Shown in pieces: positions 1 through 64,000 of a stretch of 64,000 nt of DNA. The stretch's first letter is position 1. Each line of letters starts with the position of its first letter. A program made the position numbers and the translations under genes. Origin of the DNA: Craspedostauros australis (lineage: Eukaryota > Bacillariophyta > Bacillariophyceae > Mastogloiales > Achnanthaceae); contig JAMXDE010000052.1 of the NCBI GenBank assembly GCA_026770025.1, positions 310,001 through 374,000 on the forward strand, written 5' to 3'. Under the pieces are notes generated by a model, which had not been told where the DNA came from, ran no database searches, and saw only the letters and a list, made by a program, of their open reading frames with translations.

Positions 1-1257
1 TCGGTATGATCCGATGATGAGAAGGTTGCGGATGGATTGGTCGATCAAGATCTCCGTAATGAGCTTGAGAGATCGTTCATCAACCCATTGAAGGTCTGAT
101 CGTGCGAGTACAGGTGTGCGAATGTGAGAGATCGGGAACGCGAAAGATACAACGGTGGTTCAGTGTGGTGCGTTGTGACAGCGTACTCGTACGATGCCGC
201 GCCGAGGCCGTGGAGGAACATCGCACACATGAAACAGACAATGCCATTGCTACCACTCACCATCCAGATAGAGCACGAGAGGACGGCCGTCAGTGCAGAT
301 GGCCTTCAGAACGACCTTGAAGCTGTACACCAGCTGAACCCACTCGTTCGTTTTGGATCCCGCATGGGAGAACGTGCCTGTGTCCATCACACTCCCCGAA
401 GCTATCGAGCCCGCAGAAACCGACGCCTGGTCTTCGCGAAGCAACTCGCTTGAGCGACCGCTTCGAAAACTGTTTGAGGTCGCGATACCGACCAAATTGC
501 CAGCATTGCCTGCAAGACTTGCCCGATGTTCCTTCAACAAAGACGCAAGCCCCGGAATGGCTCGACACGCAAGCATGCGGCGTGTGGCATCCATCCTCCG
601 ATTGAGTCCCATCCTGATCCGGTCGCATTCTTCGGTGTCGCCAGATGCAACAAGGCTCCGAAAGAAATGTGACAGCGCATCCACGATGGCCGAGAGATTG
701 CCACCTGCATTGAATTGGTCGTACTTTCCCTTTCCATAGTGACATGGATGCGAGTCAGCTCGTCGCTTGTTTGATGGCATGGGTGATTCATTCTGTACAG
801 AGTGAGCAATTGCGGATGTTTCAGTTTGAGATGGTGGAGACGATGGGGGCGGCGATGGTGACTTGGTTGCGCCATCATTCAATCTATGCAAGAAACGATC
901 CACCAATGTTGATTTGCCCGTCCCTGAATAGCCGTGGATGAGGACGACCTGTGCATCCCTGTTGCTATCGGCACTGCTGCTGTCATCAAGTGTGGGCTTC
1001 GTCAGTGGTTTGCGACATATGCGGCCGTAGATCGAGTTCAATCGTTCCAGCTCGTCTTCGCGTCCCACGAAGGTGTTGAACTGGAATTGATCCCACTGTT
1101 CGTCATCGTCATCGTTGCCATCGTCGTCGTCACCGAACGTGTGGTTGTCGTCGTCGTAGATACTGTGCTTGGGATCATCGGTAGTGTCTGTCCCTGGATG
1201 TGATGAAGCGTACGTTTGATCATCCGTCTGCTCACAGGGAGTTGTTTTGTCTGCCAT
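1..1257 (-). CDS. STAND-type predicted ATPase, paralogue 1 (5' part; runs off the window)
   Basis: First of four related genes. Exon 1 is 261-1257 and exon 2 starts at 95 and leaves the window. The 165 bp intron has a GTGAGT donor and a CAG acceptor and splits an Asp codon (G|AC), restoring the Walker B string LVLYLDDLQWVDERS. Visible parts are an acidic Asp-rich leader, the conserved block FVGREDELERLNSIYGR, and a Walker A loop GYSGTGKS. This order matches the AAA_16/COG3899 predicted-ATPase type of STAND NTPase, regulatory switches that couple nucleotide binding to signalling. The substrate is unknown. The start is the ATG at 1257; it lacks the MWKQ leader of its paralogues, so a missed upstream exon is possible. 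Unspliced RNA would stop within three codons of the donor, just after Walker B. Confidence 0.75.
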
Positions 1258-1933
1258 GGTGCTTGATGCCTTGTCGATCGATGATTTCGAATGTGGTGCG
1301 ACGTATTGCGGGGTCCGATGGTGCGAGACCCGACAGGCTATACCGACACTGTCTTGAAAGAGTGGCTGCTGATCACGATGGCAGCGCTGATGAAGAGAGA
1401 CAGAGAGATGGTATTGTATCTCCTCACTTGTGATGGACGATCAAGTGTTTTGGGTTCGATGGTGGCGCAGTTGCCAAGTTGTTTTATTAGTATCACCAGT
1501 CAGTGCAAAAGTCAACGAGCAGCTGCAAGAAGACCAACACAGCAGATTCGGTGTTGGTATTGGCACGTGGATGTGTTTGTGTATTCTGAATGAAGTCCAA
1601 TGCTCTCTCTCTCTCTCTCTCTCTCTGAAGCGAGGACGTAGGCACGTTCAGCTGCAAGGACGAAGAGCAGGGGAATGCGATGTGAGTGCTGGTGCTCTGC
1701 TTCGTGGCAACAAACGGTTCGCTGGGATGCTCGCGAGCGCTGTGTCGTTTCTGGTCACGGCCTTTGAGAAATCGCGCAAGTTTGGACGCTGTTGTGCCGA
1801 CAGCTCGAAATAGCTCCAGACGTACAGTGAAGGAGATGAGAGAAACACTTGGAAACGGTAATGAATATCGCTGTGTTCTTCGTTGGTGCCCTTGATGGAG
1901 ACTGGACGATGAATGGACACAAGCGAAGTTCTG
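1258..1933. other. Intergenic spacer upstream of STAND paralogue 1
   Basis: This is the 5' flank of the minus-strand STAND gene and ends at the DNA transposon. It holds a CT dinucleotide microsatellite near 1603-1626. No ORF here resembles a protein I recognise. Confidence 0.5.
1603..1626. repeat. (CT)n microsatellite
   Basis: About twelve uninterrupted CT units in the 5' flank of STAND paralogue 1. Confidence 0.9.
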
Positions 1934-2263
1934 GAACACCCAACATTTTGTCCGATTTTCACTTTTCTAGATCGTGACCTAATTTAACGGGACTTAATAC
2001 ACTGCGTTGAGACAGAAAAGTGAATCGCCTGAAATCCTGAAAATCGTAGATAGGGTTACGCTATTGCTCTTCAATTGTCGTTGGTCCAGGCACGACAGAG
2101 ACCGGACAAAACCGGAGAAACTAGGTCAGACCGGACAGACCGGACAAAATGACCGGACAAACCGGACAGACCGGACAAAACGACCGGACAGACCGGACAA
2201 ACCGGACAAAACGACCGGACAGACCGGACAAAACAAACGAATCAACCGGACAGACCGGACAAA
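1934..2263 (+). repeat. Left terminal inverted repeat with subterminal tandem array
   Basis: Positions 1934-2098 are the unique part of the inverted repeat. Positions 2099-2263 are a tandem array of roughly 10-22 bp units built from ACCGGACAG and ACCGGACAAA. The right end (5138-5497) mirrors it in reverse complement. Such arrays could hold repeated transposase binding sites. Confidence 0.9.
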
Positions 2264-2342
2264 ACTCAAGAATTTATCGAACTATTTAACGGACGTTTGG
2301 TCGAATATAACGGACATTTGGATCGTGAAGAAACAGACAAAA

Positions 2343-3301
2343 CTACTTCGCACGGAGTGACGCAAGCCAACCCAAACCACAAGAACAGATCAGCGAAACA
2401 AGACAACAAGCCAGCTTTGCACTGAAGTATGGCATCATGCCAATGCAAATGCCTGGTTCTATTGCAATACATGTGTTGTTCTTATTAATGTTTTGTGGTA
2501 TGACATCAAATCTCGAAGAGTTCTGCTCCATCATCCTGATGGTATTGCACAATGACACAAATGGCTTCAAACACATGCTTCTGCTTTTCTGTGCCATGCG
2601 AAAAGTGATCTCCAGCACGCTGAAGAACTCCAGTCTCTCATTGAAGGTCTCATGATGCAACCATGCTCTGCTCTTGAAGTTTTCAAGTTCTGGCCCATCG
2701 ATCTCATTTGGTGTTCACATCATATTCTTTTTCATACGACTCGTCCTGTGCCCACGATCAGTAATGATGACTTTTCCACCTGTGATCTGATGCAACAATC
2801 CTTCACAACAAATAGTCAAGTCATGTTTACCTCCTTGGTGGAGCCCGTGGATCCAAACACACTTTAAGTGGTACACAGTGATTGCGATCTCATATTCGAG
2901 AGCACCGTGGTTGAACTTCTTCGAGCCCCATGCCAGATCTGTGTTGAGTTTTGAGTGTTTCTGCTCCCATGCATGAAAATCTGTGCTGTCAACTGTGGCA
3001 ATGAAAGCTGTTCTCTCTGGATCATTCAATGAGCTTGGCCAAACAATCATGCCAGCTTTCATTGCTGCAATCATTTTGATCCAGCACCATAGATGATTCC
3101 ATATTGCATACTATCAACATATCCCATATGCTGCAGCAAGGATGTTGGCATTCTTTGGATAGGTCCATAGAAAGCATAGAACTGCAAGGAACATTCAGAA
3201 GCCTCTTCCAGTGTTGTCATATTGTGATGTGTTTGCTGCGGAAGTAGTGGTTGTGTGCATGTCATCCCAAATACCTGAAATAGTTTCCGGCCAAGATGCA
3301 T
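2343..3301 (-). pseudogene. Harbinger/ISL2EU-like DDE transposase remnant
   Basis: Three minus-strand reading frames together cover a transposase-like core. Piece one (3301-3071) includes MPTSLLQHMGYVDSMQYG. Piece two (3074-2715) carries VDSTDFHAWE, then KFNHGALEYEIAITV, VWIHGLHQGGKHDL and IITDRGH. Piece three (2660-2343) starts with HHETFNERLEFF. VDSTDF, the Asp of TDRGH and the Glu of HHETFNERL fit the three positions of a DDE triad. The shift from piece one to two is a simple frame slip at an ATGA overlap near 3071-3074; piece two ends at a TGA before piece three, and 2661-2714 is not in frame with either. It would have cut and pasted the surrounding element. Family identity is by motif recognition only. 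Confidence 0.65.
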
Positions 3302-5137
3302 AGTGAGATCGGAACATGGTATTTCTTTGATCCATTGTCATGTCAAGAAACAAAGGGCAAATACCAGTTCAGCAATAAAACCTTGTTCCAGGACACCCAA
3401 TGGTTAAGCAATGAGCATTTGTACAGAGGGTATGTATGGCTTCTGTTGATGTGATGTGGTGGCAATGCTGCTGGCTTTGTTGTCATTGGTATTCTCTCCA
3501 TTAGGTGTGAAATTGCCAATATGTTTGGTGCATTATGGTTGATCTTCCCTACTTGAGGATTTGTCAACATCATTGCTGTGTTCTTGGTTGTGAGATTGAT
3601 GCTGTTGCAATGTGCAAGCGTTGAGTCAAGAGAAAAGAAGTTTCAACATAGAAAGCCTGTGTCAGAAATATTCATTCTTGAGGGCATTTTCCACAGGACT
3701 CCAATCATTGTCATCCAATGCAAGGAAGACATCAGAGTATGTGGAGTGCAAGTCCTGCCATAGCCAAAGTGCTGTGGAATTTTGCAGCACGAGTGGGATA
3801 GATGGATCATGGTTGTGGATCACCATAGTGAGAGAAGTCCAAGACATTGATGATGCTGTTCCTGTGGCTGCTTACCTCGAGGCAGGCACTGTCATCATGA
3901 CAAGAAAAGGCAAGAACAAATGAAGTTTGATTTGTGAGCTTTCTCTCTCTGCATTCTGTTGTCCTCACTTTGGTTGTATCACTGTCTTGTCATTGTGTTC
4001 TATGTTTGCTGCAGGTACTTGGCAACTCGGTCTGTTCTTTGTCTATTCTTGGCACAACACATCAAGCAGTCCAATCAGAGAATGCTTCTTGCTGCTCCTG
4101 CATCCGTGGATGGACAAGCTTGCATTTTTGCAACAGTTCGTTGTTCTCGAATGTTTGGGGCAAGCTCTCTTGTTTTATCTATCAGGAACTCAGACAGCCA
4201 GGCATCATGCCAAGCTCAAAGAATCGCACAGAAGCCAAATCCTGAGTGAAATCATCATTGTTCCACAGAATCAACAAGAAAGGAGTGGTCAAGACATAGC
4301 ACAAACACCACAGCATACTCCAAACATCCCCACAATGTCAAGAAGAGAGGGTTGTATCAAGTGAAAGGCTAGCAAAGCAAAATTCATCATTCTACAGGAC
4401 TTGCTAGATGGTGTCTTGCCAATGACTGAAGAAGAGTTATCTGCTGCAGAAGTGTGGGACACATGCTGCTTCCACATGGCTGAATTTGTTGATGTTGTGC
4501 TCAGCCAGTTTGAAGCTCACCTTTGCGATCATTGGAAACAGTTGGGCAAGAAAGAGTTGCACCCCATGGTGGAATTGGTCTCATTGGAACATGATAGATG
4601 CATACACCCAAGAGAAGCAATGAATTCTTGTGGAGGCTTGGTGCTCAACATGTCCACTGCAAGTATGCTCCTCCAACAAGACACCCAAAAAGTTGAACAA
4701 ACAGAGGCGACACCATCAGAGTTGCAGCAACCCTGACCAGTATATATGTGCAATTTGGAAAACGCAAATTCAAAGAACACATCTACCAGGAAGTGCAACA
4801 AATCAAGCTTATTTTCTATCTTGAAACCAAGCACGGCAACCCTTAATTGAGTAGAGCGTATTGAACTTGAGCAGAGTGTCTCAGAATGGAGTACGCAACA
4901 GTAAGAACCAGCACCACTCTTCACAGCTTTTGCTATCTACTTTCCACATGCTAATCGCATCAACCAAAAATACTTGCCGGAGGTCGTTCTCCACACTCAA
5001 CCCAGACACTCGCAATGTTGCTCCCATTTGATCCATCGCACGTCGCCGTGCCGACCTTCAGTGCTGGTTTGGGTACACTGTCCGTTAACAGTGTCCGCTA
5101 AGTTCGTTAATATTGTCCGGTCTGTACGTTCTGTTCG

Positions 5138-5497
5138 CTAGTTTTTGTCCGGTCTGTCCGGTCATTTTGTCCGGTTTGTCCGGTCGTTTTGTCCGGTCTG
5201 TCCGGTTTGTCCGGTCATTTTGTCCGGTCTGTCCGGTCTGTCCGGTCGTTTTGTCCGGTCTGTCCGTTTTGTCCGGTCATTTGTCCGGTATGTCCGGTCT
5301 GACCTAGTTTCTCCGGTTTTGTCCGGTCTCTCTTGATGGGCGTGAACGAACCACAATTGAAGTAAAATAGCGTAACCCTAAGTATGCTGTTTGGGATTTC
5401 GGCTGATTCACTTTTCTGTCTCAACGCCGTGTATTAAGTCCCGTTAAAGTAAGTCACGAGCTAGAAAAGTGAAAATCGGACAAAATGTTGGGTGTTC
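5138..5497 (-). repeat. Right terminal inverted repeat with subterminal tandem array
   Basis: Reverse complement of the left end. The TGTCCGGT-type array occupies about 5138-5332 and the unique part about 5333-5497. A handful of substitutions and small indels separate the two ends, so the insertion is not brand new. Confidence 0.9.
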
Positions 5498-6801
5498 CTG
5501 CATGGCTATTGCGAACATTTATGGCGATTGGGTATCGCGTCACATCACGTTTGTTCCTAGCGTTCGCAAACGTCGGTGACCAACAAGAACAAGACAGGTT
5601 CACAAACTAGTTCGTTGTACTTGAGTAATTCAGCACGTGTCCAGCGACAAAAACATGTTGATGTGGAAAAGTCCGTCGCTGAACTAAACACGGATTGGCC
5701 TTCAACACAGAATCGTCGGCATGGCTTGACTGATGTGATCCAATCCTGCTCAGATCAATCCGAGCAACATGGCTTCCCATCAAATCAGCCACTGTTCGAA
5801 GCCCATGTCCACGCTGCGGGTGTCTTTGCCGTTGTTCTCCTGTTGATGGTGAGCACTTGATCTTGCTCATGTTCTGCACAACAAGAGTTCGCGGGCGAGA
5901 ACAAGCAGTCCTCTGACATCGTCGTGCAAACGATCCAACAAGAAGAATCGTCAGCCACGTCACGGAGTAACACGACCCAAGATAGCGAGAAGATACCACT
6001 AACGAACCAGTACCACAAGACGTGTTGCCATATTGGTGAAATAGTGTTGGATAATGGCTTATTCTGCCGCGTCTCCATTATTGCGATCATCGAAAGAGAC
6101 CGCGAATCTTCGCCAAATCACAAAGGCACATAAAAAACGCACCAACTCTCTTGCCATTCCGAACGAAGAACACAGAACATGTCAGAACACAGCCCCGTCC
6201 AGTACATTCAATGGACTATATATCATTTCAAACAGGATCTGACAAAGCGCATCAAGAACCGCAACACCCCTTCTCCACACAGAACAACAAACTCCTTCAA
6301 CAAACCAAACCAAAATTAATCTGTCCAAATGACCACAACAACACACCACTTATGCTTCATCCCACCTTCTCCCTTCGCTCTGTCTTGGTTGTGAAGTGTC
6401 GCAAGTGTCATTTGTCAACAACGCCCAGGTTGTCTTCGACTCCAACTGTACGCACAGAAACACAATAGTATCGCGCACACCCTTGGACAATTACGCACAA
6501 GCGGACAATCGCAATGAAGCTCTTTCGTGACCTGACGACAAAACAGCACATCTTCTCCCACCTTTTCTCCCACGCGTAACTCACCGATTACAGGAACGTA
6601 AACGCGTGGAAATGGCGCATGTTGACGGTAACACGATGACGCAGTAACACGACCACACAACCACAAATCAACACGGAAGTCACCACAATGCCCCAACCAC
6701 ACCTTCCTGGATTCCGCCAACTCCATCTCATAAAACCAAATCACCATCCACCTCACTCCAGCTTCCTTCGAATCAATCCAACTTGACACAAGAACACAAC
6801 C
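5498..6801. other. Intergenic spacer between DNA transposon and diatom-family gene
   Basis: No convincing coding sequence. The last few hundred bases before 6802 are rich in CAACA and ACCA tracts and probably include the promoter and 5' UTR of the downstream gene. Short ORFs here show no recognisable domain. Confidence 0.5.
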
Positions 6802-7470
6802 ATGCCAGCCTCAATCGTAATGCAACCAACCAACACCACCACCTTCAACAACAACAGCAACAAGAGAAAGAACACAAGGAAGAACCGCGGCAAGTCCGTC
6901 GCCTTCCATCAAACTGTCAGAGTCAAGGAGATCATCCACATCAACGACTACACCAACGATGAGATCGATGCCTGCTGGTGCTCAAAGCAGGACCAGGTCC
7001 ACACCAGACAGGACATCGCCAACACACTCAGACAGCACAACAGCAACAGCGACAGCAATCTTGACATTCGCGGCTTGGAATGTCGCACCCAGCAAGGATC
7101 TCAACAGAGACGAGCGGACCGCGATGAATCCATCTCCGCCGTCCTCGATGAACAGTATCTGCAGGAACATGAAGGATCCTCCTGTCCCGACATGATCTCA
7201 GCAGTGTATGCCGACACCACACGCAACGCACAGATGAGAGCCAACGTGCAAGCGATGCTGGATTATCAGGTGGTGTATTACACAGAGCACACCGATGACA
7301 AGCAGACAGCGATGGACATGGACATGAACATGACCATGGACACAGCCACAACAAGCACAAGCACAAGCACTGCGATGTGCGCATCGCGTCAAGTGCAGAG
7401 TGTTGTGCTGCAGACGAACCAGCAGCATCAATCCATGGTGTTCCGCAGCGTTGCCGGAAGTGCCGCTTAG
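6802..7470 (+). CDS. Diatom-type 'DYT' family protein of unknown function
   Basis: Single-exon ORF of 222 aa in a good ATG context (AACC before ATG). Residues about 33-60 read SVAFHQTVRVKEI, then HINDYTNDEIDACW. Residues about 89-155 hold RGLECRT, an AVLDEQ block and a C-terminal stretch with a D.I..VY pattern. From memory, this pairing of a VxF..xVxV..I.HI.DYT..E...W motif with an RGLE.RT...AVLDEQ block marks a large family of small proteins seen in many copies in diatom genomes, with no assigned function. The N-terminus is Asn/Lys-rich and basic, and the C-terminus has low-complexity Met-Asp and Thr-Ser repeats. No signal peptide or membrane helix is evident, so a cytosolic or nuclear protein is likely. 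Confidence 0.8.
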   Translation: MPASIVMQPTNTTTFNNNSNKRKNTRKNRGKSVAFHQTVRVKEIIHINDYTNDEIDACWCSKQDQVHTRQDIANTLRQHNSNSDSNLDIRGLECRTQQGSQQRRADRDESISAVLDEQYLQEHEGSSCPDMISAVYADTTRNAQMRANVQAMLDYQVVYYTEHTDDKQTAMDMDMNMTMDTATTSTSTSTAMCASRQVQSVVLQTNQQHQSMVFRSVAGSAA

Positions 7471-9067
7471 AGAAGACCACATCCGTGATTGGTCAACGAT
7501 GTACACTATCATGCATTATGAGTGTACATCAATCGCAACTGCAAGCACGAACGTGAACAACGTACACACTCTGGACACCATACAAAAACATAGATAGAAC
7601 TCATAGACGCCAATTGACACCCACAGACACTCATAGACCTGTCCATTGAACAAGCTCATCATAAAGATAAACTGCAATGCCAATCACATCAACTGAGAAT
7701 CTTCAAACAACACGACCACTTGTATCGCTGTCAACGTCTTCTGGTGTGCACGCCACATGGACGTTCGGATCCGATACCACCGAATTGTGGATCACTCCAG
7801 GAATGCAACTCCAGAGGTATGTCCAGCATGATCAAGTTCGACCAAGGCAGCCCAGAACACTGCATCGAGCCACCGCCAGACTCCACCAATGTCTCATGAC
7901 ATTGCAGCCGTCCGTGTCAGACGTTGCCTGGCAACACGGGCTTCTCCGCTGTGGCGAAACAGTCCAACGCATCTTGTCAGCCATTCTTCCAGAGCCAACA
8001 AGCGACATAGCTCGTACGAGGATGCTGATCGCATGATCTGCGAGCAGAAAACACAACGAAAAGTCAAGGCCTCCCATTTTTCTGTGCCTACAGTTGGGAT
8101 GGATCAAAAAGAGGGACCGCACACCCCACCAGCTATTCGAGGTGAGACAGGGCAGTACTGGAGACCATCCACAATAACGACAACAACAACGGAGATGGAG
8201 GACTCTGCATGGACAGCAAAGATCACGCAGATGCCGTTTGTGCAAAAAAGGATGATGAGGAAGGAGAGCAAAAAGATGAGTGTCGGAGGGTGACAGAGGG
8301 CGATGTATCGTTCAGTCTTGTCGAGAAGGACAGCATCTGTGTGAGTCGCGGCGTCGGGAAACAACCGCGCTAAGCACAGACAAGGGGTTTGCTCAGAGTC
8401 GTGGCTCATCAAGGACAGAGTGCGCAATCATGTCACAGCGACGGGGACTTGAAGGCCGCGCCGCTCTGACATTGATGCTTCTGTTGTCTGTCAAGGCTAT
8501 GATGATGCTCATAATGCCATGGAGTCCATGGGCGCAGCTCATTCTCTGCTTTCCGCGCTGCGCGCAGATGGAGGAACGGAATGGAGAACGAAGCACAAAA
8601 ACGCAACCAAGGCACAGTGTTGTTCTGTTCCCACGTTGTTTGGAGCTGAACGATTTGTTGATTCGGACGTGTTAAATGTAGGTACACGTTTGGATGGTCA
8701 TGTACACGACTGGATAAATGATTCTTGGAAAGACTGAAATGAAGGAGATCGAACACAAAAGAACAAATGACGTCGACGGGTCCGGATGGGAGTTGGTAGT
8801 CGACACGGCATCCTATGAATACTTCTCCACAGAGAGGTAGATGCTAGCACACTGCCATTTCCAGCAACCACCACCTGCACCATGACAGCTCTCCTCGGCG
8901 CCTCTCGGTATCTGACACCATCCAACGAGTGCCTCCAGCATTGGAGAATGGAGAGGTAGCAAACGCGAGCATTATCGCGATTCCACAATCGCTGACGGGG
9001 ACAAGGCGAAGTTCTGCTCTGAGGCCAGTCTGCTTGTAAGGTTACGCATGCAAAATGATAGGATCAG
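7471..9067. other. Intergenic spacer with one weak ORF
   Basis: An ATG ORF on the plus strand at 7677-8036 (119 aa) has no recognisable domain and may be chance. The rest is the 3' flank of the preceding gene and of the minus-strand STAND paralogue 2. No repeats or RNA genes were seen. Confidence 0.4.
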
Positions 9068-12000
9068 TTAAAGCGCATCAAAGTTCACCTCTGCCATGAT
9101 CTTGTGGGCTGTGGCAACGCACATTCGCGTATCTGCTGTATGCCGGGCAGTTCTTCGTTTTCGTCGCCGCTCGCTGCCTTTCCCATTGTCCCCATCAACA
9201 CCGCCTTCCAGCATGCTTCGATCGAGAAAGTTCGGATGCTTCTCCAGCAGCTGTTCAACCTTTGCCCTTGCCCCCCACTCGTTGTACAGCGAGATGGCAT
9301 TCCCCAGATAATGCCGCGACCAGTAGAACCCGGTGTCGTCGTCCATCAGGCTTGTGCTCTCGAAAGTCGAGCTTTTTGTTGTGCCAATTGCTTCCTTTTT
9401 GGCGGAGTCGCTGTGGTCAACTTGCGATTTGCGTTTGGCATCGGCGGGTGCTTGCTTGTTCAAAAAGTACTCGGCTGCAAGCTCATTTGCAAGTGCGGTT
9501 TCGTGGATGTAGCCAGACCTTGCGCAGAATGAGATGGCCTTGTCGTATGCCGCCTTCACTTCATCCTCCGATCCTTTTCCTGATGCTGCCATCAGGTCCG
9601 CTTGCATTATCATGTATCGATGCAAGTTGTTACTACCTCTGATTTCTATTGTCGACTTCAACATATTGCTGTACTGCTGCGACTGGCGGCTGTACTTCCT
9701 TCTCTTCCTCTTGTTCGGCGTGCGTTGGGCCAACCTGGAAAGCGCCAGCCCGCTACAGAACAGCCTTACAGAGACAACAATGAATGCGTTGTTGCCTTTG
9801 GTGACGCAGTAAAGAGGCTCGATGTAACCGCATCCAGCCTCGAGATCGCCGAAGTACGTTGCCAGCATGATCCGGCTGCAATAGAAATAGCTCCAACTGA
9901 CGTAGTTCCAGAGCTTGATATCTTTCAAAGGGATGATATCGAACGATTCTTTCCAGCCCTTGTCTGGATATGTAGCGACGGTCGATGGTATACCCATCAG
10001 TGTCTCCGCCATATCTTGCCACGGCGAGAACGTGTCGAATGTTGCTTGGAGACCGTAGTGCTTCAGCTGCGCTATGCAGGTCTTGCCAGTCTTCTGCAGC
10101 TGTGAAAGTGGCAGACCGCATAATTGAGCTTGCATCAAGCTACCCGCCCAGCATCGGTACGCTACTTCGATATTCCCGCTCTCCATCCCAGCCTGCTGGC
10201 CTTGTCGATACTGGTCCAAGCAAACGTGCACAGACTCCGTCCATGCTGTCACGAAGTGTGTCAGGGTGGAATAGAACATGCACAAAACACTCTTGCATAC
10301 CGTGCGATCCATGATTCTGCGTGAGAGCGCGCATAATCGTCTTGAGAGCTCTGGATGCTTGAAGACGCTCACAGCAATGGAACCGACTGCCGCAAGTGAG
10401 TAAGCCCCTTCAGCACATAGGCCATACTTCAGCATCAACCTGGTCTGTCGGACCATGGCCAGCATCATGGTGCCCTTGCAACCGGCGTGATATGCCACAT
10501 CGATGAAGAAGAACAGGATCTTCATGGTCATTTTGATCTTGGGGTCGGTCATGATGGGGAGGTCCAGAACCTCGTCATCTGTATGCTTCGCGAAGTACTT
10601 CTTGATCTTGCCAAAGTCCCTCAATGCCAGGAAAAGGTGATTCCTCATGGGAAATGTCCCAAGCATCTTCAATGATCGGAGGTCCAAGTTCATGGCTTCT
10701 CTCGATCTTTCCAGGCGGCACAGCGCCATCACCAGGGACGAGTTGACCCGGATGACACCCTCGATAGACGCGCCTGAGTTGTCGATAACTGTTTGACATA
10801 GCATTGAGCCCTTGTCATAATTTCCAAGAGTCAACTCCACCTCCGATAGGCTCCGATACACCTCGATGCTCAGATCGTGTTGGTCTTTCCAGCGATCAGG
10901 AATTTTCGTCTCAAGATTCGTCAATGCCAGGTTCAGGTACTTTGCTGCCGGGACGAAGGCAGCAACGGCAATGGCGAGCTGCCCGACCTTGAGATTCAGA
11001 TTGACCAGGTCGATTGCCGGGATGATGTTCTCGGACACTGCGAGTGATGATACGTTCTCGAGATGCCCCGCGGCGACGAACCACATCCAGTCTTCGCCCA
11101 GGATGGGATCAGATGCGATGTCGATGAGATGCTTTCCAATGCGATACTTTATTTGATCGACCTCATCGCCAGGAACGCTCAATGAGAAGGCCGCCTGCTG
11201 GATTCGGTCGTGGACAAAACGGAACGACTCGCCGGAGCCGACCATGCGTTGCTTCGTGGTTGCGTCGACGTGGATCCGCTCTAGCAGTTCCTCCTTGACC
11301 GCCAGATTCAACGCGTCACCGACGCTCATCTCGGCCAATGAGAGATTGCGCCTTGTGCTCTCTCCACCAGCGCGCTGCTGCTGTTGCTCTTCGATCTCCC
11401 GACCCATTAGCGTCTCCAACACTGACTGACAGAACGTTGATCGAAGAAACGAGGCCATTTGCAAACACTTCTGCAGATCCTGTGGCAGCGAATGCAGCTT
11501 CGATGTGATCAGATCAACCACGTTGGCGGCCATGTCAATCTCATCAGCTGCCCGCTGCCCATCCCATTCCCACTGCAACGTATGGATGTTGCGAGTCAGG
11601 ACCTTGCGACGGCGCAACCCTTCCAGTGCCTGCATCGTGTACAGCACATTGCCTTTCGTCTTGTCATGGAGCAACTTCGCTAGAGGGGCTGTTTTGATTG
11701 CATCCAGTCGAAGTGAGGATGCAAGAAGGTCCGCAGTTTGGGTGACAGTGAGATCGTCAAGCGGGATGTCATGGATGGTCTTTCCATTGTTTTTCCACTG
11801 GGAGACGGCGGTGGTGAGCTGGTGCTTAGGATCGCTGTGTACCTCGTTGGATCGATATGACCCAATGATGAGAAGGTTGCGGATGGACGGATCGAGGAGG
11901 ATCTCCGTGATGAGTTTGAGAGATCGCTCATCGATCCATTGGAGATCTAGTTATAGAATGTGAAGGTGCGTATGAGCGCAATACGAGAAGGTGAGAATGA

Positions 12001-13373
12001 GATGATCTTGTGCAGCGGCGCACAACGTGCAGTACACATGCAGGTGCAGATAAGCCATACTGTACTGTTCATCCGATGCAGAATAGAAAAACACTGGCAC
12101 GACGGCATCCCTTTCACTCACCATCCAGATACAGCACGAGCGGTCGATCATCCGTGCAGATGGCTTTCAGGGTCGCCTTGATACCGTACACCAGCTGAGC
12201 CCATTCCCGAGCCTTCGGTCCGATGCTGCCCTTGTCTTCGTCTCTCAACGGATCGATGGTGGCACATGAGCGAGCACACGCCGATTCATCATCAATGGGT
12301 CGGCGCGCGCTGTGTGCATCACCTTCTGCAAACGGCGTATCGGATTGGCTATTCTGCACCGTTTGCGTACGTGCTGCACCGCTCGCATCATCACCCGTCC
12401 TTTCACCCGCCTTGCCGAGTTTCTGCTCCATCAGCAGCATCGATAGACCTGGAATAACTCTGCACACCATACCCTGTCGTGAGCTATCCATCCTGCTGGA
12501 GATCTTCCTCCGGATGCGTTCGCACTCGGCATCATCGGCATGCGCAAGGATCTGTTGGAAGAAATGTGATAGCGCGTCCACGATGGCGGAAAGGTTGCCA
12601 CCTGTGCTGTACTGGTCGTATTTCCCCTTCCCGAAATAGCAAGGGTGCGAATCGGCCTTTCGTTTGATCCCCGGGATATTTGCATTGCCTCTCCCCATGG
12701 CGGCATCCGCTTGCTCTTCTTTTGAGTGCATGGATTCGTCGTTTAGTGATGACCTATCCTTGTTCACCTTCACTCTAAGTCGACTCAAGAAACGATCCAC
12801 CAACGCAGACTTGCCCGATCCGGAGTATCCGTGGATGAAGACGATTTGTGCGTCCTTGTTGCTGCTGCCGCCATCGTTCGTCGATTGTGCTGATCGTGCC
12901 GATCTTGTCAGTGACTTGCGGCAAATTCGACCGTAGATGGAGTTCAATCTTTCCAACTCGTCTTCACGTCCGACGAATGTATCAAGGTGGAGTTTGTCCT
13001 GACCGAGAGGATCCGCTGCTGCACCAGCCATGTTGTTGGCCGTTCCGTTGGCCATGCCATGTTGGTGTTCAACAGAGACGCCGGTTGTCCCATGGATTGC
13101 CCCATCCGTCACCGTTGGTTTGTGATACTCGTCGTCGCTGTCGTGGCTGAAGTCATCGTCGCTGATGTTGTAGATCTCGTGTTTGGAATCATCGACCATT
13201 CCAACCATGTGTTCTGCTGTGCTGATCGTGTTGTCATCTTCGGACTCCGTGCGAGATTGGCCGCTCACGTCCAATGGTCTTGAATGTGCTAACGATTTGA
13301 CGACGGACGAATCCCTTCCCCGTGGGACCAGGGATGAGAGGGTTGATGCATCGGGACCCTGTTGTTTCCACAT
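9068..13373 (-). CDS. STAND-type predicted ATPase, paralogue 2
   Basis: Two exons, 12122-13373 and 9068-11946, joined across a 175 bp GT-AG intron give 1376 aa ending in TAA. The intron splits the second Asp codon of Walker B, as in the other paralogues. Start: ATG at 13373 (MWKQQG), matching an in-frame Met of paralogues 3 and 4; the frame is open further upstream but only through a TTG. Order of parts: Ser-rich and acidic leader, FVGREDELERLNSIYGR, Walker A GYSGSGKS, a HPCYFGKGKYDQYSTGG block, Walker B LVLYLDDLQW, a winged-helix-like part ending in HDRIQQAAFS, then about 700 residues of TPR-like helices with no kinase or cyclase domain. The family acts as ATP-dependent signalling switches; the partner is unknown. 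Bases 11414-11946 are far closer to paralogues 3 and 4 than the rest of the gene is. Confidence 0.85.
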
Positions 13374-14311
13374 GGCGATTGGTCCAGGTTTTGCAATGAA
13401 GATGTGGTTGTGTGTTTTCACCCAACCCAATTCAAGCGGAACAGATGCTCGCGAGGAGTTGTCGAGTTTGTGGGATGGTCAGGTGGGATGGCCAGGTGGG
13501 ATGAGCAAACCTCTCCTTCTCGTGCTCATACTCGTACCTGCCTGCATGCGCTGGAGGCGCTGCGAACGTCGGAAGCACCAAAACGATCACATCCATGTCC
13601 ACAACAACTAAGCGGAAGCTGCACGCTAACAAGTGCGCGAGCGATTTGTGAACAACAGCGATTCAGACGCTGCTTTCTTGTGTCCTGTTTTTTCGCCAAA
13701 GTCGTGGTTCCGCTACATGAATCGTATTGGGCCTGATTTGTGACCTTCTCCCAGCGGCATTTGTGACTGTTGAGGATCGACTTTTCGACACCGCCTTGTA
13801 AATGGACGAGTCAACACCACCGATTAATCTGTTCTTGTGCCGCCTGCATCTGCCTGACGAAGCACGAACACGAGCTCCTCATCGTCAACGAAGTGTCAAC
13901 ACTGCATGCAGCATCTCACGCCACCACACAACAACGGACAAAACTCGCACAAGCGTGAAGCAGTCATCCCAACGGCTCCAAAGACGACCCACACGATGGT
14001 GTTCGTGATCGGTGTCGTGTCGCGAACAATTTCTGTTGGGCCTATTCCGCGCAATTCTCCAACAGAACATCCCACGACCAGTACCAACGAAGAAGACTTT
14101 GGCGAAGTCAAGAGAACGTTCGCGCCTTTGCGCGGAGGCCTCGGATTGCGACAATGCGACAAACCGTTCCTCACCCCCACGACAACCGCCAGCAAGGCGA
14201 TGCAGAGATGTGCCGATGTGGAGGGTATGAGGGTATGCAGACAGCCATGACCCAGGGCATGCTCGTGATACACTGCATAATTGCAAGCTCCCTATTATAC
14301 ATGTGCTGGCC
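13374..14311. other. Intergenic spacer between STAND paralogues 2 and 3
   Basis: Holds the 5' flank of paralogue 2 and the 3' flank of paralogue 3. It does not resemble the corresponding flank of paralogue 4. No supported gene. Confidence 0.5.
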
Positions 14312-17300
14312 CTACATTGCATCCAAATTGATCTCTGCCATGAGTTTGTGCACTGTTGCCAAGCACATGCGTGTGTCCGCCGTGTGTCGGGTTGTTCGTC
14401 GCTTCCGTCGCTGGCCGACGCCCTTCCCATCATCACCGTCGACGCCGCCTTCCAGCATGCTTCGGTCAACAAGGCCAGGATGCTTCTCCAGCAGCTGCTC
14501 CACTTTTGCCTTTGCTCCCCACTCGTTGTACAACGAGATGGCATTTCCCAGATATTGTCGTGGCCAGTAGAAGTCGGTGCCGTCATCAAAGGCGGTCCCA
14601 TTCTCGCAAACGGAGCTGCTGCTCTGCCCGACGGACAGTTTGTCGCTTGTTGGGAACGTGGGTTTGCTGCTGCTGCTGCTGCTGCTGTTGCTGCCCTTTC
14701 CGTCTCTCGAGTTAACTGTGCCACTTGGCGCCGAGATCTTCAGGAGGAAGTATTCGGCGGCAAGCTCGTTTGCCAGCGCCGTCTCATGGATGAAGCCGGA
14801 GCGGGCTGTGGTCGATATGGCCTTGTCATAGGCAGCCTTGATGACATCTTCCGATTCCTTGCCCGTTGCTGCCATTGCGTCAGCCTGCATGATCATGTAT
14901 CGATGCAGGTTGTTGCCGCCTCGCAGCTCGATGGTGGATTTCATATCACCAACGTACTGCTGTGCCTGACGGCTGTACTTCCTTCGTTTTCTCTTGTTCT
15001 TGGTTCGCTGGGCCAGCCTGGACAAGACCAGTCCGCTGTGGAACAGTCACATTGCTGCCACAAGGTATGCGTTGTTGGTTTTGGCAAGAAAAAGAAGAGG
15101 TGCAATGTATCCCTTCCCAGCTTCGATGTCACCAAAATAGGTTGCCAGCCCGATCCGGCTGCAGTAGTAGTAGGCCCAGCTGATGTAGTTCGAAAGCTTG
15201 ATCTCCTTCAATGGTGTGATGTCGAATGACTCTTTCCAGCTCTTCTCGGGATGGGCCGCTACGGTCGACGGTATTCCCATGAGCGTCTCTGCCATATCTT
15301 GCCATGGCGAGAACGTATCGAGCGTGGCCTGGAGGTTGTAGTGCTCCACCTGTGTGATGCATGTTCTGCCGGTCTTCTGCAACTGGGCGAGAGGCAATCC
15401 GCACAGTTGAGCATGCATCAAGCTCCCAATCCAACATCGATATGATAGTTCGACGTTGCCTGTTTCCATTCCAGCCTGCTGACCTTGTCGATATTGATCC
15501 AAGCAAACGTGGACAGGCTCCTTCCAGGACGTTATGAAGAGTGTCACGGTGATGCTGTAGATGCTCATGATATGCTTGGATGGTAGTCGATCCATGAGTT
15601 GTCGTGATAGTCCACACAGCCGCTTTGATAGTTCTACATTCTTGAAAACGCTGATCGCGATGGAACCAGCTGCGGTGAGTGCGTATGCTCCTTCAGCACA
15701 CAGGCCGTGCTTCAGCATCAATCTGATTTGCCGAACCATAGCTAGTATCATGGTTCCCTTGCAGCCAGCATGATACGCTACATCAATGAGGAAGAATAAG
15801 ATCGTCATTGTCATCTTGATCTTGGGGTCAGTCATTTGGGGAAGGTTCAGCACATGCTCATCAGTGTGCTTTGCGAAGTACTTCTTCACCTTGCTGAAGT
15901 CTCTCAATGCCAGCAAGAGATGATTCCTCATCGGAAACGTCCCCAGCATCTTCAAGGACTGGAGATCCAACTTCATGGCCTCCCCCGATCTCTCCAACCG
16001 GCTCAGTGCCATCACCAACGATGAATTCACTTGGATGACATTCTCGATGGAGTCGCCAGAGTTGTCGATGACGGCGCGGCACAGCATTGATCCCTTCTCG
16101 TAATTGCCGAGCGTCAGCTCCACCTCGGATAGACTGCGGTACACCTCCATGCACAGGTCGTACTGTGTCCTCCATGGATCAGCGATCTTGATTTCTAGAT
16201 TCATCAAGGCTCGATTCAGGTACTTCGCCGCCGGGACGAACGCAGCCATGCCAACGGCAAGCAGCCCAACCTTCAGATTCAGCCTGATGAGATCAATTGG
16301 TGGGATGATAGCTTCCGATGCTGTGAGTAAGGACACGTTCTCCAGATGATCCGCAGCGACAAATCACATCCAGTCTTCGCCCAGTTCGGGGTCGCTCGCG
16401 ATTTCGATTAGATACTTGCCGATTCGGTGCTTCATGCGATCTAGTTCGTCGCCTGGAGGGATCAACGAAAAGGCTGCCTGCTGCACTCGATCATGGACGA
16501 AGCGGAATGTCACATCGCTTCTGTCTGTGTACATGATGCCGGAAGAGGCGCTCACATCTGGGCCAACGTTGGAGCTTCCAACGTTTGGGCTGTGGTCATT
16601 CCCTGAATATGTGATATGAACATCATGAACCGGTCCCTTGCTTGTCCCATTATCATCCGAGCTGACCCGTTGCAGAAGCTCCTCCTTGACTGCCAGATCC
16701 AGCACATCATCAACACTCATCTTCGTCAAAGATGCTGTTGCTGCTGTACCAGCGCCAGCGCCAGCATTACTATCAACATACTGATGCCGATGCTGGTCCT
16801 CCATTTCATACTCGATCAACAGCTCCAACACTGACTGACGGAACGTTGATCGAAGAAACGAGGCCATTTGCAAGCACTTCTGCAGATCCTGTGGCAGCGA
16901 ATGCAGCTTCGATGTGATCAGATCAACCACGTTGGCGGCCATGTCGATCTCATCAGCTGCCCGCTGCCCATCCCATTCCCACTGCAATGTATGGATGTTG
17001 CGAGTCAGGACCTTGCGACGGCGCAACCCTTCCAGTGCCTGCATCGTGTACAGCACATTGCCTTTCGTCTTGTCATGGAGCAACCTCGCTAGAGGAGCCG
17101 TTTTGATCGCATCTAATCGAAGTGAGGATGCGAGAAGGTCCGCAGTTTGGGTGACAGTGAGATCGTCAAGCGGGATGTCATGGATGGTCTTTCCATTGTT
17201 TTTCCATTGTGCGACGGCGGTGGTGAGCTGGTGCTTAGGATCGCTGTGTACCTCGTTGGATCGATATGACCCGATGATGAGAAGGTTGCGGATGGACGGA

Positions 17301-18842
17301 TCGAGGAGGATCTCCGTGATGAGTTTGAGAGATCGCTCGTCGACCCATTGAAGATCTGTTGGTGAGCGGGCATATGTGTGTACATTTACAAACATGTATG
17401 GGGTAATGGGGTATGGGGCAGGAGAAGGTGAGAATAAGACAGCAGAGCATGGTCCAGAGATGTACATTGTGGCATACTCGTCGACAGATAGGTATTATAC
17501 ATGCAGGTCAAGAAGATCACAGATACCAATACGCTTCAACAGATACGGCACGGATGCGAACTGGGCGCGAACAACCGGATGCGGAATTGGTGCAGCCTAC
17601 ATTCCTCTCACTCCCCGTTCACTCACCATCCAGATACAGCACGAGTGGACGACCATCCGTGCAGATCGCCTTGAGGATCACCTTGAATGTGTAAACGAGC
17701 TGAGCCCACTCCTTGCTTCTGGAGTTCGTGTTTGCAACTCCATCAGCCTCAAAGATGCTCGCTGTACACATTGATCCAATAGCCAGCGATGCTTCGTCGC
17801 CCTGCATCTTTGCGTTCGTGTTGCTCCGGATCATGCTCCCGATACTCATGCTTCCCAAGCTCTGTCGGGTACCGTCCGCTGTCCCATCCTCCGGAGCGTC
17901 TCCCATCACAGCCGAGAGTCCCGGGATGACTCTTCGGACGAGGTCCTGCCGTCTCTTGTCCATCCTCCGACTCATCTTCATTCGGATTCGTTGGCACTCT
18001 GCATCATCGCCAGATGCCGCAAGGTTGCGGAAGAAGTGCGACAGGGCATCCGCAATGGCGGAGAGATTGCCCCCTGTATTGTACTGATCGTACTTTCCCT
18101 TCCCGTAGTGGCACGGATGAGAGTCCGCTCGTCGCTTCTTCTTTGCCGCACCCATGCCTCCTTCGCCAGTATCCGCACCTTCCTCTTCGTTTTTGACAGC
18201 AGGACTCGATGGGGTGCATCCATCTGTGTTGAGCCGTGCGAGGAAGCGGTCCACCAACGCCGACTTGCCAGATCCGGAGTATCCATGAATCAGGACGATC
18301 TGGATGTCCTTGTTGTGGCCATTTCTGCTGGATGTCTTCAATGGTTTGCGGCAGATGCGGCCGTAGATGGAGTTCAATCGTTCTAGCTCGTCCTCACGTC
18401 CAACGAAGGTGCCGAAATGGATCTTGTTGTGGTGGAAAGCACCTGCCGGTGTGACTCCAGCATTTCCCTGAGCAGTTGCATCGCCACTAGTCTCTGCCAA
18501 GCAATCGTTCTCGATGTTGTTGTGGTCGCAGTTGCCGCTACCCTGGCCATCGTCGTCGTCGTCGTCATCATCATCATCATCGTTGACGTTATATATTTCA
18601 TGTTTCGATTCGTCAACGGTGCTGCTGATGTTCTCGGCTGTGGTGACTGTGTTGTCATCCTCGAAGTCTTTGGTGGAGGTGCCGCCGACGAGTGATGACT
18701 TGCGTCTCAAGCGTTGGCGCGGTGACGACCTTGAATGCGTCGATGACCTCAAGTGCGAAGACCGTCTGTCCAACGGCGTCAACGATGGCAGAACTACAGA
18801 CGCATCCGATCCGCGCTGTTTCCACATGCTAGATGTTGGCAT
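14312..18842 (-). pseudogene. STAND-type predicted ATPase, paralogue 3 (copy A, two nonsense codons)
   Basis: Near-identical twin of paralogue 4. Exon 1 is 17627-18842 from ATG (MPTSSMWKQRG), the intron is 17356-17626 (271 bp), and exon 2 is 14312-17355. The reading frame is kept throughout, but two codons are TGA where the twin has sense codons: Trp of DWMWFVA near 16364 (TGG to TGA) and Arg of AAMRLFHS near 15048 (CGA to TGA). Each is a single transition. The product would end about 40% through exon 2, after the ATPase core and before the helical C-terminal half. Everything else, including Walker A GYSGSGKS and Walker B, matches the twin, so inactivation looks recent. A truncated but expressed ATPase head remains possible. 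The ORF is open upstream to 19013 only through a GTG codon. Confidence 0.8.
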
Positions 18843-18972
18843 TGATGATGATGCTGATGATGATATTGCTGCTGATGATGCCCGTTGTGAGCGTCCTCGT
18901 ACTATACTCGTGCGTGGCCGAGTGGAGCTGGTGTGAGGTTGAACTCGCAGTTGAGATCTCGGTTGGAGTTGT
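14312..18972 (-). repeat. Segmental duplicate, copy A
   Basis: This ~4.66 kb block matches 29964-34633 in direct orientation at very high identity, including the 271 bp intron. Similarity begins at the stop codon and ends about 130 bp upstream of the start codon. The flanks beyond are unrelated. Small differences lie mainly in a poly-Ser tract, an Asp tract and an Ala/Gly tract. Confidence 0.9.
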
Positions 18973-20174
18973 GGGAAAGGAATGGTGCTGGTGGATCGAT
19001 AAATCGACGGCACACAACAAGAAAGGCAGGGACGGTATCTGGATGTCTACTCGTACGGCTATTGTCGGTATGATGTTGCCACTCGCTCGTCCACTTTGTC
19101 GCTTCGTTGGTCCCAAATCGCGCCTGCGCCGCGAACTTGGAAGTGTTGCGATGGTTTGTGTTGTGCATGTATCGAAGGAAAGAAAAGCTGGAAAGTCGGA
19201 ATACGAGCGTTGTTCGTTCACTCGACACGCGACTGCAGCGATGATTGTGTCCATGGTTGTGACGCCATTGTCTGTGACTGAGGTGGGTTGCGCCAAACTA
19301 GAGATGCCGAGGGTGAGACCTTGGTGGGAATGTTCTCTATCGTCTGCGCTGGGCGAAAGGGATGGCATCTTGCAGGCATTGGAGGGGTTCGAGTGGCCCC
19401 AGAACTTGGGTACTGAGACACACCAGGATGACTCAATGCCAGGGGGAGCCCCGCAATAGAGACTCGTCTGGGCACAATGGAAACAGTCGCTTTCGTGAGG
19501 ATTAGGGTCTTTCCAATGCCCATGTGACGTCACGATTCGCTTTCTTCCTTTCCTGTCTCCCACACTGTTTCGTCAAACTGTTTGTTTCCTCATGGTACCA
19601 ACATTGGTTTTCGCGTTTTTTCCCAATCTGAACAAACATTATTGATTGACTGTCCGGATCTCTCTCTTTTTGTAACTTGTGTGTGCCAATCAACGCATGA
19701 TTCTTGTCTCTTCGTGTTGCTTTCTGTCCAAACAGCAGCCACTGTTCAAAAATACGGACGATAATGCCAAAAATTGAGTACTTTGATACGTGATCTACTA
19801 GCGTTGTTGGCAACGAGGAGGAGCGTTGGTTTCTTGTGTGTGGCAATCCACGCTCTACTCTGAACACAACCATTCAGAAACTCGTTGACAAGACCACCAA
19901 TCAACACTGCCTCCTCCCTCCCACCATTCCAACTCAACTTCATCCGTGGAGCAATTGTGTAGCTCATGCAGCAGTGGGATCGAGAGTGAAAGAAGAAGCA
20001 TGCCATGCCAAGAACCCAAGCCATGCCAACAAACAATCCTCAACAACAAATATACTTCAACGCAACAGTCCCCCACCCTCTCATACTCAGCTGTGCCATA
20101 CTTGGCATTCAACAAACACCCATCCATCCATCCCTGTCACACCAATGTGCCTGTAGAGATATCATTGACACCTG
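18973..20174. other. Intergenic spacer upstream of STAND paralogue 3
   Basis: Lies between the end of the duplicated block and the 5' LTR. Long overlapping ORFs exist on both strands around 18830-19560 but have no recognisable domain and compete with each other. Nothing supported. Confidence 0.45.
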
Positions 20175-20959
20175 TGTCGAGATGTACATTCGTGTATGTG
20201 CATCGTTCACCCGTTTTCTTTTTACTCATGTACAGATGGTACAACTACATTCGTGTCAATAGTGAACTGTGATTTGCCAACATCACATCATGAAATGGAA
20301 CACACGAAAACGAACTGAATTTCTGGAGGAAATCTGTAAGCACGGATTTCTGAGATTATGAGGAACATCGTCTGTCCATCCATCAACAAAACATGTGATA
20401 TCGAGTCAGGCTTGATATACTTCCCAACTAAACCTCAAATGACAATACCCTTGCTGACCCATTGCATCATCAATGGAATGTGGAATGACAAGGACCTTGG
20501 AATCTGACAGCTGACATCAACAAGATGTCATTGTGTCACCACATTGGCATCTGTCTCCACATCAGATCAAGAAGGCAAAGATTCAATGACCAAGGGACAT
20601 CAAGATCATAAGTATGCAAGGAGGAATACAGTGTGGGTGCATTGACAATTACTCATGGAGTAGTGAGCTTGTAGATAACGAAATGCGGAGTATGCATCGA
20701 ATACAGAATATTGCATGGTGTGAACACGCAATACCAAGAGAGAGAGAGAGAGAGAACACAAGCAAGAGTAAGAGAGTATCTTGTGTACCGACTCATAGTC
20801 AGACCATCGAACAGATGTGCCAAGAGCATCAGTCGAAGCAACAGAGTACACCAAGCGGATTGGAGTAGCAGCATAATGAAATAGCAGAGAGAATCAGCAC
20901 CAAACAACAACACCATCTTCCACGATCGCAAGGTATCCGTTCACGGAACTTGCCAATAC
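20175..20959 (+). repeat. 5' LTR of the Copia element (approximate ends)
   Basis: Starts TGTCGAGATG. Matching patches in the same order and spacing occur in the 3' LTR, for example AACTAAACCT at offset ~250, GATGTCATTGTGTCACC at offset ~350, and AATGAAATAGCA then ACCATCTTC near the end. Contains an AG microsatellite at about 20737-20754. The end is set by the last shared word (CTTGCCAA). Confidence 0.65.
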
Positions 20960-22284
20960 TTTTATAAACGATAGATCAGGGCAAACCTGCGGATTGGATC
21001 GTGCAAGGAAGACAACATCATTCAAGAGCAGCAGGCTGAATGAGCAAGGAAGAGGAATTGAAAGACATCCCTCTGTCCCAACTGGCTATCAAGCAAGAAG
21101 AAGGTGCGAGTGAGACTCAACTTCAAGAGCAGAAGGAAGTAGCCGCGGCTACTGTCCTATCAGGCGCAGAGGCAAGCGCAATCGACAAGACCGAAGAAGA
21201 ACGGTCTGCAAGACTACATCACGAGAAGGAGAGGATCCTCAAGGCGATCAAGCAAGAGGAGACTGGTGTGACGGAGAGCATTCGCACAGCCAAACAGAGT
21301 GGGAAAAGTGAGACACTACCAGGAGGAGAATTTGTGACGAAAACAATCTCCGCGCAACAACAAGCAAAAATCGAAAAAGTGACAACACAGAAACAAACGG
21401 AAATCAAGGGCGCGAGCGCACCAACAACGAAACAACGAATCAACATGGTGACACCAGCCAACACGAACAAGCGACGCATCAAGGCGCCGATATTCAGTGG
21501 TGAACAAGAGGATTATAGCACATGGGAGTCCCAAGCAAAGGCATATGCTCGTACACAGAAGACGAGAGATGTGATGTTGGGCAAGACGAAGATCCCAACA
21601 GTGAGTGAGATCGAGGCAGCCGTCGACGATGCCAAGGAAGCGATGAAGGAAATCTACGAACTGGGATGCGACTGCTTCAGCAATCTGATCCTCATGATGG
21701 ATGCGGAGAAAGGAAAAGGCAAGCAGGCCATCCAGTACATCAACCAATGCGTCTCCGACGATTATCCCGAAGGAGATCCACATGCAGCGTGGAATGTTCT
21801 CGCAGGGAAGTTCCGTCCATCCGATGCAGCAACGAAGATCAAACTCAAGCGCCAATTCAACAACGAAAAGATGAAGAGAGACTCGGACCCTGACATCTAC
21901 ATCACGCGACTCGAGGGCCTACGCTCGCGTCTCCACGATGTCAAGTACACGATCACAGACGAAGAGATGATCATGCAGATCCTCAGCACGGTGAGCGTGG
22001 AATACAGAACTCACATCGTGAACTTCCAACACCAACTCACGTTTAATCCGGAACTGGTTACCATCAACGCAATCAGAGGAGTGCTCCGCACTGCATACGC
22101 CACTCATCAAGGAGGCAAGGCGTACATCGACGACTTCCAAGACAGTAACACGAAGAGTAACGACACCGGCTTCACGAGCACCGATAACTTCAAGGGGACC
22201 TGCCACAACTGTGGTGTGTATGGTCACAGATCCGCCGATTGCCCAGAACGCAAGAAATCAAACAACAAGAAAAACAACAACAGC

Positions 22285-22316
<32 letters not shown>

Positions 22317-25300
22317 AATGAACGGAAAGCGCAACAAGGGAAGCGGCTTCAACGGCAAGTGCAACTACTGCGGCATCTTCGGACATCGCGAGGCGGAGTG
22401 CCGAAAGAAAAAGTTCAACAAGAAGAAGAAGGCCGACGAGCAGGCCAACACAGCAACGGAAGGACACGACAAGAGCGGACACGAGATGGTACTCTCGGCG
22501 AAGGACATGCCGCTCTGCATGTTGGTGTCCAACAACTACATCAAAGACTCCTTCTTCGATAACTTCGAGTACATCGGGAGTGACAACGAAGTGGAGGACG
22601 ATGAGATCGTCCCGGAGTGGCTCAGCGAAGAGCCCATCATCCACGAGGTGGATCCAAGACGCGAAGTGAGCTACGAATGCTGCTTCAACGCGAACGACCT
22701 GATCGGTCCATACGGCGACAGAGCTGAGATGGGCAACGAGGCCATCGATAGCGACATCAAGGAGGCCATGAGTGAAGAAGATGGCGACGAACCCAACGAG
22801 AATGACAGAGGCCGAGATGAAACGAATGGCGGCGCGGCGCCGCCCGCTCCAGCGGCAGGGAATAACAGATCGGGTATCTTCGATGAAGACGATAGTGATG
22901 AAACAGAAAATCACCCAGACGACAGTTTCAATCCGAACGAGCGTGTCGTCTATCCGACAGGGATCCAATTCCCACCAGTCGGGAATCCCAACAGGTCGAG
23001 TCAAATCCATCAACATGACACAATCCCCTACGGAGCGGCCACAGCATTGACGATTCAAAAGCAACTGATTTTCGACGCTGTGATGGCAGCGGGAGTGGAG
23101 ATGTTCTCAGGAACTCCAGAAGGAGCATTCATGCCAATATGGGTGAACATGATGGGATCCATTCTGTCTGTGAACTTCAGATCCATTGAAGAGATTCTCG
23201 CCAACTCAGTCATCATCAATCGACTGTTGGAAGCAGAAGACACAGAAACGATCCCAGAGACGGATCTGCATTACATCCTTGGAGGGTGTATGTGCGTGCT
23301 ACTGCGTGAGCGACCACGAGTAACACCTTTCGATCCAGTCACCAGAACTCATCGAAACAGCACAGTTCCATCGGACTATGCACAACTACCCGACGACATG
23401 AATGATGAGAATCACCACAATCCATACAACAAAGATGGAGCTCACGAAGACGACGACGATGACAGCTTTGACGACGAGATAGCTGCAGCAGCCGTAGATC
23501 AGCTCCACGAGCTGAGCACCAGATACAAGGACAAGGTCAACAAGGACACCTGGCTCGCTGACAGCGGAGCTTCGTGTCACATCGTCAATTCAGACACGGC
23601 CCTCTTCAACGTGCGGCATATCAAGTCCTTCGTCCAAGTGGGAGACAGTACGAAGCTGGACTCTCCCAAAATGGGTTCCATTCGCTTGAAGGTCAAGCAA
23701 CAAAACAACACTGGCCACATCATCCGGCTCGATGACGTGAAGTACACACCGAAAATGGCGGTGAACCTTTTCTCCACGAACAAGGCTCTGTACAACGGTT
23801 ACCAGCTTGGTAGCAACGGCATTCTGATGGACATCATCAACGGATCCGGAACGAAGATCGTATTCGACCGAGTCTTCCCCACAGCCAACGGATTCATCAC
23901 GGGAGTGCAGATGCATCCCATCATGCCAATGAACGACGACAAGGCTTGCACAGCCATCGTCAAGAACCCATCCAAGGAGATCAGCGCGGTGAACTTGCAT
24001 CGAATGCTCGGCCACGCGCCACTCGAAGCCATGAAGCGGACAGCCGCCCAATACGGATGGAAGATTATCGGCGAGATGCCGGTATGTCGCGACTGCGCGG
24101 TCGCGAACGCAAGAGTGAAGAACATCCCGAAGGCAACCATTCCGAGAGCAACTCGCCGCGGCGAACGGCTCTTCATTGACATTAGTTACACTAAACACAT
24201 AAGCTTTGGAGATAAACGCTACTGGACCCTGATCGTGGACGACTGCACGGATCACTGCTGGAGTTTCTTTCTCAAGAACAAGAGTGATCAACCAGGATAC
24301 ATCAAATGATTTGTGCAAACGATCAAATCACCAACAGGTGACCAACAAATCATCTTCCGAGGAGACAACAGCGGAAAGAACAAATCCACGCAGGACATTC
24401 TCGTCAATGCTGGACTGAATGCGAAATTCGAGTTCACGGCATCCAACACGCCACAGCAGAATGGTAGAGTAGAACACAAGTTTGTGTATCTCTACACCAA
24501 GATCCGCTTCATGCTCAATGGAGCACAACTCAATGACGAGTACAGGCATGGCCTGTGGGCAGCAGCCGTGAGCACTGCCACCGCCATTGCCAACGTCACT
24601 GTGGCAAAGAATCAGAAGAAGTCACCACACCGCCAATTCTTCGATAGTGATCCACCATATGCTGATGCACTTCGAACATTCGGAAAGGCGGGTGTTGTGA
24701 AGACGACCTATGGTGGGATCACTGCCAAACTCAAGAATAGAGGAGAGGAGATGGTGTTCATTGGATATGCACACCAACACGCATCAGGAGTGTACAACAT
24801 GTACAGACCATCAACCAAGTCACTGGTCTGTTCTCGCAACATCAAATGGCTCAATCAATCATACGGACTGTTCCGTGGCTGGGCGCAAGCACCAAACACA
24901 GTCAACAATGCAGACACCACGGACGCAGACGGCTTCAAGGCCATCGGACGGAAGGGAGCAACGCCAAGGACGGCAGCGCGTCGAACATCAGAGGTGAAGA
25001 GAGTATCTTTTGCTGACACAAACAAATACCACATCCTATTAGATAGTGATGATGAGGATGATGAAGACGATGGAGCAGTGGCTCAACTAATCCATAATGA
25101 CGACGAAGATTGGAGCGAATCCAATCATGATGATGACGAGATCCCACCATCCGGCGACGAAGCCGACAATGACACAGGCGTCACTCCTCCGAACACACCA
25201 GCGAGGTCTATACATGATACACCATCAAGACCTCCACCAAGCAAACCAATCAAGCGTGACATAGCTAGAAAGGAGAGAATCCGGCGTCATGAAGCACGAG

Positions 25301-26918
25301 GCAGGAAGGGAGAAGCTAATCCAAAGCCAACCACAGGGAAGAGCATTCCCAGAGCTCTGCGTGAGCTCGCAGACTTCAACGAACGAGGTCGAAAGGAAGA
25401 GGGTTATGAGAGCAAGTCATCATCCAATGAAGAGAGTGATGAACTCAGCGACGAGGTGGCTGACGAATCCAACAACGAAACTACAGATGATGAAGAATTC
25501 GCAAACGAAGATGACGAGATCAAGATCATCCATCATAGCACAACAGGATTATACAGGATGAATGCAATCATTACCGAATCGCCAGCGATCGACATCGGAC
25601 TGTCGATGCAGGACGAGAACAAGGAACCAGAGAAGCACATCGAACCAACGACATTCGATGGAGCCTCCAACCATCCAGATCCCATCCATCGAAAGGGATA
25701 TCGAGCAGCCATCAAAAAGGAGTTCGACTCCATGGATACACGCAAGGTGTACAGCAAGATCAAACGAGACGCCATCCCACGCGACCGCAGATGCTGCAAA
25801 TGCAAATGGGTCTTCAAGCTGAAACGTGACGGCACACATCGAGCGAGGCTCGTTGCATGTGGCTACTCACAAGTCGCAGGAATAGACTTGCAAGAGCATT
25901 ACTCACCCATCATCCACGACGTGACCTACTGAGTCATGATGGTGATCATGCTGATCAAGAAGATGGACTGCGCACTCGTCGATGTCGTAACGGCATTCCT
26001 ACACGGAGACCTTGACGAGGAGATCGAACTGAACCATGACAAGACTAGAGCGACATTGCGTCAACCACATCTCATCCAACATCTCATCGAAGAGTTCGGA
26101 GCCAAGGTTGAGAAGATGCAACGCTACGCGACACCGGGAACCCCGGGTCAAATCATTGTACGACCATCCGAGGACAACGGACTACGGAAGGTTGGAGCGG
26201 AAGAACATGCCGAATACCGCCAAGGCGTTGGTATGCTACTCTTCCTCATCAAGCACTCGCGACCAGATATCGCGAACCCTGTGAGGGAACTCTCCAAGGT
26301 ATTAATCGGGCCCACCAAGGCTGCAATGAAGGAGATGTATCGGATCATCAAGCATGTGATCGATACAAAGGACTATGGATTGAAGATCCATCCAGCACGT
26401 CCAGACGACGACGGCTGGGACATGGAGCTCTTCTGCGACAGCGAATATGCAGGAGACAAGAACACGAGAATCAGCGTAGGGGGATTCATCTTATACCTAT
26501 GCAAGGTACCAATCCTTTGGTGATCCAAGGCACAGAAGGCCGTCACACTCAGCTCATCCGAAGCAGAATATGTCGCCCTTTCCGAAGCGGCAAAGGAAAT
26601 CTTCTTCGTCGTGCAGATACTCGAAAGTGTGGGCGTCCCAGTGAAGACGCCGATCAAGGTCCGTGTGGACAACATCGGAGCGATCTTCATCGCCAAGAAC
26701 CCATCAACATCCCAACGATCGCGGCACATCGACGTGCGCCATCACTACGTGAGGAACATGGTAATCAACAAAACCATCGAAATCATTTTCGTCAAATCCG
26801 AGCAGAACACAAGCGACGGATTCACCAAGAACATCAAGGCCGACTTACAAAGTAAACATGAGAAGTCATACCTTGATACATCGAGAACATTCGAATGACC
26901 GAATGGACACAGGAAGGG

Positions 26919-27699
26919 TGTTGAGATGTATATGTATGTGCATCGCCCATCCAATTGGTTCGCCTCGACTCGACCAACTAGCATCAACAATATTTGTGTC
27001 CCGAACGTTTCATGTTTGAGAACAACAAAACAAACTCGGACACACCAAATCACCCAAGAATCACATGGGAACGTTGGGACAATCTAACCTGAGAGGATCA
27101 GGACTTTTGTACGTCCACCAGCTGACATGACATCCAGCAAGGATCGATGGAGGTTGCAACTAAACCTGAAATGACGACTTGACCATCTGACCACCATATG
27201 ATGATGGAATGAGGAATCAGAGAACGCATGGAAGAGAGCAGCTGACGTTGACAGGATGTCATTGTGTCACCACATCAATAGCTGTCTCAACATCCGGCAG
27301 AGAACAAGGAAGATTCAATGACGATTGGTCATCGAGATCTTGAAAGGTCAAGAAGGAGTTCGGAATTAGACAAAAGCGCCTACACGTGCGCATGGTAGTA
27401 TGCTCATGGAAGATAAGGTGATGAACAATGAATTGAATGTGTAGGATCTCATAGGAGTGCTACACAAACAAGTGTAAGAGAGAAGTACAGGGATGATGAT
27501 GAGCATCATGAGAGGGAGCAAATCTGCATCTGACTCATGGTTGGTTTGGATCAACAGACAGGACATCCAGGAGCACTGGAGTCAACACCAAGAGTATTGG
27601 TTTCTATGTAATGAAATAGCAAACAAAATCAAGATCAACCACCACCACCATCTTCATCGCAAGCAACAGCAAGTGTACCAATATTGGGGCTTGCCAACA
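26919..27699 (+). repeat. 3' LTR of the Copia element (approximate ends)
   Basis: Starts TGTTGAGATG right after a purine tract (AGGAAGGG), the usual place of a polypurine tract. Length (~781 bp) and the order of conserved patches match the 5' LTR, although overall identity is low. Confidence 0.65.
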
Positions 27700-29963
27700 A
27701 GCACATGCCGAACACAACAATGCTTATGTTTGGAATAAACGCCATGATCATTGCAAGTTGGCAGTTGTTGGCTGGCTGTGATACACATGGGCGATGCATA
27801 GAATTGGCTATCTTGATGTTGCCATCACCTCCAACAAAGCGGATGGAGACTGCATTGTTGGATGTGCGTCTTTGGATGGGTATCATCGGAAGTGTGGCTG
27901 AATGTGTTCAGCAGATAGTTGTTCCAAGCACTATACAGAGCATGGGTTGGTCCTTTTGTTAGTGCAAGCCTCTGCATAGTTGGACTCAATGACAGCATCG
28001 ATACCATCTTCTGTGTCGATGCCAATCCTGATGTTGGTGTTGGCATGGTTGATGGCGATGGCGCTGTGTCACCGTTCACATCAGAGGGACACTTCTGTCC
28101 TTGTTTTGTTGGGATTTTGTGGAAACAATTTTGTCAATTTTTTGTAATACTTGGTATTATGGCGGTAGTACTTGCAATCAACGACAACAATACGGAGCAT
28201 ACGATAGTCCTATCGACATGATATCATGAAGGTATCGGTCGGAATCGTCGTTCTGTTACGACAACGGAGTTCGTCGCCTCAAGATACTCATTCGGAGATA
28301 CTGCACGCAAAAATTGCATTTTATTTGCTCAATACGTGATTTCTGCGAAAGTGTCAAAATTGTTCAAATCCTCGTGCAAAACCAACCACGCAATCCCACC
28401 ATCTCTGTCAGCGCTCACAACGAGAATCGATCTGGCATGGAACAGATCATCTGCGTCACACGGTTCCAAATGAGAACTCCAAGCGCAACAAAGCTCGGGA
28501 GAAATGACCCAAACTCCCCTCAATTCACCCTTCAATGGGATGGCTTGCTCGTGCCAGTGATAAAGTCTAAGCCATTTGATTGGCTGGAGTCGCCAGCCAC
28601 GCCAAAAAATAGCCACTCGAACCCCTCCATTTTCCCGACCCAGATCGTGACTCTGTTCTGCTTGAGCTATGGCGTGACACTTCTCTGTTAAGTTGGACTT
28701 AACACAGTAGTTGGTGATCCTTGATGTTAAGCACATGTGTTGTTTATGCCCAAGAGTCATTTATCATCTGATTAAGTGTGGCTGCGCAAAGACCAAAGCA
28801 GGATAAACCCGAAGAGCGGCGGCTGTGCAAGTCGTTTTCTTCACCTGGCACAGTGCCATTCGTCGTGTTGCGAGGAGTGGGAATCGAAAGGCTCCTTCCT
28901 TATCGTCTTCGGATGGCAATCTGCATGCCACGCGACACATGCCGAAGGCAATGAAAGAAGTTGTGCTTGAACGGTGCGTTTCCTCACACACCAACTCCTC
29001 GAGCACAACCGCACGCGGAATGTGCGCGATCGTTGGTGGTGAGAGGAGTTCCACTCCTTCATGGCGAGGCTCCAAGGAGGAGTTGATGACCCGAACGGAG
29101 GAAAAAACATTTGCGGAAAGGAAGAGATGTTCCTCGATGTAAGCGTTAAAGGGCCCAAGACAATACTGAATCAATTCTCTCTGTGTTGCCGAATCGGACG
29201 TCGAAGTTCTGACAGAAAACGTTTGAAGTGTTTTATTGCCTCTCCCAAGACTTCGTACAGCTTGATCCTATTACGAGAAGATATCTGCTCTCAGCCAGGG
29301 TCCACAAAGAAGTCTGGATACAACTTGAGTGCAGCGTAGAAACGGATGGTTTTGCATGCTGGTGTCCCACACGAGCTAGGTTGTACTCGAACAGCTCCCT
29401 CCACTCGTATTGGCACAGCGAAGTTGCCACATGGTTCAGTTTGATTTCACCAACAACAAGAAACGTTATTGGGCCAACGTCAAATTAGGCTGTCCTGATT
29501 GAAAGGAATCCGGTAAATTTAAATGGACTAAGTTAAGTATGTCCGTCTTACGTCTGGTCTTTCGTATCGAGTCGCGAGCGTGATTGAAACGAAGTTGGAA
29601 TTATAAGTATTTATATCAATTTACCGCTTCTTACGATAGGCTATTCGGAAACTGTGATCTGAATACTGTTGCGGGACACGCTAATTCAAATTAGTGCGGA
29701 ATGCTTTCCGGATCCAGACGAAGCGGAGGACCTGCACTCCAACGAAAGACACTGGTACATCGTAGGGAAGCTACCCCTTCTATTGTCTTAATACCATATG
29801 CGTCATGCTTGAGGGATGGTCCCAGACCCTGCAGAGGGGGTAACAACGTACCAATGCGAGTTGCGAGTGAACACATCCAAGCTCAGTAGATCTCGATCGC
29901 CACTGATGTACAATTTCTAACCACAAGTACCTACGTATGTTATGATACATTCCTGCCGTCTCC
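27700..29963. other. Gene-free stretch between the Copia element and STAND paralogue 4
   Basis: About 2.3 kb. ORFs up to about 140 aa lie on both strands (for example minus 28764-29174) but none is recognised. Around 29490-29700 the sequence is more AT-rich than its surroundings. Could hold eroded mobile DNA; nothing can be named. Confidence 0.4.
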
Positions 29964-32900
29964 TTACATTGCATCCAAATTGATCTCTGCCATGAGCTTG
30001 TGCACTGTTGCCAAGCACATGCGTGTGTCCGCCGTGTGTCGGGTTGTTCGTCGCTTCCGTCGCTGGCCGCCGCCTTCCCCATTATCACCGTCGACGCCGC
30101 CTTCCAGCATGCTTCGGTCAACAAGGCCAGGATGCTTCTCCAGCAGCTGCTCCACTTTTGCCTTTGCTCCCCACTCGTTGTACAACGAGATGGCATTTCC
30201 CAGATATTGTCGTGGCCAGTAGAAGTCGGTGCCGTCATCAAAGGCGGTCCCATTCTCGCAAACGGAGCTGCTGCTCTGCCCGACGGACAGTTTGTCGCTT
30301 GTTGGGAACGTGGGTTTGTTGTTTTTGCTGCTGCTGCTGCTGCTGCTGCTGCCCTTTCCGTCTCTCGAGTTAACTGTGCCACTTGGCGCCGAGATCTTCA
30401 GGAGGAAGTATTCGGCGGCAAGCTCGTTTGCCAGCGCCGTCTCATGGATGAAGCCAGAGCGGGCTGTGGTCGATATGGCCTTGTCATAGGCAGCCTTGAT
30501 GACATCTTCCGATTCCTTGCCCGTTGCTGCCATTGCATCAGCCTGCATGATCATGTATCGATGCAGGTTGTTGCCGCCTCGCAGCTCGATGGTGGATTTC
30601 ATATCACCAACGTACTGCTGTGCCTGACGGCTGTACTTCCTTCGCTTTCTCTTGTTCTTGGTTCGCTGGGCCAGCCTGGACAAGACCAGTCCGCTGTGGA
30701 ACAGTCGCATTGCTGCCACAAGGTATGCGTTGTTGGTTTTGGCAAGAAAAAGAAGAGGTGCAATGTATCCCTTCCCAGCTTCGATGTCACCAAAATAGGT
30801 TGCCAGCCCGATCCGGCTGCAGTAGTAGTAGGCCCAGCTGATGTAGTTCGAAAGCTTGATCTCCTTCAATGGTGTGATGTCGAATGACTCTTTCCAGCTC
30901 TTCTCGGGATGGGCCGCTACAGTAGACGGTATTCCCATGAGCGTCTCTGCCATATCTTGCCATGGCGAGAACGTATCGAGCGTGGCCTGGAGGTTGTAGT
31001 GCTCCACCTGTGTGATGCATGTTCTGCCGGTCTTCTGCAACTGGGCGAGAGGCAATCCGCACAGTTGAGCATGCATCAAGCTCCCAATCCAACATCGATA
31101 TGATAGTTCGACGTTGCCTGTTTCCATTCCAGCCTGCTGACCTTGTCGATATTGATCCAAGCAAACGTGGACAGGCTCCTTCCAAGACGTTATGAAGAGT
31201 GTCACGGTGATGCTGTAGATGCTCATGATATGCTTGGATGGTAGTCGATCCATGAGTTGTCGTGATAGTCCACACAGCCGCTTTGATAGTTCTACATTCT
31301 TGAAAACGCTGATCGCGATGGAACCAGCTGCGGTGAGTGCGTATGCTCCTTCAGCACACAGGCCGTGCTTCAGCATCAATCTGATTTGCCGAACCATAGC
31401 TAGTATCATGGTTCCCTTGCAGCCAGCATGATACGCTACATCAATGAGGAAGAACAAGATCGTCATTGTCATCTTGATCTTGGGGTCAGTCATTTGGGGA
31501 AGGTTCAGCACATGCTCATCAGTGTGCTTTGCGAAGTACTTCTTCACCTTGCTGAAGTCTCTCAATGCCAGCAAGAGATGATTCCTCATCGGAAACGTCC
31601 CCAGCATCTTCAAGGACTGGAGATCCAACTTCATGGCCTCCCCCGATCTCTCCAACCGGCTCAGTGCCATCACCAACGATGAATTCACTTGGATGACATT
31701 CTCGATGGAGTCGCCAGAGTTGTCGATGACGGCGCGGCACAGCATTGATCCCTTCTCGTAATTGCCGAGCGTCAGCTCCACCTCGGATAGACTGCGGTAC
31801 ACCTCCATGCACAGGTCGTACTGTGTCCTCCATGGATCAGCGATCTTGATTTCTAGATTCGTCAAGGCTCGATTCAGGTACTTCGCCGCCGGGACGAACG
31901 CAGCCATGCCAACGGCAAGCAGCCCAACCTTCAGATTCAGCCTGATGAGATCGATTGGTGGGATGATAGCTTCCGATGCTGTGAGTAAGGACACGTTCTC
32001 CAGATGATCCGCAGCGACAAACCACATCCAGTCTTCGCCCAGTTCGGGGTCGCTCGCGATTTCGATTAGATACTTGCCGATTCGGTGCTTCATGCGATCT
32101 AGTTCATCACCTGGAGGGATCAACGAAAAGGCTGCCTGCTGCACTCGATCATGGACGAAGCGGAATGTCACATCGCTTCTGTCTGTGTACATGATGCCGG
32201 AAGAGGCGCTCACATCTGGGCCAACGTTGGAGCTTCCAACGTTTGGGCTGTGGTCATTCCCTGAATATGTGATATGAACATCATGAACCGGTCCCTTGCT
32301 TGTCCCATTATCATCCGAGCTGACCTGTTGCAGAAGCTCCTCCTTGACTGCCAGATCCAGCACATCATCAACACTCATCTTCGTTAAAGATGCTGTTGCT
32401 TCTGTACCAGCGCCAGCATTACTATCAACATGCTGATGCTGATGCTGGTCCTCCATTTCACACTCGATCAACAGCTCCAACACTGACTGACGGAACGTTG
32501 ATCGAAGAAACGAGGCCATTTGCAAGCACTTCTGCAGATCCTGTGGCAGCGAATGCAGCTTCGATGTGATCAGATCAACCACGTTGGCGGCCATGTCGAT
32601 CTCATCAGCTGCCCGTTGCCCATCCCATTCCCACTGCAACGTATGGATGTTGCGAGTCAGGACCTTGCGACGGCGCAACCCTTCCAGTGCCTGCATCGTG
32701 TACAGCACATTGCCTTTCGTCTTGTCATGGAGCAACTTCGCTAGAGGAGCCGTTTTGATCGCATCTAATCGAAGCGACGATGCGAGAAGGTCCGCAGTTT
32801 GGGTGACAGTGAGATCGTCAAGCGGGATGTCATGGATGGTCTTTCCGTTGCTCTTCCATTGTGAGACGGCGGTGGTGAGCTGGTGCTTAGGATCGCTGTG

Positions 32901-34491
32901 TACCTCGTTGGATCGATATGACCCGATGATGAGAAGGTTGCGGATGGACGGATCGAGGAGGATCTCCGTGATGAGTTTGAGAGATCGCTCATCGACCCAT
33001 TGAAGATCTGTTGGTGAGCGGGCATATGTGTGTACATTTACAAACATGTATGGGGTAATGGGGTATGGGGCATGAGAAGGTGAGAATAAGACAGCAGAGC
33101 ATGATCCAGAGATGTACATTGTGGCATACTCATCGACAGATAGGTATTAGACATGCAGGTCAAGAAGATCACAGATACCAATACGCTTCAACAGATACGG
33201 CACGGATGCGAACTGGGCGCGAACAACCGGATGCGGAATTGGTGCAGCATACATTCCTCTCACTCCCCGTTCACTCACCATCCAGATACAGCACGAGTGG
33301 ACGACCATCCGTGCAGATGGCCTTGAGGATCACCTTGAATGTGTAAACGAGCTGAGCCCACTCCTTGCTTCTGGAGTTCGTGTTTGCAACCCCGTCAGCC
33401 TCAAAGATGCTCGCTGTACACATTGATCCAATAGCCAGCGATGCTTCGTCGCCCTGCATCTTTGCGTTCGTGTTGCTCCGGATCATGCTCCCGATACTCA
33501 TGCTTCCCAAGCTCTGTCGGGTACCGTCCGCTGTCCCATCCTCCGGAGCGTCTCCCATCACAGCCGAGAGTCCCGGGATGACTCTTCGCACGAGGTCCTG
33601 CCGTCTCTTGTCCATCCTCCGACTCATCTTCATTCGGATTCGTTGGCACTCTGCATCATCGCCAGATGCCGCAAGGTTGCGGAAGAAGTGCGACAGGGCA
33701 TCCGCAATGGCGGAGAGATTGCCCCCTGTATTGTACTGATCGTACTTTCCCTTCCCGTAGTGGCACGGATGAGAGTCCGCTCGTCGCTTCTTCTTTGCCG
33801 CACCCATGCCTCCTTCGCCAGTATCCGCACCTTCCTCTTCGTTTTTGACAGCAGGACTCGATGGGGTGCATCCATCTGTGTTGAGCCGTGCGAGGAAGCG
33901 GTCCACCAACGCCGACTTGCCAGATCCGGAGTATCCATGAATCAGGACGATCTGGATGTCCTTGTTGTGGCCATTTCTGCGGGACGTCTTCAATGGTTTG
34001 CGGCAGATGCGGCCGTAGATGGAGTTCAATCGTTCTAGCTCGTCCTCACGTCCAACGAAGGTGCCGAAATGGATCTTGTTGTGGTGGAAAGCACCTGCCG
34101 GTGTGACTCCAGCATTTCCCTGAGCAGTTGCATCGCCACTAGTCTCTGCCAAGCAATCGTTCTCGATGTTGTTGTGGTCGCAGTTGCCGCTACCCTCGCC
34201 ATCATCGTCGTCATCATCATCATCATCATCGTTGACGTTGTATATTTCATGTTTCGATTCGTCAACGGTGCTGCTGATGTTCTCGGCTGTGGTGACTGTG
34301 TTGTCATCCTCGAAGTCTTTGACGGAGGTGCCGCCGACGAGTGATGACTTGCGTCTCAAGCGTTGGCGCGGCGACGACCTTGAATGCGTCGACGACCTCA
34401 AGTGCGAAGACCGTCTGTCCAACGGCGTCAACGATGGCAGAACTACAGATGCATCCGATCCGCGCTGTTTCCACATGCTAGATGTTGGCAT
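29964..34491 (-). CDS. STAND-type predicted ATPase, paralogue 4 (copy B, intact)
   Basis: Exon 1 is 33279-34491, the intron 33008-33278 (271 bp, GTGAGT...CAG), and exon 2 29964-33007, for 1418 aa. Start ATG at 34491 (MPTSSMWKQRG). Parts: Ser/Arg-rich leader, Asp run at ~88-97, FVGREDELERLNSIYGR at ~145-161, Walker A GYSGSGKS at ~186-193, basic KKKRR then HPCHYGKGKYDQY at ~233-253, Walker B LVLYLDDLQWVD at ~399-410 with the intron inside codon 405, HDRVQQAAFSL in the ATPase tail, then a long TPR-like helical region to the C-terminus. This is the AAA_16/COG3899 STAND layout without an attached kinase or cyclase. No signal peptide or membrane segment is evident, so it is probably cytosolic. This is the intact member of the near-identical pair. 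Confidence 0.88.
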
Positions 34492-34633
34492 TGATGATAA
34501 TGATGATGATGATGCTGATGATGATATTGCTGCTGATGATGCCCGTTGTGAGCGTCCTCGTACTATACTCGTGCGTGGCCGAGTGGAGCTGGTGTGAGGT
34601 TGAACTCGCAGTTGAAATCTCAGTTGGAGTTGG
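29964..34633 (-). repeat. Segmental duplicate, copy B
   Basis: Partner of 14312-18972 in direct orientation. Homology stops at the stop codon on one side and about 140 bp upstream of the start codon on the other. Confidence 0.9.
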
Positions 34634-36130
34634 AGTTGGAGTTATGAATCAAGAGCAGATGGAGAATGGAGAGATGGGAGAGAAGAGCCGATTGTGCACA
34701 ACACAGGAGAACGCGCTGATTGAAGCAAGCCTTGGACACAATTGGCTGGCTGGTTGCGTTGCTTTGCTTTGCTCCGACAATGGCGATGGCGGTGCCAACT
34801 TGGAAACGTGGTGGTGTCTGCCACACAGTGCAAGCAATAGATGCGCAATCATGACCCAGGGATCGATCGTTCACTGGACTGCGACCTCTGCACTGACACC
34901 ACGTCGACGTGCGGTTAAGGTTATGTTGCTTTGGCGGCGGGTCGGGGTTGGGTGGAACACCCCTTTTGTTCCGGTTCCTGTGCTGGACATGTCGGTGTCG
35001 CTCCTGCGAGTTGCTTTTCCGCCGTTGGAAATCGTGATTCCATCTCTTCCACGCCATTTCATAACAGTACCGCATTTTGCCCCCAATTTGACAACTCCCA
35101 CCTTTCCGGGTTCGTCACCTTTAAGTGCAACGACTGTTCGCGTTCATGAGTCATTTTATCACGGCCGACTTGTGACTTTGCGAGAACGAAACAAAGACAG
35201 CACAAGAACACGCGCGAAGAAGTGATGCAAGTGTCCTTTCGGCCACAATTTCGCCGTGTGTTGTTGTCGTGAAGGCAAGAAACATCACAAACCCTGCAAG
35301 CAACATCTTCATTTGCAGCGACTGACGGGTTGTGTTGTGGTGATTGTCCCTTTGTGTCTTCCTGCAAGCAGCAACCAGCCCTTCGCACATGGCACGAAAG
35401 ATTTATCCCACCCCCACAGGTTGTGTGGAAGCCACACACAGCGGAAGCTGGGCAGAGTGGTCCTGCGCTCTTGCCTAAGTTCGCAACAGGCTTGGACCCC
35501 GGCATGCAGAGACAGCAAGCCCGTGTTCCACTCTGTGCCTCGCGCATGGATGGCTTTCCGCAAGCAACGAATCAAGATGCGAAGCTGCGGAACATTGTGT
35601 TGTGTGTGCTCAGTCGCACACACAACAGCGCAGCCTTTTGACATTTGTCCTTCGATGAAGTGTTGTGGCTTGACCCTCGCTGTGCAACTGACGTTTTGTC
35701 CTGAAAGTGGAAAAGTTGTGTGATTGTGTTACTCCGCACTCCATCAGTAATTGTGTCAATCCGTCAACCGGTGACGCCAAATATAGACAGTAAATTTTAA
35801 ATTACCGTTTCTCCTGAACAGGCCCTTTCGATTCGATCCATGTTGTCTATTCTTGCGGGATCAGAAATGCGGCGAACAGAAAAGAAACCGCCACATTTGT
35901 CATCATCTCCACCCAACGCAACAACATCGCCGACTCGGTTGCAACTGCATCCGTCGTAACCACAACATCGACAACGGCTTTCATTCATTCCAAACGCAGC
36001 GAGACTCATACGTATTCACACATACGACTATTCGAATCGTATCATACTCGCACTATTCATGGAGCACGTTGAGCAGATTCCTCTCTGTCTCTCTCTGTAG
36101 TTCGAATTGATATAATAGATCGGCACCAGC
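34492..36130. other. Intergenic spacer, head-to-head between STAND paralogue 4 and the next gene
   Basis: The first ~140 bp are shared with copy A. The remaining ~1.5 kb has several ORFs of 100-250 codons on both strands without recognisable content. Short CT-rich tracts lie at about 36080-36105 just before the next ATG, likely in its 5' UTR. Confidence 0.45.
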
Positions 36131-36976
36131 ATGTTCTCCGCCAACGAAAACCTGCTGCTGCGGCAGCACAAGCGACGCATCGTGGAGAAGGTGGAATCGA
36201 TGATGCCCGAGGATGCGTTGGACATGGGCACGTCCGTGATGGTGATGCAGGTATCGTGCACGGCACCGGGCTGCGTGCCGTTGGAGACGGCCATCATCAT
36301 CGTGTTTCCTAATGCCAGCACGGAGCTGGTGCCGCAGCTGCCCGAAAGCCAGAACGGAGGCTCGTACAAGACTAAGATCCTGAAACCCATGGCGGACGTG
36401 ACGGACGACGACATCCTGGATGCTTTGCCACCGGTCTTTGAAGGTGGACGTCGCACGATGGCCAGGCTGTGCCGAGCGGCGCGCGATGTGATGCTGGCGC
36501 AGATCACGCAGCTGTTCGAGGAGGAAGACGATTCGAAAAAGGATCGCCTGGAGATGGCGGCGTATCTGCAGCAGTGCTTGCAAAGGTACATCGACAACGA
36601 TTGCATCGCGCCGGAGTTCGGAGAGGCATTCGAGGAGAAGACAATCGCCGAGGGCGATGCCGGCAAGGGGGATGAGTCGAAAGCGAATGGTGGAAACTTC
36701 GTCATTCGTCGATCGGCGGAAGACGACACGTTCACGCCAGCATTGAATGGCGGCGGTTCTGCGGAAGGTGCGTCGTCGTCATCGGCGTTCTTGCGGAACA
36801 GCAGCAGTGGTGCAGATGCATTCGCGAACACGCAATTTGTGGTGGGCAACGCCGTCGCAACAGAACCAAGCAGCCTGTTGGAAAGGGCCTACGCACCGGG
36901 TGTCCATCAGGCGGCTTGCCCGTGCTGCAATCCGGATGATCCAGATGTGGTTGCGAGCAACATGATGAACTTTTGA
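36131..36976 (+). CDS. Conserved-looking protein of unknown function with GCVPLET and CPCC motifs
   Basis: Single-exon ORF of 281 aa ending in TGA, ATG in an AGC context. I do not recognise the family. The N-terminal half (about 1-150) looks folded: a helix, then VSCTAPGCVPLETAIIIVFP at ~37-60, KTKILKPMADVTDDDILDALPP at ~84-105, and a helical GGRRTMARLCRAARDVMLAQITQLF stretch. The middle (about 175-230) is low complexity, with acidic runs and Ser/Gly-rich segments. The last ~20 residues carry ACPCCNPDDPD ending MMNF. The cysteine-containing GC-x-PLET element and the CPCC tail could bind a metal or a thiol partner, but that is a guess. No signal peptide or membrane helix is seen. Confidence 0.7.
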   Translation: MFSANENLLLRQHKRRIVEKVESMMPEDALDMGTSVMVMQVSCTAPGCVPLETAIIIVFPNASTELVPQLPESQNGGSYKTKILKPMADVTDDDILDALPPVFEGGRRTMARLCRAARDVMLAQITQLFEEEDDSKKDRLEMAAYLQQCLQRYIDNDCIAPEFGEAFEEKTIAEGDAGKGDESKANGGNFVIRRSAEDDTFTPALNGGGSAEGASSSSAFLRNSSSGADAFANTQFVVGNAVATEPSSLLERAYAPGVHQAACPCCNPDDPDVVASNMMNF

Positions 36977-37964
36977 TGATGCTAACAAGTGAAAGTGTGC
37001 TGTCGTGAAGCCTGTCTCGATTCTCACACTATTGCTTTTGCGGACATGCATGTTCATGCATTCGTGTTGGTTTTGGTGGTGGCGTGATGTGGTGTGGTGC
37101 GCTCCAAACGATTGGTAATGGAATGGATGGAATTAATGGATTTTATGGTCAACGGAAACGATGATGGCTCAACGAACTGTGCTGTAGATAAGGAGTAGAA
37201 GTAGAGCGTTCGTTTGAGTGAATGTGACTATCAAGTACTCTACATTTGTGAATGTAGCCTTCGTTATTTGTGAAGAATTGAATCGGCTTGATCAATGCCG
37301 GAAACGGGTTTGGTGGTCATCACACGACCGCGATCAACCGCCATGTCGAATTCTCCGCGGAACAAGAACGCGACGGTTGTGTGTGTTGGTGGGAATGTTG
37401 TAGTCGTAACAGCGGTGTGTGTGTGTGCGAAAGTGGAGGTGGGTAGGAGAAGAGCTGAATCGCCTCTGCATCTCAGCTCTCTGGAAGCAACTCTTGTGTT
37501 GCAACACCATAGAAGCACGACCCGATCGTACTCCGCATAGCAACACAGTGCGATCTGCTGCTGCCGATACTCTGTGATCTGCAAGGAGGAGTGTTCATCG
37601 CTGGTGACTTGGTTGCATAGTATTCTGCTATAGTAAAGGGAGACAGAGACAGAGGCATTCAGAGCAACAGAGGCAGAGAGCGAAGGCAGGAAGAGGGGAA
37701 GGCTGCTGAATCCGACTTGGAGCGGGACTTTCCCTTCGCCATCTTTCCATCCATCAACCATCTGTGAAGCAAGCAAGCAATCAGGCTTTGATTGGGTTGG
37801 ATTGGATTGGGTTGAACTGGATTGATCACAAATCTATCTGAGGATTGAGCAGAATACTGTCGAGTAGAATAGATCTCTGAGTAGATCACAATATTGGTAC
37901 TCTCAGAGCGCCACACTCTCTACTCATCACAACAGATTGCAACAGAGTGTAACACACTGCAACG
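36977..37964. other. Intergenic spacer with GATTGGGTTG-type repeats
   Basis: Contains the 3' flank of the preceding gene and the promoter and 5' UTR of the cyclase. A short direct repeat of GATTGGGTTG/GATTGGATTG units lies at about 37792-37822. No supported gene. Confidence 0.5.
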
Positions 37965-40900
37965 ATGCCGAACCGAAGAGACACGTACGACGGCGCGGGG
38001 CTGAACTACAGCTCGCAGTCCTTCCGCGGACAGTCCAACAGCCAGCACTCCTCGCGGCACATGTTCCCGCGCACGCCGCCGTGGTACCAGACCTGCGCCA
38101 GCAGAGCCGTGGGCATCATAGAGGGCATCATCGACCACCGCGCGTGGAGGCTGCTGGCCACCTTCTTCACCATCGTGCTGCTCTTCGGCACGCAGATCCA
38201 GCAGCTGCTGCTCACGACGACCACGGCCACCAACGACATCGTCTTCATCATCACCTTCCTCTTCTTCGTGCTCGAGATATGCTTTCGTCTCGCGTGCAAG
38301 TCAAACTACTTCCAGTGCAATCTGGCCAACGGCATCGGCAGCTACATCTTCTGGTGCGACTTCATATCGACGGGCATGATCCTATACGACATTTCCTACA
38401 TCAATCCGGATCACTTTCAGAGTCCCTCCATTCACATTCGGTTGGGGTTGGATGGTGTTCCGGTGAGTTTGCTTGTCATTCTTTCTTCAATGCTTGTCAT
38501 TGCATGTCTATATGGCATTGCATGTTGTTGTATGTTGTTGCATGTCTGTATGGGATTGCATGTTGTTGCATGTCTGTGTGGTATTTGTTTGCACATGCAC
38601 CTATACTCACCCTCTACCTGCTTGTACTCGTACTCATGCAATGCACCAACACCTCCTGACGCACAATTCCTCATTCACAGACAAGCGGCTTCACCAAGAT
38701 CACACGATTCGAACCAGTGGAGCTGGAGCGCGACCTCCTCGTCATCATCTTCCGCACCTTGCGCGTCGCTCGCTACGTCCGATCCCACACGGTCGTCAAA
38801 CGATCCTCCATGTTCGACTTCTTCTGGATCTTCCGCAACAGCCACCTCCTCAACCCCGTCTGGCACATCTGCCAATGGCGCCGCAACCGACAGCAGAAGC
38901 GACGACGCGACAGCGCCCTAGACGACGACACCAACCCCAGCAACACCATGATGTCCGGCAACGACTTCAACATGGAGTTCAGTTCGGACCACGTCAGCGA
39001 GCACAGCCGCTCACGTCTACCGCGTACGCGCGTCACGTGGCGCACAACGCAGCTGCATCTCCTCTCCCTCGTCAAGTGCGAGCGCGAGGCTTCCACGCTG
39101 CAGTGGATGCTGCGTGCCGTCGGTCTCGTGCCCAGCAAGAAGGTGCAGATCCAGCGTCACATCGCGGCCATGCAGATCCAGCGTTCGTTTCGTCGCTACA
39201 ATCGTTCCAGGCGTCGGGCAGCCCGCAGCCAGGAAGATGACGATGAATGGGGGGCCTCGTGGAATGGACGTTCCAGGCAGATGCGCAACGGCACGGCCAC
39301 CGTCACGACGGCTGCCACGTCCACGCGCAACGGCGCCACCATGCAACGCGAATCGCAGATCGGTAGCGACATGCGGGATCTCACGGGACAGCGCGTGGCC
39401 ATAGGCATCGTCCTGGCGCTCATGTTCACGGTCCTCTTCACCTACTCCGAGGAGGAATCGTCGCGACTCAACGCCATGGTCGTCCTGCACAAGCAGACGC
39501 AGCACACGGCATTCCAACACCAGGCGCTGCAGGCGGCCAAGCGGACCTCCGCGCATGATCTCTTCTGGTACCAGCTGCAGAATGAGACGGTGCTGGAATT
39601 CGACGACGTCCGCGAGAAGGGCGCCTCCATTGACGACCTGCGGGACCGCGAGAAGCTCATCATCACGGTCAGCGACACCGACGACAAGCAGACGAAGGGA
39701 CAGTTCGCCTACCGCTCCGAACGTGTCCACTCGGCATGGGCGGAAATATCGGCGACCCTCTTCGTTCTGCTGCTTTGGTTTTTGGGCGTCACGGCCTTCG
39801 CGGGACCCGTCATGAGCCTGGTCGTCACGCCCATCGAACGCATGGTGCGGCTGCTCGGCATGCTCATGCTGGATCCGTTGGGCTATCAGAGCACGTCGCG
39901 TTTCAAGCGCTTCTTGGCCGAGGAAGACACGCTGATTCGCAACACGCGGTGGACCAAGGAAGTGCTGCGCGGGATGGAAACCTCCTTCCTCATGTCCACC
40001 ATCCTGCGTATCGGTTCCTTGATGAAGGTCGGCTTCGGCAGCGCCGGTGTCGAGATCATTCGCAAGAATCTGCAAAAGGGATCGGACACCATGCTGAACT
40101 TGACGGAGCAAGGTACGACCGTGTCATGCATCTTCCTGTTCTGCGACATTCGGCAATTCACGGATGCCACGGAATGCCTGCAGGAGGAAGTCTTCGTGTT
40201 CACCAACAAGATCGCAGCCGTCGTGCATTCCTTCTGCCACGCCTTCGGTGGATCGGCCAACAAGAACGTGGGCGATGCCTTCCTCGTGAGCTGGATCCTG
40301 GACGACGGCAGCAACGCTGAAGCCGGCAGGAACAACAGTGGCCGCATCGCGCGAGCCAAGAACTTCCAGGCCGACAAGGCTCTGTTTTCCGTCATCAAGA
40401 TCTGCATCTCGCTGCATCATGACAAGTACTACATCGAAACCATGAGCGAGGCTGCACGCGAGCGCTTGCTCAACAAGCTGTCGAAACGGCCGGGACCCGT
40501 CGTGCAGATGGGATTCGGCATCCACGCCGGCAAGGCAGTGCAAGGCGCCATCGGTTCGCAGCGCAAGATCGACGCGACGTACGTTTCGGAGGCGGTGGAG
40601 CGTTCGGAATTCCTGGAGTCGTCGACCAAGAAGTACGGTGTCAAGATGCTCATGTCCGACAGCTTCCACGAGCTGCTGCATCCCAAGACGAGGCAGAAAT
40701 GCCGCATGGTGGACAAGGTGATGCTGCTGGATGACGACGAGGACGTGGATGCGGACGACGGCTACCTTGGCGAACCCTCCGGCGATAGGATGGACCTGTT
40801 CACGTTCGACATGGACATCGACGCACTGTTCCGCACGCCGTTCCGTCGACCCGGCACCGGATCTGACGTCCACTCCGACACGGATTCAATCCGCGATGGA

Positions 40901-41407
40901 TCCATCACGCTGCAAGGCAAGAGGTTGAACCGGCGTCCCCAGACCTCGGCACGCGGCATGCGACGAAGGCGCAGCATGATCCAGAAGGTGAACCCGAGCG
41001 AAGAGCTGGCTTCCAACGGCGGTGACGGACCGACGTCGCACCACGGCCACCACGCCGGCACGAGCGTCAGCTCCAACGTCTCCGAGGCCGGTGACTTCAA
41101 CAACGCCAACAACGGCGCAGGCATGGCCGAATTGCGCCTCCCGACGGGCCCCTTGCCGTACAACCTCAACTCGTGGCACCGGTCCGACATGAAGCGCATC
41201 CGCGATCGGTACGTCCACGGGCTCTTCTTTCACAAGTTCGATCAAGGTCTGCAGGCATATTACAACAGGGATTGGGACAACGCTGCGGTATGCTTTCAGC
41301 ACATTCTGGACACCTTCGAGGATGGACCCTCCAAGTACTTTGTGGCGCAAATCAAGAAACATGATGGCAAACCGCCACGTGATTTCCGGCCTTACAGCAT
41401 ACCATAG
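37965..41407 (+). CDS. Voltage-sensor-like, IQ-motif class III nucleotide cyclase A
   Basis: Exons 37965-38462 and 38681-41407 around a 218 bp phase-0 GT-AG intron give 1074 aa. Layout: helices S1 ~62-84, S2 ~92-110, S3 ~126-145, then an S4-like helix with Arg at 191, 194, 197 and 200 (RTLRVARYVR); a basic linker; an IQ motif at ~330-343 (MQIQRSFRRYNRSR); membrane helix ~404-421; a ~100-residue exterior loop; membrane helix ~523-549; cyclase domain ~645-860; and a TPR-like tail of the GLQAYYNRDWDNAAVCFQ type. Metal-binding Asp residues are visible at 655 (CDIRQFTD) and 698 (NVGDAF). It should make cAMP or cGMP at a membrane, probably tuned by voltage and calmodulin. The usual catalytic Asn/Arg pair is absent (VERSEFLES at ~805-813). 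No pore segment is visible after S4. The intron position matches cyclase B. Confidence 0.88.
38498..38590 (+). repeat. Intronic imperfect tandem repeat (GCATGTTGTTGCATGTCTG type)
   Basis: Two to three imperfect units of roughly 35 bp within the single intron of cyclase A. No coding role. Confidence 0.6.
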
Positions 41408-41822
41408 TGCGCTTTATTTACATCATGACAGGGCATCGCATGGCATGGCATGGCATACTGTTTGTAGAGTAAGGGTACTTCCGACCATCGAAGCAGAGGT
41501 ATGCTCTTCGTACTTGATTTTACATTCAATCCATGCCGTGGTGCCGCATTACGACGCGTACTCACCATCGTCACAGACACCCAAAGGTTCAGTCACGTTA
41601 ATGAGTCCCGTAATATCCGTGATTGAAGTATCTTTCCACAAAATGGGACGCTTGTTCCCACCTCCTCACACGTTCCTCCCTTCGCCTCGTTGCGCCTCTC
41701 TTTTGACGTCATGTGGTGTCAAGGCGTCTCCCCTTGCCGCTCATCTCTTCATAACATCAACATCAGCATCAGCAACCTTCTTTGCAACGCTCACAGTCCG
41801 CAACAGTTTCAACGGAAACATC
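41408..41822. other. Spacer between cyclase A and the parvulin gene
   Basis: About 415 bp with the 3' end of cyclase A and the promoter and 5' UTR of the parvulin gene. The frame of the parvulin is open upstream, but the first Met with a signal peptide directly behind it is at 41823. Includes a short GGCAT repeat near 41435. Confidence 0.5.
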
Positions 41823-42269
41823 ATGAACCGCCTCATCCATCTCCTTGTGCTCTTCGCGTGCAGCTGGTCGCTGATGGCCGTCGAGGCCTTCCAGCCCATC
41901 CACCACCGTTCTGCGCAGCGCAGCAACACGCAGCAGCTGCATGGCTTCTTCGGTGACTTCCTGAAGCGCTTCACCACGAAGGCCACAGCGTCGCATATCC
42001 TGATCAAGGGCGGAGCCGAGGCCGAGAACAAGCTGGAGGACCTCAAGGCGGAGATCGACAACAGCCCCATCAAGTTCGCCGAGGCCGCGACGAAGTACTC
42101 GGCCTGTCCATCGAGCCGTCAGGGTGGCAGCTTGGGTCAGTTCGGGCCTGGACAGATGGTGAAAGAGTTCGACACCGTGGTCTTCAACGATGATGTGGGG
42201 GTGGTGCATGGTCCCATCAAGACGCAGTTTGGGTATCATTTGATCTACGTCAGCGAGCGGACGGAGTAG
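41823..42269 (+). CDS. Parvulin-type peptidyl-prolyl isomerase, probably plastid-targeted
   Basis: Single exon, 148 aa. Parvulins catalyse cis-trans isomerisation of peptidyl-prolyl bonds and assist folding. Residues 1-22 form a signal peptide (LIHLLVLFACSW core) ending VEA|FQP, an Ala-Phe junction like the ASAFAP motif that sends proteins through the ER into the secondary plastid of diatoms. Residues ~23-52 are Ser/Arg/His-rich with few acids, as in a transit peptide. The catalytic domain (~54-146) shows ASHILIKG, FAEAATKYSACPSS, GGSLGQFGPGQMVKEF and FGYHLIYVSERTE, including the expected His, Cys, Phe and His positions. The length fits a single minimal parvulin domain. It lies between two convergent cyclase genes, about 325 bp from the end of cyclase B. 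The plastid location is inferred from the motif only. Confidence 0.88.
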   Translation: MNRLIHLLVLFACSWSLMAVEAFQPIHHRSAQRSNTQQLHGFFGDFLKRFTTKATASHILIKGGAEAENKLEDLKAEIDNSPIKFAEAATKYSACPSSRQGGSLGQFGPGQMVKEFDTVVFNDDVGVVHGPIKTQFGYHLIYVSERTE

Positions 42270-42593
42270 AGTCGAACGGTGAATTGGAGTGGAAGACTCT
42301 GCTCGAGCATGTCTACGTACTCCGTTGATACTACGGAGTGGCATACCCGTCGCGCAGCCTCAACAAGACGAGCAGAGCATCGAGGGCTGAAAGGAATCAG
42401 CATCATCTCAACCAACTATTATATCTGCACCACTCAATAACAAAACGTAGACTTGCGCGATTTCATACTCCAAGCTATTATCGCACATGCGAGGATACAA
42501 GACACAGTAGAACATTGCACTAGTTCATTCAGCTATCGAACTATTATATGCACTGCTGCCACGGCTGATAAAATTGCATTCCCAATTCACCGA
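42270..42593. other. Convergent spacer between parvulin gene and cyclase B
   Basis: About 320 bp between two converging stop codons. It must hold both 3' UTRs. AT-rich segments suitable for polyadenylation are present. No gene. Confidence 0.5.
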
Positions 42594-45500
42594 TCAAGCC
42601 CTGCCGTACGGCTGGAATCCCCGTGGTGGTCGACCATTGTTCTTGAGGATTTGTCCCAAAAAGTATTCGGATGGTCCGTCGCGGAAATCGGTCTGCACGC
42701 TCTCGAAGCATTGTCGGGCTCTGTCCCAATCCTTTGAGTAGAACGCTTCGAGGCCTGTGTTGAACTTTTGGAACATGACGGTTGTGTATCGTTGGCGGAT
42801 CTTGCTCATGTCGTCCTTGAGCCAGTCCTTGGCGCTGTACGGCTTGGGACCCGTCGGCAGCTCCGGTTTCTGCGCGGATGCTCGTCCACCACGTGTCGCG
42901 TCGCCCTTGGCGTTGTCGCCGCTGTCGCCGATGAAGAAGGCGGAGCTGACGCCGTCGGTGCTCTTGGTGGTCGCGCTCGTGACGGTTCCTGTCTCCATGG
43001 ATGCTGCAGGGCCGGATTTCATCTCCTCGCTCTTGCCCATGTCGGTGAATCCGAGCATGCTCTTGCGGCGGTTGCGGACCTTGCGCCCGGTGCCGCCGCC
43101 GGGACCGATGCGTGTCGACTGCTGACGGTTCAATCCGCCGCCTCCGCCGAACGCGTCGTGTCCGTCGCCTTGCAACCCGGGATTGCTTCTGCTCAGCGCA
43201 CCGATGTCCATGTCGTACGTGTACATGTCCATCCGGTCGCCAGTGTCGAAATCATCCTCCTCTTCTTCGTCATCGTTCTCGAACATGATCTGATCGATCT
43301 TACGGCACCGACGTCGGTTGCTGGAGTGGAGGAGGCTGTGGAATGTGTCCGACATGAGCATCGGGAGGCCGTACAGTTTCGTGGAAGACTCCAGGAACTC
43401 CGCACGTTCCACGGCCTCTGAGACGTACGTGGCATCGATTTTACGCTGGGAACCGATGGCACCCTGAACAGCCTTGCCGGCGTGCAGACCGAATCCCATC
43501 TGCACGACGGGACCGCTGCGCTTCTTCACCTTCGATAGCAGCGCATTGCGTGCTGGGATGGACAATGGTTCGAGGTAGAAGTCATCGAAGCGCAATGCGA
43601 TGCAAATGCGCACCACGCTGAGCATGCACTTGTCGGCTTGATTGTGCTTAGCGCACAGGGAGTGCTCATTGCCTCCGCCGCCGTAATGATGACCGACCGC
43701 TTTCTTGTCTTCGCCGAGGGTCCAGCTCACCAAGAAGGCGTCGCCGACGTTCTTGTTGGCGGACCCACCGTAGGCGTGGCAGTTGGAATGCACGACGGCG
43801 GCGATGCGGTTGGTAAAGACGAACACCTCCTCCTGCAGCGACTCTGTGGCGTCGGTGAATTGGCGGATGTCGCAAAACAAGAAGATGCAGGACACGGTGG
43901 AACCTTCGGATTGAAGGAAAAGCGTGTTGGTGCTCTGCCCTGCGGACAGGTTGTTACGGATGATCTCCACTCCCGCACTTCCGAAACCGACCTTCATCAA
44001 GGAACCGATACGCAGGATGGTGGACATGAGGAAGGACGTCTCCATGCCCTTGAGCACCTCCTTGGTCCAACGCGAATCCTTCGTGAGCTTCTCATCTTCG
44101 ATCATGAACTTCTTGAAACGCGAAGAGCTTTGGTAACCCAACGGGTCGAGCATGAGCATCTGCAGCAGGCGGACCATGCGTTCGATCGGTGTGATGACCA
44201 ACGTCATGACTGGTCCCGCGAATGCCGTCACGCCCAGGAACCACATGAGAAGCACGAAGATTGTTGAGAGCAGCTCGACGAGCGCCTCATCTTCACGTTG
44301 CGATCTGTACATAAACATGCCTGTTGTGACTCCCAGATCGGACATGACTGATGATGATGATGATGATGATGAACGGTATCGCAGAAGATGTGTATGGTAG
44401 AGTGGTCGATTCGTAATTGGATAAACGAACGGACATGAAGGGAACGGTGGACAAAGTGAGTTGGATGGTGGAGTTGAGAAACGAACTGGACGAGTTGATC
44501 AGCACCGCCAACGGCAACAATGCAAGTTTCGCGAACGACGATTGACATTGCCATTTAGGAACCAACAAACACCAAACCAACGTACCGGTGATCGCGAGCT
44601 TTTCACGATCGCGCAGATCGTCGGTGTCCTTCTTGTCCTTGAAATCGAGCTCGATATTGGTATCGCCGTCATCCAAGCGATCGCTCTTGAAGTAGAAGAG
44701 GTCCGTGGCGGAGCTGTTGCGCGCCGCGCCCAACGCCAGCTGGATGTGATCCGTATTGGCGTTGGCGATGGTCTGGCCATGCAGCATGACCATGGTTGTG
44801 GCGGGTGTGGAATTGGCCTGCCGGTACGTGAGGAGACTCGTGAGGATGAGGCCGAAGAGGACCCCGAGCGCCAATCGTTGGCCCGTCAGTTCTCCCATGG
44901 CCGTACCCAGCTGCGACTCTGGTTTGGTTTCGACGACGTTCTGTGCGTTGCGCGCGCTTTCCAAACCGCCTTCGGAGGCCTGGCTGTTGCGTGGGTGTGA
45001 GGACCGTTTGCCAAACACCCGTTGGATGAGGGCGGACGATCGACGGAATCGCCCACGCCACGAGGAGCTCTCGTTGTCCTCCCCTGCGTGAGCACCAATA
45101 TCGTGGATGGCGCTGTGCCTCATCTGCTTGCGCCTCCATGCCTTTTGGATCTTGGTCGCGGCCATGTTGCGCTTGAGTTCGAGGTTTGAGTCCGGTGCCA
45201 GACCGAGGAAGCGCATGCCGGAGCGCAGAGAGGCCGTCATGAAGCCTTGCTGCTTCTCGTTGGCCTCCTGCAGCTGCTTGGCCTTGGCGGCGAAGACGGA
45301 TTCCTTGAGATCAACCGGGCGTCTCGTGGGTGGGTTCTTGGCAGCCTCGTCCTCCTTCTGCTTCCTCTGTCGCCACGATTGGATCTTGCCGATGTAAAAT
45401 CCCGGCATGAGGCGTTCGATGTACCAGTAGAGGTTGAGCCACAACGATACCTCCACCACGGTGGACGAGGGCACCGAGCGAGCAATGCGGGCGGCTCTTG

Positions 45501-46366
45501 CGATGACCACGAGGATCTCCGAATCGACCGCGATGGGGATTGGTGGATTGATTTGTTCGCCAAAGTTTGTCTGTACATGTGAGTGGATTCGAGAGTATGC
45601 AAGTGGATTCGAGTGTATGCAATTGCATGCAAGTGTGTGAGTGAGAGGTTTGGAAATGGTGAAGTGATGAATGGCCACAGCAGAGACATCAATATCAACA
45701 TCAATACTAACACCAACGCATATGCACAAGCACAAGCACAAGCACAAGAACATCACCGTCTCACAACCTTCTCACAACCGTCCCACAACTCACCGGCAAC
45801 CCAAATTGATTCAACTCAATGTCCAGGCGCTTGATCTCGAAGCCTTCTCGATTGACGTAAGATATGTCGGCCACCAACGTCGCCGTGGAGATGACATCGC
45901 ACCAGAAGTTGAAGGAGCCGAACTTGCATCGCCACGACGAGGGCGTCGACTGAGCCACCGCGTTGTCCAACGGCGTGCGGCGACACATCGAGAAGTACTC
46001 GCGGTCCGTGAGGAAGCTGAAGAGCATGTCGAGCAAGAAGAAGGACAGCGTGGTGGTGTAGAGGATGTCGAATCCCAGATCCCAGCTCTTGGGCGCCGCC
46101 AGCGTTTGCAACGGCGAGCCGAACAGCAGCACGAACGTGAAGAAGACGTTGAGGCTCTTCCACAGCACGGTGCCGCGGATCTGGTGGCTGACGCGCTGCA
46201 GGCATTGCTGCATGGGACTCGCGTCGCAGCAGCAGCGGCAGTCGCAGCACGATACGGCCTTGCGTCTGGAGTCGATGCTGCGGTTGAAGTGGGCGTCGCC
46301 ATGTTGCTGATGCTGTCCCATGTGCTGCGACGGCGGGTCCGTGAAGGAAAGGCTCCCTTGTCTCAT
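42594..46366 (-). CDS. Voltage-sensor-like, IQ-motif class III nucleotide cyclase B
   Basis: Three exons, 45794-46366, 44586-45570 and 42594-44347, with introns of 223 and 238 bp, give 1103 aa. Intron 1 is phase 0 at the same site as in cyclase A; intron 2 is extra and its acceptor follows an ATG/CAT microsatellite instead of a pyrimidine tract. The N-terminus has a Cys cluster (CCDCRCCC at ~40-47). Helices S1-S3 fall at about 70-165, an S4-like helix carries Arg at 216, 219 and 222 (RAARIAR), the IQ motif is at ~330-342 (TKIQKAWRRKQMR), membrane helices lie near 450 and 545-570, the cyclase domain runs ~670-880 with metal Asp at 679 and 722, and the tail is TPR-like. The catalytic Asn/Arg positions read VERAEFLES, as in A. 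It is expected to make a cyclic nucleotide at a membrane. Alternative starts are possible, since a second Met lies at residue 16. Confidence 0.85.
44349..44371. repeat. (ATG)n microsatellite at a splice acceptor
   Basis: About seven triplets directly upstream, on the minus strand, of the inferred exon 3 acceptor of cyclase B. It takes the place of the usual pyrimidine tract. Confidence 0.85.
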
Positions 46367-47278
46367 GGTGTCGATGCTGTGTTACTCTCTGGAGAGAGTA
46401 GAGCAGAGCAGGGCAGGGCAGAGAATGGCGCGAGAATGAATCGTTCTTGCTTGCGTTTCAAGGCAGTCGTGGTTGCTGTTCCGCTCAAGCCACCGCACGA
46501 TCAGCGATTGGTCCTCCTCTGCGCTGTTCTGCGGACTGCGTCTCGCCACTCGATGTGCGAGTAGAGCACGGACTTGTTGTGTATGGTATGTAGAGGCACG
46601 GTATGCTGCGGACACTCACTCATGCACAAATAACATGAGGTATGGCAAATAGCACAACAGATCGTAGGTAACTCGCACAAGAACTGCCTCTTGCTCATGA
46701 TGCGGCGCGAGCGATGAACTTCTTCGCCGTCCCGTTTCTCGCCATTGTCATCGTCTCTGTGCAGCGTTGCTGTGTTGCTTCCGTGGTTCGATGCTGCGTG
46801 CAAGAAGACATTTTGACATTCCCACCATTGACCAAGTCGACTCATCTGAAGAACAAGATCAATCCATCGAGTCGACTAGAGAAGCGTTCTTCGCCATCCA
46901 AAAACCTGAAGGGCGAAGTTCGAAACTGTTCGATGTCCAACCCAATCCACTCCAGCCAAACGACGATCACCACTGCTGCACACAACGCAACAGCTTCATC
47001 AAAGAGAGCACAAGCCAGAGCAGAGGAAAGCACTACGACTATGCACAGAATAGCCGTATGTTTCTTTGGATTCGTATAGCGTAGACTAGAACAGTATTAT
47101 ATGTTAATATTGGTAGGTACATGGATTGAGAGTAGCGTGTAGAACATAATATGATTCTGGATCGTTCTGTCGTATTGGGCACGTACTCGTGCGACGATGT
47201 GGAGTAGAGTGACGACTACAAGCATGATAGTCGTACGAGCTGCATGCCACCACGACAGGACGACCAACCAGCTGACCG
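46367..47278. other. Intergenic spacer, cyclase B promoter and HSF 1 3' flank
   Basis: Holds the promoter and 5' UTR of cyclase B (GCAGAGCAGGGCAG repeats near 46400) and the 3' flank of HSF 1. A plus-strand ORF at 46714-47079 begins with a hydrophobic stretch but shows no domain. Nothing supported. Confidence 0.45.
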
Positions 47279-49274
47279 TCATACCTCCGCCAAGAGTTGG
47301 TCCAGCATGTCGCCCATCTGCGAGTCATTCACGTTATCTGCGCACTCCGGAACCTCCATTTCGTGCTCTTCGTGCTTTCCCGTGTGCCAAGTGTTCACGA
47401 AGTCGAGGATGTGCTCCTCGTCATCGTGTCCGTCTTCTTGGTTGAACATATCCTCGACGGGAGGGTCCATTGCGTCTGCGAACGTTGCCGTTGCCGCTGG
47501 CTGGTACACGTGATGGTGCATGGCCGGCTGGGCAGCTGGCTGCTGCAGGAATGCTACGCTGGACACGGAAGGAAGGGCGAAAGTTTGGTTCAGAAACGCG
47601 TTGCTGTGGGCGGCGGGCTGGCTGTTGCTCGCTGTGGCGTTCGCGTCGATGCTCAGATGCACTTGGTTAGCATTCTCTGCAGGAGAGGCCTGGTGGGCGA
47701 GGCTGGTGAATGCGATATTGGGGTCGGATGTAGCGATAGAGGGAGTTGCTAGCGTGTATTGTTGGTGGTGACCGTTGCCAAGGCTGGGATGGGCGGTCAA
47801 TAGCAGGCTGTTCAATGAAGGGTGCGGGGTGACCGTGTGAGCGGTTGAGCCATGCCCTTGCGTGTTTGGAATGGTCAGCACGAACTTGGGCTGTGCTGCA
47901 GACGCGGATGGGTCCTCTGCGATCGGCGTGAGCTTCACCGGCAGCGCTGGTGGGGTGGGGGCTCGGACCGCGATTGGCTTCTGTAGGAATTGAGAGGAAA
48001 GGTGGGTGACGTTGCGAATGGCGTTGGAGGTACGAGTACGAATAGGCAGTTGCAAGAACAAATCCGAATATGAATGAAAATACGCAAGTACGTATTTGGC
48101 ATGGGTGCAAAGGGAAGGGTTAGTTGCGTTAGAGTGCACGTCTGCTCAATGGAACGCACAATCATGAAGAGGAAGGAAAGGAGCAAGGCGAAAACTCCCA
48201 GAGGAATGAGAGCATGGAGGAATACTTCGATTGCGGACTTACCATCGTGTAGAAGTTTGGCTCGAGCTCTGGGCTGCTGGCGGCCTTAAAGCGGGTGCCC
48301 TTGACTTTGGTGCGCATCATGTTCTTGCACAGAAAGGCTTTGCCGCGCAGGAAGTATTCGTTGTAGTATCCTCCCTCATCTGGGCCCCGCGTGATGCGAT
48401 TGAAGCCGTATAGATTGAGCTGGCGTTGGAAGCTGGTGAGCTTGGTTTGGCGGAAGTACTTCGGCATCACCTCGGAAACGAATTGCTTTGGCTTGTGAAT
48501 GACGAAGCAGCGTCCGTGTGGCTGCCATGAGACGATGTGCGTGTATCCAGCCTGCTCCACCTGCTCCAGCACGGAGTGCAACTTCATGGGGAAGGAAGTT
48601 GACGACCCGCTGCGGTTCTTGCTGGACTTTTCGTGGGCGTCCATGTCCACGGCGTCGGCGCGGTCGGTGTAGTTGTGGACCACAAAGTGGCGCTCCTGGT
48701 TCTTGGCGGTCTTGCCGGGCTTCTGGGGCTTGCGGCGTCGGCGCTTTGGCTTGGTCTTCTCCACGGGCACCACGGCTTGCACTGTCGCGTCCGATCCGAT
48801 GGTCACTGGGCCGGATGGAATGGCAGAGTACGACCATGTAGCCTTGACGTCGGGAAAGGCTAGCGTGGTCGTGGCCGTTGCAGCTCCAGCTGAGGCCGCA
48901 GTTGCTGTTGTTGCTGCTGCTGGTAGTGATGGATTCACAGCGTTACCGGCGTGATCCACAGGGCTGACGATGGCGGGGATGAAGCAAATCCCGCCATGGC
49001 CAAAGGAGGGGAAGGCGGCAGCAGCGCCATTCGCTGGGACTGCGATGCTGCTTCCAACAGGATGAGACGCATCCGTTGATGTCGGGTGCTTCGAGAAGAG
49101 CGACCTCAGAACCTGGCAAGCGATTTCCGTCGTGCTAGACGCTGGGAGTCCTCCTCCAGTTGGATTGGTAGGGGGTGATGGGGTGGGCAGCGTGATGTTC
49201 TGCGCGAGAGGGACTTGCTCTCGGGCGACCACCTTTGGCTTTCTACTGGCAAGAGCGACGTTTGGATTGCACAT
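47279..49274 (-). CDS. HSF: Heat shock transcription factor family protein 1
   Basis: Two exons, 48243-49274 and 47279-47980, around a 262 bp phase-0 intron (GTAAGT...CCTACAG) give 577 aa ending in TGA. The HSF-type winged-helix DNA-binding domain is at ~228-326: FPMKLHSVLEQ, IVSWQPHGRCFVIHKPKQFV, VMPKYFRQTKLTSFQRQLNLYGF, then GGYYNEYFLRG and MMRTKVKG. It binds nGAAn-type heat shock elements. A basic run (KPKRRRRKPQKPGK at ~175-188) before the domain is a probable nuclear signal. The N-terminal ~170 residues are Ala/Thr/Pro-rich. The C-terminal half is Gln/Ala/His-rich and ends in an acidic segment (EDGHDDEEHILDFVNTW) with the look of an activation domain. A canonical heptad oligomerisation region is not obvious. 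A G/T-rich tract at about 49388-49447 lies in the likely 5' UTR. Confidence 0.9.
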
Positions 49275-49387
49275 GATTGTTTGTTGATTTGTATTATATG
49301 ATTTGGAAGTATTTTATGATAGCTGCGTTGCTGTATTGCTGTTACAATTGGTCTTGCTTTTTGGTATTGGTAACGGGGGAATGAGGT

Positions 49388-49447
49388 GGTTGTGGTTGTG
49401 GTTGTGATTGTGGTTGTTGCTGTTGTTGTGGTTGCTGGTTGTGGTGG
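49388..49447. repeat. G/T-rich GGTTGT low-complexity tract
   Basis: Imperfect repeats of GTTGTG in the likely 5' UTR or promoter of HSF 1. Confidence 0.8.
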
Positions 49448-50358
49448 AGTGGAGTGATGTTCCTCGCCTCCTGTTGGATTTTATGAGGAAAACAAAGTTC
49501 GAAGAAGAGAGGATCAGGATGGACCAACCAAATCAAATCAAAACGAAGTGGGTGTGAAGCAACGCAGAACGGAGATCACAAGGACATTGGCAAGCACATC
49601 AATTGGTGGAGTGTGTGCGTCCACAGACCAACGATGGAACGACTCCGTAGGCAGAGTACGGATGCATGCAGCAGAGGACGGACACCGACATCTGCAGCAC
49701 AACCGTCACGAGACACATGACGCGGCCAACAGCCGCTCGTCATTGATGGTCGTCATCGATGCTCGTCCTTCTGCTGTTGTGTCTGGCAAACACCAACCAT
49801 TGATGGTGGGGGCGATGTCGACGAGGCGGTTTTGCCCAATTCGGGGTTCGGTTCAGCCAGGCAGGGAACAACGAAGACACCAACCACTGGCAGATGGCTC
49901 ATGGGGACGGAACAAGTCGCGACCTTGTTCTCCCAACGTCACTAGGCATAACAACGGGATGCCATCGGCATTAACTGCATGTGAATCTGCACGTCTGATC
50001 ATCACTGGAATACTTAACAGTTTTTCGTCTTTGTCCTAGTGCTGTGACTGGGCGGGGAGGTTTGGCAGCGGGAGCGAATTGGTCGGACAAGTTGGGACAA
50101 GACCACAAATGGTGCGCGCGAGATATGACCTACTCTGGACACAGATACTTGTAGAAGCACGAGTAGCCGTAGTACCGGAGTATTGTATGCAGAATAGAAT
50201 AGAATAGTAGAGGAGAGGTCGAGTAGAGCACGTATGTGTAGAGCGAAGTAGAATGTGGTAGTGGAGTGCTTGATCTTCCTTGGGGTTAGTGCGGAAACAT
50301 GAAGAGCACGAGAGGAATACATCCAATCCAATGTGCAGTGAAAGTGGCGTGTGCAGCA

Positions 50359-50374
50359 AGAGAGAGAGAGAGAG
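50359..50374. repeat. (AG)n microsatellite
   Basis: About eight AG units in the gene-free stretch. Confidence 0.85.
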
Positions 50375-52582
50375 AATCAACGAAACGCAAGGGAGGCAAG
50401 AGGATGCAACTTGACTTCACCGTGCAGAGATGCCGCATCATCGCAACAGCTGTACATACCCACCGTTGACACCATACCTATCCCTATGTCCACTGTAATA
50501 GTACTGCATCAGTACATTCCACACGCACTTGTACTCACGGAACGAGGCAGAAGGCGTTCCACATGGCGGTTTCGTCTGCATTCTGCGCATCCGTCAGTCA
50601 ACTTAGACATCATGACATCGTGACCGAAGTCGACGAGAAGTGCAACATCAACGGTCGTCTCATTCGTTTTCCAACAGTGGGCAGATCACGCGCCAGAAAC
50701 TGGTATCCTTTCGTCGGAGTTGCGATTTTGGCGCAATTGCCGTAGCTCGTTTGGTTGCCGCCAGAGGCCCACGCGACGGCCTTTCGCCCGAATGGATTTC
50801 GAAGACAAGAGTCTTCGCCATGTGCACGTCTGTTCATGGGCAAGATACCATCCGAGTACGTTGGAGTACTCTACTCGCATTCATATTTGATAGCTTGCGT
50901 TCATGTGATGTGTGCGTGTCTCTCTTTCGCTTTTGCTTCCTTTTGGCACAGTATCCAAAGATTCCGCAACCTTCATCCGATGTTCCTCATGGTTCTTGAG
51001 TGTGGCAGAGTATCGAATGGAGTTGAAGCATGACAAAGCATGCGATGGGATACGAAGAATCGCTACCTGAGAGGGGCGCCGTCGAATTGATGAGTGACGG
51101 CGAGCGCGAGACGTGAGGTGAGTTTTTGGGTTACGCGCAATCCAGAATGCCACGCTTCTCTTTCAGCGGTGCTCGCCAACCAATCATCCGCACATGGCAG
51201 ACATGCTCCATCCACAAGTTCGAGTTTGTTGAAGGCGATCGCAGGGTTGACATTTCCCCTCATCGATTTCCTGTCCATTTCCATGAGGCGGAAAACGGTG
51301 GGGTCCTGGGTGCATGGAAGTTCACGAGACATCACAACGATCAGGGGGACATCCAACTCGAACGACTATTCTTGCTCGTGGCAAGAATCAAGTGGCAAAG
51401 TCACTGGTTTCTCTGCTGTAGGAATCTGACAGAAACGTATTGCCGCACGTTTTGATGAGTGAACGGGCAGAGATGGAGGCACGTGAAAGAGGATCAAAGT
51501 CTGGATCTCACCGAGGATCTCCGTGCGTGTCTGAGAAACAGAGAAGTTCTCCAGAGTACGAGTAGCGAGGTAAAGGGGATGCTGTGACCTTCTGGACATT
51601 GCACGAGGATGGTGGAGGAAGATAACTCTGCTGTAGGAAATGTACCAAGAGGAGTAGGTATGCGGTGTCTTGCTCATCATCTTCGTTTTCACGGTCACCG
51701 CAGCAAGACGCAATGGAACACAATGAGATACATGGAGATGGAGGAATGCAAAGCGGGCCATACCCATACATGGACACATACCATACACATACGCACATCC
51801 AGACACGCAAATGCATGTCTCTGTTTGTATCACTACATCGCAAGTGCTCCCGCTCGATTTCTTACTTGTTTGTGCATGTCTTGGGTATGTGGAGCAAGTA
51901 CCAGGGGCAACGGCTTCTCTGGACGAGCCTTAGCCTCGCATGGATGGCCGTATCACCACCCACTGGCATCTACTGTATGGACGCTGCTTCGAGGGAAGTC
52001 CCAGTTGCTGGAACCGTCTGAAAGACTCCAAGACAAAAGCACCGAGTGGCAAAGATTACTTGCTGAAGGAGTGGTCCGGTTTGGATGAAGGAAGAAGATG
52101 GTACGGAGCACAATGAGCATCACCTTTGGAGGCTCACGTCTGAGGCACAGAGCGGAGGAGGAGGTGAACGAGGAAGAGCAGGACGACAAAGATGCCGAGG
52201 TGTGTTAAAGACTCTGTTTCGATGTCGATAGTTCATAAGAGCTTCACTTGTGAACGTCTGGAATGGATGCCACAGACCCATTCTGAAACTGATCAATCAA
52301 TCTTGCTAGCAGATGGCTGATGCCCTTCTTGGATGAAGAACACGGGTGTCAGTCTTTGGCGTGCAATAGCTTCTCATTTGAACCTTGTTCTCTGCAGACG
52401 GCGGATGTCGATGGCGAGGTTGACGTCAACGATTCTGTGATCTCTCCATCTTGAATGATTACGCCCTCGTCAATTTGCAACCGTGTCGATGATCGGAGGA
52501 ATCGAAGTTGATGGGATGGTGACCGTGATGTGAGAACGTGCAATATGTCGGGAGTCACCACGAGGACGACGACGATGGTTGC

Positions 52583-52619
<37 letters not shown>
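52583..52619. repeat. (GAT)n microsatellite
   Basis: About twelve perfect GAT triplets outside any supported gene. Confidence 0.9.
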
Positions 52620-54386
52620 TGCCATGACGGGAGCCACGATGACATTGTCTGTCATCAGAAAAGTTGGAACTCGGAATCCGAGCTCAGTGCAATCCTCTCT
52701 CTCTTTGTCTATCTGTCTCGTACGCACTTGTTGATTGGCTTGCTTCCGATTCAAACCCAAGCAGAATGCAGCAAGAAGAGCTTCTTGTTCTCATTTGCAC
52801 CAGAGGGTATGGGTCAGAGCGAGAGAGAGAGCGCGCTGCATGCCATCGGTTGTCTCTTCGTCCCATGTTCCGTGTTGCATTGCGGTGCGGTTGGTTGACT
52901 GGTCTGGTGCAACATACTCTTGTGCTCTCCGACGACATGCGATTCTACCGTCCAAGCCATGTTGTACACATCCTTAGTTCGACATCCGTTGTCCTGATCG
53001 GCTGTGATTGCATGTCGATCTTCGTCCAATGGAAACTCCTGCGTAGCCCCTTATCTTCACACCATCAATCGCCGTAGCATCTTGATACCAGAGGGCATGG
53101 CATGGCATGGACCGCCCATGGGAGCACCAGATGGAAGGTGGAGAGGTGACATGACACCGAAGATTTCAAACTGAGCGAGCCATTATTCCAGGTCTTGATG
53201 TTCCGTGATCCGACTTTGCTTACTCATACATTGTCTGCGATGAAAGCAATGCTGGCAGATCAACGTCCTTGGCACGCAGCTGAGGACCTCTTACGACTGC
53301 CTAACACGCGGGAGGTGTTGCGCGAGGCAAGAATGAATCGTCATTGCGCCAGATCCAGCGATGTCAGGCAAGATCAGTGCATGTCCCGCAGGCAACGGGC
53401 GATACCACGAACCATGCACCTGCCAGCACATGGTTGGAGGATGATTCACTCCAATTGAACAGTCCAGGTCGCCCGCAGCCTGTGTCGATCCCATCTAGCA
53501 CGGATTGATCTCCAGAAATGAAGAGATGCTCCACACCGATGAGGCCGCACAGCCATGCTTGGGATGAGAGCGTAAATGGAAGTCGCGGATTCCATAGATA
53601 CATGCATATGTGCTGGACTATCAACTCTAGAGCACATATTGGTATCGCTGTCATGGACCGACCAAGAACAGCCTCGTAGCATGATGCAACAATCGACAAT
53701 CAATCGCACAAAGAAAGCAGGGCTACGGGCTCCATCAGGTTCTCAACCAATCAAGTAGGTGCTGAAGACCTCCAAACCCTACCATCATCGCCAACACTAG
53801 TCAACAGCAAATGAACAAGAAAGGATTGCTCGAAGTGGAATAGGGCATTTTGCTGGAAAGAGAGTGCATGAAACTATCACTACGTATGGACATGACAATC
53901 TCTGCAAGTATTGTACAATAAGTTCGAAGAAGCGAGCAACGCAATTCATGCGCCCCTTTCTCCATCTTGTGCAAAGTGGAGCTTCATCGATACAGTCACT
54001 GAAGAGCCGAAGTACTGCACGTGGAACATAGTATTGGGATAGGAACTGGGACGGAACACGTCCTGCGACGGATGCAAGGCGATGAACACTGGAAACGGAC
54101 CTGACCACAAATCCAAACATTTTTGGCGCTCGCTCCAGGTCGAACGAATCAAAGATACGGACGTGTCGCCTGTCGCGACCACAACGAACTCGTTTGTGGC
54201 GCGCAACCAACAGCGACCACACAAGGCACACAATTGAGCAAGGCCCAACATGGGTGCACAAAGAGACACCATTCCTGCTCGTACATTTTCTATTATATAA
54301 TGTAATACTGCTACTCTATTCATCGTACACACCACCAGTGACGTAAGATAACGACCAACATAAAGAGGAATAGAGTACTTTGGAGT

Positions 54387-55001
54387 ATGACGAGATCCAT
54401 TAGGCGGTGCATCTTCGCAGCATCGCTTCTCAGTCTGCACAACCCCGCACAGGCCTGGCAGATCCCCTTGCCAGGCGGAGGCAGGATACGCTTGGACAAT
54501 AGCGGCGTGCTGCGCATCCAACTGCAAGATCAAGAAGGACTGCCACCCTTCCCCGCGATGGGCAGCACGGCCGATGATGCAACCCTGCAATCGCTGGATG
54601 TTCGCGACACGGGCACGCCCAAAGGATTTGGGGTGTTTGCCACGACGACCATCGCGCAGCACGCATTCCTGGGATTCTATCCAGGCAACCGCATCACGTC
54701 ACGCGAGAAACTCGACGAGATGGTGGCGTCGGGCGCGACGAACATGGATTACGTGATCGGCGTCGATGGCGGGCAGACCTTCCTGGATGGATACGAATGG
54801 TCGAAAACGAGGGATCAGTTCTGCCCCGTCTTCTTGAATCACGCCGACGGCGACGAGCAGAACACGCAGGCAAACTGTTTGCGTCTGTTGGAAGATGGGG
54901 AAGTTGCCTTCTTCACGGCCAGGCAGATACAGGCGGGTGAGGAGCTTTGCTTTGACTACGGATCGAATTACTGGGTGGGCAGGGAGCAGCAGAAGATATG
55001 A
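54387..55001 (+). CDS. SET-domain protein with signal/plastid-type presequence
   Basis: Single exon, 204 aa, ATG to TGA. SET domains transfer methyl groups from S-adenosylmethionine to lysine. The domain spans ~75-198: GFGVFATTTIAQHAFLGFYPG, a ...YVIGVDGG stretch, FLNHADGD with the NH motif at ~150, ANC shortly after, then QAGEELCFDYGSNYW with the catalytic-type Tyr. There is no pre-SET or post-SET cysteine cluster and no SET-I insert of size, so this is a minimal SET protein. The N-terminus is a cleavable-looking hydrophobic leader (RRCIFAASLLSL) ending PAQA|WQIP, an Ala-Trp junction of the kind tolerated in diatom plastid presequences. If so, the substrate could be a plastid protein, as for plant Rubisco and aldolase lysine methyltransferases. 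Targeting is an inference. Confidence 0.83.
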   Translation: MTRSIRRCIFAASLLSLHNPAQAWQIPLPGGGRIRLDNSGVLRIQLQDQEGLPPFPAMGSTADDATLQSLDVRDTGTPKGFGVFATTTIAQHAFLGFYPGNRITSREKLDEMVASGATNMDYVIGVDGGQTFLDGYEWSKTRDQFCPVFLNHADGDEQNTQANCLRLLEDGEVAFFTARQIQAGEELCFDYGSNYWVGREQQKI

Positions 55002-55640
55002 CACTGTGGTGGGTGCAGATTGGATTAGACAGATTCTCTGAGGGCAGAGGAGAGATCCTTCATGATCGTCGATGTAGATCAATGAATATAGCAACACAGA
55101 GCAGTACTATATTCGAGTATAGTATTAGGAATGGCTTTCCAACATGTTGTCTGCTATATTCCGTCATCGTTGCGATTCTTCCCTCCCAACGTGGTGATGC
55201 GATGCAGTCTGGCTCTTCAATTCCCTCCAACAACAACGAGCGTGACAACACGGACATGACAGAACACAATTCTTCGCGCGTCGCACAAGATTCAACAGAA
55301 AATTGAATCGTGAAGCGGTCGAAGGACGGATGCCAGGCGTTGTTGCGTCCGAATCCAACGCTTGCACGTGGAACTTAGTAATGATTCTACGCGTCTTGAG
55401 AACACCACGGTCATAGCAGCGAACACCACGAGTTCGATCCTTGAGAACATCCTTGACAACAAGCGGGGCGAGGTGGCTGCAACTTCATCGAAGCCATTCC
55501 TCACATCAATCCCCTTTCGTTGTTGTGTTTGGTTTCATCAAAAGAGAAGTCGGAGGGAGAAAGAGGGAACACTGTAGCATTGCAAGAGAGGAAGAACCGT
55601 ACTAATCCATATAATACTCCCTTGTTGAGTGAGTTGCTTC
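55002..55640. other. Intergenic spacer between SET-domain gene and HSF 2
   Basis: About 640 bp containing the SET gene 3' flank and the HSF 2 promoter. Purine-rich just upstream of the HSF 2 start (GGGAGAAAGAGGG at 55555-55567). No gene. Confidence 0.5.
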
Positions 55641-57733
55641 ATGGGCAACGCCAACACTGTTGACATCGATCAAAGCGACGACCTGAAGAACGTCGAAGAC
55701 GTCATGGAGCCCAACGGCGATGTTGCTGCCGCGGAGACTGTCGTTGTCGCTGGTACCGTTGCTGGAACTGGAGCTGCTGGTAGTCTCAACGACACCAACA
55801 CCACTTACATCGACATCAGCGCGAACGTCAATGACGAAGTCAGTCTCGATACGCAACCGATGCTCCTGCCTGATGAACAAGGACAATCGGAGGCTGTTGC
55901 GACAGAATCGATGGTGACCGTCGTGGCGCTTCCCCCAAACACGGAAGCCAAGCTCGATGAAACCGCAGAGTTGCCTCTCGCAGAATTCAAACCGAACGAA
56001 ACCGAAGCCGCCAATGAAGATGAGATGCCCCAGACTCAGCCTCATGATGTTGTCCAACAAGAGCAGCACGAACAAGACATGGAGCAGCAACCAGAACATC
56101 CCCAAACACGGCCGCAGATGCAAGAGCAAACGCAAACGCAGCCACAGGCAGCACAACAACAAAAGTCGGTCTACCCGGAGCAGGAACAACCAAAGGAGAC
56201 GCCGGAGACCATCCCTGCTACACCCCAAACACCGACGCAGCCCTACGCGTATTCGCCGTATCCCTACTATCCCCCCATGCCAGGCTACATGCCGTCACAC
56301 ACAGGGGTGCCTCCGCCGACCACATCGCCACCTGACTGCCTCATGACAGGACAGACGAATCCGTACCACTACAAGGATGCCTCGTACCACGCCGATCCGC
56401 CGGAGGATGATCAACGAAACCGTGGAGGAGTCACAGGTACGTCCATTGATCAGTGACAAACTTGCCCAATCCTGCATTGCTTTCAAATGTTGCATCGACA
56501 CACTGACACTCACTCACTCACTCACTCACATACCAAACTATCTTTTTCATCCATACATTTCTGTATCCGCAGAACCGTTCCCACAAAAACTGCACCGAAT
56601 GCTGGAGTGCACGGAGCGCGACGGTATGACGGACGTCGTTTCCTTCTTTTCGCATGGTCGAGCCTTCGCGATCCACAAGCCAAGACGCTTCGTCACAGAG
56701 GTCATGAGCAAGTTCTTCCGACAAAGCAAGCTCACCAGCTTCCAACGTCAGCTCAATCTCTACGGGTTCCGAAGAATATCACAAGGGCCAGATAATGGAG
56801 GTACGTTGCTGCCATCATGGCTGTTGCTGTCGCTGTCATCGTGATTATGTGGAAGCTGACATTCTCAAGCTCTGCTTTAGTCACCTCACCGTCTCATCGC
56901 AAAAGAAAAAACAAGACACCATCGTTCGCATGATGCCGCGCAATGTGTTGCACTGTATACATTTAGATACTCTCACACTCAACCTTGCCATCCATTGTCA
57001 CTCCTCCTCACACAGGCTACTATCATGAGCTGTTCCTCAAGGGACGACCAGGATTGTGCGTCAACATGAAACGCACCAAAGTGAAGGGGAATCAGAAACT
57101 AAAGAGAGACCCCGACACGGAACCAAAGTACGTAGCAGTATCCCGTAAATACGAGTACGGTGTGCATCAGCAATGATGTGCGCCACCCATACTCTCAGTG
57201 CTGTTCAACCTGCGACAATCCTCCTCTCTGATACCAAGCTCACGATTCTTCTCGCTCTTCTGAAATCCTCTCCTCTTTATTTTTCTTCTTCGTACAGCTT
57301 TTACGCATACCCGCCGATCACACCAGGCACGCCGTACCCCCAACCACCCATTCCGGCAACATCGCCGTACAGCTCGAACGGATACATGTACCCGCCCGTG
57401 TATCCACCATATGGCGGATCGCCCTACACGGCAGCACAGCAAGGCTCAATGCCGCAGTCCATGCACCACCCCCAATCACCGCCACACGGTGCCTACGCTG
57501 GCTATTCCTATCCGCCGTCGTATGGATATCCATGGTATTCCCAGCCTGCGCACATGCCACCGTCCGGCAGCCCATCAGGTGTGGCGCCACAGACGAGCCC
57601 CATCAAAATCAATCCCAGAAAGGACGACGATGAGGTCGCTGGAACCACCGCGCGTAAGCTGGATGTCACCAACGAGGGCAACGAGGACGGCACCGTGACT
57701 CCCGACAAGCATCCGACAGAGAGTGCCGTGTGA
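55641..57733 (+). CDS. HSF: Heat shock transcription factor family protein 2
   Basis: Four exons, 55641-56436, 56573-56800, 57016-57127 and 57298-57733, with introns of 136, 215 and 170 bp, all GT-AG, give 523 aa ending in TGA. The start is the ATG at 55641 (MGNANTV); the frame is open a few codons upstream only through GTG. Residues 1-265 form an acidic, then Gln/Pro-rich region. The HSF DNA-binding domain covers ~268-362: FPQKLHRMLECTERDG, VVSFFSHGRAFAIHKPRRFV, VMSKFFRQSKLTSFQRQLNLYGF, then across intron 2 GGYYHELFLKGRPGLCVNMKRTKVKG. The C-terminal part is Pro/Tyr/Ser-rich (YPPSYGYPWYSQPAH) with an acidic end. Placing the DNA-binding domain after a long N-terminal arm is unlike animal HSFs. 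The N-terminal MG could allow myristoylation, unproven. Confidence 0.9.
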
Positions 57734-58029
57734 TTGTGCGAGCAGGGGTTCGTTGTCACAAGAACAGAGGGGCCGACAAAGCAGGGGAATGGCATTTTGC
57801 ATGTGAAAATGAGGTCCCATCCTCTTGCGAGTACTCGTGTGTATCGAAGTGAAGATTTGGGTAGAGGTGTATGTATCTGCTCTACCATAGTCTACTACGT
57901 TAGATGTTGCAGTGTATCGAAATAAAAATGTAACTCTTCATCCCTTTCATATTACATGAAGATAGTACATGCATCACGCTCGACACTCACCAAGTCATGA
58001 CGACGAGCGCCCTGCAATGCTCGTCTTAT
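57734..58029. other. Convergent spacer between HSF 2 and TBCD
   Basis: Just under 300 bp between convergent stop codons. Includes an AATAAA-like word at about 57921 suited to HSF 2 polyadenylation. No gene. Confidence 0.55.
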
Positions 58030-61000
58030 TCAGCTTGATCCATCCTTCAACAACGTGGTCACCTGTTCAGCCATCCGCTCACATTCGTCTTCGTTCATCT
58101 CGGCATCCCAACAGGTCGATAGCAGGTACTCCGATGCCTCCATCTGCGCATCGTCATCGCGCCCAAGATCAGGAATCTCCAGCAACCGCACGTACAGTTG
58201 CTCCGCCATGTACCGACGCACGCGCGGGAATTGATGTTTCAGCACGTCCACAACGAACCGTAACGTTGCATCTCGATCTTCCGCGGCCAGCAGCCCCAGC
58301 GCAACATCGCTGATTGATAGTATGCGCGTAACGTCCGTGCAGTTCTGCACCTCCACTTCCAATTGAGCCAATAGGCGCTGCGCGAAGTCGGTACTTTCCA
58401 GCAACCGATTCATGCACATCTTGTCCATGAGCAGATGGATGGTTTTCAGCAGCGGATTGATGAAATGCCCCTGGTGCTTGTGCTCTGCAAAGTGTCGAAG
58501 AAACGAATCACCCAACATGTTCAAACGATCGAGGGCCTGCGTCGCCTTGATCCATTGAATCAGATTTCGCATTGCCTCCTTCGATATGCTCTCCGTCAAA
58601 CCACCAGCACTCATAATCAGGCCTGAAACAATCGAATGGAACAATGCATCGATGGAAGCTGCCTTCATCGCGACTGGAAAGGCGACGCATGGGCTGGACC
58701 AGTTCTGTGTCACATCGTCCGTATCCGTGTCTGCGCCTGCGTCTGCGTTGAACAACTCTTGCAGGAGAGCTGCGTCGGGGAGATGTGGAAAGCTCGGATC
58801 CTTCATCCTGACTACTCGTTGCAAGCATTCGCCCGCGGTGCCGCGTACCGCATCCAGCTTGCCTGTGAATTGATGGAACAGGCCGGATAGAATTTTGAGG
58901 ACTCTCTCTTGGTTCAAATACTCGTTGGAAGCTCCACAATCACGCTGAATGAGAGACGCGAAGGATACCAATCCCTCCATGGCAGCGATGCGCGACCACG
59001 AGCCAACATCGCCGCGTCGGTCCATGTTGTAATCCGCGAGCGCCGCAAGCAGCGTGTTCCAGACATGACCGATCTGCTTGCTTTGGAGATGACTGAGTGG
59101 ATATGCTTGTGCCTGCCCGTTGATCCCGACGGTGTTGCAAACTCTAACGAGCGCTTGCACTGAGTTGCGCCGTGTCTCAGCATCCTTCTCGTTGCCGACC
59201 GTCGCGTTGGGTTTGGCGAAGCGGCATAGCGTTGCCAGCACTGTGTCCAGGACCTTCTCGGACGGTGCCAGCAGCTTGGCTGGCAAGTATCCGAGCGCCA
59301 TTGAGAAACCACGTGTTGCCGCTGGATTGGTGTTTGTCCGTACTTGCTTGACGTACTTGTCGACAACTCGTTTTTGCAGTCGATCTGACGGTCCTTTTGG
59401 ACCAACTTGGAAGTACGTGGACATGAGCTTGCCAAGACCGGCGCAAGCTTGCTTCTGGATCACGTCGGATGGATGCGGGATGCAGGCATCGATGGTGTCC
59501 AACAGCTTGACCTGCTGCGGCACCGTCAGTGATAGTTCTGCCGTCGCAGTACACTCAATGAGTCGGCAGACGGCCGATCGCATCATCTCCCCACCCTTAC
59601 CTCTGTAGAGGCGCCTCTTCTCGATGGTCGGCACCAAGTCGGTAATCTCCTTCAGCGTGGCATCGGAGAGATGATCGCGATAGTGCGGGACGTTCCGCGC
59701 ATACCCCAAAATGACTTCGGCAAGACCAATGACAGCGCCGTGGCGCGAGATGACAGATTTGGGGTCTACGCTGGTTTCCAATAGGTAGGGGATGACGTTG
59801 CTGGCAAAGTAGGCAGGGTCCAGCTGGACCAACCCTCCCAACGACGTCGCGGCGAGCTTACGGATGTTCTCATCCCAATGCTTCAACTTCTTGCGACACA
59901 GATTGTCGGTGAGAGGATGGCGGTATTCTGCAAACTCAGCGACCTTCCAGCAGATCGCGGTGTAGGCATTCTTGCGATTGCCGAGCGAGAAGTAATCCGC
60001 CAATGTCAGGATGTCCAAACCGTTCTTGAAGTTGTCCGCACCCTGCCGTCCCACCATCTCCTGGAAGGCTGCGCTGGCCGCACGCCGGCAGTTGACTTCG
60101 CGGTCGAGCAAGCTGGTCTCCACGATGGAACGGCTCATGTCAGGGATGAAGGGTTTCAGTATGGACGGATCGTAGGCGCGTGCGCAGGCCCAGTAGGTGT
60201 AGCACGCCGCGTCGCGCACGTGGCTCCCGACACTTGTCTGGCGTCGCGGTAGATCGTACTGCATGGCATCGACGACCTTGGGGAGAACGTCATCCAACCG
60301 TTGCGGCAGCAGCAGACCGCGCCGCGCGAGCTCGGCCAGCGCCAGGCAAGCCCCGTGCCAGGCATGGTCCTTTTCGATGTCCTCGAAGAGATCGACGATG
60401 GCATCCAGAACATCGTCAGCGCAGACGGCGGGAAGGCGTTCTGTGATCCTGCCGACGCCCTTGGCCGCGGACCATCGCACAGATGTGGAAGGATCTTGCA
60501 AGCACTCGAGGATTCTACCCATGACGTCTTCGACTTCACTGGGAACTTCGAACAAGAGGTTGTCGCTGGTGTCGTTTGCAGCATGCTGTTTGGGTGGCTT
60601 CTGTGTACGCTGTGTGGCATTCGTGGTGGTTGAATTGCGCTGTGCCTTGCGCAGATTGTTCTTGAGGGAACGGCGGCCGCGTTGATACCGCCAGACGACC
60701 AACCTCGGCGGCATGTGCAAGGTGGCCGTTCTGGTCCAGTACTTGACGAGCAACCGGCGCAGGATCTGATTCGATGGGTTTGATTCCGCGATGGCATTCA
60801 TGGGTTGCCAGTAGGAACTTGCAACGCGCAGCACATCCTGTCGGTCGCTCTTGGACACCTTCATGAATGCCACAATGGTCTGCAGTACGCCCATGCATCG
60901 GAAGATGTGACGCTTCGTCCGCGAGAACTCCACCAGTGCTTCACGCGACCAAGTGACGAATCGTTCCAGCTCGTCACGCTGCAGATCGGGACGTGCTAAC

Positions 61001-61845
61001 CAGGACGCCAACGAAGAACTGGCAATGTCACGCGTCGGGCCAGCATCTTGCAGATGTTGCATGCCCAGGTCAACGAGCTTGTGAATGACACCATCGCCAA
61101 CGACGACCTTCGAATCAAAGGGGACCAGACTGAACGTTCCCATCCAGGTCCAGAGGCTGTAGACGGATTCCCACCGATCCGGAGCAGCAGTCGCTGGTGG
61201 GTGCTGAGGAAAGGAATCACTGGAAGTCGCGTTGGATGCACTCAACTGCTGTTGCGTTTGTGATGGCGAGTGTGGTTGTGCAAGTGGCTGATCTGATCCC
61301 ATCCCACGATCGTCGGAAACAGAACCAATCGCACACAGCGCTCGCCACACAACTTCGAGATGACCAACCTCATGAGACAGAAAGTTCTGGATCCGCTTGC
61401 GACCTCGCACCTTGCAGAGGGCGTAAAGAACGGACAGCAGGTACGGCAGGGCACCAGACTCCACTGTCTCCCGGTTCCATTCCTGCACAGCTTCCAGACA
61501 TTGAATGCAAGCCGTGGAGATCTGCTGCACGATGGACTCCACACTCCTGTCCAGCAGAGTGGGATATGCCAGGTACTTGTCGAGGATTTGCTTCAGCTGA
61601 TGGACAGTTTGACTGCGTTGGGCTTTGGAAAGCGACGCCGCCGTCGTACTCGTATCGTTCGTTGACAGCAGACAAATCTTGTCTCGCACGTCCTGGAGTT
61701 CCGCAAACAGGAGCTGTTCTGAGACCTTGATGTTCACATCATTGACAGTATCCGTCGCGGGATCATTGATGGCATCATTGTTGGCATCATTGGAAGCATC
61801 ACTGACTGCATCACGCGCAGGTGCTATCGCTGTTGCCACTGCCAT
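58030..61845 (-). CDS. TBCD: Tubulin folding cofactor D
   Basis: Single exon, 1271 aa from ATG at 61845 to TGA. The frame is open 24 codons further upstream through a GTG only. Length fits the family (about 1200 residues). TBCD takes beta-tubulin from prefoldin/CCT intermediates, joins the TBCE-alpha complex with TBCC, and releases alpha/beta dimers; it acts in the cytosol and at basal bodies. Recognisable segments: SYWQPMNAIAES and LVVWRYQRGRRSLKNNL in the N-terminal third, WSAAKGVGRITERLP near residue 465-480, HEAT-like helix pairs throughout (for example KLAATSLGGLVQLDP), and a C-terminal domain with RGTAGECLQRVV and SGLIMSAGGLTESISKEAMRNL. It lies head to head with the beta-tubulin gene, its client, 810 bp apart. 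Confidence 0.93.
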   Translation of the reverse strand: MAVATAIAPARDAVSDASNDANNDAINDPATDTVNDVNIKVSEQLLFAELQDVRDKICLLSTNDTSTTAASLSKAQRSQTVHQLKQILDKYLAYPTLLDRSVESIVQQISTACIQCLEAVQEWNRETVESGALPYLLSVLYALCKVRGRKRIQNFLSHEVGHLEVVWRALCAIGSVSDDRGMGSDQPLAQPHSPSQTQQQLSASNATSSDSFPQHPPATAAPDRWESVYSLWTWMGTFSLVPFDSKVVVGDGVIHKLVDLGMQHLQDAGPTRDIASSSLASWLARPDLQRDELERFVTWSREALVEFSRTKRHIFRCMGVLQTIVAFMKVSKSDRQDVLRVASSYWQPMNAIAESNPSNQILRRLLVKYWTRTATLHMPPRLVVWRYQRGRRSLKNNLRKAQRNSTTTNATQRTQKPPKQHAANDTSDNLLFEVPSEVEDVMGRILECLQDPSTSVRWSAAKGVGRITERLPAVCADDVLDAIVDLFEDIEKDHAWHGACLALAELARRGLLLPQRLDDVLPKVVDAMQYDLPRRQTSVGSHVRDAACYTYWACARAYDPSILKPFIPDMSRSIVETSLLDREVNCRRAASAAFQEMVGRQGADNFKNGLDILTLADYFSLGNRKNAYTAICWKVAEFAEYRHPLTDNLCRKKLKHWDENIRKLAATSLGGLVQLDPAYFASNVIPYLLETSVDPKSVISRHGAVIGLAEVILGYARNVPHYRDHLSDATLKEITDLVPTIEKRRLYRGKGGEMMRSAVCRLIECTATAELSLTVPQQVKLLDTIDACIPHPSDVIQKQACAGLGKLMSTYFQVGPKGPSDRLQKRVVDKYVKQVRTNTNPAATRGFSMALGYLPAKLLAPSEKVLDTVLATLCRFAKPNATVGNEKDAETRRNSVQALVRVCNTVGINGQAQAYPLSHLQSKQIGHVWNTLLAALADYNMDRRGDVGSWSRIAAMEGLVSFASLIQRDCGASNEYLNQERVLKILSGLFHQFTGKLDAVRGTAGECLQRVVRMKDPSFPHLPDAALLQELFNADAGADTDTDDVTQNWSSPCVAFPVAMKAASIDALFHSIVSGLIMSAGGLTESISKEAMRNLIQWIKATQALDRLNMLGDSFLRHFAEHKHQGHFINPLLKTIHLLMDKMCMNRLLESTDFAQRLLAQLEVEVQNCTDVTRILSISDVALGLLAAEDRDATLRFVVDVLKHQFPRVRRYMAEQLYVRLLEIPDLGRDDDAQMEASEYLLSTCWDAEMNEDECERMAEQVTTLLKDGSS

Positions 61846-64000
<2,155 letters not shown>

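Follow-up and report, generated by a model that had tools for sequence, protein, structure and literature searches.

The window analyzed here, a stretch of 64,000 nucleotides from the diatom Craspedostauros australis, holds two convergent paralogous genes, here referred to as A and B. Gene A comprises two exons (37965-38462 and 38681-41407, plus strand) and, as predicted from the sequence, forms one open frame of 1074 aa. B (46366-42594, minus strand) has three exons, and its first intron lies at the place corresponding to the intron in A. Five splice models were open for B, and the one used here was chosen because it matches A best. The features of the two genes are as follows.

37965..38462, plus strand: gene A exon 1, encoding the N-terminus and S1-S3; ATG after an in-frame stop, GT donor at 38463
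38148..38216, plus strand: S1, aa 62-84; hydropathy
38232..38297, plus strand: S2, aa 90-111, with F101-x-x-E104-x-x-x-R108; hydropathy, profile alignment, and residue reading
38331..38402, plus strand: S3, aa 123-146, with Asp132; profile alignment and residue reading, hydropathy just 1.22
38463..38680, plus strand: gene A intron between S3 and S4, 218 b, GT..AG; intron of B at the corresponding place
38681..41407, plus strand: gene A exon 2, encoding S4, linker, TM5, loop, TM6, cyclase, and tail
38732..38800, plus strand: S4, aa 184-206, with Arg191/194/197/200; profile alignment, shuffle test, and residue reading
39170..39211, plus strand: degenerate IQ-like segment, aa 330-343; A has no IQ match, and the site aligned to it in B scores 15.9 bits (cut-off 20.3)
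39395..39451, plus strand: TM5, aa 405-423; hydropathy
39452..39745, plus strand: presumed exterior loop, aa 424-521, 98 residues; hydropathy and residue reading
39746..39802, plus strand: TM6, aa 522-540; hydropathy
40127..40696, plus strand: class III cyclase domain, aa 649-838; Asp655, Asp698, Lys694, and Thr799 kept, Asn replaced by Glu806 and Arg by Phe810
45794..46366, minus strand: B exon 1, encoding S1-S3
44586..45570, minus strand: B exon 2, encoding S4, linker with the IQ-like site, TM5, and loop
42594..44347, minus strand: B exon 3, encoding TM6, cyclase (Asp/Asp/Glu/Phe as in A), and tail

A gene for a PPIC-type (parvulin) peptidyl-prolyl isomerase (41823-42269, plus strand) lies between A and B. 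The window also holds genes for an HSF-type DNA-binding protein (48162-49274, minus strand) and Tubulin-specific chaperone D (58030-61917, minus strand), as well as Copia-type LTR retrotransposon frames (21040-25932, plus strand) with gag and pol pieces in two adjacent ORFs. Across the genome, we found 88 silicon-transporter matches, which support the assignment to a diatom and are far above the numbers known for other diatoms; the best scores 831 bits, ∼30 span nearly the full profile with similar scores, and a few contain internal stops.

Using a hydropathy threshold of 1.3 for membrane helices, we identified peaks in A at S1 (62-84), S2 (90-111), TM5 (405-423), and TM6 (522-540), while S3 (best value 1.22) and S4 lie below the threshold. 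The linker from S4 to TM5 spans ∼200 residues. The initial annotation had placed S1-S3, an S4-like helix, and a cyclase domain in one chain, together with two more membrane helices around an exterior loop of ∼100 residues. This layout is borne out: the two-exon gene has a single open frame, TM5 and TM6 coincide with hydropathy peaks, and the loop measures 98 aa.

Searching the genome (74.8 Mb in 90 contigs) with A returned, among the best candidates scored, A, B, and two further genes, C on contig C38 and D on contig C77; with C as the query, the best candidates were again these four. Over 1095 columns, A and B share 44% identity, rising to 72% across TM6 and the cyclase domain, and C and D are 41% identical. 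C has ∼1425 aa, and D has 1021 aa as modelled without its N-terminus; three splice models are open for C and two for D, of which one each was used, and the models differ outside the cyclase domain and S1-S4. Both proteins have the same order as A, i.e., S1-S4-like helices, TM5, exterior loop, TM6, cyclase domain, and tail. Relatives elsewhere were found neither in viral_contigs using the A/B and C/D cyclase profiles nor in genome_contigs using the A/B profile; a degenerate DNA pattern for relatives gave two matches, which were read and dismissed as chance.

The cyclase domain of A matches PF00211 just over the cut-off (E 4.9e-5; 23.4 bits, cut-off 21.9), and its closest solved structure is the beta subunit of photoactivated adenylyl cyclase (PAC beta; E 4e-10 using the A/B profile). 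As annotated initially, the two metal-binding Asp residues (Asp655 and Asp698) are both present in A, and B has kept them likewise. However, this annotation overlooked that, based on the alignment to PAC beta, the transition-state Asn and Arg of A are replaced by Glu806 and Phe810, respectively; the residues in B are identical. The substrate-selecting residues of A are of the ATP type (K694 and T799); Lys together with Thr is an ATP-type combination, in which Thr is as in class IIIb. In most class III cyclases, the Asn-Arg pair provides the transition-state residues (PMC4215837). Because both residues are replaced in A, we suggest that A is incomplete as a cyclase by itself. Thus, a reading of A as a self-sufficient cyclic-nucleotide source is not supported, and C or D is probably needed as a partner. 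An AlphaFold prediction of the TM6-cyclase part of A/B from a two-sequence input was too poor to use (mean pLDDT 35).

The loss of Asn is in itself no proof of partner dependence because a cyclase in which Ala replaces Asn is still active (PMC4215837). The same finding favors a reading in which A homodimerizes and forms an atypical active site, with Glu806 and Phe810 or neighboring residues replacing Asn and Arg, as does the conservation of Glu and Phe in B. However, a Glu next to the triphosphate would be unfavorable, and this reading leaves the opposite losses in C and D unexplained; we consider it quite unlikely.

These opposite losses comprise both metal-binding Asp residues, which are Ala and Gly in C and Ala and Ser in D, while Asn and Arg are kept. 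Consequently, the two metal, Asn, and Arg positions read D,D,E,F in A and B and A,G/S,N,R in C and D; the substrate positions are Lys and Thr in all four proteins. This complementary pattern is constant within each pair despite the identities of only 44% (A/B) and 41% (C/D). In searches of solved structures, the match to C was confined to the Asn/Arg half in 13 of the 13 best stretches. By comparison, the A/B profile matched both halves, with the best stretch in the metal half in 6/16, in the other half in 9/16, and elsewhere in 1/16 cases; for the top chain, the values were 5.8e-5 for the metal half and 0.12 for the other half. Both chains of class III dimers contribute residues to each site, and chains lacking residues complement each other as heterodimers, as in mammalian membrane cyclases (PMC8815786). 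Because the losses in A/B and C/D are complementary, we predict an obligate heterodimer, in which A (or B) would supply the two metal-binding Asp residues and C (or D) would supply Asn and Arg together with the ATP-selecting Lys and Thr. Each dimer of A/B with C/D would have one complete composite site and a mirror site with neither set, as in mammalian C1/C2, and its product would be cAMP.

Alternatively, A/B and C/D could all be dead pseudo-cyclases, the domains of which serve only as dimerization or regulatory modules. Essential residues are indeed missing from each chain, and the genome encodes other degenerate cyclase domains (L103, L104, and L105). Nevertheless, the losses are complementary and conserved per pair, all four proteins retain Lys and Thr, and random decay would hardly spare the exact complementary set twice, arguing that this explanation is unlikely.

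Class III cyclase profiles matched 150 rows in the genome, of which 107 were read; none of these derives from A-D, and C and D are among the remaining 43. The first metal position is covered in 69 of the 107 domains, and 62 of these 69 have kept all four catalytic residues; in L106, the reading of this position is unreliable, as the row starts at an exon edge. In the other 38 domains, the three covered catalytic positions are all kept. The substrate-selecting position is Glu in 97 domains and Asp in one, and it is unreadable in nine because their rows start at an exon edge; Lys is present in 0/98 readable domains. Among the domains read, the ATP-selecting Lys, paired with Thr, is present only in A-D. 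The large cyclase set of this genome is GTP-type-looking, with Glu nearly throughout at the base-selecting position and mostly Gln at the second. Two GTP-type domains have a one-sided loss, i.e., L100 (N,E,N,R) on the metal side and L101 (D,D,D,S) on the Asn/Arg side. Because of these losses, split catalytic sites may be wider in the genome, and L100 and L101 could possibly represent further split pairs.

In the membrane part of A, Arg191, Arg194, Arg197, and Arg200 lie within one helix. The R..R..R..R pattern in a hydrophobic setting occurred in 41/20,000 shuffles of A (5.4% of shuffles without that setting), consistent with the S4-like helix with Arg at every third residue that had been recognized initially. 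The S2 segment of voltage sensors has the signature F/Y-x-x-E-x-x-x-R/K. A has the corresponding acids, with F101..E104...R108 in S2 and D132 in S3. In B, the S2 acid is Asp with no basic partner, and S4 has just three in-register Arg residues; in C and D, the S4 sequence is R-x-x-G-x-x-R-x-x-K. A pattern search of the four chains for the selectivity filter T-x-G-[YFLW]-G had no match in A, B, C, or D, in agreement with the claim that there is no pore.

Pfam Ion_trans did not match A even at E 10, and gene A was not among its 23 matches in the whole genome. For this reason, we compared profiles with channel sensors from the same genome. From the 23 Ion_trans matches, 15 were taken up, of which L028 was dropped for length, and eight, some without an S4 pattern, were left out; the reference thus consisted of 14 channel sensors cut after the S4 pattern. 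As controls, we permuted alignment columns in blocks of ten and used reversed sensors and three silicon-transporter segments. In global mode, A/B scored 14.9 (E 0.007) over S1-S4, and 0/80 shuffles reached this score (best 10.1); all four proteins scored 25.7 (E 7e-5) over S1-S4, again reached by 0/80 shuffles (best 13.0). Swapping query and template left these scores about unchanged (14.7 and 25.3, respectively), and the reversed-sensor and silicon-transporter controls did not exceed 7.5 against A/B or 9.0 against the four proteins together. C/D alone scored 16.0, which was exceeded by 1/80 shuffles and fell to 12.0 upon swapping. In the global profile alignment, the Glu in S2, the Asp in S3, and the Arg residues in S4 of A are in register with their counterparts in the channel sensors.

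In local mode, there is no clear separation of A/B from controls or shuffles: the score of 15.8 was reached by 1/40 shuffles (maximum 17.4) and is hardly above the reversed-sensor and transporter controls (top three 14.1-14.4). The corresponding scores were 24.7 for C/D, reached by 1/40 shuffles, and 27.5 for all four, reached by 0/40. A PDB profile search with S1-S3 gave no match, and AlphaFold with S1-S3 alone (S4 is in the other exon) and a two-sequence input was too poor to judge (mean pLDDT 42). A PDB search with the S1-S4 segment of A returned a ribosomal protein alone, which we judged to be chance. Altogether, the global profile comparison supports grouping S1-S4 of A with voltage sensors, while the local mode is weaker. 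The voltage-sensor-like module in the initial annotation is therefore upheld by the global comparison (0/80 shuffles) but is not upheld by Pfam Ion_trans at E 10 and not clearly upheld in local mode (1/40). Considering both ends of the chain, we suggest that the product of gene A combines a voltage-sensor-like module with half an adenylyl cyclase.

A third alternative accepts the heterodimer and takes S1-S4 as a structural relic without voltage movement, the exterior loop between TM5 and TM6 instead sensing a ligand or an ion. The three in-register Arg residues in B, the R-x-x-G-x-x-R-x-x-K pattern in C/D, the ∼200-residue linker between S4 and TM5, and the weak sensor likeness in local mode all fit this alternative. 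However, A keeps four Arg residues in strict three-residue steps, with its acidic residues in S2 and S3 in register, and we regard a relic as improbable.

A calmodulin-type IQ motif had been annotated at ∼330-343. We found that this segment is degenerate: from residue 332, A fits the IQ pattern (IQxxxRGxxxR) in neither its strict nor its relaxed form, and Pfam IQ has no match in A. The aligned site in B fits the relaxed pattern only and, at 15.9 bits, stays below the cut-off of 20.3. The case for gating by Ca2+/calmodulin via this motif is accordingly weak, and calmodulin control of A is possible but weakly supported.

With moderate confidence, we favor the interpretation that A is the metal-binding subunit of a heterodimeric adenylyl cyclase coupled to a voltage sensor. 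In this heterodimer, A or B would pair with C or D, and movement of S4 would be relayed via the TM5-TM6 pair and a cytosolic helix to the dimer, thereby altering its activity. The complementary losses would explain why a single chain might fail when expressed. Diatoms fire action potentials, and a heterodimer of this kind would constitute a direct voltage-to-cAMP converter in these organisms. It would also address the open question of how voltage sets cAMP without an ion pore, which the ciliate fusions have.

The architecture as such is not new because two Phytophthora proteins (38.75% mutual identity) that combine an S4-type sensor with a cyclase domain and lack a pore were published in 2025 (PMC12223298). 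Thus, as regards the initial comparison with the cyclases of ciliates and apicomplexans, the retained sensor and the missing pore stand, while a pore-less type was already described in Phytophthora (PMC12223298). The Enzymes section of that paper assigns no mechanism to these oomycete proteins and does not mention catalytic-residue losses, complementarity, or heterodimers (PMC12223298). The division of catalytic residues between two gene pairs in a pore-less voltage-sensor cyclase appears, at the level of sequence, to be what is new on this published architecture; the literature covered, which included few subscription journals, contained no description of a split voltage-sensing cyclase.

The Phytophthora-type family is described as apparently restricted to Stramenopiles and Alveolates and as occurring exclusively in flagellated or ciliated organisms, with one of the proteins located on a flagellum (PMC12223298). 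Unlike this flagellum-only distribution, flagellar probes in the present genome found nothing but one dynein heavy-chain gene, which is untyped. Profiles for IFT46, IFT57, and radial spoke proteins had no match in the genome; the control genomes are prokaryotic and cannot validate these negatives. One dynein without matches to flagellar probes fits a diatom without flagella and argues against the published distribution. If so, the sensor-cyclase family extends beyond flagellated organisms and would be no flagellar specialty. More tentatively, and somewhat short of even odds, we speculate that stramenopiles possess an obligate two-gene voltage-sensing adenylyl cyclase (A/B with C/D), in which cAMP is set by two non-identical sensors, and that it may be the main ATP-type cyclase here among ∼100 GTP-type-looking domains, having outlived the flagellum.

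Compared by description only, A-D resemble the Phytophthora type in having N-terminal voltage-sensor-like helices, no K+ pore, and a C-terminal class III cyclase domain; the Phytophthora genome has two sensor-cyclase members (PMC12223298). Similarly, the K+-channel/adenylyl cyclase fusions of Paramecium, Tetrahymena, and Plasmodium combine a sensor with a class III cyclase within a single chain (Weber 2004, as cited in later work); unlike these, the proteins described here have no pore filter, a ∼200-residue stretch between S4 and TM5 with an IQ-like site, and split catalytic residues. As in the pseudo-heterodimer of mammalian C1/C2, the site would be shared by non-identical halves, giving one working and one degenerate site (PMC8815786); however, the halves here are encoded by separate genes, and each half carries a voltage-sensor-like module of its own. 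If our reading is right, A also resembles Ci-VSP, in which S1-S4 is coupled to an enzyme without a pore (PMC10651576), but with a cyclase rather than a phosphatase, two extra membrane helices, and the need for a partner chain. Finally, the NeoR/RGC rhodopsin cyclases are obligate heterodimers of sensor-coupled chains from separate genes, as predicted here; in contrast, they are light-sensing guanylyl cyclases, and RGC1/2 retain all known catalytic residues (PMC8815786).
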